The notes under the pieces are model-generated. The model made no database searches and was not told where the DNA came from. It worked only from the letters and a program-made list of their open reading frames with translations. Position numbers and translations under genes: made by a program. Of a stretch of 64,000 nt of DNA, positions 1 through 64,000 are shown in pieces. The DNA lies in assembly GCF_030845195.1 (NCBI RefSeq), contig NZ_CP132543.1:2559501-2623500 (forward strand), in the 5' to 3' direction. The DNA is from Sanyastnella coralliicola (GTDB taxonomy: Bacteria > Bacteroidota > Bacteroidia > Flavobacteriales_D > Sanyastnellaceae). Each line of letters opens with the position of its first letter. Position 1 is the stretch's first letter.

Positions 1-45
1 CAGACCTAGTACCATCACACACATAATGAGAAGTAGTTTCTTCAT
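1..45 (-). CDS. N-terminus of an exported protein, cut by window edge
   Basis: An ATG at position 45 on the minus strand opens a frame that runs off the left edge after 15 codons. The residues (MKKLLLIMCVMVLGL) have the two lysines and hydrophobic run of a signal peptide. Nothing beyond this can be seen, so whether it is a lipoprotein or a secreted protein is unknown. It lies downstream of the aconitase gene on the same strand but is separated from it by a strong terminator, so it is probably a separate transcript. Confidence 0.6.
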   Translation of the reverse strand, partial: MKKLLLIMCVMVLGL

Positions 46-108
46 AGTTGTCGAAGTTATAATGTTTTCGATAACTGCAAAGGCGGCAAACTCCTTGCCA
101 AAGCATAA

Positions 109-139
109 AAAAGGCCTCGATATTGTATCGAGGCCTTTT
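109..139 (-). terminator. Rho-independent terminator of the aconitase gene
   Basis: A perfect 14-base stem (109-122 pairs with 126-139) with a 3-base loop. On the minus strand it is followed by a run of T. It lies 26 bases past the aconitase stop codon. Confidence 0.9.
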
Positions 140-164
140 GAATATCAGGGTTAAGGACGAATCC

Positions 165-2429
165 TTACGCTTGTTCTTGTTTGATCAAGTTCAATGCTGA
201 ACCTGCCTTAAACCACTCAATTTGCTGAGCGTTGTAAGTGTGGTTTGTCTTAATTGTATCCGTGCTTCCGTCTTTGTGTACGAGCTCGATAGTGATTTGC
301 TTACCAGGAGCAAAGTCTTTCAAGTCTACAAAGTTGAACGTATCGTCTTCTTGGATCTTATCGTAATCTGCTTCGTTATCGAAAGTGATTCCGAGCATTC
401 CTTGCTTCTTCAAGTTCGTTTCGTGAATACGAGCGAATGATTTCACAAGAACTACGCGTACTCCAAGGTGACGTGGTTGCATCGCTGCGTGCTCACGGCT
501 TGAACCTTCTCCGTAGTTACTGTCTCCTACAACTACCGTTGGAACGCCTGCGGCTTTGTAGCCACGTTGTACAGCAGGAACTTCCCCGTAAGTACCATCA
601 ATTTGGCTCTTCACGTTGTTTGTTTCCTGGTTGTAAGCGTTGATTGCTCCAGTTAGCGTGTTGTTTGAGATGTTGTCAAGGTGACCACGGTAACGTAGCC
701 AAGGACCTGCCATAGAGATGTGGTCAGTAGTACATTTTCCGAAGGCCTTGATTAGTAGCTTCGCCCCCATGATGTTCTCACCATCCCATGGTGCGAATGG
801 AGTCAATAGCTCTAGACGTTCACTTCCGTCTTTTACAACCACTTCAACACCAGAACCGTCAGCAGCCGGTGCAAGGTATCCTGCATCTTCTACGTCAAAT
901 CCTTTTGAAGGAAGCTCTTCACCTGTAGGCTCAGCAAGCATCACTTCTTCACCGCTTTCGCTCACCAGCTTGTCTTTCATTGGGTTGAAACCAAGCGTTC
1001 CCGCGATAGCGATTGCAGTCACCAATTCAGGAGAACCAACGAATGCATGTGTATTTGGGTTACCATCAGCTCGTTTTGCGAAGTTTCGGTTAAACGAGTG
1101 AACGATGGTGTTCTTTTCTTTCTTCTCAGCTCCTTCACGTGCCCACTGACCGATACATGGTCCACAAGCATTAGCGAATACTGAGGCACCGATCTCATCA
1201 AAGATCTTGATGAATCCGTCACGCTCGATCGTGTAACGTACTTGCTCTGATCCCGGAGTGATCGTGAATTTCGCCTTCGGCTTGATGTTCATATCAGCCG
1301 CTTGCTTCGCGATGCTCGCCGAACGAGAGATATCCTCGTAGCTTGAGTTAGTACAAGACCCGATCAATCCAACTTCTACCTTCAATGGCCATCCGTTCGC
1401 TTCAGCTACCTCACCCATCTTAGAGATTGGAGTTGCGATGTCTGGAGAGAATGGTCCGTTCAAGTGTGGTTCGAGTTCGTCAAGGTTGATTTCGATTACC
1501 TGATCGAAGTACTGCTCAGGGTTAGCATATACCTCTGGATCAGCTGTCAAATGTTCTTTTACTCCGTTGGCTAGATCAGCGACTTCTGCACGACCTGTAG
1601 CACGTAGGTATCGTGCCATGCTTTCGTCGTATCCAAATGTTGAAGTTGTAGCACCGATCTCAGCACCCATGTTACAGATAGTACCTTTACCAGTACAGCT
1701 GATAGATTCAGCTCCAGGGCCGAAGTATTCTACGATCGCACCCGTACCACCTTTCACAGTGAGGATACCAGCTACTTTCAAGATCACATCTTTAGCGCTT
1801 GTCCAACCGTTCATACGTCCGGTTAGCTTCACACCAATCAGTTTCGGGAATTTCAGCTCCCAAGGCATTCCTGCCATTACGTCTACCGCGTCAGCTCCAC
1901 CAACACCGATAGCTACCATTCCGAGTCCACCAGCGTTTACTGTGTGAGAATCGGTTCCGATCATCATTCCACCCGGGAATGCATAGTTCTCAAGAACTAC
2001 TTGGTGGATGATACCTGCACCTGGCTTCCAGAATCCGATACCGTACTTGTTCGATACTGATTGAAGGAAGTTGAATACCTCGTTGTTCTTATTGATCGAT
2101 TCTTGAAGATCTTTTCCAGCTCCGATACGTGCCTGGATCAAGTGATCACAGTGAACAGTTGAAGGTACAGCTACTTTTGCCTTTCCTGCTTGCATGAACT
2201 GCAATAGGGCCATCTGTGCCGTTGCATCTTGCATAGCAACACGGTCAGGTGCAAAGTCAACGTAGCTTTTACCACGATCGTAAGGAGTTTCTGGAGTAGC
2301 GTCCCAAAGGTGGCTGTAAAGGATCTTTTCAGCTAGACTAAGTGGTTTACCTGCAACTTGGCGCGCTTTCGCGATACGCTCTGGCATTTTTGCGTAAACC
2401 TCTTTGATCATTTCGATATCAAATACCAT
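165..2429 (-). CDS. acn: Aconitate hydratase
   Basis: Converts citrate to isocitrate through cis-aconitate in the TCA cycle, in the cytoplasm, using a [4Fe-4S] cluster. The 754 residues match the length of the mitochondrial-type aconitases common in Bacteroidota. The three cluster ligands are visible as C359 (GSCTNSS) and C422 and C425 (ACGPCIGQW). The swivel domain is at the C-terminus ([15 protein letters not shown]). It is transcribed alone, with a TATCTTTG-type -7 element upstream and a perfect terminator downstream. A near-match to the iterated 13-mer lies at 999-1011, but it encodes a stretch that I recall as ordinary in aconitases, so it may be chance. Confidence 0.97.
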
Positions 2430-2473
2430 AGAGGCGGGATTGAATTATTATAAGAACATTTGTAACAGGGGCG

Positions 2474-2481
2474 CAAAGATA
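2474..2481 (-). promoter_or_regulatory. -7 element upstream of acn
   Basis: The minus strand reads TATCTTTG, matching the Bacteroidota TAnnTTTG -7 element, 44 bases before the acn start codon. No convincing -33 element was found at the usual spacing. Confidence 0.5.
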
Positions 2482-2540
2482 AGAATTTGCCGCAAGGATA
2501 CCGTACGCCATCAAGGTCTTCCGTTCGCGGAAATTCATCC

Positions 2541-2553
2541 TTCCGCGCTAGCG
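2541..2553 (+). repeat. Iterated 13-mer TTCCGCGCTAGCG, intergenic copy
   Basis: Exact copy of the window-wide motif. It lies just upstream of the -7 element of the following permease gene, about where a -33 element would be, so it could affect that promoter. See the finding on the iterated motif. Confidence 0.85.
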
Positions 2554-2562
2554 TGCTTATAC

Positions 2563-2570
2563 TACATTTG
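2563..2570 (+). promoter_or_regulatory. -7 element, leaderless-type promoter of the permease
   Basis: TACATTTG followed by four bases and then the ATG at 2575. With the usual distance from -7 to the transcript start, the mRNA would begin at or next to the start codon. Confidence 0.6.
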
Positions 2571-2574
2571 AAAC

Positions 2575-3813
2575 ATGACTCGATCAACGATCGCTGAGAA
2601 CATCAAAGTCTCTCTTCGGGCTATCCGAAGTCAATTGTTGCGTACCATTCTAACGGTATCCATCATTGCTTTGGGTATCATGGCTCTCATTGCCATGGTA
2701 ACGGCTACTGAATCGTTGAAAGGCAGCATTACAGAGTCGTTTTCTTCGGTCGGCACGAACACTTTTAGCATTCGAAACAAACGCAGTCGAGGACGTAGAA
2801 TGGGACGCATCGAAAAGCAGACCCCTCCGATTTCTTATCGCGAAGCAAGAGAATTCAAGCGCGATCTCGATGCTGACGCCACCATTTCACTCTCTGCCAT
2901 GGGATCAGGAATGGCGACCATCAAATACAAGAGCGAGAAAACGAACCCCAATGTGCAGGTGCTCGGTATTGACGAGAACTACCTCCACAATTCAGGTTAC
3001 GAGCTCTCTTCGGGCAGGAACTTCACCGCAAATGACCTTTCTACCCCACAAAACCTGGTGATCTTAGGGAAAGATGTGGTTGGAAAACTATTTGATAGTT
3101 GGGATGACCCCGTCGATAAAGTGGTATCCATTGGATCTATTCCGTACCGGGTGGTGGGTGTATTAAGTGAGAAAGGGAAGATCATGGGAATGTCTCAAGA
3201 CAACCAGTGCTTCATCACCCTGACTAACCTGAAGAAACAATACGCAACGGCTAATACCAACTACAGCATCAGCGTCATGGTTGATCGTGTTGAAGACATG
3301 GACGATGTGATTGCCGAGACCTATGGGGTCATGAAAGTTGTGCGTGGCGATCGCCTTGGCGAAGACCAGAGTTTTGAGGTGCAACAGAGTTCCGGTATGA
3401 TGGACACCATGACCGACGGTGTGGACTATGTGTCATACGCCGCCGTAATTATTGGACTCATCACCCTCTTCGGAGCAGGTATCGGACTCATGAACATTAT
3501 GCTGGTTTCTGTGACAGAACGAACCAAAGAAATCGGAGTCAGGAAAGCAGTAGGTGCAAACTCTCGCACCATTATGCTGCAGTTCTTGGTTGAGGCCATC
3601 GTCATTGGCCAGATCGGAGGAATTATGGGTATTCTGCTTGGTATCGGCGTTGGAAACATCGTGGCTTCCTTCATGAATACTCCATTCGTGATTCCATGGT
3701 ACTGGATTATGGTGGGTGTGACCATGTGTTTGATTACCAGTGTGGCTTCAGGGATCTTCCCAGCATTCAAGGCTGCGAAGCTCGATCCAATAGAGTCGCT
3801 TCGTTACGAGTAA
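2575..3813 (+). CDS. MacB/FtsX-type ABC transporter permease
   Basis: Integral inner-membrane permease of the MacB/LolC-like family, which couples ATP hydrolysis to movement of lipoproteins, peptides or drugs through an outer partner. One transmembrane helix spans about residues 20-45. A periplasmic MacB_PCD domain covers about 50-270. An FtsX domain with three helices fills the last 130 residues and includes the typical stretch MLVSVTERTKEIGVRKAVGA. The 412-residue length is normal. No ATPase gene or membrane-fusion protein is adjacent, so its partner must be encoded elsewhere. The substrate cannot be told from the sequence. Confidence 0.9.
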   Translation: MTRSTIAENIKVSLRAIRSQLLRTILTVSIIALGIMALIAMVTATESLKGSITESFSSVGTNTFSIRNKRSRGRRMGRIEKQTPPISYREAREFKRDLDADATISLSAMGSGMATIKYKSEKTNPNVQVLGIDENYLHNSGYELSSGRNFTANDLSTPQNLVILGKDVVGKLFDSWDDPVDKVVSIGSIPYRVVGVLSEKGKIMGMSQDNQCFITLTNLKKQYATANTNYSISVMVDRVEDMDDVIAETYGVMKVVRGDRLGEDQSFEVQQSSGMMDTMTDGVDYVSYAAVIIGLITLFGAGIGLMNIMLVSVTERTKEIGVRKAVGANSRTIMLQFLVEAIVIGQIGGIMGILLGIGVGNIVASFMNTPFVIPWYWIMVGVTMCLITSVASGIFPAFKAAKLDPIESLRYE

Positions 3814-3915
3814 ACTCCTTCAGAAAATATTTACAGAAACCCCGCGTTGAGGATGTGAACCACAACTCCCATCGCCTATCACGTGATTCTACATGTTAAC
3901 CAAACAAAAACAAAC

Positions 3916-4575
3916 ATGAGATCACTCATTTTTTTCTCACTCTCTGTCCTACTCGCCCTCTATTCTTGTAAAAAAGACGAAGAAATCGTCTGTGACCCTA
4001 TTGTAAATACAGCTCCGGTCTATCAATCCTTTTCCGAAGGAAGCTATTGGACCTATCAAAACGTTCGCGTTGAAAGCGACGGTACTGAGACGATCGAATC
4101 TGCAGTTGATAGTATCGTGGTAGCTGGAGACACCCTGATCAACGGATTGGAATACACTGTGTTCGAAGGAACCAGCTGGCCATTCCAAGACAATGAATGG
4201 GGCATCATTTGGATTCTCCGTGAAGAGAACGGAGAGTTACTCGATGAACAAGGCAACATCATTATGTCGTGTTGCAACTTCACCGATACGCTGAACACCG
4301 TTGAATACCCTTCAGGGGAAGAAATATTCGCGACTGCTACCTACATGATGAGCAATGAGATTCCAGAAATCACGGTTCCTGGAGGCACCTTCGCGGGAAT
4401 CGAATTGGTAGGCACCTTCACCATTCTGAATGAACCTGAAGGACCAGACAATCCAAGGTATACATCTCGGTATTATGCCCAAGGGATCGGACAAATCCGC
4501 GATACGTGGTTCTTTGCTGGGAACACCGAGGTTCACTATGAAAAGCGCTTGTTAGATTATCATATAGGATACTAG
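3916..4575 (+). CDS. Lipoprotein of unknown function
   Basis: A 219-residue protein with a lipoprotein signal peptide: MRSLIFFS, then the lipobox LYSC with the lipidated Cys at 18. I chose the ATG at 3916 over an in-frame upstream start at 3883 because it begins directly at the signal peptide. The residues after Cys18 (KKDEE) are charged, like the surface-export signals known for Bacteroidota lipoproteins. The rest has no recognised domain and looks beta-rich. It follows the permease on the same strand after about 100 bases, so it might be co-transcribed, but no functional link can be drawn. Confidence 0.75.
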   Translation: MRSLIFFSLSVLLALYSCKKDEEIVCDPIVNTAPVYQSFSEGSYWTYQNVRVESDGTETIESAVDSIVVAGDTLINGLEYTVFEGTSWPFQDNEWGIIWILREENGELLDEQGNIIMSCCNFTDTLNTVEYPSGEEIFATATYMMSNEIPEITVPGGTFAGIELVGTFTILNEPEGPDNPRYTSRYYAQGIGQIRDTWFFAGNTEVHYEKRLLDYHIGY

Positions 4576-4653
4576 GGCGAACAACAGTCTTAAACCAGAT
4601 TAACTTTTCTCCGGTCTTCGGGTTGTATCTTTAGGAAAGGTAAAACGCGAGTT

Positions 4654-5616
4654 ATGCAACGACGAGAATTCATTAAAGGATCAGCGATCTTAGGACTAAC
4701 CGCTATCGGTACACCAGCTATTGTCGGTGCCAGCGGTATGTTTCACGGAACATCACAACGACGTATCCATCGAATCTTAAGTGCTGATCGCGTCAACGTT
4801 GGAACGTTACCAGTGCTTCGTGCCTTTGCTGGAAATCAGCAAGACTATGTTTCGCCTTACGTTCTCTTTGATGAATTTGGCCCGGTGCATGTCAACCCTG
4901 GAGCAGACCCATTACGTGTGGATGCCCACCCTCACGCAGGAGTGACTCCAACCACATATTTCCTTGAAGGAACAGGACATCATAAAGACAGTCTGAATTA
5001 CGATTTCCAAATCGGAAAGGGTGACTTTATGATGTTCAGTTCCGGAAAAGGAGCCATCCATATGGAAGAGTCTGGACAAGAACTCTACGAAAAAGGAGGT
5101 GATTACCACGGATTCCAAATCTGGCTAAACACCCCAGCCATGTATAAGTTTGATGACCCTTCCACTACGGTATTCCGCTATGCGGATATGGATATGATCA
5201 ACAACGATCAATACAACGCACGCGTGGTTCTTGGTGAACTTTACGGAGCAAAGTCGGGTATCGCCACTCAGAGTCCAGCATTCTATTACCACATCAAACT
5301 CAAGCCAGACGGCAGAATCGACATCCCAACAGATCCAACTCACAACGCCTTTGTCTACTCCATCAAAGGCACCTTAGAGGTCGAAGAAGCTCGTCAGCTC
5401 AAAAAGAACCAAGTGGCCTTATACGAGCGCGGTGATTCCATCATCCAACTCTACAGCCAACAAGGTGCTGAGTTCCTTGTATTAGGCGGTCAGCCATTGA
5501 ACGAACCGGTCTACTCATACGGTCCATTCGTGATGAACAACGAAGATCAAATTCGTCGTTGCATCGCTGACTATAGGTCAGGGAAGATGGGAGATCCGGA
5601 TGCGGTAAATCGCTAG
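4654..5616 (+). CDS. Pirin-family protein with Tat signal peptide
   Basis: A bicupin of the pirin family, 320 residues. The metal-site residues are visible: H92 and H94 (AHPHAGV), and H136 and E138 (IHMEES). Pirins include quercetin dioxygenases and transcription cofactors; the activity of this one is not known. The N-terminus begins MQRREFIKGSAILGL, a twin-arginine pattern, followed by a hydrophobic stretch. This suggests export of the folded, metal-loaded protein to the periplasm, which is unusual because many pirins are cytoplasmic. It stands alone, and a heptad repeat array follows its stop codon. Confidence 0.88.
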   Translation: MQRREFIKGSAILGLTAIGTPAIVGASGMFHGTSQRRIHRILSADRVNVGTLPVLRAFAGNQQDYVSPYVLFDEFGPVHVNPGADPLRVDAHPHAGVTPTTYFLEGTGHHKDSLNYDFQIGKGDFMMFSSGKGAIHMEESGQELYEKGGDYHGFQIWLNTPAMYKFDDPSTTVFRYADMDMINNDQYNARVVLGELYGAKSGIATQSPAFYYHIKLKPDGRIDIPTDPTHNAFVYSIKGTLEVEEARQLKKNQVALYERGDSIIQLYSQQGAEFLVLGGQPLNEPVYSYGPFVMNNEDQIRRCIADYRSGKMGDPDAVNR

Positions 5617-5690
5617 GCCTAAGGCCTATGGCTTAAGCCACTACACAGTTTTGAGACTTAAGCCTTAAGCCATACGCCATACGCCGTGGA
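5617..5690. repeat. Heptad repeat locus A (TTAAGCC family)
   Basis: Degenerate 7-base units such as TTAAGCC, ATACGCC and their complements (GGCTTAA, GGCCTAT) fill the gap after the pirin gene. Both orientations are present, so the strand could fold back on itself. Confidence 0.7.
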
Positions 5691-5746
5691 ACACATGATA
5701 TTTATCACCTCCCCCATGGCCCCCTCCAACCACCGAAAACCTTAAT

Positions 5747-6265
5747 TTGACGGGAAAGTCCATTCCCATCGATACTTCGTTTACACATATTCGTCCGCGA
5801 TTTGAGTTTACTGTGCCTTTTTCTGAGGTGGAGGTATTGGAACGTTTGAAGCGGATCAAGGAGAAGTCGGCTGATGAGCTTACTGGGCATTTGATTGACC
5901 ATCACCTCATTCTAGACATTCCTGTGAACGACCGCCATTATTGGTCGCCTCAGCTAAGCATGCGTGTGGAAGCGGATGAAGATGACCCTTCTAAAACCGT
6001 CATCAAAGGCTTGATCGGTCCTCGCCCTTCTGTGTGGACCATGTTTACTTTCTTCTACTTCACCATCGGCGTGGCCGGATTCTTCATTGCCTCTTGGGGT
6101 TTCTCGAAATGGATGTTGGGCGAATTCTCTCACCTCATTTGGGCGTTACCTATTGCTATGATCATCAACCTAACTGCCTACCGCGCTGGAAAGCAAGGAG
6201 AGAAGTTGGGGCATGATCAGGTGGAAGTGTTGAAGGGGTTTGTCAGGGAAGTACTTGACTTGTGA
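5747..6265 (+). CDS. Small membrane protein, unknown function
   Basis: A 172-residue protein with a soluble N-terminal half and two transmembrane helices at about 98-120 and 126-145 (FTFFYFTIGVAGFFIASWGF and LIWALPIAMIINLTAY). No family is recognised. The start is TTG at 5747: an in-frame stop lies at 5696 and no ATG or GTG occurs between, so either TTG is used or the protein begins later. Heptad repeats border the gene on both sides. The helix-rich N-terminus and C-terminal tail probably face the cytoplasm, but this is inference. Confidence 0.65.
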   Translation: MTGKSIPIDTSFTHIRPRFEFTVPFSEVEVLERLKRIKEKSADELTGHLIDHHLILDIPVNDRHYWSPQLSMRVEADEDDPSKTVIKGLIGPRPSVWTMFTFFYFTIGVAGFFIASWGFSKWMLGEFSHLIWALPIAMIINLTAYRAGKQGEKLGHDQVEVLKGFVREVLDL

Positions 6266-6362
6266 ACGGAAATCGATAAACGATAACCATGGTAATGGCT
6301 AAATGTGACTGGGATATAATATCAGTTCTAGATTATAGTTTATAGATTATTGATTCAAACAA
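6266..6362. repeat. Heptad repeat locus B (CGATAAM and TTATAGA families)
   Basis: Contains two CGATAAA/CGATAAC units at 6274-6287 and a degenerate run of TTATAGA-like heptads near 6327-6356. It fills the gap before the next gene. Confidence 0.6.
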
Positions 6363-6368
6363 CACAAA

Positions 6369-7145
6369 ATGCTAAGCCTCCGATCCCTCACCCTCCTTTT
6401 CTCCCTTTGTTTTGTTTGTGTATTCGCTAGCGCGGAAACGAAGACGATTCATGTTTTTGTGGCTTTGTGCGATAACGTGCATCAAGGGATCGTGCCGGTG
6501 CCGGAGAAAATTGGGAATGGGAAAGATCCTCGGTTGAATTTGTATTGGGGAGCCGGGTATGGCGTGAAGTCTTTTTTCAAGTTGAAGACGGATGATTGGG
6601 AACTGGTGAGCTCGCCAGAAAGTGACAACCCATACATTCTGGAACGGGTGCTATTCAAGCATGCTACCCAGGATGTCTATCTGTTGGCCGATGCTTACGA
6701 TGGAGAACGTATCAAAGACTGTGTGGAAGACTTCTTGCTCGCTTCAAATACGCAGAATACAGAGACGGTTACCTTCAATGGGAGCTCATTGAGTTTCGGT
6801 GGTAGCTCAGATTTAGTGTCGTATATCGGACACGATGGTTTGATGGAATTCAATGTAGACCTAGAATACATCGACCCCGTCAGTAACGGGATCGATGTGA
6901 TTATTTTGGCTTGCTACAGTCGCGATTACTTTTCGCCGGAAATCGAACAAACAGGCGCCAATCCATTGCTGTGGACGACCCATTTGATGGCTCCAGAGGC
7001 TTATACCTTAAAGTCAGCCATTGACGGTTGGCTTCTTGGAGAGTCAGGAAAGCAGATTGATGAGCGCGCTGCGATTACCTATCAGAAGTATCAGAAGTGT
7101 AGCCTGAAAGGCGCCCATAATCTCTTTACGACTGGCTTTAAGTGA
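6369..7145 (+). CDS. Exported protein with caspase-like His/Cys pattern, unknown
   Basis: A 258-residue protein with a signal peptide whose cleavage site region is FASAET. No family was recognised with certainty. Two segments, YIGHDGLMEF (His155) and VIILACYS (Cys182), are each preceded by hydrophobic strand-like residues. They are spaced like the His and Cys of caspase-fold (CHAT/gingipain-like) peptidases. This is a pattern resemblance only. An exact copy of the iterated 13-mer lies at 6425-6437 and encodes the ASAE at the predicted signal cleavage site. The gene ends one base before the converging S51 peptidase gene. Confidence 0.6.
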   Translation: MLSLRSLTLLFSLCFVCVFASAETKTIHVFVALCDNVHQGIVPVPEKIGNGKDPRLNLYWGAGYGVKSFFKLKTDDWELVSSPESDNPYILERVLFKHATQDVYLLADAYDGERIKDCVEDFLLASNTQNTETVTFNGSSLSFGGSSDLVSYIGHDGLMEFNVDLEYIDPVSNGIDVIILACYSRDYFSPEIEQTGANPLLWTTHLMAPEAYTLKSAIDGWLLGESGKQIDERAAITYQKYQKCSLKGAHNLFTTGFK

Positions 7146-8435
7146 TTATTCAATCACTACACGCGTCACCTGAGTTCTTGATTGAATGAGGTAAACTCCA
7201 CTTGCCAAATCTGATAGATCCAATTGTTGAATTGGGCTCATCGTTTGCACCTGTTGAATCACTTTACCACTAGCGTGGAAAATGGAAATCTGTGTTCCGA
7301 TTGGAGATTCAATATGCAGTACGCCAGCACTTGGATTCGGCCAAATAGCGAATTCCGCGTTAGCGAGATCAGACTCAGTAATACTCACAGCACAATCTGG
7401 AGCATCACTTGCAGCTCCGCCTAAGACGCCTGCTTCAGCCCAACCATTGAACCATTCTCCTCCAGAGAAGTCTGTCCAGTTATTCAAGTTCATGTATTGA
7501 TCACCGTCTAATGTCGCATTGATGCGGTAGACCTTCACGGCTTCATTGTTGTCATTCCATGTCAATGGTTGGCCTGCTTCACAAACCTCTGGACCGATAG
7601 GACCATCACAATTCGGACGAAGGAAATACACGTAATCGTCGTACTCAGGGGCTTCACCATAGCACCAAGCAATCCCTGCATCATCGATGCAGACTGCGGC
7701 ATATTCATCACAAGCGATTCCTTTCGGGTACACACCGTAATCTTGGTACATACGCGCTAAGAATGTCGTGTGACGACCAGCGCGATCTGGATCATCATAG
7801 TGAGTATCGGTAATCGTGTTTTCCATGAACGGAGCCTCGATGAAATCGTTGAATCCAATGGTCATGTATTGATTGTATGGGTCCTCCAAGGCTTCATCGC
7901 TGTATACTGTGCCATTTTCTGCAGAGAAGTATGCATCACCCATAACAGCCATTCCTGCTGAGATTCCTCCTACAACTCCTCCGCGAACGTTGAGCAAGTT
8001 GTTGATAGCGTCTTCGATGGCTGTTCCGCGCCAGTAGGAGATGTAATCCCACTGATTACCTCCAGCCATCCAGATCGCCTCGGCATTTTGGACTTGCTCG
8101 ATAACGTATGGATCCTCAGCTGCAGAGGCGTCATTAAAAAGGATGGTCTCTACTGAGTTAATCGTTACACCAAGGTCAGAGAAAAAGTAGTCGTTGTATC
8201 CATCTGAACCGCTCGCGCGGAGAACTACGACGTCTCCACCATTGGCCTGCTCAAGGAACCATTTCATGGCCTCGTCGTTCTCTCCTGCACCGCCCATTAG
8301 TACGACACCGAAGCTTGGTTCAACATCTAAATCTGCTTCATCTCCTGTGAAGAAGCTCTCGTATGATTGTGCCTGCAGTGCTCCTGAAAGAAGCAACGCA
8401 AACATCCATGTGAAAAGTGATTTCGTATTCATCAT
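7146..8435 (-). CDS. Secreted S51 peptidase (cyanophycinase-like) with T9SS sorting domain
   Basis: Last gene of the SusC-SusD-S51-S51 operon. The 429 residues hold a signal peptide (cleavage near AQS), an S51 peptidase domain and a C-terminal T9SS type A domain (about 355-429, beginning FAIWPNPSAG). The protein is therefore predicted to cross the outer membrane. Catalytic residues by family comparison are Ser159 (GGISAGM), His212 (TDTHY) and probably Glu244. The substrate motif of true cyanophycinases (DQHFxxRxRxxR) is replaced by DTHYDDPDRAGRH, so specificity may differ. Its ATG overlaps the upstream stop as ATGA, indicating translational coupling. Copies of the iterated motif lie at 7353-7365 (encoding ANAE) and, imperfectly, at 7268-7280. 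Confidence 0.85.
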   Translation of the reverse strand: MMNTKSLFTWMFALLLSGALQAQSYESFFTGDEADLDVEPSFGVVLMGGAGENDEAMKWFLEQANGGDVVVLRASGSDGYNDYFFSDLGVTINSVETILFNDASAAEDPYVIEQVQNAEAIWMAGGNQWDYISYWRGTAIEDAINNLLNVRGGVVGGISAGMAVMGDAYFSAENGTVYSDEALEDPYNQYMTIGFNDFIEAPFMENTITDTHYDDPDRAGRHTTFLARMYQDYGVYPKGIACDEYAAVCIDDAGIAWCYGEAPEYDDYVYFLRPNCDGPIGPEVCEAGQPLTWNDNNEAVKVYRINATLDGDQYMNLNNWTDFSGGEWFNGWAEAGVLGGAASDAPDCAVSITESDLANAEFAIWPNPSAGVLHIESPIGTQISIFHASGKVIQQVQTMSPIQQLDLSDLASGVYLIQSRTQVTRVVIE

Positions 8436-9310
8436 TTTGCGGTCATCACCGTTATTTCGACTTCTGACATTTCGAGAAGTCCGTTTTCGTTAGCCGAGCT
8501 TTCTCCGGGTGAAAATAACACCACTTGTCCTGCGCCGGCCACGCTAAATCCATTATTTGATACCACTAGGGCCGTAGACTCCCCTATTCCAAACACAGGC
8601 GTATTTGGGTGATCGTGCATCGCGGTCAGTGCACGATTATATCTGCTGCGTTCAACGAAGTGTTGATCGATGATCGCATGCTGAAGAAGGCCGAGACCTT
8701 CTGAATAGATTCCATTATTCGCCTTCAAACGTCGGTAAGTGGACTCATATTCAGGCTCGAGTTGCTGATCGCCTGTGATCATGACTTCGCTCATCACCGC
8801 TGCACCAGCGCTCGTACCCGCAATGACACAGCCGTTCTTGAAAGCCTGGTGGAGGTCTTCTTTCAGTCCCCTCTTTTTCACAACTTCCATGAACCGATTT
8901 TGATCGCCTCCACAGATGTAGATCAAGGAAGCATGAGGGAGTCCGCTTTTGAGACCTTCACTCTGCTCCAATCCAAAGAAGAAGCTTTCCACCTGTGTAC
9001 ACCCAAGCTCAGTAAATTGCTTGGTTGCGTAGAATGCCGAAGTATCGGGTTCACTACTCGCAGAAGGGATAATGACAATCAAACTGTCTTTTGACGGCAT
9101 CAAGTCAATCATCTCTTGCACCAAAGACGGAGGTCGTTTTCCTCCACCAATGATAAAAAGACTCCCCTTCGCTTCCGGATCAACGAGTTGAAGGCTTTCG
9201 ATCGAAAATGCATGATCATCCTTCACTTCATCACTCATCACCGTAGGCGGTTCCGATTCCGCGCAAGCGAAAAGAAAAAAGAGCGAAAAACACACTAATA
9301 ACTGTTTCAT
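8432..9310 (-). CDS. cphB: Cyanophycinase, lipoprotein form
   Basis: Cyanophycinase cuts the storage polymer cyanophycin (poly-Asp with Arg side chains) into beta-Asp-Arg dipeptides. This 292-residue S51 peptidase keeps the full active-site pattern: GGDQ (134-137), nucleophile Ser167 in AGTSAGA, DQHF (215-218), Arg221, Arg223 and Arg226 at the spacing of the substrate-binding arginines, and Glu244 in GIGES. The N-terminus is a lipoprotein signal with lipobox LFAC and Cys16, so it is membrane anchored and probably periplasmic or surface exposed. It sits between SusD and a second S51 gene. The lipobox Cys lies inside a one-mismatch copy of the iterated motif (9257-9269). Confidence 0.88.
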   Translation of the reverse strand: MKQLLVCFSLFFLFACAESEPPTVMSDEVKDDHAFSIESLQLVDPEAKGSLFIIGGGKRPPSLVQEMIDLMPSKDSLIVIIPSASSEPDTSAFYATKQFTELGCTQVESFFFGLEQSEGLKSGLPHASLIYICGGDQNRFMEVVKKRGLKEDLHQAFKNGCVIAGTSAGAAVMSEVMITGDQQLEPEYESTYRRLKANNGIYSEGLGLLQHAIIDQHFVERSRYNRALTAMHDHPNTPVFGIGESTALVVSNNGFSVAGAGQVVLFSPGESSANENGLLEMSEVEITVMTAK

Positions 9311-9340
9311 AACTAAAGCCTATAGCCTGAAGCCCAGCGC
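9311..9340. repeat. Heptad repeat locus C, inside an operon
   Basis: The short gap between susD and the cyanophycinase gene holds about four heptads of the AAGCCTA type, showing that the arrays also enter operon spacers. Confidence 0.6.
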
Positions 9341-10690
9341 TTAATCAACATCCCACCATACCGGCTCCTGCATATTTGGAATCGGACTTGGGACATTCGG
9401 GTTCAACAATCGTTCATTCTGCGGGTAGATCAAACGCAATGGAATCTCACCACTCGGGTTCGACGCACTCACTCCATTCTCATTCGGATCAAGTTGCGGA
9501 TACCCCGTTCTGCGGTAATCAACCCACGGTTCAGTTTGCGTGAAGAGGGCAATGTACTTCTGCTCAATGAGTAACTCCAAATCACTTTCAAAGTCTCCGG
9601 AAAAGCTGAATTCATTGACAAATTCATCAATCTCTTCTTGCGTCAAGGTGCCGAAGGTGTTGTCTTCAACAGATGCTCTGATGGCGTCTTGCATACTCGC
9701 TAGCGCGGAACCGGATTGGTTGTCACGAAGCAAGCACTCTGCCTCAATGAACTTCTGTTCAATGTAAGATACGATCTTCACCGGCGAGTCTGGTGACGCC
9801 AAGGCCTCTCCCACTTTACTCTCACCTCCAGTAAATGGGATGATGTCAATGAAGAAATCGAAACGCGGGTCTTGAATACCCATGATTCCGATGAACTCAA
9901 TGTCGATCACCGCATTCGGTGTAATCTCATAGTACTGGAAGATTGGGTTCGCATCGACATCCGTTCCGAGGTAACCGTATTGAAGGTCTTCGAAACTAGA
10001 ATTGAAACCGTTTTGAGCTGCCAACAAAGCCTCATTCACCTTCGCTGGATCCACATTGCTTTGATGTAACAGATAGCGCGCTTTCAAAGCATATGCAGAT
10101 TGAATCCAACGCGAAAGATTCCCTTGGTACATGATATCATCATTCGCCGGAGAGAATACGCTTTCAGAAGCCTGCAAATCTTCAATGGCTTCATCCAGTA
10201 ATTGATCAATCTGTTCGTAGACGAACGCTTGTGAGTCATAGATTGGCTGGACGTTGTTCGCGTCAAGGGCTTCACTGAAAGGGGCATCTCCCCAAATATC
10301 AGTGACGACTCCAATGTTTGCGGCCATCAAGACCTTTCCAACACCGGCATAATGTGGTGCACTTTGTTCATTGGCCTTATCGATCATAATCCGAAGGTTG
10401 ATCATTGAGCCAGCGTAAAAGTCATCCCACAAATACCCAACGAAGAGCTCGTCTGGATTGTAATTCTCGGTATTGAGTTCCTGATTATTCACCCCTTCGA
10501 GGTGCTGAGAAAAGATGTTGGTATAGCGGAACGCTCTTCCTCCCAAAGCCTCAGCCAAGTTGAATTGTGCTGAGGGTAATAGTGTCTCCAACGGCACATC
10601 ATCAGGCACGTTAGGGTTCTCATTGATCTCCTCCAACTTACACGCTGAGAAGACCATCATCACTGTGAATAGGTAGATTAAATTCTTCAT
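9341..10690 (-). CDS. susD: SusD/RagB-family surface lipoprotein
   Basis: SusD-like proteins sit on the cell surface as a lid over the SusC channel and bind the nutrient polymer or oligomer. This protein has 449 residues, a lipoprotein signal with Cys17 (VFSACKLEEINENPN), and the helical repeats typical of the SusD-like_2 type (GVVTDIWGDAPFSEAL, YALKARYLL). It follows susC after five bases and precedes two S51 peptidases. This suggests that the pair imports peptide-like products of those enzymes rather than glycans, which is inference from context. An exact copy of the iterated motif at 9698-9710 encodes SALA. Confidence 0.92.
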   Translation of the reverse strand: MKNLIYLFTVMMVFSACKLEEINENPNVPDDVPLETLLPSAQFNLAEALGGRAFRYTNIFSQHLEGVNNQELNTENYNPDELFVGYLWDDFYAGSMINLRIMIDKANEQSAPHYAGVGKVLMAANIGVVTDIWGDAPFSEALDANNVQPIYDSQAFVYEQIDQLLDEAIEDLQASESVFSPANDDIMYQGNLSRWIQSAYALKARYLLHQSNVDPAKVNEALLAAQNGFNSSFEDLQYGYLGTDVDANPIFQYYEITPNAVIDIEFIGIMGIQDPRFDFFIDIIPFTGGESKVGEALASPDSPVKIVSYIEQKFIEAECLLRDNQSGSALASMQDAIRASVEDNTFGTLTQEEIDEFVNEFSFSGDFESDLELLIEQKYIALFTQTEPWVDYRRTGYPQLDPNENGVSASNPSGEIPLRLIYPQNERLLNPNVPSPIPNMQEPVWWDVD

Positions 10691-10695
10691 GGCTT

Positions 10696-13600
10696 TTAGA
10701 ATGTAAGTGAGAGTTGAACTCCGTAACTACGTGTGTTCGGTGAATTGAAATAATCACGACCGAAGCTGTTTGCCGCTCCAGAAAGCGATGTCTCTGGGTC
10801 GATACCACTGTAGTTCGTGATCAAGAATAAGTTTCGAGTGATAATGCCAACGGAAGCACCTTTGATCTTCAGTCGTTCACTCATCTCTTGAGGCATGGTC
10901 CAAGTGATTCCTAAGTCACGAAGACGAAGCCAGTTCACTTCTTCGATTCCTTCTTCACTTACTCCCACCAAACCGTAGCGGGTGTAGTAAGACTGATCAA
11001 GAGGAACAGCGATAGCATTCGCCTCTCCAGTATTCACATTCACACCTTCGATCACCACTTCCTCACCGCGATTCTCTGTGTCTATGTGGGTTCCGTGGAA
11101 ACGCATCACGTTGGCCGTTCCATTATACATATCGCCTCCTACGCGGATGTCGAAAAGGAAGCTGAGCGACCACTGTCGCCATCCCAATGTGTTTCTCCAA
11201 CCCGCTGTGAAGTCAGGGTTAGGATCTCCAATGATCTGGCGCTCACTGTCAACAATTGGGTATCCTTCATCATTGATCAAGACGTTGCCATTGGCATCCC
11301 TTGCCCAGGCTGTGCCCATGAGAACTCCATATGGTTGTCCTGAGACCACTGTAGACTGTGTACTCGCCAAACCAAAGCTCGGAAGCGGAAGCTCATCCAA
11401 TCCATCAATGATCGACACTACTTCATTTCGTAGTCTGTTGAAGTTAATGCTCGTTTGCCAATCCAACTGATTCGCTGTTTTCGCCTCAACTACCGATGCA
11501 TTTAATAGGAGTTCTAGACCTGTATTTCGAATAGGCCCTGTTCCGTTCAACACTGCCGTTGTGTAGCCTGAACTTGAAGGAATGAAGCTAATGATGATCG
11601 GATCAGTAGTCTCGCTTCGGTACCAAGTCACATCCAGTCCGAGACGATTCTCGTAGAAGCGAAGGTCTGTTCCAAACTCAATGGTTTCCGTTGTTTCCGG
11701 ACGTAAATCTGGGTTTCCGATAACACTGTTTGGTTCATAGGCCAAGTTTCCTTGTACGGGAGCAGCCGCTTCGAAGAAATTCGAGGTGAGGTAAGGACTT
11801 GGAGCCCCATTTCCAACACTCGCATAGCTTGCTCTGAGTTTTCCGTAGCTGAACGCTTTCGAATCAATATCAAAGGCATCCGTAAAGATGAACCCAAGGT
11901 TCACCGACGGATAGAAGAAACTGTTGTTGTCAGCTGGAAGATTGGAGAGCCAATCGTTCCGGCCGGTAAGGCCTAAGAAAAGGAAACCTTTGTAACCAAC
12001 ATTCGCGTCAACATAAGCACCCACTCCACGCTGACGACTCAAGAAATCATCGGCAATCACGTTAATGATATCGACGTTTGAGATGTCGTAGAAATCGGGA
12101 ATGATGAATCCAACTCCATCAAGCTCTACGTCTGTAGTCTCGTAGTTGAAGTAGTTATGTCCTGCAGTAGCCGAGAACTCCCAATCTTCCCCAAAGTACT
12201 TTGAGTACAGGATGAAAAAGTCATTATTCAAGTTCCGCTGCACGGTGGAAGCATTGTAGATACGTCCGCCTAGGTCACGGTACTCTGCCGAGCGCGCATC
12301 CCAATATGCTTTTACTCGTTGATCGTAGAAATCTGTACTGATACGATTGACAATGCTCAGGTTCTCTGTCAGTTCAAGACGAGATTCAAAGCTAGCGATG
12401 ACACGTTCAACATCTTCCCGGTTGGCGTTCTTGTTGACACTCCAATACGGATTGTCATAAACGCTATGGTAAGTGCGCTGGGTTCCATCTGGATTCGAAT
12501 AGGCCAAAGGCTCATCTACTGGGTCTTCAAAACCGTTTGTCATATCGAAATCGGCCGGGGCACGCATCAAACCAAGCATCACCCCACTGAGGTTTGAACC
12601 GCGTTGACCGCGATCAGAACCAGAACGGATGTAGTTGATATTGGTCTGGACGAATAGCTTTTCCTTCCAGTTCGTTTTACCTGTTAATCGCAGGTTCGTT
12701 CGTTCGTAGCGCGTATTCGGAATGATACCACGTTGCTGGCTATTTCCAATGGAAACAAGGAAGCTCGAGCGCTTATTTCCTCCTTCAAAACTGAGGTAGT
12801 TATTGGCTGTGATTCCTGTTTGGAAGAAGTTCGGTGCATGCTCGAAAGATTCACCCGAGATGGCTGGTCCCCATGAGAACCGAGTGCCTTCCACGAATTC
12901 ATCGAATTCCCCTTGTCCGAACGCCAATTGCGCTTCAGGCAGCTTATTCACCTGATCAAAGATCACCGTCGATTTGAAGTTAATCTTGGTCTCTTCTCCC
13001 CCACTTTTGGTGGTGATGATCACTGCTCCATTCCCGGCTCTCACCCCGTAAAGTGCCGATGCTGGTCCACCTTTCAACACGGTGATGCTCTCGATATCAT
13101 CTGGGTTAATATCAATCGCACGGTTTGATTGGTCAGTGAAGTTCGAACCGCGGTAGCTATCATCTACCGGAACGCCATCAATGACGTATAACGGTGCATT
13201 GCTACCTGAGATTGATTTGTTACCACGAATTCGCACTGTGGTGCTGGCACCTGGTGAACCTGAAGAAGAGGTGACGCTTACCCCGGCTACTTTCGAGTTG
13301 AGTGAGTTCATCACATTGATCTCGCCAGAGCGTTGAAGTTCTTCTTCTTTTACTTCGGTCACTGCATAACCGACTTTACGCTTGTCTTTTTTAATACCAA
13401 TCGCTGTCACCACTGCCTCTTCGAGGAGGAGTTGTTCAGGAGCCAAGGCCACGTTAATCGTGTTCGATTCCGCGATAGCGACTTCTTTAGAAGCATAACC
13501 AATGAACGAGAAGACGAGCTTACCGCTCTTAAACTGCTCATCGGTCACTTCGATTTGATAGCTTCCATCCAGGTCAGTGAAGGCACCTTTGTTTTCGCCT

Positions 13601-13743
13601 TTGATCACCACCGTTACTGCTAGTAGTCCTTCATCGGTCTCACTATCAGTCACTTTACCCGAAATGGTTTGTTGCGCTAACGCGGAATACGACCCGGCCA
13701 GCAACAACGCTCCCATAAGGAAGAAAGTATGTAAGGATTTCAT
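10696..13743 (-). CDS. susC: SusC/RagA-family TonB-dependent outer-membrane receptor
   Basis: A 1015-residue TonB-dependent channel. In order it has a signal peptide (ending SALAQQ), a carboxypeptidase-regulatory-like domain (about 25-105), a plug with the SusC signatures (KKDKRKVGYAVTEV, NAPLYVIDGVPVDD, IESITVLKGGPASALYG), and a long beta-barrel ending in aromatic Phe. Energised by TonB, it should import the ligand handed over by the following SusD. It heads an operon with two cyanophycinase-type peptidases. A short leader ORF and a hairpin precede it. Exact copies of the iterated motif lie at 13468-13480 (AIAE) and 13675-13687 (SALA at the signal cleavage site). Confidence 0.95.
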   Translation of the reverse strand: MKSLHTFFLMGALLLAGSYSALAQQTISGKVTDSETDEGLLAVTVVIKGENKGAFTDLDGSYQIEVTDEQFKSGKLVFSFIGYASKEVAIAESNTINVALAPEQLLLEEAVVTAIGIKKDKRKVGYAVTEVKEEELQRSGEINVMNSLNSKVAGVSVTSSSGSPGASTTVRIRGNKSISGSNAPLYVIDGVPVDDSYRGSNFTDQSNRAIDINPDDIESITVLKGGPASALYGVRAGNGAVIITTKSGGEETKINFKSTVIFDQVNKLPEAQLAFGQGEFDEFVEGTRFSWGPAISGESFEHAPNFFQTGITANNYLSFEGGNKRSSFLVSIGNSQQRGIIPNTRYERTNLRLTGKTNWKEKLFVQTNINYIRSGSDRGQRGSNLSGVMLGLMRAPADFDMTNGFEDPVDEPLAYSNPDGTQRTYHSVYDNPYWSVNKNANREDVERVIASFESRLELTENLSIVNRISTDFYDQRVKAYWDARSAEYRDLGGRIYNASTVQRNLNNDFFILYSKYFGEDWEFSATAGHNYFNYETTDVELDGVGFIIPDFYDISNVDIINVIADDFLSRQRGVGAYVDANVGYKGFLFLGLTGRNDWLSNLPADNNSFFYPSVNLGFIFTDAFDIDSKAFSYGKLRASYASVGNGAPSPYLTSNFFEAAAPVQGNLAYEPNSVIGNPDLRPETTETIEFGTDLRFYENRLGLDVTWYRSETTDPIIISFIPSSSGYTTAVLNGTGPIRNTGLELLLNASVVEAKTANQLDWQTSINFNRLRNEVVSIIDGLDELPLPSFGLASTQSTVVSGQPYGVLMGTAWARDANGNVLINDEGYPIVDSERQIIGDPNPDFTAGWRNTLGWRQWSLSFLFDIRVGGDMYNGTANVMRFHGTHIDTENRGEEVVIEGVNVNTGEANAIAVPLDQSYYTRYGLVGVSEEGIEEVNWLRLRDLGITWTMPQEMSERLKIKGASVGIITRNLFLITNYSGIDPETSLSGAANSFGRDYFNSPNTRSYGVQLSLTF

Positions 13744-13778
13744 TTGAAAAGGGATTTCTGAATCAATTCATTTCATTT

Positions 13779-13793
13779 CGCCTAGCGGCGGAA
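13779..13793 (-). repeat. 15-base hairpin form of the iterated motif
   Basis: The minus strand reads TTCCGCCGCTAGGCG. Stem CGCC/GGCG closes a four-base GCTA loop, one pair longer than the common 13-base form. It sits between the leader ORF and susC in the presumed 5' leader. Confidence 0.7.
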
Positions 13794-13805
13794 TCGAATT
13801 AGATC

Positions 13806-13874
13806 TCAGCAATCGAAGATCGGTTGGAGGCCGATCAGATGCGCAGGTTTACATGGAGTGATTGTCAACTGCAT
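13806..13874 (-). CDS. Leader ORF upstream of the susC operon (22 aa)
   Basis: A 22-codon frame with ATG at 13874 and stop TGA at 13806. The peptide begins MQLTITP and ends LQPIFDC. The stop overlaps the start of the sequence TGAGATCT. A second ORF at 40021-40092 ends in the same seven residues and the same TGAGATCT. The codons for the shared Leu, Gln, Phe, Asp and Cys and for the Pro of the upstream KP pair differ synonymously, which points to selection on the peptide. A TAATATTG -7 element lies exactly four bases before the ATG, so the mRNA should begin with this ORF. The likely role is a regulatory leader peptide for the operon 62 bases downstream; mechanism and signal are unknown. Confidence 0.65.
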   Translation of the reverse strand: MQLTITPCKPAHLIGLQPIFDC

Positions 13875-13878
13875 ACAT

Positions 13879-13909
13879 CAATATTACGAGTTCGAAGTTT
13901 AGCGCGCAA
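13879..13909 (-). promoter_or_regulatory. Promoter of the susC leader
   Basis: The minus strand has a TTG (-33 type) at 13907-13909, a 20-base spacer, and TAATATTG (-7, one mismatch to TAnnTTTG) at 13879-13886. The leader ATG follows after four bases. Confidence 0.5.
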
Positions 13910-14134
13910 GTGGTAACGCAAAATCGGTTTGTCCTTTTCAAACTGAACCCAAGAAATAAGAGGTATGTAGTCATCCATGGAAAATTGACCTACACACACA
14001 AAGTCAGTCCTTGATTTATTGCCTTTCAAAAAAATCCTTGAGAACTTGAGGCAGTTGTTGGTGCTCAGGTGGGGGTGGGCCCTGAGATTTTCACCTTCAA
14101 CGAAACTGATACGGTGATTCTATGTGTTAATCCC

Positions 14135-14142
14135 TAAGTTTG
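14135..14142 (+). promoter_or_regulatory. -7 element of the patatin gene
   Basis: TAAGTTTG matches TAnnTTTG. It overlaps a possible TTG start at 14140, which would therefore lie upstream of the transcript start; this supports the ATG at 14161. Confidence 0.55.
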
Positions 14143-14160
14143 AGCAGACATCAAACGGCT

Positions 14161-15105
14161 ATGAAACACCTAGGAATTTCAGGAGGAGGAACCAAGATCT
14201 CTGGCCTCTTCGGAGCAGCGGAATACGTCATGCGCGACCGCCAATATCAACCAGACATCATCTCTGGAATTTCTGCCGGTGCCATCCTTTCCCTTCCCAT
14301 GGCTTTGGGGAAGTACGATGAGATCAAACAGCTCGTGCTAAACCTCGAGTTTGACTCTTTCTTCAGTGAATCACCTGTTTCTAAAAATGGTAAAATCAGG
14401 CTCTGGAATGCCTTCAGTAAAATCTTAAACGGACGATACTACCTTGGTGTCCAAAAGAACCTAGAAAAGACCTTAAGTACAGTCATCACCTTTGAAGAAT
14501 TTGAAGCGTACAAGACGAACGATAAGCTCCCAATTTGCATCGTAGGAACGGTTGATTTCTACACTGGCAAACGATTCTACTTCAACCTCAAAGAGCTCAC
14601 CTATGATCAAATGCTGAAGATGGTGAATGCCTCTGCCAGCCTACCCATCTTTACTCCGGGTGTTTTACTCAAAGGACCAATCAAAGACTTTGAAGGAGAA
14701 GGAAGCAAGAACGACCAACTCTTACTCTTCGACGGAGGCGTTCGTGATCATAGTCCGAGTGCGAAGGTGTTGTCGAGTAATAAGTACGACATCAAAGAAT
14801 CAGCTACGATCTATAGTCGTCCGGATGATCCGCATGACTTTATCGACCACACTAGCTTCCAACCTTCGAACCTCTTAACCATTCTTGAACGCTATGTCGT
14901 TATCACCAATAATGAGATTTCTAAGAACGACGAGCTCATCGAGCAACAGGTGATGGAAAACAAGGGAATCAAAGATCACGGGACGGTCTTTTTGCCGAGA
15001 ATTACACAAGGAGTATACGATATCGATCAAGCCAGATTGAAGGCACTTTATCAAGGGGGGATCGCTGCTGCAGAGGCCGTTTGGTCGCGTGAATTGTTCG
15101 TTTAA
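14161..15105 (+). CDS. Patatin-like phospholipase
   Basis: A 314-residue patatin-fold lipid acyl hydrolase. It has the glycine-rich oxyanion loop (GISGGGTKISG, residues 4-14), the nucleophile elbow GISAG, and the second dyad residue in LLFDGGVRDHSP. Such enzymes release fatty acids from phospholipids. No signal peptide is seen, so it is probably cytoplasmic. An in-frame TTG at 14140 would add seven residues, but it lies within the promoter element, so the ATG is preferred. It is divergent from susC and appears to be a single gene. Confidence 0.9.
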   Translation: MKHLGISGGGTKISGLFGAAEYVMRDRQYQPDIISGISAGAILSLPMALGKYDEIKQLVLNLEFDSFFSESPVSKNGKIRLWNAFSKILNGRYYLGVQKNLEKTLSTVITFEEFEAYKTNDKLPICIVGTVDFYTGKRFYFNLKELTYDQMLKMVNASASLPIFTPGVLLKGPIKDFEGEGSKNDQLLLFDGGVRDHSPSAKVLSSNKYDIKESATIYSRPDDPHDFIDHTSFQPSNLLTILERYVVITNNEISKNDELIEQQVMENKGIKDHGTVFLPRITQGVYDIDQARLKALYQGGIAAAEAVWSRELFV

Positions 15106-15164
15106 CACTAAGCCAATTCAACGTAATCTCCTGGGAATCAATTGGCAAATTTTGCATCCAAAAG

Positions 15165-15197
15165 TTTGGTATGCATTCAGATTTTACCCTATGTTTG
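15165..15197 (+). promoter_or_regulatory. Promoter with -33 and -7 elements
   Basis: TTTG at 15165-15168, a 21-base spacer and TATGTTTG at 15190-15197. This is a full match to the Bacteroidota promoter pattern and is the best one in the window. It drives the following outer-membrane-type gene. Confidence 0.7.
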
Positions 15198-15258
15198 GTT
15201 CTAACATTAAATGACTGCCGCGTTTGCCTGTGGTAGTTCGAACATAAAACTACACGCG

Positions 15259-16158
15259 ATGAAAAAAGCAATTTTTCTATCCCTGCTTGGGTTATGCATG
15301 ATTCTATGCAACACCAAAATTCAAGCTCAAGAATCTCCTTCTGACTCTATTCCCATTATCGAAGTTCGAATGAACAACGGTGAAGTGTTTACAGGAAAAA
15401 AAGTCGAAGAGACAGATACCCAACTCATCATTCGCTCAGAGAACGGAGACCTCTATTTGGTGAAGAGTAACATCAAGAGTATTTCGCACTTGCCCATGGG
15501 TTTCAAGTATTCCTTCCGGACGCCCAATGCCACACGTTACTTCTTTTCTCCAAGTGCGCAAACGCTGCGTAAAGGTCAAGGCTACTATCAGAACATTATG
15601 GTTTCCGGGAACTTCGTCAATGTAGGTGTGACCGATCATTTATCTCTCGGAGGCGGGTTTGAATTTATATCTACTGTATTAGGAAACCCGATCCTTTTCT
15701 TCACACCGAAAATTGGAACCCAGGTAGCAAAAGACTTCCACGTAGCTGCCGGAGTCATGTTAATTCGAGTGCCAGAGAATTACTTTGTAGGCATCGGTTA
15801 TTCGAGCTTCACTTATGGAAACGACGAATCGAGTGTGACCCTCAGTGTCGGCATGCCGTTTACCCAAGACACCTTCGCTGACTACCCAGTCTTTGCGCTC
15901 TCAGGAATTCACAGAGTTTCCAATTCTATCTCCCTAGTCTCTGAAAACTATATGTTGACCATAAACAGCCGAGAACGTGTAATCAACGCAGATGGCACTG
16001 GCGACTGGGAAGATGTACCCGAACCTATCTATTTCGGTATTCAGGGGATACGAATCATGAGCAAAAGAAACTCTTTTGACATTGGAGCTATTGTCAGCAG
16101 CGAGTTTGATGGAGATCTTCCGGCATTGCCATTCATTGGTTATGCACGGCAATTCTAG
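15259..16158 (+). CDS. Exported protein, probable outer-membrane barrel, unknown
   Basis: A 299-residue protein with a clear signal peptide (MKKAIFLSLLGLCMILCN, cleavage near IQAQE). A short beta domain (about 30-80, MNNGEVFTGKKVEETDTQLI) resembles the SH3-like or LSm-like region seen before barrels in Bacteroidota. The remaining 210 residues show alternating hydrophobic strands (HLSLGGGFEF, FHVAAGVMLIRV, NYFVGIGYSSF), as in outer-membrane barrels. An in-frame ATG at 15211 would add 16 residues with no signal character, so 15259 is chosen. No specific function is recognised. Confidence 0.7.
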   Translation: MKKAIFLSLLGLCMILCNTKIQAQESPSDSIPIIEVRMNNGEVFTGKKVEETDTQLIIRSENGDLYLVKSNIKSISHLPMGFKYSFRTPNATRYFFSPSAQTLRKGQGYYQNIMVSGNFVNVGVTDHLSLGGGFEFISTVLGNPILFFTPKIGTQVAKDFHVAAGVMLIRVPENYFVGIGYSSFTYGNDESSVTLSVGMPFTQDTFADYPVFALSGIHRVSNSISLVSENYMLTINSRERVINADGTGDWEDVPEPIYFGIQGIRIMSKRNSFDIGAIVSSEFDGDLPALPFIGYARQF

Positions 16159-16172
16159 TACCCGTTTAAATG

Positions 16173-16200
16173 AAAAGGGACGCTTTACGGCGTCCCTTTT
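16173..16200. terminator. Bidirectional terminator between converging genes
   Basis: An 11-base perfect stem (16173-16183 with 16190-16200) and a 6-base loop, with A and T runs on the two flanks. It serves the plus-strand gene ending at 16158 and ligA, which ends at 16201 on the minus strand. Confidence 0.88.
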
Positions 16201-18886
<2,686 letters not shown>

Positions 18887-18890
18887 GGCG

Positions 18891-18898
18891 CGAAGATA
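18891..18898 (-). promoter_or_regulatory. -7 element upstream of the 18886 gene
   Basis: The minus strand reads TATCTTCG, a TAnnTTyG form, only four bases before the ATG at 18886 and ten before the ATG at 18880. Confidence 0.45.
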
Positions 18899-18938
18899 GT
18901 ACTTCGCATGCTACTGACACCCAAACACTTTGCCAGGT

Positions 18939-20555
18939 TTATTTTCCCTTGAGCAAATTGACCGTTACGGTGGCCAATTCATTATTCGGATACCTTGAGC
19001 TGAATTGAGGGTCAGCGTGCAAGCCACTTTCTTCGGCGATCTTCAAAAACACTTCTGGTTCTACGATGTATTGGTCAGAGAATGCGTGCGTTGCATCGTA
19101 TGCCGTTGCTGGCGTTCTTCCAATGTTTTTCGCTACCGTGGAAGGGTTCACTGTGTGAAGTTCAATGACGAGTAATCCGAAACGCTCTACGTAGGGCGCC
19201 CACTTTCCGAAGTGCTCATTCAAGTTGTCTTCCACCATGTTGTTCGGAATACGACGTCCGCGATGGGCGAAGGCACCTGTGGAAGCGCTCACGCGTTCCG
19301 CGCTAGCGACAGAAGGATCACTCCAAATTCGATTGTGATCAAGGAAGGTACGCACGTTCAACAATGAGCTGAGCTCGATACCGTAATTCTCTTTGAGGTC
19401 ATTGGCGAGCAAATCAGGTCGACCAATGTCTCCCCAAACCACTTTTGCCCAGATATCAGACTTGATCAAGTTGGCTCTAGTGATCTTCAAAGCAGCCTCA
19501 TTGTAGTCAGCGCCCACCAAGAAAAGCGGATGCTCGTCTAGCATTTTACCTCTGGCTGTTCGTTGCTCAATCACTTCGAACAAGTGCTGTATGAACGCTC
19601 CATTTCCACACCCCATATCGAGGATTCCCTTAGGCTGTTCATCGATCGGACGATCAAACAACTGGATGACTACCTCATCAATCTTCTTGAAATAAGTAGA
19701 GTGCGCACCACCGCTTCCCCAAACATTCATAGCACGGTCAACGTGTTGCTCTGCTTCTCCTTCAGCTACATTTCTCAATTTCGCCGGATCTCCGAAGATC
19801 ATCTCATCTACCTTTCGAAACATTGGAATGTATGATACAGTCACGCCATAGGCAGCAGCGCGTTGAGCAAAGAACAATCCCTTGTCAGTGAACTGGAAGG
19901 TCTCATTCTTTTCCGTGAACCAACCAAGGTGTCCGAAGAACGAAAGGAGCTTGTAAAAACTCTCTGGGTGTTCGTGGTATTCATCGGCACGGAATGACGC
20001 CTCCATGAAATACTTGTGGAACATCCCTCCCATCCCCATATGAACGATGGTTGGTCCAATCAAAGCTCCTTCAATATGCTTGAGCACTTGCTCTTGAATC
20101 GTTCGCTCTTCCGCGTTAGCGCTAAATTCAATACCATAATGATCGCGGTAACGATTGCAAATTCGCTCCATTACCGCAAATGCCTCAGGAGAGAATTTCC
20201 GATGGTGGTAATTCTCTGAAATCTTCATCAAATGCACCACATCTTCGTACAAATGAAAGTGTGCGAAAGCGACTTTCGAATGAGCGTTTACATGGTATTT
20301 GATTTGATCGCTGGCATTGTCAATCTCTTGTTCCATCCAGCCTTGCGAACACAAAATGCGCAAAGCGGCATTGATGTATCCCTCGTTGGCGTTGAATTCT
20401 TCAACCACCTCCGATAAAGAAACTGTGCCTCTTTGAAGAAGGTATTGATCAACTCCTTTTTGATGTAGCGCATAGGCTACTGGTGCCGTCGCGATGCCGT
20501 CGAGATGACGAAAAATCTCGCCACGATAAGTCGACTTCTGAGCTTTAGTTAGCAT
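18939..20555 (-). CDS. Large SAM-dependent methyltransferase
   Basis: A 538-residue class I methyltransferase. The N-terminal third resembles the winged-helix dimerisation domain of O- or C-methyltransferases (ATAPVAYALHQKG, GYINAALRILCSQGWM). The SAM-binding motif is GILDMGCGNGAFIQHLF. The overall plan recalls methyltransferases of polyketide or secondary metabolism, but no biosynthetic genes lie nearby, so the substrate is unknown. The frame extends to a TTG at 20591; the ATG at 20555 (MLTKAQKS) is preferred. Two exact copies of the iterated motif occur, at 19296-19308 (ASAE) and 20109-20121 (ANAE). Confidence 0.78.
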   Translation of the reverse strand: MLTKAQKSTYRGEIFRHLDGIATAPVAYALHQKGVDQYLLQRGTVSLSEVVEEFNANEGYINAALRILCSQGWMEQEIDNASDQIKYHVNAHSKVAFAHFHLYEDVVHLMKISENYHHRKFSPEAFAVMERICNRYRDHYGIEFSANAEERTIQEQVLKHIEGALIGPTIVHMGMGGMFHKYFMEASFRADEYHEHPESFYKLLSFFGHLGWFTEKNETFQFTDKGLFFAQRAAAYGVTVSYIPMFRKVDEMIFGDPAKLRNVAEGEAEQHVDRAMNVWGSGGAHSTYFKKIDEVVIQLFDRPIDEQPKGILDMGCGNGAFIQHLFEVIEQRTARGKMLDEHPLFLVGADYNEAALKITRANLIKSDIWAKVVWGDIGRPDLLANDLKENYGIELSSLLNVRTFLDHNRIWSDPSVASAERVSASTGAFAHRGRRIPNNMVEDNLNEHFGKWAPYVERFGLLVIELHTVNPSTVAKNIGRTPATAYDATHAFSDQYIVEPEVFLKIAEESGLHADPQFSSRYPNNELATVTVNLLKGK

Positions 20556-20641
20556 AGGGTGTTTGTTCAGTCTCTGGAAAAATACGTACAATTTTGATGG
20601 AAGGTTCCGCGAAGACCAATCGAATAACGATCTTCGAATCG

Positions 20642-21448
20642 ATGGACATTCTTACCCATACCATTAGTGGAACAGCTGCAGGAGTTGTGGTGGCTTCTTT
20701 TTCGAAAGGGAGCCTTGCTCAACGTGCCGGGATTATCTTGGTTGGAACCATCGCAGGAGCTATTCCTGACCTTGATGTGATCTCGAAATGGTCTGGTTTT
20801 GACGGCACTTTTGGAAAATGGTTCGGCCTAACTCAAGCCGGGAATGACATTTATTTCGATAAACATTGGTACTCACATCATGGCGCCCTGCATTCATTTA
20901 CGTGGGCTCTCTTGATTCCTTTTTTCTTTCTATCCCTGCGCTTCGCTTGGAAACGAGGGGTGCGTAAAAAGCAAGTAAGCTACCTCGAATGGATGAAGAA
21001 GAACACCATCTTCTTTGTAGCCTTTACCTTGGGAATGACCTTCCATTGCATCGAAGACATGATCACCCCTCCACTCACCTGGGGTGGCGTCGCCTTCTTC
21101 TGGCCGCATCCTGAATACATCGGTGGTTGGGGAAAAATCTGGTGGTGGAATAACTACGATCTTTTCTTAATTGTACTAGCTTCCATTGGTCTCAACGGTA
21201 TCATTTTAATTGCAGCAAAGTGGTTCGGACTGAAAGCGCGTAAGTTGACACCATTCGTTCTACTCGCAGCGATTATCCTCTTCACCTATCAAATAAATGA
21301 CCGTCCGATCAGCTTCGGAAACGACGGCGAATTACGCGGGTATGATAGCTACAACGATGCCTCGAAATCTTACCAAAAAGAGCTACTCCATCCAACGGTT
21401 TATCGATGGATGGAAGGGGTGGATGAGGCGATGCCGGTACCTTTTTGA
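20642..21448 (+). CDS. Membrane-bound metal-dependent hydrolase, YdjM/DUF457 type
   Basis: A 268-residue integral membrane protein starting MDILTHTISGTAAG, the usual opening of the YdjM/YbcI (DUF457) family. The conserved acidic and histidine residues are present: IPDLD near 40, HHGALHSFTWA near 82-92 and FHCIEDMITP near 145. About four to five helices are visible. Family members are annotated as inner-membrane metal-dependent hydrolases; the true reaction is unknown. Upstream in-frame TTG/ATG codons at 20594/20597 are rejected because homologues begin at MD-LTH. The stop codon is followed directly by a large repeat region. Confidence 0.85.
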   Translation: MDILTHTISGTAAGVVVASFSKGSLAQRAGIILVGTIAGAIPDLDVISKWSGFDGTFGKWFGLTQAGNDIYFDKHWYSHHGALHSFTWALLIPFFFLSLRFAWKRGVRKKQVSYLEWMKKNTIFFVAFTLGMTFHCIEDMITPPLTWGGVAFFWPHPEYIGGWGKIWWWNNYDLFLIVLASIGLNGIILIAAKWFGLKARKLTPFVLLAAIILFTYQINDRPISFGNDGELRGYDSYNDASKSYQKELLHPTVYRWMEGVDEAMPVPF

Positions 21449-21812
21449 GAGGCGTTAGGCGTTGGGCTTTAGGCGTTAGTTTGTGGACAGTGGACAGTGG
21501 ACAGTGGACAGTGGACAGTGGACAGTGGACAGTGGACAAATAAACCGAATATCTAATCAGATTTATTCCCTTGAACGTGTGAACATACTAACGCCTAAAG
21601 CCTATAGCCTAAAGCCTCCCAGATCATGTTAGATCCGGCGTCCGGCGTCCGGCATCCGATTTGTGACCAACTACAACTGGGAATTATCCCGAATCACCTT
21701 ATCCGCCTTAGGCGGACTGATCATGCTATCCAGCCGAAGGCGAACTAATCATGCTATATCAGGCGTCCGGCATCCGGCATCCGGCGTCAGAACTTCCGCT
21801 TCTGACTTACTC
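21449..21812. repeat. Heptad repeat locus D with GTGGACA array and inverted flanks
   Basis: This 364-base gap contains TAGGCGT-type heptads (21450-21480), eight perfect GTGGACA units (21483-21538), a complementary block of AAGCCTA-type heptads (21587-21617), CCGGCGT units (21633-21658 and 21758-21786), and two copies of a longer element ending in ATCATGCTAT (near 21709-21754). The flanking heptads are inverted relative to each other, so a long hairpin around the GTGGACA array is possible. Confidence 0.85.
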
Positions 21813-22295
21813 CTAAAATGAAGGACAACCTAACGTACGAAATCGACCGCGTACTTGACGCTTTCCGAACCTCCTTCTTCGGTATTTGCGTTTTGGTTGG
21901 TCTTCGTCGATTACTGGAACGCAGACTTCGTCTCCGCGTTTGTCTTTCATTACCGTGTTTTTCTTGGTTACAGTGACCGTTTCTTTCGCCGGTTTTTGTG
22001 GTACTGTTGCTTGCGCTAGCGCGGAAGGCATAAACCCGAAGATGGCGATGACCGAGGCGGCAGCGAAAATGATTCGTTTGCGAAGGGAGCGTTTCACAAG
22101 ATGTTGACCAGTGAGTTGATCGCGATGGGCACTCACACAAAGGTGGTCTTCAGTCTCAACCAAGTGTTGGATTTGCTCGTCGTTCATGTGACGAATGTCT
22201 ACCACCTTGTTTTGACATTGACCGCAGAAATGTCCTCCTTCCACCTTCTTCATATGAAAGGCCTTGAGCGGACAAGGGTTCTCAATACGGAGCAT
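21813..22295 (-). CDS. Small single-pass membrane protein with N-terminal Cys cluster
   Basis: A 160-residue protein. The N-terminal region has Cys8 and a CxxC pair at 24-27 (GGHFCGQCQNKVVDIR), like half of a zinc ribbon. One hydrophobic helix spans about 73-92 (IIFAAASVIAIFGFMPSALA), followed by a very basic tail (KRKYRRRRFGKRQVRGRFR). No family name can be given; small proteins with this zinc-ribbon-plus-helix plan are common in Bacteroidota. An exact copy of the iterated motif at 22014-22026 encodes SALA at the end of the helix. The gene lies between two repeat regions. Confidence 0.65.
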   Translation of the reverse strand: MLRIENPCPLKAFHMKKVEGGHFCGQCQNKVVDIRHMNDEQIQHLVETEDHLCVSAHRDQLTGQHLVKRSLRKRIIFAAASVIAIFGFMPSALAQATVPQKPAKETVTVTKKNTVMKDKRGDEVCVPVIDEDQPKRKYRRRRFGKRQVRGRFRTLGCPSF

Positions 22296-22370
22296 AGTTT
22301 GTTGTTTTCGGTAAGCCGTACAACGGCATAATTAAGACGGGGATGTTTGGGGTAAGGTTGCACCATCTTT

Positions 22371-22580
22371 TAGGCTTATGGCCTATGGCTTAAGGCTTAA
22401 GTCGGTGGACGGTGGACGGTGGACGGTGGACGAAATTCAACATTCCGCGATCCGCATTCCGCATTCCGCGATCCGCATTCCGCATTCCGCATTCCGCGAT
22501 CCGCATTCCGCATTCCGCATTCCGCGATCCGCATTCTGCAATCCGCAATCCGCAATCCGCGATCCGCGATCTGCTTTCCT
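22371..22580. repeat. Heptad repeat locus E (GGTGGAC and GCATTCC families)
   Basis: TTAAGGC-type heptads to 22400, then four GGTGGAC units (22404-22431), then about 19 consecutive heptads (22441-22575) that switch among GCATTCC, GCGATCC and GCAATCC. This is the longest array in the window. It contains no stop codon in the frame of the following gene, so it falsely extends that gene by 58 codons. Confidence 0.9.
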
Positions 22581-22588
22581 TATTTTCG
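22581..22588 (+). promoter_or_regulatory. -7 element, leaderless-type promoter of the PrsW-like gene
   Basis: TATTTTCG, four bases, then the ATG at 22593. It directly abuts the end of the heptad array. Confidence 0.55.
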
Positions 22589-22592
22589 TTGC

Positions 22593-23915
22593 ATGATCAT
22601 TGGCTACATTCTCGTTGCACTCTTTATTTCTTGGATTTGGGTGCACTACTACCGAAGCATTGACATCTATGAAAGGGATAGCCTTATTTACTTTCTAGTG
22701 GCTTTCTTGATGGGCTGTGCTTCTGTGGTTTTTGTTTTTGTAGCTCACGCCTTTTTGCTGAATGAAATTGGTTGGCGGATGCATGGGGGCTTCTTTAATG
22801 ACCTGATGTACTGCATCTTCCAGATAGGATTATTGGAGGAAGTAGCGAAGTTCATTCCCTTCTTTATCATGCTGAAGATGCTACCGAAAGTGATCGATGA
22901 GCCGGTAGATTATCTCTCATTTGCAGCCACTTGTGCATTGGGGTTTGCAGCGGTAGAGAATGTGATGTACTTCACGTCAAGTGGTCCTGAGATCATATCT
23001 GGACGCGCGGTCCTTTCGGTGATTGGCCACATGACTTGGACCGTTTTCGTGGCCTATGGATTCATGCGACAGCGGTTCAAAAAGCCGAAACCTTCGATTT
23101 GGGAGATGTTCGGTTTCTTGATGCTGGCGGCTACCGCCCATGGTATCTATGATTTTGCTCTAATGTGGCAAGGGTTTGAAGGCCCTGGCTATTTACTAGC
23201 CATAATCTTCTACTTACTCTGCATTTCTGCCTATGCACGAATGCTCAACAATGCATTGAATAATTCACCTCACTTCCATTATAGTCGATCGATTGAATCA
23301 TGGACTGTTGCCCTCAGAATTGTGGGGTTCTATGTCGTTCTTTTCGGAATACAGTCGTTTTTGGTCTTCGTAGAATTTAATACTAACAATGCCTTTTTCT
23401 CCTTTTTAGGCTCCATATTCACCACCGGAATCATCATTGCCATTGCCGCATTAAGATTAAGTCGGTTTAGACTTATTCGGGGAAAGTGGTTTCGGATACG
23501 ATTCAATTTCCCTTTGAATAGGAAGTACAGCCTATCGCTGTTTCAAGACTACAATGTCAACATCAGGGGTGACTCACCGGTAGAAATTGCATTGAATGCA
23601 CTCATCGGAAAACAACAACCCATTCGGCCTTTTGCACGAAAGAAAGTATACCTGCGCTACCAACGAAACATTGAAATTCTCGAAAAGATTTTCCTGAAGG
23701 ATCATGACTCGATGTACGTTGCCAAGGTCTATAACTCTTCAGGAAATCAATTCGAAATGGTTTTGATTCGTCCGAGATTGGGTAAGAGTTTCATTGCTGA
23801 TACTCACCCTATCGTGGCCGTTCACAAGATTGATGGAAAGCTTCCATTGCATCCTGAGAAAATGACTCACAAGCAATTCAAGTTTATTGAATATGGGGTG
23901 ATTCTTATTTCTTGA
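22593..23915 (+). CDS. PrsW-type intramembrane protease family protein
   Basis: A 440-residue polytopic membrane protein. It has the PrsW active-site pattern: EE at 82-83 (LLEEVAKFIPFF), AAVEN at 119-123, His146 (VIGHMTWT) and His183 with Asp187 (TAHGIYDF). PrsW cleaves anti-sigma factor RsiW in Bacillus; the target here is unknown. About eight helices fill the first 310 residues and a soluble C-terminal part follows. I start at the ATG at 22593, which follows a promoter element by four bases; upstream codons are encoded by tandem repeats. The 3' end overlaps the converging T9SS gene by 11 bases. Confidence 0.85.
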   Translation: MIIGYILVALFISWIWVHYYRSIDIYERDSLIYFLVAFLMGCASVVFVFVAHAFLLNEIGWRMHGGFFNDLMYCIFQIGLLEEVAKFIPFFIMLKMLPKVIDEPVDYLSFAATCALGFAAVENVMYFTSSGPEIISGRAVLSVIGHMTWTVFVAYGFMRQRFKKPKPSIWEMFGFLMLAATAHGIYDFALMWQGFEGPGYLLAIIFYLLCISAYARMLNNALNNSPHFHYSRSIESWTVALRIVGFYVVLFGIQSFLVFVEFNTNNAFFSFLGSIFTTGIIIAIAALRLSRFRLIRGKWFRIRFNFPLNRKYSLSLFQDYNVNIRGDSPVEIALNALIGKQQPIRPFARKKVYLRYQRNIEILEKIFLKDHDSMYVAKVYNSSGNQFEMVLIRPRLGKSFIADTHPIVAVHKIDGKLPLHPEKMTHKQFKFIEYGVILIS

Positions 23916-25713
23916 TGATACGTTCGGTTTCGAAGTGTTCACCCTGGCGTAAAACCATCTGATAGATCCCCGTTTCAAGGTCAGAAAGGTTGAGCTGAAA
24001 TTGAATCTCACCTGCTCCTGAGGCGACTACTTGGGTCTCTTTGACCTTCCTTCCTGCATTATCGAATACGGAGACATAAACGAATTCATCAGGAGTTAGA
24101 TTTCGCCATTGAACGGTTCCAAAGTTATCCGTAGGATTTGGTCCGAATAGACCGTATTCCACGGTTTCTTCATCCGTTAGCTCGTACATGGGTCCGTCAT
24201 ATTCTGAATACACACAAGGACCAAACAATCCGTAATAGAACTCTTCTTCGAATCCATCTTCGAGGCTGGTTTCGAGCATCAGATCACCTGATGAATAGAG
24301 CTGAAGCGTTGAGTTTTCCCAACCGTCACCTCCTGAATCATACATGGTGATTCGGTAGCAAGAATCAGGGTTCCATTGGAAGTAACGGGCATTGTCCCAT
24401 CCTCCCCAACAACAATCATAGCCGTAGCCATCTGCCGGGTTTTCCATTCGGAAAGAGATAGAATCTGCTTCAGACTGAAAATTGAGGACTAGGGTTTCAC
24501 CGTAGAGCCAAACAAGACAGCTACCGTCGTCAATATTTGCTTCGGGATTATACTCTACATAGAAATCCTGTGTACATCCATACACTGGCATTCCATAGCA
24601 GCTTCCATCGTCATCTGTAGCCAATGGATCGTAATTCTCGGCCTCAGGATTCGTACATCCTAAGATCTCGAGCTCGTCACAAATTCCGTCATTGTCAACA
24701 TCAGATAAACAGTTATCTGCACAGTCATAGAATTCCTCTGGGTAGAGACATATTCCTTCATCCTCGAGCAGCATAGGATCGTAATTACATGCTTCGGAAT
24801 CCGTACATCCCCATAATTCCTGTGTTTCAAAATCGGGATCGAAGGATACCCTAACCATGACAACATCATCCGGCACCCAATTGGTCCCATCCTCTTCGAA
24901 GTATACACCATCTATCCAATCGTGAGATATAGCCCTCAGCACTTGAAGCTGGCTATTCCCATCAGTCGCAACACCGGTGTAGTAGATCTGATATGGACTA
25001 AGTTCAACGGCCTCGTCAAACGCAATGTCAATCCATTTCACTTCATCAATTGAGATGTCGGTTTCGTTTAGATCATCTGGGTTCAATAAGGTGCTTCCTT
25101 CCGCTACAACCTCATTCCATTGAGAATATACTTTGACCTTTACCTCTGAATATGGAATCCCTCCGGCAAGCGCCACACGCATCCCATAGGCAGTAATATC
25201 CTCAGGAACAAGTGTGTAAGAGGCATAAAACTGCTCTCCAGAACTTGGAGGAATCTCAGGATACAGACTGTTTACCTCGCCATGATCGCGGCCTAAGTCA
25301 TATTCTGTAATGTGGAAAGGTCTAATAATAGAATTATCGCTAGGGTCGTCATCCATGCTTTGACTAATCACCGTCAGATCAGCAAGGTATTGACCTGGAT
25401 TCAATGTCATCGGAATCTCAACACTCAAGGTATCATGTTGGCCTGGAGCCAAATCAATTGGATCTGATAACCCCATAACCGCACCATCAATACTAAATTG
25501 GAGCTGAACTCCTTGTTGAACTTCATCACCAAAGTTGGCTACTGCCAAATGGGGGATCATGTTATCAAGAACAGTTGCAGGCATGGTTCCGAAAGAACCA
25601 TCTACATAATAACCTTCTGACCATTCGTCAACTAAGGCATATCCGGTTTGAGCTAGTTGTGCTGAAACGGTTATGGCACAAAGCAGACCGATTAAAGAGA
25701 GGAGCGTTTTCAT
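23905..25713 (-). CDS. T9SS-sorted secreted protein with GCTD-type repeats
   Basis: A 602-residue exported protein with a signal peptide (MKTLLSLIGLLCAITVSAQ). An N-terminal CARDB-like beta domain covers about residues 30-140. Further beta-rich sequence follows. There are three copies of a calcium-binding-looking repeat of the form GCTxxxAxNYDPxAxxDDGSC at about 305-400. A C-terminal T9SS domain starts near GPNPTDNFGTVQW and ends in IIKK. Similar repeats are common in marine Flavobacteriales secreted proteins. No catalytic domain is recognised, so a surface or adhesive role is the likely guess. It overlaps the PrsW-like gene by 11 bases at the 3' end. Confidence 0.85.
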   Translation of the reverse strand: MKTLLSLIGLLCAITVSAQLAQTGYALVDEWSEGYYVDGSFGTMPATVLDNMIPHLAVANFGDEVQQGVQLQFSIDGAVMGLSDPIDLAPGQHDTLSVEIPMTLNPGQYLADLTVISQSMDDDPSDNSIIRPFHITEYDLGRDHGEVNSLYPEIPPSSGEQFYASYTLVPEDITAYGMRVALAGGIPYSEVKVKVYSQWNEVVAEGSTLLNPDDLNETDISIDEVKWIDIAFDEAVELSPYQIYYTGVATDGNSQLQVLRAISHDWIDGVYFEEDGTNWVPDDVVMVRVSFDPDFETQELWGCTDSEACNYDPMLLEDEGICLYPEEFYDCADNCLSDVDNDGICDELEILGCTNPEAENYDPLATDDDGSCYGMPVYGCTQDFYVEYNPEANIDDGSCLVWLYGETLVLNFQSEADSISFRMENPADGYGYDCCWGGWDNARYFQWNPDSCYRITMYDSGGDGWENSTLQLYSSGDLMLETSLEDGFEEEFYYGLFGPCVYSEYDGPMYELTDEETVEYGLFGPNPTDNFGTVQWRNLTPDEFVYVSVFDNAGRKVKETQVVASGAGEIQFQLNLSDLETGIYQMVLRQGEHFETERIIKK

Positions 25714-25779
25714 AGTACAAGTTTATGTTTTCAATAACATAGACGTGCAAAGTCTACCCAGTGTGAGGTCCAAGGCAAA

Positions 25780-26637
25780 TTATTTTCGTTCTGCTTTCAA
25801 GATACGGTCTTTTCCTTGCGCATCCTGATAGAGCTCGGTGCGGAACTTGGAGGCAAGTAATTCCTGCATCTCCTTTCCAAATTCCTCGTGAATTTCGAAG
25901 AGTAGTTTCCCACTTGCAGTGAGGTGTTTTTCAGCGTATCCTGCAATGCGTTGGTAAAAGATCAAAGGTTCAGTATCCTCTACAAAGAGCGCAAGAGAAG
26001 GATCGTGATCGGTAACTCGCTGATCCATGATGGCCCTTTCACTTTCAGGGATGTATGGTGGATTACTGATGATCAAATCAAAAGTGCCTTTTGGCAAATC
26101 ATTCGACAAGACATCCACTTCCGCGATAGCGATATCTGCGCTTAAATCTTGAGCATTTTGACTTGCGACATCAATAGCTTCTTTCGAAATCTCCCAAGCA
26201 TGCACTTCCCAAAGCGGACGTTCGAGTTTGATTGAAATGGGGATGACTCCTGATCCTGTTCCAATATCTAACACGCGAATGTTTTCACTAGCGTGGAATT
26301 CGGACAAGGCTAACTCTACCAGCTCCTCCGTTTCTGGGCGCGGAACCAAGACCCGACCATCGATATAAAATGGACGACCGAAAAAGAAGGCTTGATTCGT
26401 AATGTGCTGCAAGGGAACATGCTTGACCAGCCGTTCCGCGCTAGCGACAAAAAAATTCAGATCGGACTCCGTAAAAGGGTGCGGCTCAATCATTAATTGC
26501 GCACGCGATTTGCGGGTGCGAAAAGTCATGAGTTCACGCGCGATGTTGTCGCGTTCACGTTCATCAGGTAGATCAGTCAGTAGCTGAATCAACCACGCTC
26601 GAACCGTAGCATACTTGTTATTCGCCGGCCATGCCAT
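25780..26637 (-). CDS. prmC: Release factor glutamine methyltransferase PrmC
   Basis: Methylates the GGQ glutamine of peptide release factors RF1 and RF2 in the cytoplasm. The 285 residues show the N-terminal helical domain, the SAM motif VLDIGTGSGVIPI (122-134) and the substrate motif NPPY (192-195). It follows mgsA by 17 bases, and that gap holds a perfect TACCTTTG -7 element four bases from the ATG. It can therefore be transcribed separately as a leaderless mRNA. The gene carries three copies of the iterated motif: two exact (26434-26446, ASAE; 26119-26131, AIAE) and one imperfect (26286-26298, HAS). Confidence 0.95.
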   Translation of the reverse strand: MAWPANNKYATVRAWLIQLLTDLPDERERDNIARELMTFRTRKSRAQLMIEPHPFTESDLNFFVASAERLVKHVPLQHITNQAFFFGRPFYIDGRVLVPRPETEELVELALSEFHASENIRVLDIGTGSGVIPISIKLERPLWEVHAWEISKEAIDVASQNAQDLSADIAIAEVDVLSNDLPKGTFDLIISNPPYIPESERAIMDQRVTDHDPSLALFVEDTEPLIFYQRIAGYAEKHLTASGKLLFEIHEEFGKEMQELLASKFRTELYQDAQGKDRILKAERK

Positions 26638-26641
26638 GCGA

Positions 26642-26649
26642 CAAAGGTA
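26642..26649 (-). promoter_or_regulatory. -7 element, leaderless-type promoter of prmC
   Basis: The minus strand reads TACCTTTG, then four bases, then ATG at 26637. It lies in the 17-base gap after mgsA. Confidence 0.6.
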
Positions 26650-26654
26650 GCTTC

Positions 26655-27017
26655 TTAGAAGCTATCGAGAATCATTTCTGCCGTAGCTGGGTTCGTGGCC
26701 AAAGGAATGTTCTTCACGTCGCAGATACGCATCAACATATTGATGTCTGGTTCGTGCGGGTGTTTCCCAAGGGGGTCACGGAAAAAGAACACCACGTCGA
26801 TAATACCGTCTGTGACCTGCGCTGCAATTTGAGCGTCTCCGCCAAGGGGTCCACTAGCAACGCGCTCCACTTCGAGTCCAGCGTCCATGGCGTGTTGACC
26901 AGTCGTTCCCGTAGCAATTAACTGAATGTCGTTGCGTTTAAGAACATCTCTGTGATCCATCAGGAAGCGTACCATTTCAGGCTTCTTCCCGTCGTGTGCG
27001 ATGATGGCTATTTTCAT
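26655..27017 (-). CDS. mgsA: Methylglyoxal synthase
   Basis: Converts dihydroxyacetone phosphate to methylglyoxal and phosphate, a bypass that relieves sugar-phosphate build-up. At 120 residues this is a short version of the family (E. coli has about 150). The core is complete: His8 (AIIAHDGKK), the phosphate-binding TGTTG at 36-40, catalytic Asp61 in SGPLGGDAQ, Asp81 in RDPLGKHPHEPD, and the last His of that motif. Its ATG overlaps the stop of the upstream GH13 gene as ATGA, so the two are translationally coupled. The pairing of a glycosidase with this valve enzyme fits control of sugar influx. Confidence 0.94.
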   Translation of the reverse strand: MKIAIIAHDGKKPEMVRFLMDHRDVLKRNDIQLIATGTTGQHAMDAGLEVERVASGPLGGDAQIAAQVTDGIIDVVFFFRDPLGKHPHEPDINMLMRICDVKNIPLATNPATAEMILDSF

Positions 27018-28417
27018 TCTTTGACGAATACTTGGTATCCGAATTTGTCCAATTTCAGCTCACCGTTGGTGAAAACAGAAAGCATCTGATTATTGAAAAT
27101 ACTCTTGTACTCTGAACCCAATGCTTCTACCAACTCAACAGTGGTTGGCTCTTCAGAGAGGTTCACAATCGTAATCACCTCATGCTCTTCTTTCTTGCGC
27201 ATGAAGGCGTAAATCTTGTCGTCAGCTGTCGTCGGAAGCTTAATGAAATCACCACCGAAATGTCCATTCCAAAGCGCTTCGTTCTCACGGTTGAGCTTCA
27301 TGAGCTTAGTGTAGAAGTCTTGGTAGATGTAATCTCCCCACTTCACCGTGTCTTTCTCAAAGAATTCGAGTGCTTCGTTGTTGCCTGCCTCTTGTCCGCT
27401 GTAAATCAATGGCATGCCATTAATCGTGAAGGCCAAGGTTGCGTATGCCAAGTGACCATCTCCGTAGCGATCGAATACTGTTCCGTTCCATGAGTTTTCG
27501 TCGTGGTTCGTGGTGAACATCATACGATAAGCGCTTTCAACGAAATTGGTGTCTTCTTTCGCCATGTATTCATCAATCGCTGATAGCTGCTTTTCTCCTT
27601 TCGCGATTTCATTCATGATGTGCATAAACTCCCAGCTGTAGCTCATATCAAAAGCGCGCTCGTGGTGCTTCGGGTTTTCAGCCTCAGCCAACATAAATAC
27701 TTGTGGATTAACTTTCTCTAACGCTTGGCGTGCTTGATCCCAGAACTCAACTGGCACAAAATCAGCCACATCACAACGGAAACCGTCAATGTTCGCCTCT
27801 GTCAACCAGAAAGCCATAGACTCAGTCATGGCATTCCACATGGCTTCGTTCTTCACTTCACCTTTCCAATCAAGCTGAGCAACGTCCCACCAATCTGTTC
27901 CAAGTGGCGGTTGTAGTTGATCTAACGAATCCAACATGTAGTAATCCATATGGTCTTTCGTCCATACATTATCAAAAGCGGTGTGGTTGGCTACCCAGTC
28001 AATAATCACACGCATACCGTAGCTATGCGCTGTGGTAACGAGCGACTTGAAATCTTCCATCGTACCGTAATCTGGATTGACAGCAGTGTAGTCTTTTACG
28101 GCATAGTAGCTTCCGAGTCCGCCTTTGCGATTCACCTCACCGATAGGGTGAATTGGCATCAACCACATAATCTCAACGCCCATTTCATTCAGACGAGGAA
28201 TATCTGCTTCAAACGCTTTAAATGTTCCTTCGGGAGTGTGTTGACGAATATTCACCTCATAGATGGTAGCGTCGTGCGACCAATCTGGGTGCGTCAATAC
28301 ATCGGTTTCGTAGGTATCACCAACCTGAACGGCTTCTGATGTAGGTTCTTTTGCTGGTGGTTCGCTGCCGCAAGCGATGAGAAATAGCGCGGCAAATAGG
28401 GGGAAAAGCTTATTCAT
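27014..28417 (-). CDS. GH13 alpha-amylase-family lipoprotein
   Basis: A 467-residue glycoside hydrolase of family GH13 with a lipoprotein signal (lipobox IAC, Cys16). The catalytic residues are visible in the family motifs: nucleophile Asp in DGFRCDVAD, acid/base Glu in FMLAEAE, and transition-state Asp in TTNHDEN. The barrel is followed by a small C-terminal beta domain (EHEVITIVNLSEEP). It probably acts on alpha-glucans or maltodextrins in the periplasm or at the surface; the exact linkage cannot be told. It is the first gene of a unit with mgsA. A perfect inverted repeat lies directly upstream of its -7 element. Confidence 0.92.
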   Translation of the reverse strand: MNKLFPLFAALFLIACGSEPPAKEPTSEAVQVGDTYETDVLTHPDWSHDATIYEVNIRQHTPEGTFKAFEADIPRLNEMGVEIMWLMPIHPIGEVNRKGGLGSYYAVKDYTAVNPDYGTMEDFKSLVTTAHSYGMRVIIDWVANHTAFDNVWTKDHMDYYMLDSLDQLQPPLGTDWWDVAQLDWKGEVKNEAMWNAMTESMAFWLTEANIDGFRCDVADFVPVEFWDQARQALEKVNPQVFMLAEAENPKHHERAFDMSYSWEFMHIMNEIAKGEKQLSAIDEYMAKEDTNFVESAYRMMFTTNHDENSWNGTVFDRYGDGHLAYATLAFTINGMPLIYSGQEAGNNEALEFFEKDTVKWGDYIYQDFYTKLMKLNRENEALWNGHFGGDFIKLPTTADDKIYAFMRKKEEHEVITIVNLSEEPTTVELVEALGSEYKSIFNNQMLSVFTNGELKLDKFGYQVFVKE

Positions 28418-28434
28418 ACTGCAAAATAGTACAA

Positions 28435-28442
28435 CAAAAGTA
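28435..28442 (-). promoter_or_regulatory. -7 element of the GH13 gene
   Basis: The minus strand reads TACTTTTG, a TAnnTTTG match, 17 bases before the ATG at 28417. It is next to the large inverted repeat at 28442-28474. Confidence 0.5.
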
Positions 28443-28474
28443 AGAAGATAGTGTATATGCTACACTATCTTCTT
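28442..28474. promoter_or_regulatory. Perfect 14-base inverted repeat, candidate operator
   Basis: Positions 28442-28455 are exactly complementary to 28461-28474, with a 5-base centre. It touches the upstream side of the GH13 -7 element and no gene ends nearby on the plus strand, so a regulator binding site is more likely than a terminator. Confidence 0.55.
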
Positions 28475-28604
28475 TGTGGGCCTGCCTTCATCGGCCAATG
28501 CAACGGTTTTTCAATCTCCACAAAATCACCAGAACCAAAACACCGATCTACCGTTGCTCACACCATGATTTGTTAAGTTTCTCCTACTTTACGTCAGCAT
28601 TCTT

Positions 28605-29918
28605 ATGACGAAGCTTTTAGACATAGGTCACAATTATTTTTCGCGGAGTTCTTCGATCACCTTATTTCTGATCGCCTTTACCCCGCGATTCATCTGGTGG
28701 CTGCTGGTTTTCTTCACCTCTGGAGACTTCAAACTGTACGATTCAGATCAGTTCATTCTCTTAGCAGATAACCTGTTTGCAGAAGGTGAATTCAGTCGCA
28801 GCACCTCATCGCCTTTCTTCCCTGACATTGCGCGCACACCAGGATATCCGCTTTTTTTGCTCCCCTTCAGAGCTTTGGGTATTCCAATCTATGTGGTCAG
28901 TTTACTCCAGGCGACCTTAGGCGCATTCATCCCCGTTTGGATTTATCGCGCCACACAACATTGGCAATTACCGAACGGTTGGATCATCTTCCTCTTGCTT
29001 TGCTTCTCGCCATCACTGCTGCTGTTCTCTCCCATCATTCTTAGTGATAGCTTGTTCATCCTCCTCCTTGCGTTTTGCTTATTACAGTTGTCGAAGGAAC
29101 TCACTACGAAGCGCCTCATTGCTCTCGGACTAGTGCTGGGAATAATGGCTGTGACTCGTCCGATCGCGCAGTTCTTGCCACTTATTTTGCTTCCATACTT
29201 CTGGAAATTAAGCATTACGAAAGGCCAAATTGGATTATTCATGGTCGCGTTCACTTTGCTTCCCGGAAGTTGGATGGCCCGCAATTATTATCAATTCGGC
29301 ACCCCTCGTTTGAGTAGTATGAGTACGAACAATTTGCTCTTCTACAATGGTGCTGCGGCGCTCGCTAGCGCGGAATCAAAACCGTTTACAGAGGTACAGC
29401 ACAAACTGGCCAACGAAGCAAAATCACTCCAAGATTGGGATAAAGAATACGCCACCAGAAGGTACCTCCATTACTGTCGTGAACGTGCCCTTGGCATATT
29501 CAAAAACCACCCGAAAGAACTCGCCGTCAACACAGCAAAGAGCTTAGCGTTTTATCACATCAAACCTCCCAGAAGCTATTTCGATAAAGCATTCGGACTC
29601 GGCTACACTTATGATCCAATACTAGGGTATTCAGAGCAAAAGGAACAAACAGGGTTTACAACCCTCGTCAACTCTTCATTCACTTCCCTAGCCCTCGGCG
29701 GCATTCAGTTCGCGATGAACTTATTCCTTCTTATTGCTGGGGCCTTGGGCTTTTTTCGCCTCCGGCGGAACGCTCCGCTTCTCGCCTGGCTCATTCTTGC
29801 ATTGGTATGTTACTTCTGGTTCCTCTCCGTATTTACGATGACCGATGCCCGATTCCAATTACCTGGGTTACTGCTGCTTTCCCTCATTGCATCTTCTGGC
29901 GAAAGGCGTATGGCTTAA
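28605..29918 (+). CDS. GT-C-type (family 39-like) integral membrane glycosyltransferase
   Basis: A 437-residue polytopic membrane protein with about ten helices. The first loop has the acidic pair and layout of GT-C enzymes that use polyprenyl-phosphate sugars (FKLYDSDQFILLADNL, then RTPGYPLFLLPFRALG). Family members move sugars to lipid or protein acceptors on the periplasmic side. The substrate is not known. No other glycan genes are adjacent except the next hydrolase-like lipoprotein. An exact copy of the iterated motif at 29363-29375 encodes ASAE in a periplasmic stretch, and the gene ends in heptad repeats. Confidence 0.75.
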   Translation: MTKLLDIGHNYFSRSSSITLFLIAFTPRFIWWLLVFFTSGDFKLYDSDQFILLADNLFAEGEFSRSTSSPFFPDIARTPGYPLFLLPFRALGIPIYVVSLLQATLGAFIPVWIYRATQHWQLPNGWIIFLLLCFSPSLLLFSPIILSDSLFILLLAFCLLQLSKELTTKRLIALGLVLGIMAVTRPIAQFLPLILLPYFWKLSITKGQIGLFMVAFTLLPGSWMARNYYQFGTPRLSSMSTNNLLFYNGAAALASAESKPFTEVQHKLANEAKSLQDWDKEYATRRYLHYCRERALGIFKNHPKELAVNTAKSLAFYHIKPPRSYFDKAFGLGYTYDPILGYSEQKEQTGFTTLVNSSFTSLALGGIQFAMNLFLLIAGALGFFRLRRNAPLLAWLILALVCYFWFLSVFTMTDARFQLPGLLLLSLIASSGERRMA

Positions 29919-30003
29919 GGCCTAAGGCGACTCTTTGGAGAAGGGCAAATCACTATTTATTAATTACTAATCATTATTTATTCCTCAATCCCTACCTTCT
30001 CCG
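29904..30003. repeat. Heptad repeat locus F
   Basis: TTAAGGC-type heptads overlap the last codons of the upstream gene. They are followed by an AT-rich run (29948-29990) of loosely 7-base units such as TTATTAA, TTACTAA and TCATTAT. Confidence 0.55.
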
Positions 30004-30004
30004 C

Positions 30005-31129
30005 ATGAAGTCGTTCTCACTCTCATTCTTATTCTCATTCTTATTCTCATCCTTCCTCCTCTCTTCCTGCGCCCCAAACGACTCCCACTCTAATTCTAAT
30101 TCTCATTCTAATTCTAATTCTCATTCTAATTCTAATTCTTCCTCTCCCCTTTCTGCGCTAGCGGAAAAACAAAAAGGAGCTCATGTATTCAGCCTAGAAA
30201 ACGTGGATGAATATTCGATACTGGAGCCTTATCATTTGAATTGGGTAACGATGGTCTCATGGGCCTTTCAAGATTCCATCCGAAGCGACCACACATGGGC
30301 TAATCGAGGAGATACGACGGCCATGAGAGAATACGACGAGCGATGGGCAGAGAGAATACGGAGAGCTAAAAGTCAAGGGTACAAGGTCTTCTTCAAACCA
30401 CACCTTTGGATTCAGCACACTGAAAACGGAGAATGGAGATCCGACATTGATCATGATACAGAGGAAGATTGGTTGAGCTGGCGCGAAACCTACCGAAGTT
30501 TCATCCTGAGGTATGCAACAGTGGCTGAAGCCGGAAATGCCGACATGTACTGCATAGGAATGGAGTTCGATCAACTCTCGTCCAAACGTCCAGAATTTTG
30601 GGTTGAGTTGATTGCAGATGTCCGTGCGGTCTACTCAGGCAAAGTGATCTATGCGGCCAACTGGTACAGAGAATATGAAGCCATCACCTTCTGGGAACAC
30701 CTTGACTACATTGGCATTCAAGGATACTTCCCTCTCTGCTCAAAAAAACAACCGAGCCTAGAAGACATCACAAACGGTTGGGACGATCACCTTAAAGACA
30801 TGGAGAAAGTAGCGCAAGCAAATCAACGCCACGTCGTCTTCACAGAAATGGGCTATCGCAGCACCACAAACGCCGCAGCCAAACCTTGGGAATGGGTAGA
30901 ATATGACGAAGAAAACGAAGCTGTCTACTCAGAAGAAATTCAAGTAAACTGCTACAAGGCTTTCTTCGAAAAAGTCTGGAACAAACCGTGGTTTGCTGGT
31001 GTCCATTTATGGCAACTACGCACAGATCACGAACGCAGAGCCGAAGATTTCAAACTCGATTTTACGACTCAAGGAAAGGCGGCCGAAGAGACCATAGGCC
31101 ACTACTTCGGAAATACTGTGGAACGTTGA
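30005..31129 (+). CDS. GH113-like lipoprotein (TIM-barrel glycosidase)
   Basis: A 374-residue lipoprotein (lipobox LSSC, Cys22). After a low-complexity Ser/Asn/His linker comes a barrel similar to GH113 beta-mannanases. It includes the aromatic FKPHLWIQ strand, the probable acid/base Glu in YCIGMEFDQL, and the nucleophile Glu in VVFTEMGYRS. Substrate is likely a beta-mannan or related glycan, by family only. The signal peptide and linker are encoded by short tandem repeats of 6 and 18 bases, so their length may vary between strains. An in-frame upstream start at 29807 lies inside the preceding gene and is rejected. A shortened copy of the iterated motif lies near 30156. Confidence 0.8.
   Translation: MKSFSLSFLFSFLFSSFLLSSCAPNDSHSNSNSHSNSNSHSNSNSSSPLSALAEKQKGAHVFSLENVDEYSILEPYHLNWVTMVSWAFQDSIRSDHTWANRGDTTAMREYDERWAERIRRAKSQGYKVFFKPHLWIQHTENGEWRSDIDHDTEEDWLSWRETYRSFILRYATVAEAGNADMYCIGMEFDQLSSKRPEFWVELIADVRAVYSGKVIYAANWYREYEAITFWEHLDYIGIQGYFPLCSKKQPSLEDITNGWDDHLKDMEKVAQANQRHVVFTEMGYRSTTNAAAKPWEWVEYDEENEAVYSEEIQVNCYKAFFEKVWNKPWFAGVHLWQLRTDHERRAEDFKLDFTTQGKAAEETIGHYFGNTVER
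30065..30140 (+). repeat. In-gene tandem repeat encoding SHSNSN linker
   Basis: Repeats of an 18-base unit made of three 6-base words (CATTCT, AATTCT, AATTCT), nearly three copies, giving Ser-His-Ser-Asn-Ser-Asn. The upstream signal peptide codons (30014-30050) repeat a similar TTCTCA/TTCTTA hexamer. Confidence 0.8.
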
Positions 31130-31135
31130 AAAAGG

Positions 31136-31210
31136 AATGCAGAACGCGGATCGCAGTAAGGAAATAGTCCGGCAATCCGCAATCCGCGTTCTGCGTTCCG
31201 CGTTCCGCCC
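31136..31210. repeat. Heptad repeat locus G (GCAATCC/GCGTTCC)
   Basis: Lies between converging genes. Heptads of the GCAATCC, GCGTTCT and GCGTTCC types near 31173-31207 are followed at once by the peroxiredoxin terminator. Confidence 0.65.
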
Positions 31211-31220
31211 CCAAAAAAGA

Positions 31221-31242
31221 AAAGAGGGCCAAAGCCCTCTTT
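31221..31242 (-). terminator. Terminator of the peroxiredoxin gene
   Basis: A 9-base perfect stem (31221-31229 with 31234-31242) and a 4-base loop. The minus strand then runs into a T-rich stretch. Confidence 0.85.
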
Positions 31243-31271
31243 CCCATCCTATTATTCAAAAAACCTGCAAA

Positions 31272-31901
31272 TCAGTTTGCAGAGAGGTATTCAGCTACCC
31301 CATCAAAGCTTGCAGTCATTGCCTTTTCACCTTCCGTCCAGTTTGCCGGGCAAACTTCACCGTTCTCTTCAACGTGACGAAGTGCATCCAACACACGAAT
31401 AGCCTCATCAACGTTACGTCCGAGTGGAAGGTTGTTTACGAGAGCGTGTTGTACGATTCCTGCTTTGTCGATAAGGAATAGTCCGCGGTATGCGATCATC
31501 GGGCCTTCAGCTACCAACTCACCTAGTTCGTTGTAGTCGTAGTCTCCAGCAAGAACTCCGTAGTTTGTTGCGATCGTCTTTGTTGTATCAGCAACAAGTG
31601 GGTAAGTCACTCCCTTGATTCCTCCCTGGTTCTTATCCATCTGCAACCAGCTGAAGTGAGATTCTTCAGTGTCTGTTGAACAAGCTACTACTGCACATCC
31701 TCGTGCTTCGAATTCAGCCAATTTCGACTGGAATGCGTGAAGCTCCGTAGGACAAACGAAAGTGAAGTCTTTTGGGTAGAAGAAGAATACAACGTACTTG
31801 TTCCCTACGAACTGCTCCAAAGAGAAGTTTTGCTCGATGCTATTTCCGTTTACAACGGCCGGTGCGTTGAAGTTTGGCGCCTTCTTTCCAACTAAAGTCA
31901 T
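31272..31901 (-). CDS. Typical 2-Cys peroxiredoxin
   Basis: Reduces hydrogen peroxide and organic peroxides in the cytoplasm. The 209 residues match the AhpC/Prx1 type. The peroxidatic Cys50 is in KDFTFVCPTEL and the resolving Cys184 is in NGEVCPANW. The family Thr/Cys/Arg active-site set looks complete, and the C-terminal extension is normal. It is transcribed alone, with a TACCTTTG -7 element at 31938-31945 and a strong terminator. No ahpF or oxyR lies in the window, so the reductant is probably thioredoxin, which is inference. Confidence 0.95.
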   Translation of the reverse strand: MTLVGKKAPNFNAPAVVNGNSIEQNFSLEQFVGNKYVVFFFYPKDFTFVCPTELHAFQSKLAEFEARGCAVVACSTDTEESHFSWLQMDKNQGGIKGVTYPLVADTTKTIATNYGVLAGDYDYNELGELVAEGPMIAYRGLFLIDKAGIVQHALVNNLPLGRNVDEAIRVLDALRHVEENGEVCPANWTEGEKAMTASFDGVAEYLSAN

Positions 31902-31937
31902 GTCCGATTAAATTATGTTCAGTTTCAAAATTGGCCG

Positions 31938-31945
31938 CAAAGGTA
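31938..31945 (-). promoter_or_regulatory. -7 element of the peroxiredoxin gene
   Basis: The minus strand reads TACCTTTG, 36 bases before the start codon, giving a leader of about 30 bases. Confidence 0.6.
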
Positions 31946-32025
31946 CGCTCACGCATTGACGTAATCCTAGTTTTTCTCTGATATTCTTCACCTTTTTTTC
32001 GCCTTTCTATTCACCGCTGGAAATG

Positions 32026-32033
32026 TACCTTTG
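32026..32033 (+). promoter_or_regulatory. -7 element of ppk
   Basis: TACCTTTG ends 23 bases before the ATG at 32057. A TTG codon at 32036 is in frame but would lie at or before the transcript start, which supports the ATG. Confidence 0.55.
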
Positions 32034-32056
32034 TCTTGCACGAAAACTGGACGTCC

Positions 32057-34123
32057 ATGGCGAAGGCTACCTCAGAATTTATCAATCGAGAAATCAGCTG
32101 GTTAAGTTTCAACGAGCGTGTTTTGCAAGAAGCGCAAGACAAGAACAACCCGCTTATTGAACGCGTTCGCTTCCTTGGGATTTTCTCCAACAACCTCGAC
32201 GAATTCTTCCGTGTGCGTGTAGCTACGCTCCGAAGAATGGTGGATTTTAATAAGCGTACTCGTACAGATCTCCTCTTCGATCCGGCACAAACCCTCAAAG
32301 AGATTCGTAGCAAAGTTGGCGACCTCCAATCTGCTTACAACGAGACGTTCGCTGAAATCGAGAACCAACTTGAAGCCGAGAATATCCTCTTTGTGAATCA
32401 CGAAGAATTATCGGTAACCCAACGTGCCTTCGCAGAAAGCTACTTCCGTCACAAGGTTCGTCCGAACCTCGTTCCAATCATGCTTGGAGGAGGTAATCCC
32501 TTCCCAGAACTTGCCGACGATTCGATTTACCTCGCAGTCAAACTGACCATTGGAAAGAAAGACGCAGTCAAATACAAGTACGCTCTCATTGAAGTGCCTT
32601 CGTACTTGCCACGTTTCCTCGTGTTGCCAACGGTAGAAGGTAAGAGCTACGTAATGTGGCTTGACGATGTGATTCGCCTAAAGTTGATGCGCTTATTTTC
32701 CATCTTCGATCCACAAGAAATCACGGCGTACACCATCAAAATTACACGTGATGCGGAGCTCGATATTGATGATGACATCGATAAATCATTGGTCGAGAAA
32801 ATGGAGAAGAGTCTTGACCGAAGAAAGAAGGGAGACTACGTTCGATTCCTATATGATGAGCGCATGCCTGATGATTTGCTGAATTACTTGCAGCGAAAGA
32901 TGAAGGTGAAGGCGAAAGAAAACATCATTCCGGGTGGAATCTATCACAACCGAAAAGACTTGATGTCGTTCCCGAATTTCGGGCGCGACGACCTTGTTTA
33001 TCGTCCCTTCCCTCCTCGTCCACACGCTGATTTGGTGAACAAAACAAGTTTGATCTCCGAAATCCGCAAACGCGATATCCTCTTGCACTACCCTTACCAG
33101 CGATTCACTCATTTCGTGGATCTACTCCGTGAGGCGGCCATTGATCCAAATGTCAAGGCAATCAAGCTGAATATCTACCGCGTTTCAAACAACAGTCAGG
33201 TCATCAACGCTTTGATCAACGCCGCTCGTAATGGTAAGCGAGTGGATGTCATTATTGAGCTGCAGGCGCGATTTGATGAAAAGCACAACATCAAAGTATC
33301 GGAACAACTTCGAGATGCCGGTGCGCGGGTAACTTTCGGGGTACCGGGATTGAAAGTGCACTCTAAACTCGCCTTAATCACGCGTCGAGAAGGAAGAAAA
33401 GACGTGCACTATGCTCACGTTGGAACCGGTAACTTCCATGGTAAGACAGCTTTGATTTACGGAGACACGTCGCTGTTGACGGCAGATCAACGCATTGCAG
33501 GAGAAGTAGCGAAGGTGTTTGACTTCTTCGAGAACAACTACCAACGTGTGACTTACCGTCATTTAGTGGTATCACCGTACAGCACGCGAAGAAAATTCGT
33601 TGACTTGATCAACAAGGAAATTAAAAACGCCAAGGAAGGAAAGAAGGCGTGGATTACCATCAAGCTCAACAACCTTGTGGATGCCCGAATGATTCGAAAA
33701 CTGTATGATGCGAGCAACGCTGGGGTAAAAGTCCGGTTGATCGTACGTGGTATTTGCTCACTTATTCCTGGGGTCAAAGGAATGAGCGAGAATATTCAGG
33801 TCACAAGTATCGTAGGTCGATTCCTTGAACATTCACGTGTGATGGTCTTCTGTAACGATGGTCAGGCTCTCTACTACATCAGCAGTGCAGACTGGATGAC
33901 ACGTAACCTAGACCACCGAATTGAAGTAAGCACACCTATCTATGATCCTCGATTGCAAAGCGAGTTAACCGAGTACCTCAACATGCAGTTCAAAGACAAC
34001 GTAAAGTCACGGATTATCGATAAGAATCAGCGCAACAAATACGTTACGGCCGGACGCAAGAAAGAAGAATTTAACTCTCAAGTTGAGACGTATAAGTACT
34101 TCCGCAAGCGCGCAGGGAAGTAA
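32057..34123 (+). CDS. ppk1: Polyphosphate kinase 1
   Basis: Makes long polyphosphate chains from ATP, reversibly, at the inner face of the membrane. The 688 residues match PPK1. The N-terminal helical domain begins FINREISWLSFNERVLQEA. Two phospholipase-D-like domains carry the histidines LKVHSKLALI (the one phosphorylated) and FLEHSRVMVF. It is followed 38 bases later by an exopolyphosphatase gene on the same strand, so synthesis and breakdown are encoded together. No copy of the iterated motif was found in this 2-kb gene, as in the other conserved housekeeping genes here. Confidence 0.96.
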   Translation: MAKATSEFINREISWLSFNERVLQEAQDKNNPLIERVRFLGIFSNNLDEFFRVRVATLRRMVDFNKRTRTDLLFDPAQTLKEIRSKVGDLQSAYNETFAEIENQLEAENILFVNHEELSVTQRAFAESYFRHKVRPNLVPIMLGGGNPFPELADDSIYLAVKLTIGKKDAVKYKYALIEVPSYLPRFLVLPTVEGKSYVMWLDDVIRLKLMRLFSIFDPQEITAYTIKITRDAELDIDDDIDKSLVEKMEKSLDRRKKGDYVRFLYDERMPDDLLNYLQRKMKVKAKENIIPGGIYHNRKDLMSFPNFGRDDLVYRPFPPRPHADLVNKTSLISEIRKRDILLHYPYQRFTHFVDLLREAAIDPNVKAIKLNIYRVSNNSQVINALINAARNGKRVDVIIELQARFDEKHNIKVSEQLRDAGARVTFGVPGLKVHSKLALITRREGRKDVHYAHVGTGNFHGKTALIYGDTSLLTADQRIAGEVAKVFDFFENNYQRVTYRHLVVSPYSTRRKFVDLINKEIKNAKEGKKAWITIKLNNLVDARMIRKLYDASNAGVKVRLIVRGICSLIPGVKGMSENIQVTSIVGRFLEHSRVMVFCNDGQALYYISSADWMTRNLDHRIEVSTPIYDPRLQSELTEYLNMQFKDNVKSRIIDKNQRNKYVTAGRKKEEFNSQVETYKYFRKRAGK

Positions 34124-34161
34124 TCCGTAGTGCTTATATTGCAATAGAACTAAGAGAGAAG

Positions 34162-35055
34162 TTGAAACTAGCAGCGATCGATATTGGATCCAACGCGGTG
34201 CGTTTGCTCATCGCCGAGATCTTTGAATTGAAAGACGGTTACCACACCCAAAAAGTATCCTTTACCCGCATCCCTATTCGTCTAGGTGAAGACGTATTCG
34301 AATACGGAGCCATTAGTCACCAAAAGTCTGTACAGATGGTGAAAGTGATGCGTGCGTTTTGGTACCTCATGGACGTCCATAACATTGAATTCTTCAGAGC
34401 CTGCGCTACCAGCGCCATGCGCGAAGCAAGCAATTCTGCTGAAGTCATCGATTTGGTTCGCAAGGAAGCCAACATCAACATCGAAATCATCGATGGTGAA
34501 GAGGAAGCAGATCTTATCTTCTCTAACTTCTTTGTCCAGAATATTGACCACAGTAAGAGCTACCTCTACATCGACGTTGGTGGTGGTTCTACTGAGCTTA
34601 CCCTGATCCAAAACGGAAAGCGAAAGAAGGCGAAGTCATTCAAAATTGGAACCGTTCGCACGCTCAAAGGAAAAACCAAAGAATCGCATTGGGAGGCCGC
34701 TGCGGAATGGTTAAAGGAGATCCACAAAGAAGCAGGTAAACTCACTGGAATTGCCACCGGCGGAAACATCAACCGCCTCTACAAAATGTCTCGTTGTGCT
34801 TTCAACGAACCATTCAAACGCGACGAGCTAGAAGAGATCGCCAAGGTTCTCAAAAAACATAGCTACGAAGAGCGTATGTATAAGCTCGGTCTCAAACCTG
34901 ACCGCGCAGATGTCATCATCCCGGCATCAGACATCTACCTCCGCATGTTCAAACTAGCCAAGGTGAACGAGATGATCGTTCCTAAAATTGGTCTGTCTGA
35001 TGGGATTGTGTTGGGGTTGTATGAGGATTGGAAGAAATCGATTAAGAAGGCGTAG
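34162..35055 (+). CDS. ppx: Exopolyphosphatase (Ppx/GppA family)
   Basis: Removes phosphate from the ends of polyphosphate, or dephosphorylates pppGpp. The 297-residue protein is the short form, holding only the two actin-like ATPase-fold lobes: AAIDIGSNAVRLLIAE (4-19) and YIDVGGGSTELTLI near 134-147. The larger enzymes have an extra HD-type domain that is absent here. The start is TTG at 34162, preceded by an unusually good purine stretch (AGAGAGAAG); the protein then begins MKLAAIDIGSN, as expected for the family. It forms an operon with ppk1. Confidence 0.93.
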   Translation: MKLAAIDIGSNAVRLLIAEIFELKDGYHTQKVSFTRIPIRLGEDVFEYGAISHQKSVQMVKVMRAFWYLMDVHNIEFFRACATSAMREASNSAEVIDLVRKEANINIEIIDGEEEADLIFSNFFVQNIDHSKSYLYIDVGGGSTELTLIQNGKRKKAKSFKIGTVRTLKGKTKESHWEAAAEWLKEIHKEAGKLTGIATGGNINRLYKMSRCAFNEPFKRDELEEIAKVLKKHSYEERMYKLGLKPDRADVIIPASDIYLRMFKLAKVNEMIVPKIGLSDGIVLGLYEDWKKSIKKA

Positions 35056-35199
35056 GGCTTAAGGCTTAAGGCGTATGTTCTTTTTCTTTGGGTTTAGATA
35101 TTCAGAGTATCCTAAACCAAGGACTAAAGACTAAAGACCAAAGACCAAAGACCAAAGACCAACAACTCCCTCCCTGACCACGCTATCGCCAAAGGCGAA
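35056..35199. repeat. Heptad repeat locus H (AGACCAA array)
   Basis: Between converging genes. TTAAGGC-type heptads are followed by six regular units (35121-35162): GGACTAA, AGACTAA, then four AGACCAA. Near 35185 begins a copy of the AAGGCGAACTAACCATGCT element also found twice near 21.7 kb. Confidence 0.8.
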
Positions 35200-35985
35200 C
35201 TAACCATGCTTTTCTTCCCATTTCAAGAGTAACCCTGGATCATCACTAACCAAATCGATAACCCCTAAAGCCTTCAGGCGTTCCGCGGTAGCGAGATCAT
35301 TCACCGTCCATGCGGATAGGTGGATTTGGAGGGCTTGGCAGCGATCGACCATGCGTTGATCAATGAGGTCATGACGAACGCTTAAGCCCCTTAGTGCTGG
35401 ATTCGGACGAACGAAATCAGCGAAGTTGGTCCATGAATCCAGATTTAATGGAGCTTCGATAAGATAATGGAGGGGTAGCGAGTGATTGATCTTGGCCAGT
35501 TTCTCGAGTAAGCTGAGATTGAAGCTCTTGATGCGCCAAGGATGGTAGTTTTGCTTGGTTAGTAAACCAATTATAACCTCAGCGTACCCCCGGAGCCATG
35601 ATTGATCTTCATTCTTTTCGAAGGGAACCTTCAGTTCAAGATTCAACCGATGATCTGCTGAAGCATCAATGAGGTCTCGAAGCGAAGGAATGTGGCAAAC
35701 TGCTACCTGCTGCTCTGGGAACTTGGTAAGAGGCTCATGACCGAATTCAACTTGGGTGAGGGTTGAAAGTGCCGTTTCCCAAACGCGAAGGCTTTGCCGT
35801 TCCGCCGGTAGGCGATAATACCCTTCAAAGAGTTCACTATCATGCACCACGACCAACTCATGATCTTGAGTTAATTGGATATCTACTTCAACGGCGAAGG
35901 CGCCAAGAGCAATTGCCCGTTTGACGCCTTCAATGCTATTTTCAGGGAACTCAGCCCTGCATCCACGATGACCTTGAATGATCAC
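35200..35985 (-). CDS. Glycerophosphodiester phosphodiesterase
   Basis: Hydrolyses deacylated phospholipids to glycerol-3-phosphate and an alcohol. The 261 residues form a TIM barrel of the GDPD family. The catalytic set is visible: His6-Arg7 (IIQGHRGCR), Glu16 in AEFPENS, Glu33 and Asp35 (AVEVDIQLTQD) and His48 (LVVVHDSE). There is no signal peptide, so it should be cytoplasmic. It lies nine bases downstream of the TlpA-like lipoprotein gene and is probably co-transcribed. An exact copy of the iterated motif at 35281-35293 (ATAE) and a 15-base form at 35800-35814 (LPAE) lie within it. Confidence 0.93.
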   Translation of the reverse strand: MIIQGHRGCRAEFPENSIEGVKRAIALGAFAVEVDIQLTQDHELVVVHDSELFEGYYRLPAERQSLRVWETALSTLTQVEFGHEPLTKFPEQQVAVCHIPSLRDLIDASADHRLNLELKVPFEKNEDQSWLRGYAEVIIGLLTKQNYHPWRIKSFNLSLLEKLAKINHSLPLHYLIEAPLNLDSWTNFADFVRPNPALRGLSVRHDLIDQRMVDRCQALQIHLSAWTVNDLATAERLKALGVIDLVSDDPGLLLKWEEKHG

Positions 35986-35994
35986 TGTCGTGGT

Positions 35995-37449
35995 TTAAAG
36001 ATTCTTTTTTAAGAAATTCTCCACCTGGAAGATTCGTGTTGGCTTGTCAACGATCTGCCCTTCTTTGTTCAATAGGAACAACATCGGAGTCTTCGTCACG
36101 CGGTAATCTTTCGCTACTGGAGAATCCCACATCTGAAGCTGAGATACGTTTGGCCATGTCATGCCGTTCTCTTCAATGGCGTTCACCCACTGGTTACGCG
36201 TGTTGTCAACGGAAACGTTGATGACACCAAAACCACGGTCTTTGTACATCGCATATACGTTCTTCAAGACTGGAATCTCTTGCTCACACTTATGACACCA
36301 TGAAGCCCAGAACATCACCAATGTGTAGTCATGCTTTTTCACTTCATCGTAAAGTACAGTGCGACCACCATCCCAATTCTCGATATCAAAGTTTGGTGGT
36401 ACTTTACCAATCTGAAGGTTTACCAAACCTTGCGCTCGGCTCTTCAAAACGTCAGAGATATCTGCCGGACAATCTTCACCCATGATATAGCTATCAATGA
36501 TGTACATCGATACGTGCTCCAATCCAGACTGGAAGAACCCGTCAGCCATAGTGTAGAGTGAGAACTCCATCACTTCCGTATCAACTTGTGATTTACCGTA
36601 AAGAATATCTACACAGTTGTAGAATCCAGCATCTTTACCACCACTGAAGGTGCGCATGAACTCTTGAATTCGTCCGTTCATCACCGGCATACGAACCAAT
36701 GACTTGTCTGTGAAATCAATATCATCCCAGTAAGTCGCCATGTTCGATTTCTGTGGAGCATAGTTCCACGTCAAGAATTTGGCTAGGAATGAATCTGGGT
36801 AACGCTTGATATGATCTGCAGCTGCATCTCGCTTGAGTTTCTCTTGCTCTTTAATCTGCTGATCAATGCGTTCCTTAAATGATGAGTTGCTGCGTTGGCG
36901 ACGCAATTGCTGAACAGTGTTATCTGCTTGACGCTGAATCATGTAGTATGAAAACCATCCTTTGTTCTCCTCTGAAGTGACTGCGGTTGGTTGGGCATCA
37001 AGTCGAGAAGAGTTGAATGACAGTTCGATATCTTGTTCCTCACCGTTGACGATAAATGCCATGAGGTTCGTCACGTTATCATTCACGCCCAACATGTAGA
37101 AACCGCTCTTCAACTTTTGTACTCCAAAATCGAATCCGTCAGCACCGAATGTTGTGCTCTCGATTTCAAATTGGTTTTTTCCTTCTGTTACATACAATTT
37201 CACTGGAACACCTTGTGCCAATCCACGAATGGTTCCGTGGATGCGAACTTCGCCTTCCTTCTCTCCGCGATTCTTATCTGTAACTCCATTAATGTATCCA
37301 GGATCCACAGCCACTGCAGTTGGCTCTTGGCTAGTAGCTTGAGCTACAGTCTCCTGTTTTGCATCGTTATCTGCTTTCTCATTCGCTGGCGCGGAAGAAC
37401 ATCCGGCAATCGCCACTAGACTTAAGAAAGTCAACAGAATCTGATTCAT
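35995..37449 (-). CDS. TlpA-like thioredoxin-domain lipoprotein
   Basis: A 484-residue lipoprotein (lipobox IAGC, Cys17). The first 130 residues include a DUF4369-like beta domain (VRIHGTIRGLAQGVPVKLYV). A helical middle region follows. The last 140 residues are a thioredoxin fold of the TlpA/ResA group with active site Cys385-His-Lys-Cys388 (FWASWCHKCEQEIPVL). Such proteins reduce disulfides or mature cytochromes in the periplasm. The middle part resembles the DUF5106-type regions of Bacteroidota thioredoxins. A copy of the motif with loop GCCA lies at 37384-37396 and encodes SAPA just after the lipobox. Confidence 0.88.
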   Translation of the reverse strand: MNQILLTFLSLVAIAGCSSAPANEKADNDAKQETVAQATSQEPTAVAVDPGYINGVTDKNRGEKEGEVRIHGTIRGLAQGVPVKLYVTEGKNQFEIESTTFGADGFDFGVQKLKSGFYMLGVNDNVTNLMAFIVNGEEQDIELSFNSSRLDAQPTAVTSEENKGWFSYYMIQRQADNTVQQLRRQRSNSSFKERIDQQIKEQEKLKRDAAADHIKRYPDSFLAKFLTWNYAPQKSNMATYWDDIDFTDKSLVRMPVMNGRIQEFMRTFSGGKDAGFYNCVDILYGKSQVDTEVMEFSLYTMADGFFQSGLEHVSMYIIDSYIMGEDCPADISDVLKSRAQGLVNLQIGKVPPNFDIENWDGGRTVLYDEVKKHDYTLVMFWASWCHKCEQEIPVLKNVYAMYKDRGFGVINVSVDNTRNQWVNAIEENGMTWPNVSQLQMWDSPVAKDYRVTKTPMLFLLNKEGQIVDKPTRIFQVENFLKKNL

Positions 37450-37474
37450 CTTGCTCGTTTTAATTTTCGGTTCC

Positions 37475-37482
37475 CAAATATA
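37475..37482 (-). promoter_or_regulatory. -7 element of the TlpA-like gene
   Basis: The minus strand reads TATATTTG, 25 bases before the start codon. Confidence 0.5.
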
Positions 37483-37557
37483 ACCAATCCAATAGGCTCG
37501 TAGAGCGGCGTTAACAATTCATTTAATTCCGAGTCTAGGCGGCCACAAACTATTGCG

Positions 37558-37565
37558 CACCTTTG
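37558..37565 (+). promoter_or_regulatory. -7 element, leaderless-type promoter
   Basis: CACCTTTG (one mismatch to TAnnTTTG), then four bases, then the ATG at 37570. Confidence 0.45.
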
Positions 37566-37569
37566 TACC

Positions 37570-38133
37570 ATGAAGTTGGAGCAAGCCTTAGACTTACTTG
37601 ACCTCGAACGTAAACCAGAGGATCCAGACATCATCGAAGAATTGATCGAAGAAGCGGTCTTTCCCTTGCGCGAGTATTTCCTTCGAAATCCCGTCGTTCC
37701 AGTGCTCTACAGATCACGACTGGCGCGCATTAAACAGCTTCAAGCTGCAGGTGAAAGTTTGGGTTTATCTACCTCTAAATCAACTCCGCTTACTACCTCC
37801 AAAGACTTTTCCGAATCAGATTTAGCCGAGTTGCTGCGAGCCTTTGAAGCGGCCTTGAGTCAAGCTCGTCTTCAAGTAGCACAGCATTTGAATCCAAGTG
37901 CGCTCGTGGCTTCAGTTGAACAAATGATTGCCATTCAAGAGTCTTTTGAGCATGCTTTTCTTCGTGTAACGGCTCATTTCGCTAGCGCGGAATCGAATAT
38001 CCTTGCCGCCGATGTGGTAGACACAGGGAAGCTGTTGATGCTTCTTCAACACGAAGATCCGTCAAGCACCGAATTGATTGAAAAGGAGCGGAAGAGAATT
38101 GAAATCATTCATGAGCGACTGCGTCGTCAGTAA
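37570..38133 (+). CDS. Helical cytoplasmic protein, unknown
   Basis: A 187-residue protein with no signal peptide and no recognised domain. It is predicted to be almost all helix, rich in Leu, Glu and Ala (MKLEQALDLLDLERKPEDPD; SDLAELLRAFEAALSQARLQ), with a charged C-terminal coil (EKERKRIEIIHERLRRQ). The 3' end overlaps the converging isoaspartyl peptidase gene by 29 bases. An exact copy of the iterated motif at 37980-37992 encodes ASAE between two helices. Confidence 0.65.
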   Translation: MKLEQALDLLDLERKPEDPDIIEELIEEAVFPLREYFLRNPVVPVLYRSRLARIKQLQAAGESLGLSTSKSTPLTTSKDFSESDLAELLRAFEAALSQARLQVAQHLNPSALVASVEQMIAIQESFEHAFLRVTAHFASAESNILAADVVDTGKLLMLLQHEDPSSTELIEKERKRIEIIHERLRRQ

Positions 38134-39052
38134 AGATCGCTGTTGTCAATGGATTCCCTTCTTTGACCCAAGCACGGTACATTCCCTCGGAGTTGAACGG
38201 ACAAGCAATGTTTCCATCTTTATCGATGCTGATCACTCCTCCGTCGCCACCAATATCGCCTACTTCATGATTGATGACTTTGGAGCCGGCATCAGCCAAG
38301 CTCAGACCACCATACTCTATCATTGACGCAATGCGTGAAGCGACGGCTGAACGAATAAAGAACTCGCCATACCCTGTAGCGCTGACAGCACAATTGCGGT
38401 TGTCTGCCCAAGTTCCCGAACCAATGAGTGCTGAATCACCGATGCGACCATAGCGTTTGTTGGTCATGCCCCCGGTAGAGGTCGCTGCTGCCAAGGTCCC
38501 GTTCTTGTCAATAGCGACGGCACCAACCGTTCCATATTTCTCACGGTTGTCAGTGTGATCAAGTTGGACACGATTGTTCTTTTTCGCTTCTTCCAGTTGC
38601 TCCTTGCGAAGGGTGGTCGTGAAGTGAGAGTTTGAGACAAAAGGCACACCTTGTTCCTTAGCAAATTGCTCTGCCCCTTCTCCATTGAGCATGACAAATT
38701 CAGAGTCCATAACCATTCTGCACAAGGAGATCGGACTTTCAATGCGACGAACTGCGCACACGGCAGCGGCTTTTCGCTCTTTGCCCTCCATCAAGGAAGC
38801 ATCCAATTCATGTACTCCCTCATGCGTCATGACCGCGCCTACTCCAGCATTGAAGAGTGGCTCTTGCTCCAGCACTTTCACTGTTGCAATAACTGCATCT
38901 AAGGCGTCGCCGTTGTTCTTCAACACTTCTTCCCCTGCTGACAGCGCGCGAAGGAGCGCACTTCTATACATGCGCTCCTTCTCAGCTGTCATTTCATCTT
39001 TCACCAATGTTCCTGCACCACCGTGCAAGACCAATCCATATTGTTTTGCCAT
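38105..39052 (-). CDS. iaaA: Isoaspartyl peptidase / L-asparaginase (Ntn hydrolase)
   Basis: Cleaves beta-aspartyl dipeptides, including in principle the beta-Asp-Arg released from cyanophycin, and often asparagine. The 315-residue precursor should self-cleave before Thr175 (EKYGTVGAVAID) to give alpha and beta chains. The family motifs LHGGAGT (9-15), FNAGVGAVMT and SATGYGE are present. No signal peptide, so cytoplasmic. Its ATG overlaps the stop of the upstream T9SS gene as TAATG, so translation is coupled. That operon shares a leader ORF type with the susC-cyanophycinase operon, which supports a role in cyanophycin or isopeptide breakdown. The 3' end overlaps the converging gene by 29 bases. 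Confidence 0.93.
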   Translation of the reverse strand: MAKQYGLVLHGGAGTLVKDEMTAEKERMYRSALLRALSAGEEVLKNNGDALDAVIATVKVLEQEPLFNAGVGAVMTHEGVHELDASLMEGKERKAAAVCAVRRIESPISLCRMVMDSEFVMLNGEGAEQFAKEQGVPFVSNSHFTTTLRKEQLEEAKKNNRVQLDHTDNREKYGTVGAVAIDKNGTLAAATSTGGMTNKRYGRIGDSALIGSGTWADNRNCAVSATGYGEFFIRSAVASRIASMIEYGGLSLADAGSKVINHEVGDIGGDGGVISIDKDGNIACPFNSEGMYRAWVKEGNPLTTAIFTDDAVAHE

Positions 39053-39942
39053 TAGCGGATGCTTACCTGCGTAGTTGAAGAGCTTCCATTTGCAGTGACA
39101 TTCAAAATGTAGTTGCCTGTCGCTAGCGCGGAAACGTTAATGCTAATCTGCGCTCCCGGAGCTAGATCTCCCTCCGAGGATTGGAGCACAACTTTACCTT
39201 TAAGATCAACAATTGACCACGTGAGGTCATTCGCCGCTTGGTCAAATTGTACGCGGAGTTCGTTGTCTGCCGGTAGCGGCCAGCAACGAATTTCAACATC
39301 TGGGATCTCTTGAACGGCAACAGCGCCTTCGCTCACGACGATGTTATCAATGGCCAATTCATTTCCTCCGTTCCCCGGTCCTGTTGGAAGGTCTGGGTTA
39401 TACGGCTGCGTGAAGTTTCTGAACGCGATGTATACCGTTTCATTCGCAAAGTCAGCCAACGACATTTGGTGGAAGGTTTCCTCAATCTCTTCACCTTCAT
39501 TACCCGTATCAAAGATGGGCGCCGCCAAGAAGAAATTTTCAATGGCTTGTCCGTCTGCTACCACAAACACCTGGTACTGATCACGGAAGTCACCAGAAGA
39601 GGTAATAGCCATACCCGTCCATGACAAATATGGATCAGAACCCAACTGAACTCCAGGAAGAATCATCCAATCATCCGACGGACCTTCATCACCTTCGTAC
39701 CATGATACAGAGAACGCAGCGTCAGAACCAGAACCACCACCGAATCCTTGCGCAGAGATATTGCGGACAGTCCATGCAGAATCTGCCATCGTCGCCAAGT
39801 CTGGATCATCAGGAGTTAATTCATCAAGGTTTACAAGAACCACTTCGGCAGGCATGCCGTTATCAAAGTATTCTTCAAAAATGATTTGAGCTGAGGCACC
39901 CACAGATAATAGCACCCCAAAAAGAGTATATACTAGTTTCAT
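39052..39942 (-). CDS. T9SS-sorted secreted protein with cleaved-adhesin/choice-of-anchor domain
   Basis: A 296-residue exported protein. After the signal peptide (cleavage near ASAQ) comes a jelly-roll domain of the cleaved adhesin or choice-of-anchor J type: IIFEEYFDNGMPAEV, then DDWMILPGVQLG, YLSWTGMA and VYIAFRN. A T9SS domain (CWPLPADNELRV to the end) follows. Such domains bind carbohydrate or anchor to the surface. It is the first gene of the operon with iaaA, coupled by TAATG. A 23-codon leader ORF lies 78 bases upstream. An exact copy of the iterated motif at 39121-39133 encodes SALA in the T9SS domain. Confidence 0.88.
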   Translation of the reverse strand: MKLVYTLFGVLLSVGASAQIIFEEYFDNGMPAEVVLVNLDELTPDDPDLATMADSAWTVRNISAQGFGGGSGSDAAFSVSWYEGDEGPSDDWMILPGVQLGSDPYLSWTGMAITSSGDFRDQYQVFVVADGQAIENFFLAAPIFDTGNEGEEIEETFHQMSLADFANETVYIAFRNFTQPYNPDLPTGPGNGGNELAIDNIVVSEGAVAVQEIPDVEIRCWPLPADNELRVQFDQAANDLTWSIVDLKGKVVLQSSEGDLAPGAQISINVSALATGNYILNVTANGSSSTTQVSIR

Positions 39943-40020
39943 ACAACAAGTTGTTTAGTTCGAATAAAAAGGAATAGAAGCCGCCAGAAAACAGCGGAGT
40001 ACAGAATCTCGATTGAGATC

Positions 40021-40092
40021 TCAACAGTCAAAGATCGGCTGCAAATTGCGCAGCGCAACCGGTTTACGGAATGTGACTTTGAAGTAGTACAT
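40021..40092 (-). CDS. Leader ORF upstream of the T9SS-iaaA operon (23 aa)
   Basis: ATG at 40092, stop at 40021. The peptide starts MYYFKVTFRKP and ends LQPIFDC, then TGAGATCT, exactly as in the ORF upstream of susC. Over the last 18 residues the two peptides share 11, and the shared block uses different synonymous codons. The -7 element TACATTTG ends three bases before the ATG, so the transcript starts with this ORF. Between its stop and the next gene is a C-rich/G-rich inverted stretch (CCGC and GCGG near 39981-39997) followed on the minus strand by a T-rich run, a possible attenuator. The role is inferred to be regulatory. Confidence 0.65.
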   Translation of the reverse strand: MYYFKVTFRKPVALRNLQPIFDC

Positions 40093-40095
40093 ACT

Positions 40096-40103
40096 CAAAT
40101 GTA
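40096..40103 (-). promoter_or_regulatory. -7 element of the T9SS-iaaA leader
   Basis: The minus strand reads TACATTTG, three bases from the leader ORF start codon. Confidence 0.55.
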
Positions 40104-40114
40104 GGGAAAATAAA

Positions 40115-40245
40115 GGACGGAACGTCGTAAGCCGTAGGCGGTAGGCAGTAAGCAGTGAGCGGAAACCGAACGGACGCCGGATGCCGGACGCCGGAGTATT
40201 AACAGCCGCCTTAAGCCTTAGGCCATAGGCCTTAAGCCACAAGCA
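40115..40245. repeat. Heptad repeat locus I
   Basis: Consecutive 7-base units: GTAAGCC, GTAGGCG, GTAGGCA, GTAAGCA, GTGAGCG (near 40128-40162), then GACGCCG-type units, then TTAAGCC/TTAGGCC/ATAGGCC units to 40240. Three unit families are joined in one array. Confidence 0.8.
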
Positions 40246-40390
40246 GAATTGTAGTCCACTCTCCTACAACCACTGCAAGACAATTCCCATACCTTAGAAT
40301 TGTAGGGAACGTTGTATTTCCGATGCAGCGAAGGATTAACCATCCTGACGTATTCTTACACTAGCTGAACGGAGCCTTTTAGGGCTCCGT
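40246..40390 (+). ncRNA. Candidate small RNA with orphan terminator
   Basis: No protein gene is seen on the plus strand here, yet a strong plus-strand terminator stands at 40369-40390. Upstream is GAATTGTAG repeated directly (40246-40254 and 40297-40305), with complementary CTACAA and ACAATTC between. A weak -7-like TACCTTAG lies at 40290-40297. A transcript from about 40305 to 40397 would contain a small hairpin (AGGAT/ATCCT near 40331-40347) and the terminator stem. It is not a tRNA and lacks the core of the bacterial SRP RNA as I know it. Confidence 0.35.
40369..40390 (+). terminator. Orphan plus-strand terminator
   Basis: An 8-base perfect stem (40369-40376 with 40383-40390), a 6-base loop and then TTATTTTT. 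No annotated plus-strand gene precedes it for over 2 kb. Confidence 0.8.
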
Positions 40391-40439
40391 TTATTTTTCA
40401 AAGGAGGATTGCGGAACGCGGTGGGCTGTAGGCGGTATG

Positions 40440-40514
40440 CGAAAAAAAACGGATGCCGGACGCCGGACGCCGGATATGGACGCCGGATATGGACGCCGGA
40501 TATGAACGCCGGAC
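40440..40514. repeat. Repeat locus J (GACGCCG heptads and a 13-base unit)
   Basis: GACGCCG heptads (40453-40472) pass into three copies of a 13-base unit, CCGGATATGGACG, which is close to two heptads minus one base. The array touches the stop codon of the next gene. Confidence 0.75.
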
Positions 40515-40942
40515 TATATCCTCACAAAACACTTCTTAAAGAACAACTCCCATGCTCCTGCTTTGGCTTCATCGCAAGCGATTTGGATTTGTTTTCCTGA
40601 AGCTAGATTTAGCGTAAACACACAAGGATGGCTGGTGCGGTTTTGAAGCTCTCTTCTCATGGAGAGAACCTCGTGGTCACCTAGCGGGATACCATATACT
40701 TCAAGGCGTATTTTGAAATAGAGGATAGCGCCTTGTTGCGTACGTTGGAGGTTGCAGTATTTGACGTTGCTGGTTTCTCCTAACATCTCAGACGCTTCTC
40801 CCGGAACATCAATTAAGACACCTCGTGGTGAGCCTGTTCCTCCTTGAGCGATGCCTTTGAAGAACGGGACTGGTCTTCCGGTGATCGCGTAGACTTCGTC
40901 CCAGCGATCAGGGTCATTATAGGTTAAGTTCCAGTACCTCAT
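40514..40942 (-). CDS. Unknown protein downstream of cryptochrome DASH
   Basis: A 142-residue protein starting MRYWNLTYNDPDRWDEVYA; the ATG at 40942 overlaps the cryptochrome gene by 26 bases, suggesting co-translation. No family is recognised. It has a mixed alpha/beta look with strands near the C-terminus (GAILYFKIRLEVYGIPLG, HPCVFTLNLASGKQIQIAC) and no signal peptide. The overlap with a photolyase-family gene suggests a role tied to light response or flavin chemistry, which is inference from position only. Confidence 0.55.
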   Translation of the reverse strand: MRYWNLTYNDPDRWDEVYAITGRPVPFFKGIAQGGTGSPRGVLIDVPGEASEMLGETSNVKYCNLQRTQQGAILYFKIRLEVYGIPLGDHEVLSMRRELQNRTSHPCVFTLNLASGKQIQIACDEAKAGAWELFFKKCFVRI

Positions 40943-42212
40943 TGCTCCAGCGTGATCTGTATTTCCCGTTTGTATCGTAGCGGTCTGCTTGTAGTTGGGT
41001 GTTGAACTTTCTGTTCGGACGAGGGTCATTGCCTACACCAGCAACGTAGATCCAATTTCCGTAGTTGCTACATGGGTCATAGTCGATGAGGAAGTGCTCG
41101 AAAAGACTTGCTCCAAGTCGCCAGTCTACACCCAAGTCATGAACCAGGTAACTAGCTACGTTTTGTCGGCCTCGGTTGCTCATGAAACCGGTTTTCGCTA
41201 GTTCTCTCATGTTCGCATTGACGAATTCATCTTGTGTTCTTCCTTCTGCCCATTGAGCCAATAATCTTTTGTCTTTGCGCCATTTTGGAGCTCGTCCTTT
41301 GATGCCTGCCTTCCAGAAAATGCGGTCGTCGTATTTCATCGCAACGAAGCGGAAGTAGTCTCTCCAGATCAGCTCGAAAATCAACCAATAAGTGCTTTCA
41401 TTACTTTCATACTGAGCCTCATACTTCTTGATCTCCCAGTAGATTTCACGAGGTGAGATACAACCATTCGCGAGCCACGGAGAAAACTTACTACTGTAAT
41501 CGGCGCCGATGAGTCCGTTGCGCGTTTTCTTGTAAACACTGAGTTTCTTCGTCTTCCAGAAGTAGTGATCCATGCGCGCTTTGGCCTCAGAAGCACCTCC
41601 CTTAAACTCTAATACCGCTCTCGGATCAAGTGATGGATCGGTTTGCCCGAAATCAGCCATGGTAGGCAACTCACAAGCATCCAGTCCTGAAGTATTCCAA
41701 GTCGTTGGAGCTGCTTTTAGCTCTCTCACCTTCGCATACTTCTCTACCTTCTTGCGAAATTGAGTAAAGATGTCTGGTAGGTCTTGAATGTCCATCGGGA
41801 TGTCTTCAGGATGGTAAAGGGTGAACCCCTCTTCCAAATGAAGCGTGAGCGATTCGGCGATAGCCTGTTCTAACTCAAATTCTTCTTGCGTATGCTCTTG
41901 CTGCCCGTAAACCGTTTTAGTCTGATGCTTTGAAGACAAATCTTTCAGCACCTTGACCGTGTCACCTTTGAACAGCTGCAACTCCACTCCCAATTTCCGG
42001 AGTTCTGTTTGAAGGTCTGCCACGCTCTCTAACAAGAACTTCGTGCGGAATGGTCCGGTCTTCACCAGTCCCCAGTTATCTTGATCCCACCACCAGTCAT
42101 CAAAGACGAATACCGGAATCACCTCCTCTGCCTCTCTCAATGCTCGATCCAATCCTGGGTTGTCATTCAGTCTTAGATCATTCCTAAACCAATAGATCGC
42201 TTTCTTAGCCAC
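40917..42212 (-). CDS. Cryptochrome DASH / photolyase family
   Basis: A 431-residue flavoprotein. The N-terminal Rossmann domain begins KKAIYWFRNDLRLNDNPGLD. The FAD-binding helical domain has the DASH-type sequence SSKFSPWLANGCISPREIYWE and, near the C-terminus, GVGNDPRPNRKFNTQLQADRYD. DASH proteins repair cyclobutane dimers in single-stranded DNA or act in blue-light sensing. It is one of three photolyase-family genes within 6 kb. The 3' end overlaps the next gene by 26 bases. Confidence 0.92.
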   Translation of the reverse strand: MAKKAIYWFRNDLRLNDNPGLDRALREAEEVIPVFVFDDWWWDQDNWGLVKTGPFRTKFLLESVADLQTELRKLGVELQLFKGDTVKVLKDLSSKHQTKTVYGQQEHTQEEFELEQAIAESLTLHLEEGFTLYHPEDIPMDIQDLPDIFTQFRKKVEKYAKVRELKAAPTTWNTSGLDACELPTMADFGQTDPSLDPRAVLEFKGGASEAKARMDHYFWKTKKLSVYKKTRNGLIGADYSSKFSPWLANGCISPREIYWEIKKYEAQYESNESTYWLIFELIWRDYFRFVAMKYDDRIFWKAGIKGRAPKWRKDKRLLAQWAEGRTQDEFVNANMRELAKTGFMSNRGRQNVASYLVHDLGVDWRLGASLFEHFLIDYDPCSNYGNWIYVAGVGNDPRPNRKFNTQLQADRYDTNGKYRSRWSNEVLELNL

Positions 42213-42284
42213 GGTTGCTGATTTGTGATTGGAACAGATGAAGTGGTTTTGTGTTCGAATTCCTTTCTTTTGGAGGGCTTAAGG

Positions 42285-42355
42285 GCGAAATGGCGAAATG
42301 GCGAATTAATCGAAAAACGATAATCGATAATCGATAACCGATAACCGATAACTGG
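42285..42355. repeat. Heptad repeat locus K (CGATAAT array)
   Basis: Two copies of GGCGAAAT (8 bases, an exception) followed by five regular heptads at 42318-42352: CGATAAT twice and CGATAAC three times. Confidence 0.8.
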
Positions 42356-42359
42356 TGAT

Positions 42360-43892
42360 TTACAGTGCTTCGATGTTGTTGAGGTAATCGTTGGCTTGGG
42401 AGAGAAGAGCGGCTTTATTCTCTGGCGCCATTTTATCCCAGGTGCGGTACATCATGCCGATGCGTGGGTTTCTGCCGAGCTTGTCGCGGTGGCGGTCGTA
42501 GAAGTTCCAGTAGAGGCTGTTGAATGGGCAGGCGCCTTCTCCGGATTTCTTTTTGTGGTCGTAGACGCAATTGTCGCAGTAGCTTGACATCTTCTTCATG
42601 TAGTTGGCTGAAGAGACGTAAGGCTTGGTGCCTACGATGCCACCATCTGCGAATTGGCTCATGCCTCGGGTGTTGGTGATTTCAACCCATTCGATCGCAT
42701 CGATATAGATTCCTAGGTACCATTGGTCTACTTCGTCTGGGTCAATTCCTGCGAGCAAGGCGAAGTTACCAGTGACCATCAAACGTTGGATATGATGGGC
42801 ATAGCTATATTCCAATGATTGCTTAATGGCATGACGAAGGCAGGCCATTTTCGTATTCCCGTCCCAGAACCAAGAGGGAAGCTTACGAGCGTGCTCAAAG
42901 AAGTTCAACGAAGCAAACTCGGGCATTTTCGCCCAGTAAATTCCGCGCATGTATTCTCTCCAACCTAGGATCTGACGAATGAAGCCTTCTACCTGCGCAA
43001 TAGAAGCGTGATAGGGATCTGCCTTCCATCGTTCTTCTACCGCTCGGATGACGGTCATCGGGTGAATGATCTTTGAATTGATTAGGAACGATAACCGAGA
43101 ATGATACAAGGACCAGTACTCGGGCGTCATGGCGTCTTGGAAATCTCCGAAATGAGGCATGCATTCATCTACGAAAAACGTGAGAAGCTCATTTCCTTCT
43201 TCTTCAGTTACTGGCCATAGGAAGCGCTTTTCATCAAGCGTACCAATCGTCTTCACTCCTGACTTGGTCAGCATTTCAACCACCGAAGTGACGTCTCGCT
43301 CAAACAGTTTCGGCTCGGGTGGACGATGACCTTTCGGCAGCTTTTTGCGGTTATTGGCGTCGTAGTTCCATTGTCCGGTGACTGGTTGATCGCCTTCCAT
43401 GAGCACTTGATGTTTCTTCCGCATCATACGATAGAAACTCTCCATCAGGTAGGTCTTCTTGCCTTGGAAGAACTCGCGTAACTCGAATCGAGATGTCAGA
43501 AAGTGTTCGGAGTCTACGTGCTCAACAACACCGTCGAACTGGTTATCCAACTCATCGAGTTGTTGATCAAGACGGTATTCATCTGGCCACTGATACTCTA
43601 TCCTAGAGGCTCCTACCGATTCCGCGCTAGCGAGAAGATTCTGATTCAAATTTTGCGTATTCCGCGCATCATCCAACTTCAGATAAATCACTTGATGCCC
43701 GGCAGCCTCAAGCTTCGCAGCAAATTCGCGCATCGCGAGAAAAAAGGCCACGACCTTTTGAATGTGATGCGGCGCGTAATCTGTTTCTTGGCGCATCTCA
43801 GCCATGAAATAATAAACGTGATCGTCAACACTATTGTACCAACTGTGCTGCAAATTGAGCTGATCACCAAGGATCAAACGGAGGGTCTTCAT
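42360..43892 (-). CDS. Iron-sulfur photolyase (bacterial (6-4)-type, PhrB-like)
   Basis: A 510-residue cryptochrome/photolyase-related protein that begins [19 protein letters not shown], typical of the FeS-BCP group. The iron-sulfur ligands are Cys in KMACLRHAI and the trio YCDNC...GEGACPFN near the C-terminus. Group members repair (6-4) photoproducts using light, FAD and a lumazine antenna. Its ATG overlaps the stop of the DUF2256 gene as ATGA. That pairing is frequent in marine bacteria. An exact copy of the iterated motif at 43620-43632 encodes ASAE. Confidence 0.92.
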
Positions 43893-44023
43893 GTGGTTTT
43901 ATTCCTTCGACAGCGCTCAGAACAGTACTTCACCTCATCCCAAACACGCTCCCATTTCTTGCGCCATGTGAAAGGCCGTCCACAAACAACGCACTCTTTA
44001 CTAGGTAAATGCTGCTTACGCAT
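43889..44023 (-). CDS. DUF2256 small zinc-finger-like protein
   Basis: A 44-residue protein starting [20 protein letters not shown]. The four cysteines at 11, 14, 34 and 38 (ECVVC and YCSERC) form a zinc-ribbon-like pattern. DUF2256 genes are commonly found next to photolyase-related genes; their function is not known to me. The stop codon overlaps the start of the FeS photolyase gene as ATGA, so the two are translated together. Confidence 0.9.
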
Positions 44024-44074
44024 GCAGGAAGAACATTTTCAATCCCTCTATGTTCTCAATTTGACGGGTCGTCA

Positions 44075-44160
44075 AACTATAATCGATAATCGACAATCGA
44101 AAACGTTTGCTCTCGCAACGAACCACGAACTACGAACCACAAACTACAAACCACACAGCG
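44075..44160. repeat. Heptad repeat locus L (CGATAAT and CGAACCA arrays)
   Basis: CGATAAT, CGACAAT and CGAAAAC units near 44083-44105, then six perfect-length heptads at 44119-44160 (CGAACCA, CGAACTA, CGAACCA, CAAACTA, CAAACCA, CACAGCG). The array ends three bases before the next ATG. Confidence 0.8.
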
Positions 44161-44163
44161 TCC

Positions 44164-44454
44164 ATGAACAAACGCATTGACCGCACCCTATCTGAAGAAG
44201 ACATTGACCGCATTATTGAAATGGCATGGGAAGACCGTACCACCTTTGATGCGATTGAATTGCAATTTGGGTTGAAGGAAGCGGAGGTGATTAACCTGAT
44301 GCGTCGACAGCTCAAACCATCGAGTTGGAGGTTGTGGAGAGCACGTGTACAGGGGAGAAATACAAAGCACTCAAAGAAACGCACCTTCACAGAGGGACGA
44401 CACAAGTGTTCCCGTCAACGTCACATCTCAGGCAACAAAATCTCGAAACGCTAA
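44164..44454 (+). CDS. TIGR03643 family protein
   Basis: A 96-residue protein of the TIGR03643 family, whose members are usually next to cryptochrome or photolyase genes. The helical N-terminal region is TLSEEDIDRIIEMAWEDRT, then IELQFGLKEAEVINLMRRQL, which looks like a helix-turn-helix. A very basic tail follows (SKKRTFTEGRHKCSRQRH). A DNA-binding role is plausible but not shown. I start at the ATG at 44164; the upstream in-frame codons are heptad repeats. It is divergent from the DUF2256-photolyase pair. Confidence 0.85.
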   Translation: MNKRIDRTLSEEDIDRIIEMAWEDRTTFDAIELQFGLKEAEVINLMRRQLKPSSWRLWRARVQGRNTKHSKKRTFTEGRHKCSRQRHISGNKISKR

Positions 44455-44476
44455 GGGAAACGGCGCCAGTAAATAC

Positions 44477-44506
44477 TAACGCCTAAAGCCCATAGCCTAA
44501 CGCCTA
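44477..44506. repeat. Heptad repeat locus M (AAGCCTA family)
   Basis: Four heptads such as ACGCCTA, AAGCCCA and TAGCCTA fill the gap between two converging genes and reach the stop codon of the hydrolase. Confidence 0.7.
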
Positions 44507-45286
44507 CTCAGTCTTCAAAAAATCAATAGCAAGCTCATTAAATCGCTGATGCTGTTCAATGTTCACGATATGTCCGCACTCTTCTAGAATCTCGAGTGTG
44601 ACGTGCTGTTGAACACGATCGAATTTCTTAGCAGCTTTGATGAAGACATGGTCTTCTTCACCCATAACGACGAGTGACAGCTTGTCAACCGGACGATGAA
44701 AATACTCGCGAAGTGCGCGGAAGAAATGGCGGTAGAGACCAACCCACTTCAAATACTCTTTACGTGTTAAGCGCTTGAATTGACGCTGGAATACACGACG
44801 AGAGAACTGGTGGTTCTTCTTCGGCAACACGATGTATGCGAAGATGTTGTACAGCGTTCGGTAAGGAAGTAAGTAGTTCAAGAACTTCGCTGAGTGCACG
44901 AAGAAGTGCATTTTGAAAGTTGCCTTGAAGATACCTCCTGCCATGACCATGCGATCAATCAACTGTGGACGCAACACATCTAGTCGTTGCAAGATGACAC
45001 TACCGAGCGATAGCGAAACAAAGTGTGCCTTGTTGATCTCGTAGTGGTCAAGCACCGCGAGGATATCTTTTGTCACCACGTCGAAATCATAGTTCGCGTG
45101 CTCAGGATCGATGTTCTTGCTTCTTCCGTGATCACGCAAGTCAAGCAACATCAAGTTAAAGTGTGGACGAAACGCCTCTACTTGAAACTTCCATGTTTCG
45201 ATGGCTCCTCCCGCTCCGTGAATGAACACCACCCATTGGTGATCATCACTGATTTTCTCGATCTCGTGGTATAACAGTTTACTCAT
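44504..45286 (-). CDS. Alpha/beta hydrolase
   Basis: A 260-residue alpha/beta-fold hydrolase. It has the oxyanion loop [14 protein letters not shown] (19-32), the nucleophile elbow VSLSLGSV with Ser at its centre (first Gly replaced by Ser), an acid in GEEDHVF and the final His in [11 protein letters not shown]. It has no signal peptide. The substrate is unknown. It is the last gene of a five-gene unit and overlaps the photolyase gene by eight bases, so it may modify a flavin- or lipid-related metabolite of the same pathway; that is inference. Confidence 0.85.
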
Positions 45287-46742
45287 TTCTTCTTCCCGGT
45301 ATCGTATGGCGCCGCAGGATACGCCTACTTTCTTTAATTACCAACGGATCACGTCGGTGTTTCCAGATCTTTTCCCGTGCTTCCTTCGCTGCCTGCTCTA
45401 AATCAACGATCGGATGCGGGTAGTCCCGTCCGAGCTCAAAATTGATCAATGCCGCCTCTAAAGGCGGAATCTGCCAAGGTTCATGGATCTGATGATCGTT
45501 CAAGGTACTCAATTCCGGCACCCATTTGCGAATAAATACGCCATTTGGATCATGATCTTGTGATTGTTTCACGGGATTGTAGATCCGCACGGTGTTAATT
45601 CCAGTCACTCCGGCCTGCATTTGAAATTGAGGAAAATGAATGCCTGGCTCAAAATCTAAGAAGAGTTGAGCGAGGTAATCAGCACCTTGTTTCCAATGCT
45701 GCCATAAGTGTTGGGTGAGGAAAGAAACCAACATTGCACGCATCCGAAAGTTCACGTAGCCTGTTTCAATTAAGCAACGCATACACGCATCCACAAGCGG
45801 ATATCCCGTATTTCCTGTCTTCCAAGCGGTCAAGATTCGTTCGTCTTCTCCTCTATCGAGGGAATTATATCCACTGTTCACATTCACAAACTCCATGCGA
45901 TCTTCCATCTCGAACTTTTGTATGAAATGGCAGTGCCAGCGCAACCGTGAAGCGAAAGCAGAGATATTGCGCTTTTCTCCAATCTGTTCTTTGGCAAGTT
46001 GCGAGGCTTGATACGCTTGCCTGACACTCAAGTTTCCCCAAGCGATGTAGGGCGAGATGCGTGAACAACCACTTCTACTCGCTTCTGGCTTGGAAATGCT
46101 GCGAGCGTATTTTCGAATACGATCATTCAAGAAACTCTTCAAATAAGCATGCGCCTTCTGTTCACCTCCAGGTTGAAATTTCCCTTCAGGCTCGAATGGA
46201 TCGAGATGATGGGTCAATCGCTGAGAATCTTCCGTTGACAGCGCTGGGAGGAATGCTTCCCAGTTCGGATGTTCTTGGGGGAGCTTCATGAAATAGTACC
46301 AGTCTTTTCGCCAAGAATTGCGATTGGTAATACCTCGGTGTACACCATTCATCTGGAATTCCTGCCATCGAATATCATGCTGTGCGAAGTAACACTTCAT
46401 CATTAAATCGCGTGCGAAAGAGCCAAAAAGTCCGGTTTCTTGGTAGCTGTAGACAGCCTGAATATCAAACTGATGGCGAAGGATGTCGAAGCTTTCTTCT
46501 ACTTCTTCTTTTCTGATGACTATTTGTGTCGCTAGCGCGGAAAGCTGGGCATTCAGGTCATTCAATGACTCTTGGACAAAGCGCCAATGCCGGGAACTGT
46601 ATTGAGGAGCTTCCAACATGCTCGGCTCGAAGACATAGAGCATGATGAGAGGAAGTCCTGATCCTATGGCTTCCTTTAATGGAGCATGATCACGCAAACG
46701 AAGGTCGCGTTTGAACCAGACGACGTTAACCTTCGAAGACAT
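45279..46742 (-). CDS. Cryptochrome/photolyase family protein
   Basis: A 487-residue flavoprotein, the third photolyase-family gene in the island. The antenna domain begins [20 protein letters not shown]. The FAD domain includes [34 protein letters not shown] and, near the C-terminus, [17 protein letters not shown] [17 protein letters not shown]. This is the layout of the bacterial photolyases close to eukaryotic (6-4) or class III types; the exact lesion cannot be told by eye. It lies two bases from the flavin reductase stop. A copy of the iterated motif at 46530-46542 encodes SALA. Confidence 0.9.
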
Positions 46743-46744
46743 GA

Positions 46745-47398
46745 CTAGAATCCTTGCATCACCTCTTGGAGGCGAACGATCTCTTTATCAGGCTTAGCGT
46801 AAGAAAGACGACCGAGATGGTTAGTTTGATGGTACCCATCCAATCCAGAGATGGCCACTGTACCGGCATCTTCGATATTCAAATATCCGTCTTCCGCGAT
46901 AGCGCTTTCAGGGAACTCAACCCATTTCAATTCGCCAACGAGAAAACGCGTTTGATTCTCTTCAATATCAATATCTCTGATCAGCTGAAGCCCCATGCGG
47001 ACCTTCGCTTCCTCCACTGCTGGAGCACGAAAATCCTTTCTCCATATTGGTGTCAACCCTACGGCATCGAATTCGCTTTCTTCTCGGTCATACCGTGCAC
47101 TCGTTTGATGCGCCTGTTCGGCGATGGCAACATTGATATGATTAATCGTGTAGCTTCCTGTCGCCAGAATGTTCTCATAGGTATGACGCGGAACCACTGG
47201 TGGACGCATCACCATCCCAAACAAGGGAGGATTAGAACCTAAATGCACGACAGAACTCACCACCGAAAGATTCGGCTGTCCTTTAATATCGCAGGTACCG
47301 ATAAGATTGGCACTTTTAAAACCGCTTAGGCTGTTGATTAATGCCGCTCTGAAACGTTTGTCTAGCGCATCAATATCTTCTCTCAACAATCGTTTCAT
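46745..47398 (-). CDS. Flavin reductase family protein
   Basis: A 217-residue protein of the flavin reductase/FMN-binding split-barrel family. It has the strand pattern [19 protein letters not shown] and [13 protein letters not shown] near residues 74-86. Members bind FMN or FAD and pass electrons from NAD(P)H to free flavin. Its place one or two bases from both a photolyase gene and an SDR gene suggests that it supplies reduced flavin to photolyases, an inference supported by frequent neighbourhood in this phylum. A copy of the iterated motif at 46892-46904 encodes AIAE. Confidence 0.88.
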
Positions 47399-47399
47399 C

Positions 47400-48092
47400 T
47401 CAGACTTTTAAAGTAGACAAGCCACCGTCAACACCTATGATTTGTCCTGTCATCCAAGACGATTCGTTACCGACCAAGAACGACGCTACACGGGCAACAT
47501 CTGCCGCTTCTCCAAAGCGTTTCATCGGGTGACGGTCTTTCGCTGATTCTTGCTTCTTCTCGTTATTCAACAAAGCTTCGGCCAGCGAAGTATCGGTCAA
47601 TGATGGTGCTACCGCATTCACACGAATCTTCGGTGCGAATTCAGCCGCTAAGCTTTTGGTGAGTCCTTCCACGGCAGCCTTAGCTCCACTGATTGAACTG
47701 TGGAAGGCCATTCCGTTCTTCACCGCTACAGTGCTAAAGAGCACAACAGCCGGATCATTTCCCTTTCGTAGAAGTCTGAAATTCTTCTGGATATTCTGAA
47801 AAGCACCGATATAATTCACCTGAAGATCATTCATGACGTCTTCAGGTTTCAACGAACTAAACGGCTTCAAATTGATCGTACCCGGACAGTAAACCAGACC
47901 ATCAAGCTGGTCTGTATGCTCAGACAGGTCGATTGGTTCAGCAACTACATCTTGCGTAATTGAGGTATAGTTTCCTCCCGCCGTAGCCCCTGTTCTCGAG
48001 ATTCCGATGACTTGGTGTCCTGCCGCTAGCAGCTGATCGCGCACTTCGGCTCCGATCCCTCTGCTATCTCCAATCACTGCAATCGTTTTCAA
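47400..48092 (-). CDS. Short-chain dehydrogenase/reductase
   Basis: A 230-residue SDR. The NAD(P)-binding motif is GDSRGIGAEV (8-17). The catalytic residues are Ser in HSSISGAKAAVEGL with the expected Lys, though the usual Tyr of YxxxK appears as Ser in SGAKA. That is unusual and may lower or change activity. The start is TTG at 48092, overlapping the DUF6435 stop as TTGA; no other start lies upstream in frame. It belongs to the five-gene unit that ends with the hydrolase. Its substrate is unknown. Confidence 0.85.
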   Translation of the reverse strand: MKTIAVIGDSRGIGAEVRDQLLAAGHQVIGISRTGATAGGNYTSITQDVVAEPIDLSEHTDQLDGLVYCPGTINLKPFSSLKPEDVMNDLQVNYIGAFQNIQKNFRLLRKGNDPAVVLFSTVAVKNGMAFHSSISGAKAAVEGLTKSLAAEFAPKIRVNAVAPSLTDTSLAEALLNNEKKQESAKDRHPMKRFGEAADVARVASFLVGNESSWMTGQIIGVDGGLSTLKV

Positions 48093-48256
48093 TTCGAACG
48101 CAGTTTCATGATCTCCTCTTCTATCTGTGCCGCCTTCGCTGTCAGTTCATCTGACTTCGTGCGGTCTACCTTACTCATTCGAAAGGCCTCGTCTAACAGT
48201 CGCTTATGCTCTTTCTCGAGCTTCTTGACTGGGTCGTTTTTGAATAGTCCAAACAT
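48089..48256 (-). CDS. DUF6435 (Lacal_2735-type) small protein
   Basis: A 55-residue highly charged helical protein starting MFGLFKNDPVKKLEKEHKRL and ending EEEIMKLRSN. The opening matches the Lacal_2735 family, widespread in Flavobacteriia and of unknown function. It is the first gene of the unit that contains the SDR, flavin reductase and a photolyase; its TGA overlaps the TTG start of the SDR gene. An AACCTTTG sequence about 25 bases upstream could be its -7 element. Confidence 0.88.
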   Translation of the reverse strand: MFGLFKNDPVKKLEKEHKRLLDEAFRMSKVDRTKSDELTAKAAQIEEEIMKLRSN

Positions 48257-48296
48257 GTAGGTAGAACACAGTTCTTTCGCAAAGGTTCGCTTTGCC

Positions 48297-48373
48297 AGGC
48301 TTTAGGCTTTAGGCTATAGGCGTTAGTATGGGGTAGAGACTTAAGCCTTAGGCCTTAGGCCATAAGCCTAGAG
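48297..48373. repeat. Heptad repeat locus N
   Basis: TAGGCTT/TAGGCTA/TAGGCGT heptads (48299-48326) are followed by their partial complement family, TTAAGCC/TTAGGCC/ATAAGCC (48340-48369), between divergent genes. Confidence 0.8.
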
Positions 48374-48429
48374 TAACTATCTTGTCTGGCACCTAGATGA
48401 ATTGCTAGGTTGACGCCAACACCTCCACC

Positions 48430-49773
48430 ATGCACGATCAAGACTTAACCCAAGGGAGCATTCCTAAACAACTGTGGTCACTTTCGTGGCCGATGATGCT
48501 CTCGATGTTCTTTTATACCCTTTACAATTTCGTTGATACGTATTGGGTGAGCGAAATTTCAGACGAGGCCATAGCGGCAGTGAGTATTTCACAGATTAGT
48601 CTGTTTGTTATGATCTCTCTGGGATTCGGAATTACCGTAGGATCTGGAGTAGTGATGGCCATGCACATTGGCGCTAAAGACCAGGTTGAGGCTGAACGGG
48701 TACTAGGACAATCATTCGTCTTGAGTGCACTGATGGCGGCCTTCTTCACCTTGCTATCCTTGATTTTTGCCGATCAGTTCTTGACGCTTTCAGGAGCCTC
48801 GGGAGAGATCTTTGAACCAGCAAAAGAGTACTTCCTGATTGTGAGTAGTGGTTCTGTTTTACTCTTCCTGATGATGGCGGTAATGTTCGCCTTCAACTCC
48901 CAAGGTGACACCACGACCTTAACCAAACTGTTTGCCCTTTCTACAGCCATCAATATCGTATTGGACCCGTTGCTAATATTCGGATATGGTCCACTTCCAG
49001 CCATGGGGATTAGCGGGGCGGCGACGGCTACATTGGTTTCGCAAAGCGTCTTCTTAATTGTGGCTATTCGCAAGTTGATGTCTCCGAACAGACCTATTCG
49101 ATTCAAGTTTAGCAACCTGAATGTAAAGTGGGAATCTGTGCGTCGAGTATTGCGTATCGGTTTCCCTGCGGCATTAACGCAAACGATCTTCCCAATGGGG
49201 CTTGCTGCGATTACTTACATCACGACCCTTAAGTTCATGGAGGAAGGAGCCATCGCATTCAGCCTCGGCTTCCGAATGGAGTTCTTCGCTTACCTCCCAG
49301 CAGCTGGTTTCGGCTTCGGTGCCATGGCCTTGATGGGACAGAACATTGGGGCTCAAAACTTCACAAGAACAAAAGAAGCATTCAACAAAGCAGTAAGCTA
49401 CGCCTTCCTAAGTGCCACTGGAATTGGGGTATTGGTGGCGCTCTTCGCTTCACCTTTGATCGGTGTCTTTACCGATGACCCAACAGTAACTGAATACGCC
49501 CAAGCCTACATGTTCACCGTGAGCCTGAGCTACGGTTTCCTTGCAGCTCTGATGGTCATTGCCAACGCCTTTCAATCGATCGACAAATCATGGCCTGGCT
49601 TCTGGATCTTCCTTCTCCGTGTGGTAGGGATTTCAATACCGCTCGCCTATGTATTCTCAGTCGTGATGGATTTCTCCATCTGGTCGGTATGGCTCGCTAT
49701 TGTGATTGGGAATATTGTTCCTGCGGCAGTGGGGTATGTTTGGATTCGACGTAAGCTTAAGGAGCTTCGGTAG
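48430..49773 (+). CDS. MATE family multidrug/metabolite exporter
   Basis: A 447-residue inner-membrane protein with twelve helices, of the MATE/DinF group. It begins LTQGSIPKQLWSLSWPMMLS and contains the family features YNFVDTYWVS, GAATATLVSQ and, in the second half, GFGAMALMGQNIGAQN. It exchanges cations for organic compounds across the inner membrane. It appears to be a single gene, flanked on both sides by heptad arrays. The substrate cannot be inferred. Confidence 0.93.
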   Translation: MHDQDLTQGSIPKQLWSLSWPMMLSMFFYTLYNFVDTYWVSEISDEAIAAVSISQISLFVMISLGFGITVGSGVVMAMHIGAKDQVEAERVLGQSFVLSALMAAFFTLLSLIFADQFLTLSGASGEIFEPAKEYFLIVSSGSVLLFLMMAVMFAFNSQGDTTTLTKLFALSTAINIVLDPLLIFGYGPLPAMGISGAATATLVSQSVFLIVAIRKLMSPNRPIRFKFSNLNVKWESVRRVLRIGFPAALTQTIFPMGLAAITYITTLKFMEEGAIAFSLGFRMEFFAYLPAAGFGFGAMALMGQNIGAQNFTRTKEAFNKAVSYAFLSATGIGVLVALFASPLIGVFTDDPTVTEYAQAYMFTVSLSYGFLAALMVIANAFQSIDKSWPGFWIFLLRVVGISIPLAYVFSVVMDFSIWSVWLAIVIGNIVPAAVGYVWIRRKLKELR

Positions 49774-49850
49774 GCGTTAGGCTTTAGGCTATAGGCGTTA
49801 GTGGTTCCGCTTAGGTTATAGATTATCGTTTATAGATCATCGATTTAAAA
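49771..49850. repeat. Heptad repeat locus O
   Basis: TAGGCGT, TAGGCTT, TAGGCTA, TAGGCGT directly after the MATE stop codon, then TTATAGA/TTATCGT/TCATCGA heptads near 49817-49845. Confidence 0.75.
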
Positions 49851-49856
49851 CAAAAA

Positions 49857-49875
49857 GGACGGATATGATCCGTCC
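49857..49875 (-). terminator. Terminator of valS
   Basis: An 8-base perfect stem (49857-49864 with 49868-49875) and a 3-base loop. The minus strand continues with TTTTTG. It lies 25 bases past the valS stop. Confidence 0.88.
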
Positions 49876-49899
49876 CTCTCGTTGAATATTGTTTTCTGA

Positions 49900-52527
49900 C
49901 TAGTTCAAAGAAGCCAATTTCTCTTCGATCGCCTGAATCTTGGATTCAGCATCTGCTTGCTTCTTGCGTTCCGAAGCGACAACTGCCTCTGGAGCGTTAT
50001 TTACGAAGCGCTCATTTGAGAGCTTCTTGCTCACGCTGATGAGGAATCCTTTCTGGTAATCGAGTTCTTTCTGAAGCTTCTCTTTCTCTGCTTCAAGGTC
50101 TACTGTTTCACCAAATGGAACGAAGAATTCATTGGTTGCTACCATGAATGAGAAGGCTTGATCCACCTTTTCTGATACGTAGTCAACTGCCTCCACATTG
50201 CAAAGGTGTGCCACTACGGCGTCGAAATCCTTGTTGTAGCCTTCATTCAACTTCACGCTCAACTGCAGTGGATTCTTGTTTGGAATCTGCTTGTCTTTGC
50301 GGATGTTACGAACGCTTGCTACAACCTCTTGTGTAGCCTCGAAGTCTTTCAATAGACCTTCATTCTGTGCACCAGCTTCTGGCCACGTAGCCAAACAAAT
50401 GGATTCAGAAGCATCTTTTCGCTCATTCAAAAGTTGCCAAATCTCCTCTGAGATAAATGGCATGAATGGGTGAAGAAGTCGAAGCACGGTTTCGAAATAC
50501 TTTGTCGTTGCTTCAATCGTAGTGCGATCAATCGGTGAACCGTATACTGGCTTCACCATCTCGAGGTACCACGAACAGAAATCATCCCAAATCAGACGGT
50601 AAGTCGCCATGAGTGCCTCTGAAATCTTGAAACGATCGTAGAGGTCATTGATTTCTGAAATAGCTTTCGCTAGACGAGCATCCATCCATTCAATTCCTCG
50701 CTTAGCAGCTTCTGGCTGTTCTACGTCAGCTACCTCCCATCCTTTTACAAGGCGGAACGCATTCCAAATCTTGTTCGAGAAGTTTCGTCCTTGCTCACAC
50801 AATTTCGCATCGAACGGAAGGTCGTTCCCTGCCGGTGAGGTCAAAAGCATCCCAACACGTACCCCATCTGCACCGTACTCTTTCATCAAGTCGATTGGGT
50901 CAGGTGAGTTCCCTAGCGACTTACTCATCTTACGACCAAGTTTATCACGTACGATACCTGTGTAGTACACATTGCGGAACGGGAACTCATTGCGGTACTC
51001 GTATCCGGCGATGATCATTCTTGCTACCCAGAAGAACATAATCTCTGGCGCCGTTACCAAGTCGTTTGTTGGGTAGTAGTAGTCTACTTCTTCCTTCGTG
51101 TAGAATCCATCAAAAACGCTGATTGGCCAAAGCCAAGAAGAGAACCACGTATCCATTACGTCTTCATCTTGCTTGAGGTCTGCAGCAGTCATGGAAGCAT
51201 TTCCAGATTTCTCCTGTGCTTTCGTCAATGCCTCTTCAGGAGTCTTCGCCACAACAAAATCATTGTCGCCTTCTCCGTAATAGTAGGCCGGTATTTGATG
51301 TCCCCACCACAACTGACGAGAGATACACCAATCCTTGATGTTCTCCATCCAGTTACGGTAGCTGTTCTTGAACTTTGGAGGGAAGAAACGAATCGTATCG
51401 TTCTCCACATTCTCCAAGGCTGGCTTTGACAGCTCTTTCATATCTAACCACCACTGAAGCGAAAGACGCGGTTCAATAACCACATCTGTTCTTTCCGAGA
51501 AGCCCACTTTATTCATGTACTCCTCCTCTTTCACGAGGTGACCTTTTTCTTTCAGGTCAGCTGAGATCTGCTTACGTACATCAAAACGATCCATGCCCAC
51601 GTACATGGTCGCTTCTTCGCTCAATGTACCGTTCGCATTCATGATGTTAATCGTCTCCAAGCCGTGTTTCTCGCCGAGGTCGTAGTCATTTACATCGTGT
51701 GCAGGTGTTACTTTCAAACATCCTGTTCCGAATTCCATATCTACGTAATCATCCAAGATGATTGGAATCTCGCGATTGACGAGTGGCACAATGGCCTTCT
51801 TCCCATGAAGGTGTGTGTAGCGTTCGTCGTCTGGGTGAATACAAATTGCTGTATCTCCCAAGATGGTTTCCGGACGAGTAGTTGCAATCGTCAACCACTC
51901 ATCGGAACCTGCTACTTGGTAGCGAACGTGGTACAGTTTTGAGTTCACCTCCTTATAGATCACCTCTTCATCAGAAAGTGCTGTGAGTGCCGCTGGATCC
52001 CAGTTGATCATGCGCTCACCACGATAGATTTTTCCTTTCTCGAAAAGATCAATGAAGGTGTCGATTACACTTTCGTAGTACTTCTCATCCATCGTAAAGC
52101 GCGTGCGATCCCAGTCGCAACTCGCACCCAACTTTTTCAATTGGTCAAGGATGATACCCCCGTGTTTGTGTGTCCACTCCCACGCGTGCTCCAAGAAACC
52201 ATCACGTGAAAGGTCAGACTTCTTAATGCCTTCTTCACGCAGCTTGCGTACTACTTTCGCTTCCGTCGCAATCGATGCGTGATCGGTTCCAGGCACCCAA
52301 CATGCATTGTACCCACGCATACGCGCACGACGAATCAAAACATCCTGAATCGTATTGTTCAGCATGTGTCCCATGTGCAAGACCCCGGTGACGTTCGGCG
52401 GTGGGATGACGATCGTATAAGGCTCACGTTCGTCTGGAACTGATTTAAACAGCTCGTTTTCCATCCAGTAAGCGTACCACTTATCTTCAGTGGTTGTAGG
52501 GTCGTACTTAGTAGGTATCTCCTGCAT
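49900..52527 (-). CDS. valS: Valyl-tRNA synthetase
   Basis: Attaches valine to its tRNA in the cytoplasm. The 875 residues have the class I signatures HMGH (51-54, in [13 protein letters not shown]) and KMSKS in [13 protein letters not shown], an editing domain between them, the anticodon-binding domain, and the C-terminal coiled-coil arm ([19 protein letters not shown]) typical of ValRS. No copy of the iterated motif lies inside it, but one sits just upstream (52547-52559). It ends in a strong terminator and appears to be a single gene. Confidence 0.97.
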
Positions 52528-52546
52528 TTGATGAGGGGTTTACTTT

Positions 52547-52559
52547 CGCTAGCGCGGAA
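52547..52559 (-). repeat. Iterated 13-mer, intergenic copy upstream of valS
   Basis: An exact copy (minus strand TTCCGCGCTAGCG), 20 bases before the valS start codon, so probably in its leader or promoter. Confidence 0.85.
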
Positions 52560-52943
52560 GCGTTAAAAACTAGTTTGCAAAGGTCGTATATCTCGAGAAG
52601 GCAGGCAAATGGTGGAGGTAGTTGATAGTAGACCGTGGACTGTGGACCGTGGACTGATTTTTTGGAGCGCCTTGCGCTGCTCCTAACCCTACTCCAACGT
52701 TTTGTAGAGATTGCCTCTCAGGCAACTTGGAAATCGGTGGACGGTGGACGGTGGACGGTGGACGGTGGACGGAATCTAAACTTTAAACATTCCACGTTCC
52801 ACATTCCACTCCCCTACATTCCGCGATCCGCGATCCGCATTCCGGGATCCGCATTCCGCAAACCACCGTCAACCGTCAACCGTCAACCAAAACCCCGCTG
52901 TTAATGTTTTGTTAAAGCCCGAACCATCTGAAAAATTTGGCGT

Positions 52944-52951
52944 TAGATTTG
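52944..52951 (+). promoter_or_regulatory. -7 element of the DUF1573 operon
   Basis: TAGATTTG matches TAnnTTTG and would give a leader of about 28 bases before the ATG at 52985. Confidence 0.55.
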
Positions 52952-52984
52952 AAGTGTACAAGTTGCAAACCGAAAAACAACGTC

Positions 52985-53428
52985 ATGAAACAAGTACTTT
53001 ATACCCTTTTCTTCCTTCTTGCAGTAGGATTCACTGCAAATGCACAAGAAGTAACTAATGGTCCTGTGATCTCATTGGACAAAGAAATTCACGATTACGG
53101 AACAATCCCTCAGGGAGCTGACGGTGGATGTGAGTTTACAGTAACAAACACTGGAACTAGCGCATTGACAATCACTCGTTGTAAAGGATCTTGTGGATGT
53201 ACTGTACCTAAGTGCGACAAAGCACCTATCAACCCAGGAGAGACATCTTCGATTTCTGTGAAGTATGACACAAAGCGTATCGGCCCTATCAACAAGTCGG
53301 TAACGATTACTTCAAACGCGGTGAATGAGCCTACGAAGGTGATCCGTATCAAAGGTAAAGTAGAGGCCGAGTCTGGAGCTGGAGCTCCTGTGAAGCAGAC
53401 TGCTTCTGGCGCACCTGTAAACAAGTAA
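52985..53428 (+). CDS. DUF1573 exported protein
   Basis: A 147-residue exported protein with a signal peptide (MKQVLYTLFFLLAVGFTANA). The DUF1573 domain is an Ig-like fold: EIHDYGTIPQGADGGCEFTV, then the typical Cys-rich strand KGSCGCTVPKC and PINPGETSSISVKYD. The function of DUF1573 proteins is not established; they are common in Bacteroidota, often in pairs. An upstream in-frame start at 52937 is rejected because it lies within the promoter element. It is followed after seven bases by a second DUF1573 gene. Confidence 0.9.
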   Translation: MKQVLYTLFFLLAVGFTANAQEVTNGPVISLDKEIHDYGTIPQGADGGCEFTVTNTGTSALTITRCKGSCGCTVPKCDKAPINPGETSSISVKYDTKRIGPINKSVTITSNAVNEPTKVIRIKGKVEAESGAGAPVKQTASGAPVNK

Positions 53429-53435
53429 TCATCAG

Positions 53436-53807
53436 ATGCTGAAGAGCACTGTACTGATACTATGCACACTTTTGAGCTCCGCTCTTGCGTTCGCGCAGGA
53501 AGCGGAGCTTTCTTTTGACCATAAGGTGCATAAGTTCGACAAGGTCGAAGAGGGGGAACAACTCGAACATGTTTTCCCATTCACCAACACCGGTGATGCT
53601 CCCCTGATCATCACGAAATACGATGTAGAATGCGTTTGTACGAAGGCATTCTTCCCAAAGGAGCCTATCCTTCCAGGTGAAAGCGCTGAAGTACGCGTCA
53701 CCTTTGACACCGAAGGAAAAATCGGCTGGCAGTACCGTACGATTAAGCTGTACTCAAATTCGAAAAATCCGGTCACAGAAATTGAGCTTCGTGTGAAGGT
53801 GAAATGA
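53436..53807 (+). CDS. DUF1573 exported protein, second copy
   Basis: A 123-residue exported protein (signal peptide ends ALAFAQ) with a DUF1573 domain: HKFDKVEEGEQLEHVFPFTN, YDVECVCTKAFFPKEP and PGESAEVRVTFDTEGKIG. The Cys pair (CVC) is kept but the third Cys of its neighbour is missing. The two are diverged, so the duplication is old or ancestral. Its stop is four bases into an in-frame ATG of the next gene (ATGA), though that gene probably starts 48 bases later. Confidence 0.88.
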   Translation: MLKSTVLILCTLLSSALAFAQEAELSFDHKVHKFDKVEEGEQLEHVFPFTNTGDAPLIITKYDVECVCTKAFFPKEPILPGESAEVRVTFDTEGKIGWQYRTIKLYSNSKNPVTEIELRVKVK

Positions 53808-53851
53808 ACCTTCCAGTGAATGCGGTGTACGGAACACCAAAATTCACTGAT

Positions 53852-54892
53852 ATGAAAAAGCTCCTCCTGTTGATCGTCTTGATCGCGATCTCCCCTCTCC
53901 TTTCGGCGCAAGCCTCAGGAAACATCCTTTACAACGAAACAAGCCGTTGGGCTGCTCAAGCACAACAAGTGGCCCACCCGAAGGCTGCTCAGCCCAATCA
54001 AGATCACATGGTGATCGACATTAACGGACTGATCAACGTGAAGGCTGATTCGTACCTGGCCATCTTCCACGTTGTTCAAATGGGCGAAACTGCAGCTGAA
54101 GCTGATTCATTGGTTTCTGCTCGTATTGAGGGCTTCCGAAACATTATGATGAAGGAAGGCCTGAGAGAACAAGACATTCTTCCAGACATGTTGAGCTTGG
54201 TGCCAGTCTATGAAGTGGCGGTGACCAAGAAGCTCTTCACTAAAAACTACACGGAGATTCCTGCTGGATTCGAAATCCAGAAAAACCTACACGTACATTT
54301 CACAGATGCAGCTATGCTCGACCGTATCGTAACGGCAGCTGCCATCAACGAAATCTACGATCTCATCAAGGTTGATTACTACGTCAAAAACCACCGTGCA
54401 TTCTACGACAGCCTGCGCATGGAAGCCATGGCTGTGCTTTCTGATCGCATCGAACAATTGCAAGACCTCGGTATTCCGGTAGGAGAAGAATGGCGTCAAA
54501 CAAGTGATCGCCAAGGTATCTTCTTCCCACTTGAACGCTATGTGAACTACAAGCCCGTAGTAAAAACAGGCATCGAAGCCATCCAAAAACGCAAGCGGGA
54601 TGAAGTAGACACCATCACCGCTGAGCAGCGTTCAACCGTCTACTACAACAAGGTAGGTTACAACGGTTTCGACTTTGTGATCAATCCAGAAATCATTGAA
54701 CCGGCCGTTCAATACACCTACAATCTCCAAGTACGCCTCTTCATCGAACGTCCAAAAGATGAGCCGAAAGAGGAAGTAGTGGTGGCCAAACCAGAACCCG
54801 AAGTAAAGATTGAAGTTCAAACGCGGTACATTCTGGTTGATCAAAATGGGAATGTGAAGGAGTTGCCATACGCAGCAGGTAGAAAGCCGTAA
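53852..54892 (+). CDS. SIMPL (DUF541)-domain exported protein
   Basis: A 346-residue exported protein (signal MKKLLLLIVLIAISPLLSAQ). The SIMPL/DUF541-like region covers about residues 50-220 (INGLINVKADSYLAIFHVVQ, ADSLVSARIEGFRNIMMKEG). A charged C-terminal tail rich in Glu, Pro and Lys follows (RPKDEPKEEVVVAKPEPEV). SIMPL proteins are periplasmic and form oligomers; the role is unclear. An in-frame ATG at 53804 overlaps the upstream stop, but the signal peptide begins at 53852. It is the last gene of the DUF1573 unit. Confidence 0.82.
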   Translation: MKKLLLLIVLIAISPLLSAQASGNILYNETSRWAAQAQQVAHPKAAQPNQDHMVIDINGLINVKADSYLAIFHVVQMGETAAEADSLVSARIEGFRNIMMKEGLREQDILPDMLSLVPVYEVAVTKKLFTKNYTEIPAGFEIQKNLHVHFTDAAMLDRIVTAAAINEIYDLIKVDYYVKNHRAFYDSLRMEAMAVLSDRIEQLQDLGIPVGEEWRQTSDRQGIFFPLERYVNYKPVVKTGIEAIQKRKRDEVDTITAEQRSTVYYNKVGYNGFDFVINPEIIEPAVQYTYNLQVRLFIERPKDEPKEEVVVAKPEPEVKIEVQTRYILVDQNGNVKELPYAAGRKP

Positions 54893-54899
54893 TTCAGGC

Positions 54900-55080
54900 C
54901 TAGATTATCCGGCGTCCGGCGTCCGGCATCCGGATCTTACATCCCGCGATCAGCGATCCGCATTCCGCGATCCGCGATCCGCAATCCGCAATCCGCGATC
55001 CGCAATCCGCAATCCGCGATCAGCGATCCTCACCTGAAGATTTTCCGTCTACCGTCCACGGTCAACCGTCTCCCATTCCC
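54900..55080. repeat. Heptad repeat locus Q
   Basis: CCGGCGT/CCGGCAT units (54908-54934), then about twelve GCGATCC/GCATTCC/GCAATCC heptads (54945-55030), then CCGTCTA/CCGTCCA/CGGTCAA-like units to 55070. It ends at the bioF promoter. Confidence 0.85.
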
Positions 55081-55088
55081 TATCTTCG
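55081..55088 (+). promoter_or_regulatory. -7 element, leaderless-type promoter of bioF
   Basis: TATCTTCG, four bases, then the ATG at 55093; the same arrangement as at the PrsW-like gene. Confidence 0.55.
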
Positions 55089-55092
55089 CTGC

Positions 55093-56217
55093 ATGCTGAA
55101 AGCTCTGGAAAATGCCTTGGAAAAACGACGGGAGGAAGACCGTTTGCGTATGCTACGCGACGAGCTTCCTCCCGTTGATTTTTCTAGCAATGACTACCTC
55201 GGCCTTGGTGCGGAGGAAGTCAACCTCTCAGCAGACCGAAGTAGTGCTTCTTCCTCTCGCAGCATTACCGGTAACTACCCTCGCTTGCGGACGCTAGAGA
55301 CTTTTCTTGCGGAGCGCTTTCAAGGAGACGAAGCCACCTTCTTTCAGTCTGGTTTTGAAGCGAATCAAGCCTTGTTCTCGATGCTGTCTGATCTTGGTGT
55401 GACCGTTCTCTTTGACGAGTACATTCATGCGAGCATTCGTTCTTCTTTATTTCGCTCTCGCGGAAAAGCGTGGTCGTTCAAGCACAACGACCTCACGGAT
55501 CTCCGAATGAAATTGGAGCGCAGCGAAGGGGAATGCGTGGTTGTTACCGAAGGACTATTCAGCATGCATGGCGATTCGCCTGACCTCGAAGCTATCTCAG
55601 CACTAAAGTCTGAATTCGATTTCGCCTTGATCGTTGATGAAGCGCATTCCAATGGATTCTTTGGTGAGCATGGTATTGGAACTTCCGAGTCTCAGGATGT
55701 CATCGCAGATGTAGATGTTCGCATTCAGACTTTTGGAAAGGCCTTCGGAATACAAGGAGCCGCCATTGTGCAGAAGCGAGAATCGCGTTCCGCCGTTAGG
55801 CGAGAAAAAACATCAATCAAAGAAGCCCTGGCAAACTTCTCTCGTCCGTTTATTTACACTACTGCGCCTTCGCCGCTTCTCACTGAATTGTGTTTTCACG
55901 GCCTGCGCAGATGGGATCAAGCGCAGGAGCAGCGCGAGTTATTGGGTGAGAACATTCAGCACTATTTGATGCGCGCGAAAGATTACGCCGAGGCGTCAAT
56001 GAACCGCGGACAGGTACAGTTTTATTCAGTTGGTGGTAATCGTGCAACCCTTCAATGCTCGCAGGCGTTTTCAGAACGAGGCTATGATCTGAAAGCGATT
56101 CTTTCACCTACGGTTCCGGAAGGACAGGAAGGTCTAAGAATCTGTCTTCATGCCTTTAATTCGAAGGCGGAGATTGATGCCATCTTCGACATCTTTGATT
56201 ACATTAGAACAAACTGA
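55093..56217 (+). CDS. bioF: 8-amino-7-oxononanoate synthase (biotin synthesis)
   Basis: A PLP enzyme that joins pimeloyl thioester and L-alanine, the first ring-building step of biotin synthesis. The 374 residues have the alpha-oxoamine synthase pattern: DFSSNDYLGL (29-38), DEAHSNGFFGEHG (182-194) and the PLP lysine at 216 in QTFGKAFGIQG. The length is normal. bioD follows after 15 bases; bioA, bioB and bioC are not in the window. A 15-base form of the iterated motif at 55788-55802 encodes SAVRR. Confidence 0.93.
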   Translation: MLKALENALEKRREEDRLRMLRDELPPVDFSSNDYLGLGAEEVNLSADRSSASSSRSITGNYPRLRTLETFLAERFQGDEATFFQSGFEANQALFSMLSDLGVTVLFDEYIHASIRSSLFRSRGKAWSFKHNDLTDLRMKLERSEGECVVVTEGLFSMHGDSPDLEAISALKSEFDFALIVDEAHSNGFFGEHGIGTSESQDVIADVDVRIQTFGKAFGIQGAAIVQKRESRSAVRREKTSIKEALANFSRPFIYTTAPSPLLTELCFHGLRRWDQAQEQRELLGENIQHYLMRAKDYAEASMNRGQVQFYSVGGNRATLQCSQAFSERGYDLKAILSPTVPEGQEGLRICLHAFNSKAEIDAIFDIFDYIRTN

Positions 56218-56232
56218 ACTTAAATCTACTCG

Positions 56233-56919
56233 ATGGAATATTTTGTTTCTGGAATTGGGACGGATGTAGGGAAAACAATTGTTTCAGCTCTTCTATGTGA
56301 AGCACTCCAGGCAGATTACTGGAAACCAGTTCAATCTGGAGACCTAGACAACTCCGATAGCAAAACAATCAGGTCATTAATCTCTGATGATCTCCACATA
56401 TTTGACGAAGCTTACCGATTAACCACTCCTGCATCTCCGCATTATTCAGCTGAGGTAGACGGCGTACGCATCGAGCCAGCTAAAATTCATCGTCCGGTCA
56501 ACCAACGTCCGCTCATCATCGAAGGAGCAGGTGGCTTGCACGTACCATTGAACGATGACCAAACCATCCTTGATCTATTAATGGTCTGGGACATCCCTGT
56601 GATCCTAGTGAGTCGTAATTACCTCGGGTCTATCAATCACACGCTTCTTTCCATCGAAGTACTTCAGCAACGCGGTATTCCTATTGCCGGTGTCGTCTTT
56701 AACGGAACTCCAACCCCTTCATCCGAAGAGGTCATCGCCAAATACTCAGGCATCACCGTCCTCGGACACATCCCTGAAATTGCGAACCCAGACAAAGATG
56801 TTATCCGCTCCCTAGCCATCCGCTGGAGAGAAGAACTCACCCGCAAGTTGGATGAACGCCATCCGATGAATGTGGAGATGGAGAAGAAAGTCCGTTTGTT
56901 GGTAGAGCGAGGGGCTTAG
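56233..56919 (+). CDS. bioD: Dethiobiotin synthetase
   Basis: Closes the ureido ring of dethiobiotin from 7,8-diaminopelargonate, CO2 and ATP. The 228 residues begin with the P-loop GIGTDVGKTIVS (7-18; Lys14 and Thr15). The substrate stretch YWKPVQSGD and the EGAGGLHVPL motif follow. It is the second gene of the bioFD unit. The last codons run into a CCGGCGT repeat array. Confidence 0.94.
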   Translation: MEYFVSGIGTDVGKTIVSALLCEALQADYWKPVQSGDLDNSDSKTIRSLISDDLHIFDEAYRLTTPASPHYSAEVDGVRIEPAKIHRPVNQRPLIIEGAGGLHVPLNDDQTILDLLMVWDIPVILVSRNYLGSINHTLLSIEVLQQRGIPIAGVVFNGTPTPSSEEVIAKYSGITVLGHIPEIANPDKDVIRSLAIRWREELTRKLDERHPMNVEMEKKVRLLVERGA

Positions 56920-57096
56920 TTTTTCCGGCGTCCGGCGTCCGGCGTCCGAGCTTTTAACTCGTTGCTACCGCGATCTGCGTTCCGCGATCCGTATTCCGAT
57001 TCCGACGTCCGGCATGCGGCGTCCGAACTTTTAACTCATTGCTACCGCGATCCGCGATCCGCATACCGCATACTGCCTACCGCTTACCGCCTACAA
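56920..57096. repeat. Heptad repeat locus R with a 38-base duplication
   Basis: CCGGCGT units (56924-56948), GCGATCT/GCGTTCC/GCGATCC units, and GCATACC/GCATACT/GCCTACC/GCTTACC units (57060-57090). Within it, 56942-56980 and 57018-57056 are near-identical direct repeats that include an unrelated stretch CTTTTAACTC. Confidence 0.85.
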
Positions 57097-57122
57097 AAAA
57101 GGCCACCCGAAGGCAGCCTTTT
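57097..57122 (-). terminator. Terminator with TTCG tetraloop
   Basis: On the minus strand, stem AAAAGGCTGCC pairs with GGTGGCCTTTT (two G-U pairs) around a TTCG loop, then a T run. It ends the esterase-like gene whose stop is at 57144, and the A/T flanks may also serve bioD. Confidence 0.8.
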
Positions 57123-57143
57123 CATGTCATCTTTTGCAGTTGA

Positions 57144-59135
57144 TTACTTCTTCACGAAGCGCTCTACTACAGTTGAGTTTCCTGATTGTACACGTACGGT
57201 GTAAACACCAGTGTTCCAAGCTTCAACATCGATTTCCGCGCGAGTTGCGTTGATGTTGATGCTTTCGATCATACGTCCGTTCATGTCGAAAATCTCTACG
57301 TACTCGATGTTCTGATCAGCAGTCAAGTTCAATGACGTTGTTGCTGGGTTCGGGAACATGTTTAGTCCGATTGAATTCACTTCTTCGATGTTTACGAAAG
57401 TCTGTGTGATCTCTAGGCAGAAGTCACCAGTCGCAGGCTCAGCTCCGAATCCAGTGTAGTCGTATCCGTCTACCATGATGTAGTACTCAGTACCAGCGGT
57501 AGTTTCGATCAATACTTCGCTGTAGTAGTCACCGTTATCGAAATCGATGTCTTCGTTACAAGCAACAGGACCTAGATCAACACAAGGACCTTCGTAGATC
57601 GCCATCTGCGTATCACCTTCGAAGAATTCAGCAGTACCACCACAATCGCTTGTAGAGATGTTGTACCACTCACCGTCTCCTGTGAATGTGAACCATACAG
57701 TAGACTCAATGCTAGGTGCTTCGTTGTTGTTGTCTTCGAAACAATCGTAACCGATATCAAGATCTTCAGCTGTTGCACCTACGTTCGTGTAAGTATCAGA
57801 CATCTGTGTTTGATCTTCTCCTTGACCGAATAGTGGGTTCACGTCAATCGCGTTATCACATAGGTCGTTCTCAGGAGCTCCAAGAGCACATGGGTTGTCA
57901 GGAAGGTTCAATGCACACATCATACGAGGCGCAGCGTACGCCTGGATTGTATCGATGAATGTACGCGCCTTCATTGCTGTCATATCAGGGTTTGTTGCGA
58001 AACCAGCTGCACTGTTCGGGTTGTTGTCTGGATCCCAGAATTCCCATGGTGCTGTATCAGCTTCGAATCCTTCTGGACGAACGAACGGGAAGAGACCATC
58101 GTATCCGTCGTTGTCTTCGTCTGCAGCTGCAGTGAATGGATCACCGAAGTCAGTAGTAGCGAATACGTCGTTGTTTCCAAGTGTAGCACAAAGTTGCTGA
58201 ACAAGGTAGCTACCCTGAACCTCTACTACAGGTAGGTTTACACCTGGTACGATTACGATTCCTTCCTCGTAAGGAGCGAATGGATCTGAAGGTGACTGGA
58301 ATGAGATGAATGGACCATCAGTGTCATCTAGCCAAGAGATGTCTCCAAGTGCACCACCCATGTTTACACAAACACCGAAATCAGAATCGTATCCTGGGTG
58401 GTTTACGTAACATAGAGTATCACCATCAAGTGGATTCACACCGAAAGATGTTCCGAAGATGTCTCCGTTCACCGATTCGATTACCATTGGAATTGGGTTT
58501 CCGTCGTTCTCCAAAGTGAACTTAGGAAGTAGGATATCAGTGTAATCATCTAGCGTAGATGCCGCCAAAGAGATGTAACCACCTGTTCCTTGTCCCCAGA
58601 TCGCGATGCGCTCTGTGTCAATTCCGAACTCGTTTCCGTTCTCTTCAGCATCCATGCGGAAGTAACGAGCGCAAGTACGTGCATCCTGAACACCGCGGTA
58701 AGCAGCGTTGATCAGTGTATTCACACGCTCTTCCTGTGTTTCAGCAAGTGGGTTCCATCCTAGACGGTAATCACAGCTTGCTACAACGTAACCCATACGA
58801 GCAAAACGGTTACAAATCTCAACAGTCGCTGAATCTGTACGAAGTCCGCTTGGTGATAGGTTATCAGGGTGAGGTAGGAAGTTTCCAGTGTGGAAGTAAA
58901 GAATCAATGGACGCTCAGATTCAGTATCGCCAGATGGCTCATAAACATCCATGATTAGGTCTTCAGGAATTGCTTCTCCGAAGATAGCGTATGCAAGAAC
59001 AGAAGCGTTCGTACCGTACTGAACATCAGTAGTTACTTCCACTTCATCAAAGATCTCCTCGAGGTAGCGCTGCGCGTTCATTTGCGTTGCACCCACGAGA
59101 AGCATCATTGCCATAAGAGTAAAGATTTTCTTCAT
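57144..59135 (-). CDS. T9SS-sorted alpha/beta-hydrolase-like secreted protein
   Basis: A 663-residue exported protein. A signal peptide (ending MNAQ) is followed by an esterase-type alpha/beta-hydrolase domain (about 35-400: LILYFHTGNF, VVASCDYRLGWNP, RIAIWGQGTGG), a beta domain of about 150 residues like those in many T9SS cargo proteins (STVWFTFTGDGEWYNISTS), and a T9SS domain (MFPNPATTSLNL to the end, KK). The nucleophile elbow reads G-Q-G183-T-G, so the usual catalytic Ser is a Gly. Either the protein is not a hydrolase or another residue is used. It is followed on the same strand, upstream, by a TonB receptor gene. Confidence 0.85.
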   Translation of the reverse strand: MKKIFTLMAMMLLVGATQMNAQRYLEEIFDEVEVTTDVQYGTNASVLAYAIFGEAIPEDLIMDVYEPSGDTESERPLILYFHTGNFLPHPDNLSPSGLRTDSATVEICNRFARMGYVVASCDYRLGWNPLAETQEERVNTLINAAYRGVQDARTCARYFRMDAEENGNEFGIDTERIAIWGQGTGGYISLAASTLDDYTDILLPKFTLENDGNPIPMVIESVNGDIFGTSFGVNPLDGDTLCYVNHPGYDSDFGVCVNMGGALGDISWLDDTDGPFISFQSPSDPFAPYEEGIVIVPGVNLPVVEVQGSYLVQQLCATLGNNDVFATTDFGDPFTAAADEDNDGYDGLFPFVRPEGFEADTAPWEFWDPDNNPNSAAGFATNPDMTAMKARTFIDTIQAYAAPRMMCALNLPDNPCALGAPENDLCDNAIDVNPLFGQGEDQTQMSDTYTNVGATAEDLDIGYDCFEDNNNEAPSIESTVWFTFTGDGEWYNISTSDCGGTAEFFEGDTQMAIYEGPCVDLGPVACNEDIDFDNGDYYSEVLIETTAGTEYYIMVDGYDYTGFGAEPATGDFCLEITQTFVNIEEVNSIGLNMFPNPATTSLNLTADQNIEYVEIFDMNGRMIESININATRAEIDVEAWNTGVYTVRVQSGNSTVVERFVKK

Positions 59136-59164
59136 AAGGTTGACTTTATATTCAATTCAAGTTA

Positions 59165-61972
59165 TTAAAGCGTTTTAAGTTCGTAGAGGATTGAGAAGTA
59201 ACCCAGTCTCCCTACACGTGGACCACCAAAGGTTTGAATCTGTTGGTTGTCTAGGACGTTTGATGCCCCCACTTTGAAAGTACAGTTGATCTTGTCAACG
59301 TAGTAGTTCACCTGTGCATCCACTAGGTCGTAGGTTGGTACGAATCCGGTGAACTGAGGTGATCCTTCAAAGATGAAGCCTTGGATCCATTTGTAGTTGA
59401 TTCCGAAGCCCCACTTGTTCTTCTTACCCCACTTAGAGTCAAGGTCACGAGCGCTCAACGAAACATTGTACTTATGCTCCGGTGTATTGAACGCAGGGAT
59501 AATCGGATCATCTTCGTCAGCTGTTACCAGCTGGTTCCAAGAGTAGTTTCCTGCAACTACAAAGTTGTTATTCAAATAGTAATTAATTCCTATGCTAAAG
59601 CCTTGAGTACGAACTTTGCTTTGTGAATTAGCTGAATAACGGAATACCTGAAGGTCTGTTGGAAGACCGTTATCGCTAAATACAGCATCGATTCCGATGT
59701 TGAATCCGATGAAGTCTGTGTACTCCGAGAAGTAGTATCCCGCGTCGATATACGTCTTCTCTCCTAGGCTTGTGCGGTAACCTACTTCGAAGGTGCGCAC
59801 CTGTTCAGGCTTGATAGGTCCGATGTTGAAGTATCGGAGGGTATCAGTATCCAAGGTGTTACGATAATCACTGAAGCTTTCTAGGGTAATCAAGCTATCT
59901 ACCCCATTCAAGTTTCCAGAAAGAATGGCCGGACCTACATCAAGGAATAGGTATTGGTTAGCAAGTGTTGGATTACGTAATGCACTTGAGAAAGAGAATC
60001 GCAGGTAATCGGTCTCTCCTGGCTTAATTACTAGCGACGCTGCCGGACTAATCACCAAATCGAAATTCTGGTTCTTATCGAATCGGATGGTACCGCTGAG
60101 GATGTATTTGTCCTCTTTAAACTTCTGCTCCACTCCCATGTAAGCACCCCATTCATCATTGGTAATCTTCGTACCCGCGGTATCTACGAGAATGGTTCCA
60201 TCAGAGTCTGGTCGGTACATTCGATAATTGGCCCCGACTCGAATCTGGTCAATAAAGGTTGGCTCGAACAAATACTCCCCGTGGAAGTGGTAGAGCGCAG
60301 AACGGTCATACAATCGTGTTCCTCCCTCTAATTCGTTGTTCTTTGAGCTCGTTAGTTCCGTAAACAATGAGTTGAATTCAGGAGACCCTGGTTCTAGGTA
60401 ACCTGTTTCCGGAATCCCTGGAATTCCAGAGTTGCTGGTATTGGTCCAACCTTCTACCAAGCCATGCCAGTGCACAAGCGAATCTTGGTAGGTGTTTGTC
60501 CAAACATCCAATGAATCGTAGTTGAACTCGAAGAATGGATTTCCTTCGTCGTCAAACATCAACTCAAGTTCAGGGAAACCAAGATCTTCTGTCATCGGTG
60601 AGATACTGTCTTGCCAGAAGCGAACGTACACCTGAGCCCATTCATTTGGATCTCGTGTCTGCTCCAACATTGTCAAGGCCGTTGCGTATGGATCGTAAGA
60701 GTTTCCTGCGTCTTCACCGGTCATGTAAGCACGAATGAACCACTTCCCTTTCTTGCGGTACTCCAAACGGTTCTGGTAGAAGACAATGTCACGCAAGCTG
60801 AAACGGTTATCACCTTGGTACACCGTAGTACCCGTACTCACGTTGATCGCATAAATCAACTCTGGTGAATCGTACGATTGCTCAGGGTGCGTGCGGAGGT
60901 GGAAAGCAGCATTGGCTTTCAAGTTCTTTGTATTGTAGTCAACAAGGTCAATCTCACGGTATCCTGTGCGGTAGAATGTACCCAACCCAGGGTAGTTCCA
61001 TGGAGCGGAAGTCGAGAAGTCATTTGCCGGGTAGTACTCGTCGCCGTAGATATTGACGGCATCAAAACGGCCCGGATTATCTTCAGGTACTCCTGAGTTG
61101 TCAACCGGACCATAGTTCTCTGCTTCCCAATCATTGGCTTGCATGTTGTAGAAGTTGAGTTTCCACGCAAAAAGGTCTTGTCCTTCTTTGTTCTGAACCA
61201 CTTCAGCATAGCGCACTGCCTGTTCGAACAACTGGCGTTCACCAATCTTCATCGACAACGACAATCCTGGGAAAACAAACGGACTCTTTGTCTCCATGTT
61301 AATCACCCCGTTGAAGGCACCTGGACCGAAGTAAGCCGAACTCGCTCCGGCAACAATGTCAACTGATTTCACATCCAGGTCACTTGCTCCGAGGAAGTTT
61401 CCAAGTGAGAAGTTCAGACCTGGCGACTGGTTGTCTACCCCATCAATCAGCTGCAACGAACGTACAGGAGAAGTGGAGTTGAATCCACGGGTATTGATCA
61501 CTTTAAACCCGAGAGATGCACTGGTCATGTCAACCCCTTTGAGGTTTCCGAGACCTTCATAGAAGTTTCCTGAAGGGGCTTCTTTAATGGCGATGGCATC
61601 CATTGTTTCTACGGTCAATGGTGCCTGTTTTTGTTTGTCTGAAATTCGTTCACCCACAACCTCTGCTTCATCGATCATAATTTGATCCGCAGAAAGCTTC
61701 ACATCAACTCGCTTTTTGTTGTCAGCAACGTTGACCTCTTTCAAGGTATAACCGATAAAACTTACTTGAAGTGTGACTGGAAGAGAGGCTACGTCGATCT
61801 TGAATTCTCCTTCAAAATCAGTGGTTACACCTGTTGTTGTGCCCTTCACAATGACGTTCGCACTGAAGATCGGTTCTCCCGTCTCAGCGTCTCGAACTGT
61901 CCCTCGTACGGTCTGTCCACAAACGGACACGACCACCAACATACATAAACACAGGTGTAAAAATCTCAGCAT
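59165..61972 (-). CDS. TonB-dependent outer-membrane receptor
   Basis: A 935-residue receptor: signal peptide, carboxypeptidase-regulatory-like domain (about 20-105, VRGTVRDAETGEPIFSANV), plug (about 115-230, containing SVDIVAGASSAYFGPGAFNG), and a large beta-barrel ending in LGYFSILYELKTL. It lacks the SusC signatures and no SusD gene is adjacent, so it belongs to the general TonB receptor group. The T9SS esterase-like gene follows 29 bases later on the same strand and may be co-expressed. No copy of the iterated motif is present in its 2.8 kb. Confidence 0.92.
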   Translation of the reverse strand: MLRFLHLCLCMLVVVSVCGQTVRGTVRDAETGEPIFSANVIVKGTTTGVTTDFEGEFKIDVASLPVTLQVSFIGYTLKEVNVADNKKRVDVKLSADQIMIDEAEVVGERISDKQKQAPLTVETMDAIAIKEAPSGNFYEGLGNLKGVDMTSASLGFKVINTRGFNSTSPVRSLQLIDGVDNQSPGLNFSLGNFLGASDLDVKSVDIVAGASSAYFGPGAFNGVINMETKSPFVFPGLSLSMKIGERQLFEQAVRYAEVVQNKEGQDLFAWKLNFYNMQANDWEAENYGPVDNSGVPEDNPGRFDAVNIYGDEYYPANDFSTSAPWNYPGLGTFYRTGYREIDLVDYNTKNLKANAAFHLRTHPEQSYDSPELIYAINVSTGTTVYQGDNRFSLRDIVFYQNRLEYRKKGKWFIRAYMTGEDAGNSYDPYATALTMLEQTRDPNEWAQVYVRFWQDSISPMTEDLGFPELELMFDDEGNPFFEFNYDSLDVWTNTYQDSLVHWHGLVEGWTNTSNSGIPGIPETGYLEPGSPEFNSLFTELTSSKNNELEGGTRLYDRSALYHFHGEYLFEPTFIDQIRVGANYRMYRPDSDGTILVDTAGTKITNDEWGAYMGVEQKFKEDKYILSGTIRFDKNQNFDLVISPAASLVIKPGETDYLRFSFSSALRNPTLANQYLFLDVGPAILSGNLNGVDSLITLESFSDYRNTLDTDTLRYFNIGPIKPEQVRTFEVGYRTSLGEKTYIDAGYYFSEYTDFIGFNIGIDAVFSDNGLPTDLQVFRYSANSQSKVRTQGFSIGINYYLNNNFVVAGNYSWNQLVTADEDDPIIPAFNTPEHKYNVSLSARDLDSKWGKKNKWGFGINYKWIQGFIFEGSPQFTGFVPTYDLVDAQVNYYVDKINCTFKVGASNVLDNQQIQTFGGPRVGRLGYFSILYELKTL

Positions 61973-62104
61973 AGCATTACTCTAAGGCGTCACCAAAATA
62001 AGATAACCCCAAGGAAATATAGGTATGTGTGCATAAAAAAAGGCAGTAGAATGTAGCACAAAGCAGTAATGCTATGCTAAATATCGGGTATTAATTGTTG
62101 GAAT

Positions 62105-62317
62105 TCAAGCAGATACTACCTTAACCTCCATTCCGTCGAATTCTACAACATCTCCATTGACGAGTTTTCGACGTTTGCGAAGTTCAAGCTCACCATTGAC
62201 AAATACCAACTCATCTTCCACTACCATTTTGGCAATGCCTCCGCTTGGAACCCACTGAAGCAGTTTAAGTAAGCGAATAAGTTCGATGTAATCTTGCGTG
62301 AGTGTAAACTCTTCCAT
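62105..62317 (-). CDS. S4-domain RNA-binding protein
   Basis: A 70-residue protein consisting of one S4-like RNA-binding domain of the YbcJ type: IELIRLLKLLQWVPSGGIAK, then VVEDELVFVNGELELRKRRKL and a final strand DGMEVKVVSA. Such proteins bind ribosomal or other RNA. Its ATG directly overlaps the stop of the upstream E1 gene by one base (TAATG), so it is translated from that mRNA. Confidence 0.88.
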   Translation of the reverse strand: MEEFTLTQDYIELIRLLKLLQWVPSGGIAKMVVEDELVFVNGELELRKRRKLVNGDVVEFDGMEVKVVSA

Positions 62318-64000
62318 TATCGAAGTGCTGGGAACGAAGCAGGGTCTGATTCTGACATCATACCGTAAACCGCCTCAACGATGTCATCAACACTTGGTTT
62401 CGAGAAGTAATCACCGTCTGTTCCGTAAGCCGGAAGGTGTGGCTTCGCTGCAAGTGTTTGTGGTTGGCTGTCTAGGTGGAAGTATGCTCCTTGTACATTC
62501 AAGACTTGATCCATCATGTACGCACTTGCCCCACCAGGAACATCCTCATCTACAAAGAGCACCTTATTGGTTTTTTCAATCGATGCTGCGCAAACGTGAT
62601 CCTTATCAAATGGCAAGAGTGTTTGCACATCTACCAACTCAACATCAATCCCAAGTTCAGCAAGTTCTTTCGCAGCTTGCTCACAAAGATTGAATGTCGA
62701 ACCGTATGAAATAATCGTCAGGTCACTTCCTTCTTTCACTACCTCAGGTGTTCCGAGTGGAACAGTAAACTCACCAAGGTTCGTTGGTAGTGCTTCTTTC
62801 GAGCGGTAACCATTCAAACATTCTACCACAAGTGCTGGCTCATCAGCTTTGAGCAGTGTATTGTACATACCTGCAGCTTGTGTCATATTTCGTGGCACAC
62901 AAACATTGATTCCTCGCACACTATGAATGATCGCTCCCATAGGCGATCCACTATGCCAAATTCCTTCCAAACGGTGCCCACGTGTGCGGATGATGAGTGG
63001 CGCTTTTTGTCCTCCGTAAGTACGGTATTGAACAGTGGCCAAATCATCGCGCATGATCTGTAACGCATAGTAGAGGTAATCGAGGTACTGAATTTCCGCG
63101 ATCGGACGTAAACCACGCATGGCCATTCCGATACCTTGACCTAGGATTGTAGCCTCACGAATTCCGGTGTCGCTCACGCGAAGCTCACCGAACTGTTCCT
63201 GCATCCCTTCCATGGCCTGGTTCACTCCACCAATCTTTCCAGTGTCTTCTCCGAAGGTGAGCACCTCTGGATACATCTCAAAGATCTTCTCGAAGTTCTT
63301 GCGAAGAACAATACGTCCATCTACCATTTCTGGATCTGAACCGAATTCAGCTGGAACGATATCGATGTTCTCTACTTGCTGCTCTGAACGAGAGTACAAA
63401 CGCGCTGAGTAGCGATCATTCATCGTCGCCATCACAGCGTCGTACCACTGAATCATCTGCTGACGCGCAGGAGTATCTTCACCGCGAGTGAGTCGAAGGG
63501 TCTTGCGAATCGCCTCCAACATCTCCTTGCGAATAGGGTCCATCACTTTGCCTAAGTCATCGGCAAGTTTTTGGACGAATACTTTATTGCTGCTTGATTC
63601 GGCTACTTGGCCAATCAAGTTGACTGCTTCTTGAACTTGTCCATCAACGCTAGCGCGGAACGCAGCCCAAGCTGCTTTTTGTTCCTGACGAACTTGCTTC
63701 TTCGCTACTTTGCGAATTTCATCTAATTCATCCTGCGTAGACAAACCACTTTCAACGATGAAGTTTCCGAACTGACGGATACAGTCGAACTCTTCTGCCC
63801 ACTCGAGGCGTTCTTTCGTCTTGTAACGTTCGTGTGAACCGGAAGTTGAGTGACCTTGTGGCTGTGTCACCTCCTCTACGTGAATCAATACAGGAATCTG
63901 TTGTTCACGACAGAAGGCCACTGCCTCTTCGTAAGTTGCCATCAACTCAGGGTAATTCCACCCTTTGACACGGAAAATGCGAATTCCATTGCCTTCGTCA
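62317..64000 (-). CDS. Fused alpha/beta E1 of a 2-oxoacid dehydrogenase, 5' part outside window
   Basis: Thiamine-diphosphate enzyme that decarboxylates branched-chain 2-oxoacids or related substrates and passes the acyl group to a lipoyl E2. The frame is open to the right edge, so the N-terminus is missing. What remains holds the end of the alpha part (VTQPQGHSTSGSHERY), a helical linker, and the full beta part (FGEDTGKIGGVNQAMEG, PIAEIQYLDYLYYA, RTRGHRLEGIWHSGSPMGA, FVDEDVPGGASAYM). Such fusions are typical in Bacteroidota. An exact copy of the iterated motif at 63648-63660 encodes FRAS in the linker. The S4 gene follows, coupled by TAATG. Confidence 0.9.
   Translation of the reverse strand, partial: DEGNGIRIFRVKGWNYPELMATYEEAVAFCREQQIPVLIHVEEVTQPQGHSTSGSHERYKTKERLEWAEEFDCIRQFGNFIVESGLSTQDELDEIRKVAKKQVRQEQKAAWAAFRASVDGQVQEAVNLIGQVAESSSNKVFVQKLADDLGKVMDPIRKEMLEAIRKTLRLTRGEDTPARQQMIQWYDAVMATMNDRYSARLYSRSEQQVENIDIVPAEFGSDPEMVDGRIVLRKNFEKIFEMYPEVLTFGEDTGKIGGVNQAMEGMQEQFGELRVSDTGIREATILGQGIGMAMRGLRPIAEIQYLDYLYYALQIMRDDLATVQYRTYGGQKAPLIIRTRGHRLEGIWHSGSPMGAIIHSVRGINVCVPRNMTQAAGMYNTLLKADEPALVVECLNGYRSKEALPTNLGEFTVPLGTPEVVKEGSDLTIISYGSTFNLCEQAAKELAELGIDVELVDVQTLLPFDKDHVCAASIEKTNKVLFVDEDVPGGASAYMMDQVLNVQGAYFHLDSQPQTLAAKPHLPAYGTDGDYFSKPSVDDIVEAVYGMMSESDPASFPALR

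Follow-up and report, generated by a model that had tools for sequence, protein, structure and literature searches.

In the 64,000-nucleotide stretch of the Sanyastnella coralliicola genome that was analysed here (the window), two operons, one with a gene for an isoaspartyl peptidase (iaaA) and one with a cyanophycinase gene, probably belong to a single dispersed regulon for cyanophycin scavenging, in which a conserved, translated leader peptide marks the member operons and most likely controls them. As a marker of this regulon the leader is well supported by the predicted genes behind it, and by analogy its most likely mode of action is that of a TnaC/SpeFL-like termination-arrest attenuator that senses a cyanophycin product. 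A more specific proposal, to which we give slightly less than an even chance, is that K-x3-L-x-[GN]-LQP[IV]F[DN]C-stop is a new metabolite-sensing arrest peptide that reads arginine or beta-Asp-Arg and controls a scattered regulon in several Bacteroidota orders, each operon carrying its own sensor copy. The first operon consists of the following features, in window positions:

40096-40103, minus strand: predicted -7 promoter box TACATTTG, 3 nt upstream of the ATG of leader A (TAnnTTTG consensus as given in PMC9723704)
40021-40092, minus strand: leader ORF A, MYYFKVTFRKPVALRNLQPIFDC, 23 codons, C-terminal end LRNLQPIFDC followed by TGA
39943-40020, minus strand: region of 78 nt between leader A and the next gene, containing a hairpin (z -2.6)
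39981-39997, minus strand: position of that hairpin behind leader A, terminator-like with a weak T tail in a simple scan
39052-39942, minus strand: T9SS cargo protein with a choice-of-anchor J/cleaved-adhesin-like domain and a type A sorting tail (Por_Secre_tail)
38105-39052, minus strand: iaaA, Asparaginase_2 isoaspartyl peptidase, overlapping the T9SS cargo gene by TAATG

The original prediction had coupled iaaA to the T9SS gene by TAATG, and both genes indeed have base 39052 in common. IaaA scores 353.9 bits against the Asparaginase_2 family (PF01112) and is closest to E. coli EcAIII (2zak, E 7e-87); its score against the PRK10226 equivalog, 332.8 bits, lies under the cut-off of 567 bits. 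Residue 175, within GTVGAVA, is the position at which the alignments of the beta chains of 1jn9 and others start. On this family score and on the Thr nucleophile that would open the beta chain, IaaA is a predicted isoaspartyl peptidase of PF01112, and no signal peptide was seen in it. From the promoter box, the mRNA is predicted to start at the leader. With the box 3 nt before the leader ATG, the iaaA-T9SS transcript in the window would have a near-leaderless start.

The second operon is led by an ORF of the same type:

13879-13886, minus strand: predicted -7 box TAATATTG, 5 of 6 positions, 4 nt upstream of the ATG of leader B
13806-13874, minus strand: leader ORF B, MQLTITPCKPAHLIGLQPIFDC, 22 codons, C-terminal end LIGLQPIFDC followed by TGA, 62 nt before susC
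10696-13743, minus strand: SusC/RagA TonB-dependent transporter
9341-10690, minus strand: SusD-like lipoprotein (SusD-like_2)
8432-9310, minus strand: cyanophycinase (S51) that retains GTSAGA and DQHF
7146-8435, minus strand: S51 protein with a T9SS type A sorting tail (Por_Secre_tail)

The product of 8432-9310 scores 145.2 bits against TIGR02069, above the cut-off of 126.6, and its best PDB match is the solved cyanophycinase 7uqv (E 2e-22), with which GTSAGA and DQHF align. The family score and the Ser/His motif thus predict a cyanophycinase of family S51. The S51 copy with the T9SS tail retains GISAG and DTHY; it scores 51.3 against TIGR02069, under the same cut-off, and matches solved cyanophycinases weakly (E 9e-5). 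The distance between iaaA and the S51 genes is about 29 kb and not 25 kb as first stated, and the two leaders are 26 kb apart.

Both window leaders end in LQPIFDC-stop, and their QPIFDC codons differ at four sites, all of them synonymous third positions. In the whole genome of 4,097,636 bases (one contig), the QPIFDC-stop pattern matches only these two leaders, a 23-mer search with up to three mismatches returns the same two matches only, and the reversed control pattern gave no match in either search, so that the claim of a leader type shared by the two operons holds. Within the family, PIFDC-stop matches 7 of 114 genomes with 10 matches in all; four of these (L005, L009, L010 and L011), one per genome, look like chance and were set aside on the peptide and a preview. 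All three genomes of the genus have exactly two leaders, one per operon. In a relative from the same genus (G047), the leader is kept at both operons, which are 540 kb apart. Mere physical linkage of the operons therefore does not account for the shared leader. A known RNA family such as a riboswitch or leader RNA was also considered and rejected, as the curated Rfam families gave no match in the window at gathering scores.

Beyond the family, a scan for QPIFDC-stop over 84,980 species returned 51 stretches, 17 of which have L before the motif. These comprise 15 leaders in short ORFs, distributed over 13 genomes, and 2 stretches antisense in other genes (L042 and L056); the 36 stretches that were not counted are these two and the 34 without L before QPIFDC, which were judged from the frame and a preview of the downstream ORF alone. 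All 15 leaders lie directly upstream of a gene for SusC, S51, IaaA or the T9SS adhesin. The 13 genomes include Marivirga, Fulvivirga, Marinigracilibium, Mangrovivirga, Phaeodactylibacter, Galbibacter, Tamlana and several MAGs. A search of leader genomes with up to three mismatches (14 genomes; 6 of the 43 matches were excluded because they do not encode the motif) found 2 to 5 copies per genome, some of them with a TAG stop or as NLQP[IV]FDC. Genes of PF03575 (S51) and PF01112 (Asparaginase_2) are present in all 13 leader genomes. By a scripted recount, 26 of their 34 S51 genes and 13 of their 31 Asparaginase_2 genes stand behind a leader, the latter exactly one per genome. The eight S51 genes without a leader, which count against the regulon reading, include three CphB genes in Phaeodactylibacter-type genomes. 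The paralogs serve as an internal control.

Searches of three whole orders gave 21 new matches, of which 17 are cyanophycin-linked. In the order of Fulvivirga (291 genomes), six matches in three new genomes all lie at SusC, S51 or CphB loci, and one of the new genomes has two further LQPIFNC leaders; the order of Galbibacter (395 genomes) contributed seven linked matches out of eight, and that of the Saprospiraceae MAG (396 genomes) four out of seven. The four unlinked matches (G849, G1416, G1204 and G1439) sit inside long ORFs and were treated as chance; two of them have F for L. The reversed control patterns gave single matches in G013 (family search), G125 (3-mismatch search) and G1281 (Saprospiraceae-order search). 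In the order of Fulvivirga, 99 of the 291 genomes pass the cyanophycinase cut-off and four carry the leader with the exact motif; that most of the genomes with a cyanophycinase are without it counts against the regulon reading. A gene-first test covered loci of five of the genomes that pass the cut-off without the exact motif: at four of the five, the variant LQPIFNC-stop stands directly before an S51-SusC-SusD-CphB-IaaA-YfcC operon, and at the fifth, which has neither SusC nor IaaA, a leader was not found. In an even sample of the phylum, the pattern LQP[IV]FDC (FDC form only) matched none of 394 other genomes, and the idea that the leader in this form is a common Bacteroidota feature was rejected.

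Altogether, the tally holds 60 leaders that end in LQP[IV]F[DN]C-stop and lie outside long ORFs, in 26 genomes. The next gene encodes SusC in 25 cases, S51/T9SS in 17, the T9SS adhesin in 10, IaaA in 6 and another protein in 2; these gene labels are coarse, because genes were called as simple ATG ORFs of at least 110 amino acids and labelled by phmmer with six window proteins (E <=1e-5). Hence 58 of the 60 leaders precede one of the four gene types, in agreement with the claim that the shared leader speaks for one pathway; the outcome named beforehand as refuting it, leaders mostly at unrelated genes, did not occur. The occurrence of the leader beside iaaA or cyanophycinase genes in other genomes, which had been suggested as a check, was borne out as well, since S51 or IaaA lies within the same-direction gene run of 55 leaders. 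The five exceptions come from three genomes: in G717, the leader precedes SusC, with CphB and a permease gene divergent; in G691, one leader adjoins a divergent CphB-permease-IaaA group and the other precedes SusC-SusD; in G1586, a short contig, one leader precedes SusC-SusD and the other a T9SS adhesin at the contig end.

The regulon could be real and yet serve another beta-aspartyl substrate, such as isoaspartyl peptides from protein damage, and the promiscuity of IaaA from cyanophycin clusters that is described in PMC10206079 is in line with this. We nevertheless regard this substrate assignment as very unlikely, given that operons contain a cyanophycinase over the TIGR02069 cut-off, whose best PDB match is a cyanophycinase, and that arginine-using genes, of the arginine deiminase and dimethylarginine hydrolase families, are present in two leader-led operons.

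The conservation of LQP[IV]F[DN]C alone proves nothing, because these last seven residues belonged to the search motif. Outside the motif, K(-14) is found in 52, L(-10) in 55 and G or N(-8) in 59 of the 60 leaders. In the 52 non-redundant leaders, the entropies of the first, second and third codon positions are 0.32, 0.14 and 1.31 bits at K(-14) and 1.12, 0.53 and 1.60 bits at L(-10), the third position being far more variable than the second at both sites. Within the motif every synonymous codon occurs, and the stop codons are TAG in 24, TGA in 18 and TAA in 14 of 56 leaders. The variation of synonymous codons, the use of all three stops and the recurrence of K and L outside the motif therefore point to selection on the peptide, and conservation appears to act at the peptide level, and not at the DNA level, up to the stop codon. 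An incidental ORF over a DNA operator for a regulator would explain why the conserved block is short and near promoters, but third positions that vary freely, three different stops, and K(-14) and L(-10) that are kept by amino acid and not by base make this reading barely credible.

No leader continues past the Cys, though the search motif required a stop; LQP[IV]F[DN]C without a stop was not found in the short frames of the loci scanned. The leaders are mostly 21-40 amino acids long with a variable N-terminus; for 10 of the 56, the range of 15-51 codons upstream of the stop contains no ATG, a point against the proposed leader. A signal peptide was not seen in the leader peptide. If the peptide were instead set free and worked in trans, for instance as a small regulator or signal that cells make whenever they induce the pathway, this would also account for a conserved C-terminus and several copies per genome. 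The lack of a visible signal peptide speaks against this possibility, and a copy before each operon, tandem copies before one operon and a variable N-terminus fit an action in cis better, so that we consider a trans-acting peptide quite unlikely. A plain upstream ORF that needs no ligand and links transcription to translation or protects the RNA, with regulation achieved by other means, draws support from the near-leaderless start in the window and from the fact that the role of a ligand is one that we infer. For such an ORF, there would be no need for unrelated orders to share one C-terminal peptide or for the stop to follow the Cys directly, and we therefore hold it to be unlikely. A trp-type attenuator that responds to tRNA charging was rejected, because the aligned leader peptides contain no runs of Arg or Asp codons.

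The RNA behind the leader is consistent with the favoured arrest attenuator. It is pyrimidine-rich and G-poor, with a composition that resembles a rut site: in the 60 nt after the stop of the 52 non-redundant leaders, the pyrimidine fraction is 0.607 and the C-G skew 0.241; the corresponding values for 218 upstream regions without a leader, taken from these loci, are 0.496 (p 8e-15) and 0.059 (p 2e-5). Hairpins behind the leader have a mean z of -1.57 against shuffles, and 34 of 52 are below -1; in 120 controls the mean z is -0.53 and 30% are below -1. These hairpins are not universal and often have no T run. An intrinsic terminator as the rule was rejected: leader A is followed by a weak terminator-like hairpin, but many of those elsewhere have no T run. 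Of 46 leaders, 9 have a TAnnTTTG box, the promoter -7 consensus described in PMC9723704, no more than 30 nt from their ATG, compared to 2.5% in shuffles, and 29 have one there at 5 of 6 positions or better, compared to 33%.

In the proposed mechanism, surface S51 enzymes would cut cyanophycin to beta-Asp-Arg, SusC/SusD would import the product and cytoplasmic IaaA would split it. In response to a product, be it arginine, beta-Asp-Arg or a derivative, a ribosome whose A site has reached the leader stop while ...LQPIFDC fills its tunnel would arrest and cover the C-rich, G-poor RNA behind that stop; this would block an early termination that is probably Rho-dependent, and the operon would be transcribed. 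We infer leader translation, ribosome arrest, its ligand, the use of Rho and co-expression from this arrangement, and arginine or beta-Asp-Arg would presumably be the natural inducer.

The model for this mechanism is TnaC, the 24 amino acid leader of the E. coli tna operon. According to PMC8429421, the ribosome stalls on TnaC in the presence of tryptophan once its A site has reached the stop codon and so keeps Rho from a rut site that directly follows, and SpeFL acts likewise with ornithine as its ligand. The leaders described here share with both the predicted arrangement of a short ORF ahead of a catabolic operon, C-terminal conservation that ends at the stop and pyrimidine-rich, G-poor RNA behind it. 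They differ in sequence, phylum and pathway, and one leader type stands before several operons per genome. As in trp-type attenuators, the leader ORF is followed by an RNA hairpin in many cases, but an Arg/Asp codon run is missing and the conserved residues are C-terminal. Leader-peptide attenuation in F. psychrophilum is noted in PMC9723704.

SusCD polysaccharide utilization loci likewise combine a SusC-SusD pair, surface hydrolases and an inner-membrane permease in one operon. They are usually regulated by sigma/anti-sigma or hybrid two-component systems, whereas a leader peptide is proposed here for a substrate that is a peptide-like polymer and not a glycan. To our knowledge, few metabolite-sensing regulatory leader peptides are known in Bacteroidota. 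Cyanophycin utilization loci with a dipeptidase and a transporter are described in PMC10206079, which cites Ben Hania 2017; genes for cyanophycinase, isoaspartyl dipeptidase and transporter occur together and cphA is not needed. By predicted gene content, the leader genomes contain the same three functions in clusters. In contrast to the described loci, the genes here are often distributed among 2-5 units, each behind a leader, that include SusC/SusD and T9SS components; a leader is not mentioned in the passages of PMC10206079 that were consulted. The open-access full texts (PMC) that were searched describe no leader peptide in connection with cyanophycin genes. The leader may serve as a sequence marker by which cyanophycin scavengers can be recognised from the genome, with no need of biochemistry, and for locating missing parts such as the SusCD transporter, the T9SS adhesin and the permease, and it points to a regulon-wide switch in which each operon would have its own copy of the regulatory peptide.

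A YfcC-like permease gene is found in many leader-led operons, and the two permeases that were tested match NF008611 (E 1e-111 and 1e-124), both below its cut-off. In S. coralliicola itself, the YfcC-like permease gene (genome positions 240315-241649, outside the two operons) was rejected as a leader-led member, as no leader was found before it. The T9SS partner, by comparison of predicted gene content, is a regular member of leader-led loci, because ten copies stand directly behind a leader, beside IaaA, S51/T9SS or CphB-permease genes; its originally predicted tie to the leader is thereby strengthened. AlphaFold gives a weak model for the T9SS protein, with a mean pLDDT of 60.6; the best structural neighbours of this model, at Z of about 13-14, are the MAM and gingipain cleaved-adhesin jelly rolls, which would fit an adhesin. 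It is plausible, as far as the model goes, that the T9SS partner holds the polymer at the cell surface.

Tandem arrangements of the leader, the short predicted ORF ending in LQP[IV]F[DN]C, were found at several loci from other genomes: in L114, L115, L160, L161 and L111, one operon is preceded by two tandem leaders with a spacing of 160-430 nt. L114, L115, L160 and L161 belong to Flavobacteriaceae-type genomes, and L160 contains two tandem leader pairs, located ahead of neighbouring genes. Leader loci also carry additional genes, and short repeats are present in the window:

L161:11477-13447, members of the arginine deiminase and DDAH families, which stand last in the cyanophycin operon
L138:4580-12526, PKD-repeat protein of 2648 amino acids with a T9SS type B sorting tail
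window 40120-40240 and 40430-40513, intergenic short tandem repeats upstream of leader A, the leader of the iaaA unit

The PKD-repeat protein gene is located 898 nt behind the leader of L138, and its product may be a large adhesin belonging to the regulon.

The repeat units upstream of leader A are CGGACGC, GCCTTAA and GGACGCCGGATAT, and the sequence of the relative G048 differs from that of the window in this region. Further upstream of the iaaA unit, a DNA photolyase gene adjoins a deoxyribodipyrimidine photolyase-related gene (40917-43892). The 3' ends of iaaA and of a convergent gene at 37570-38133 share 29 bases (38105-38133).

Elsewhere in the window (18939-20591), a gene with no obvious cluster around it encodes a protein with an AprA N-terminal domain, a winged-helix domain and an MT2-like methyltransferase domain, which are known from natural-product enzymes.
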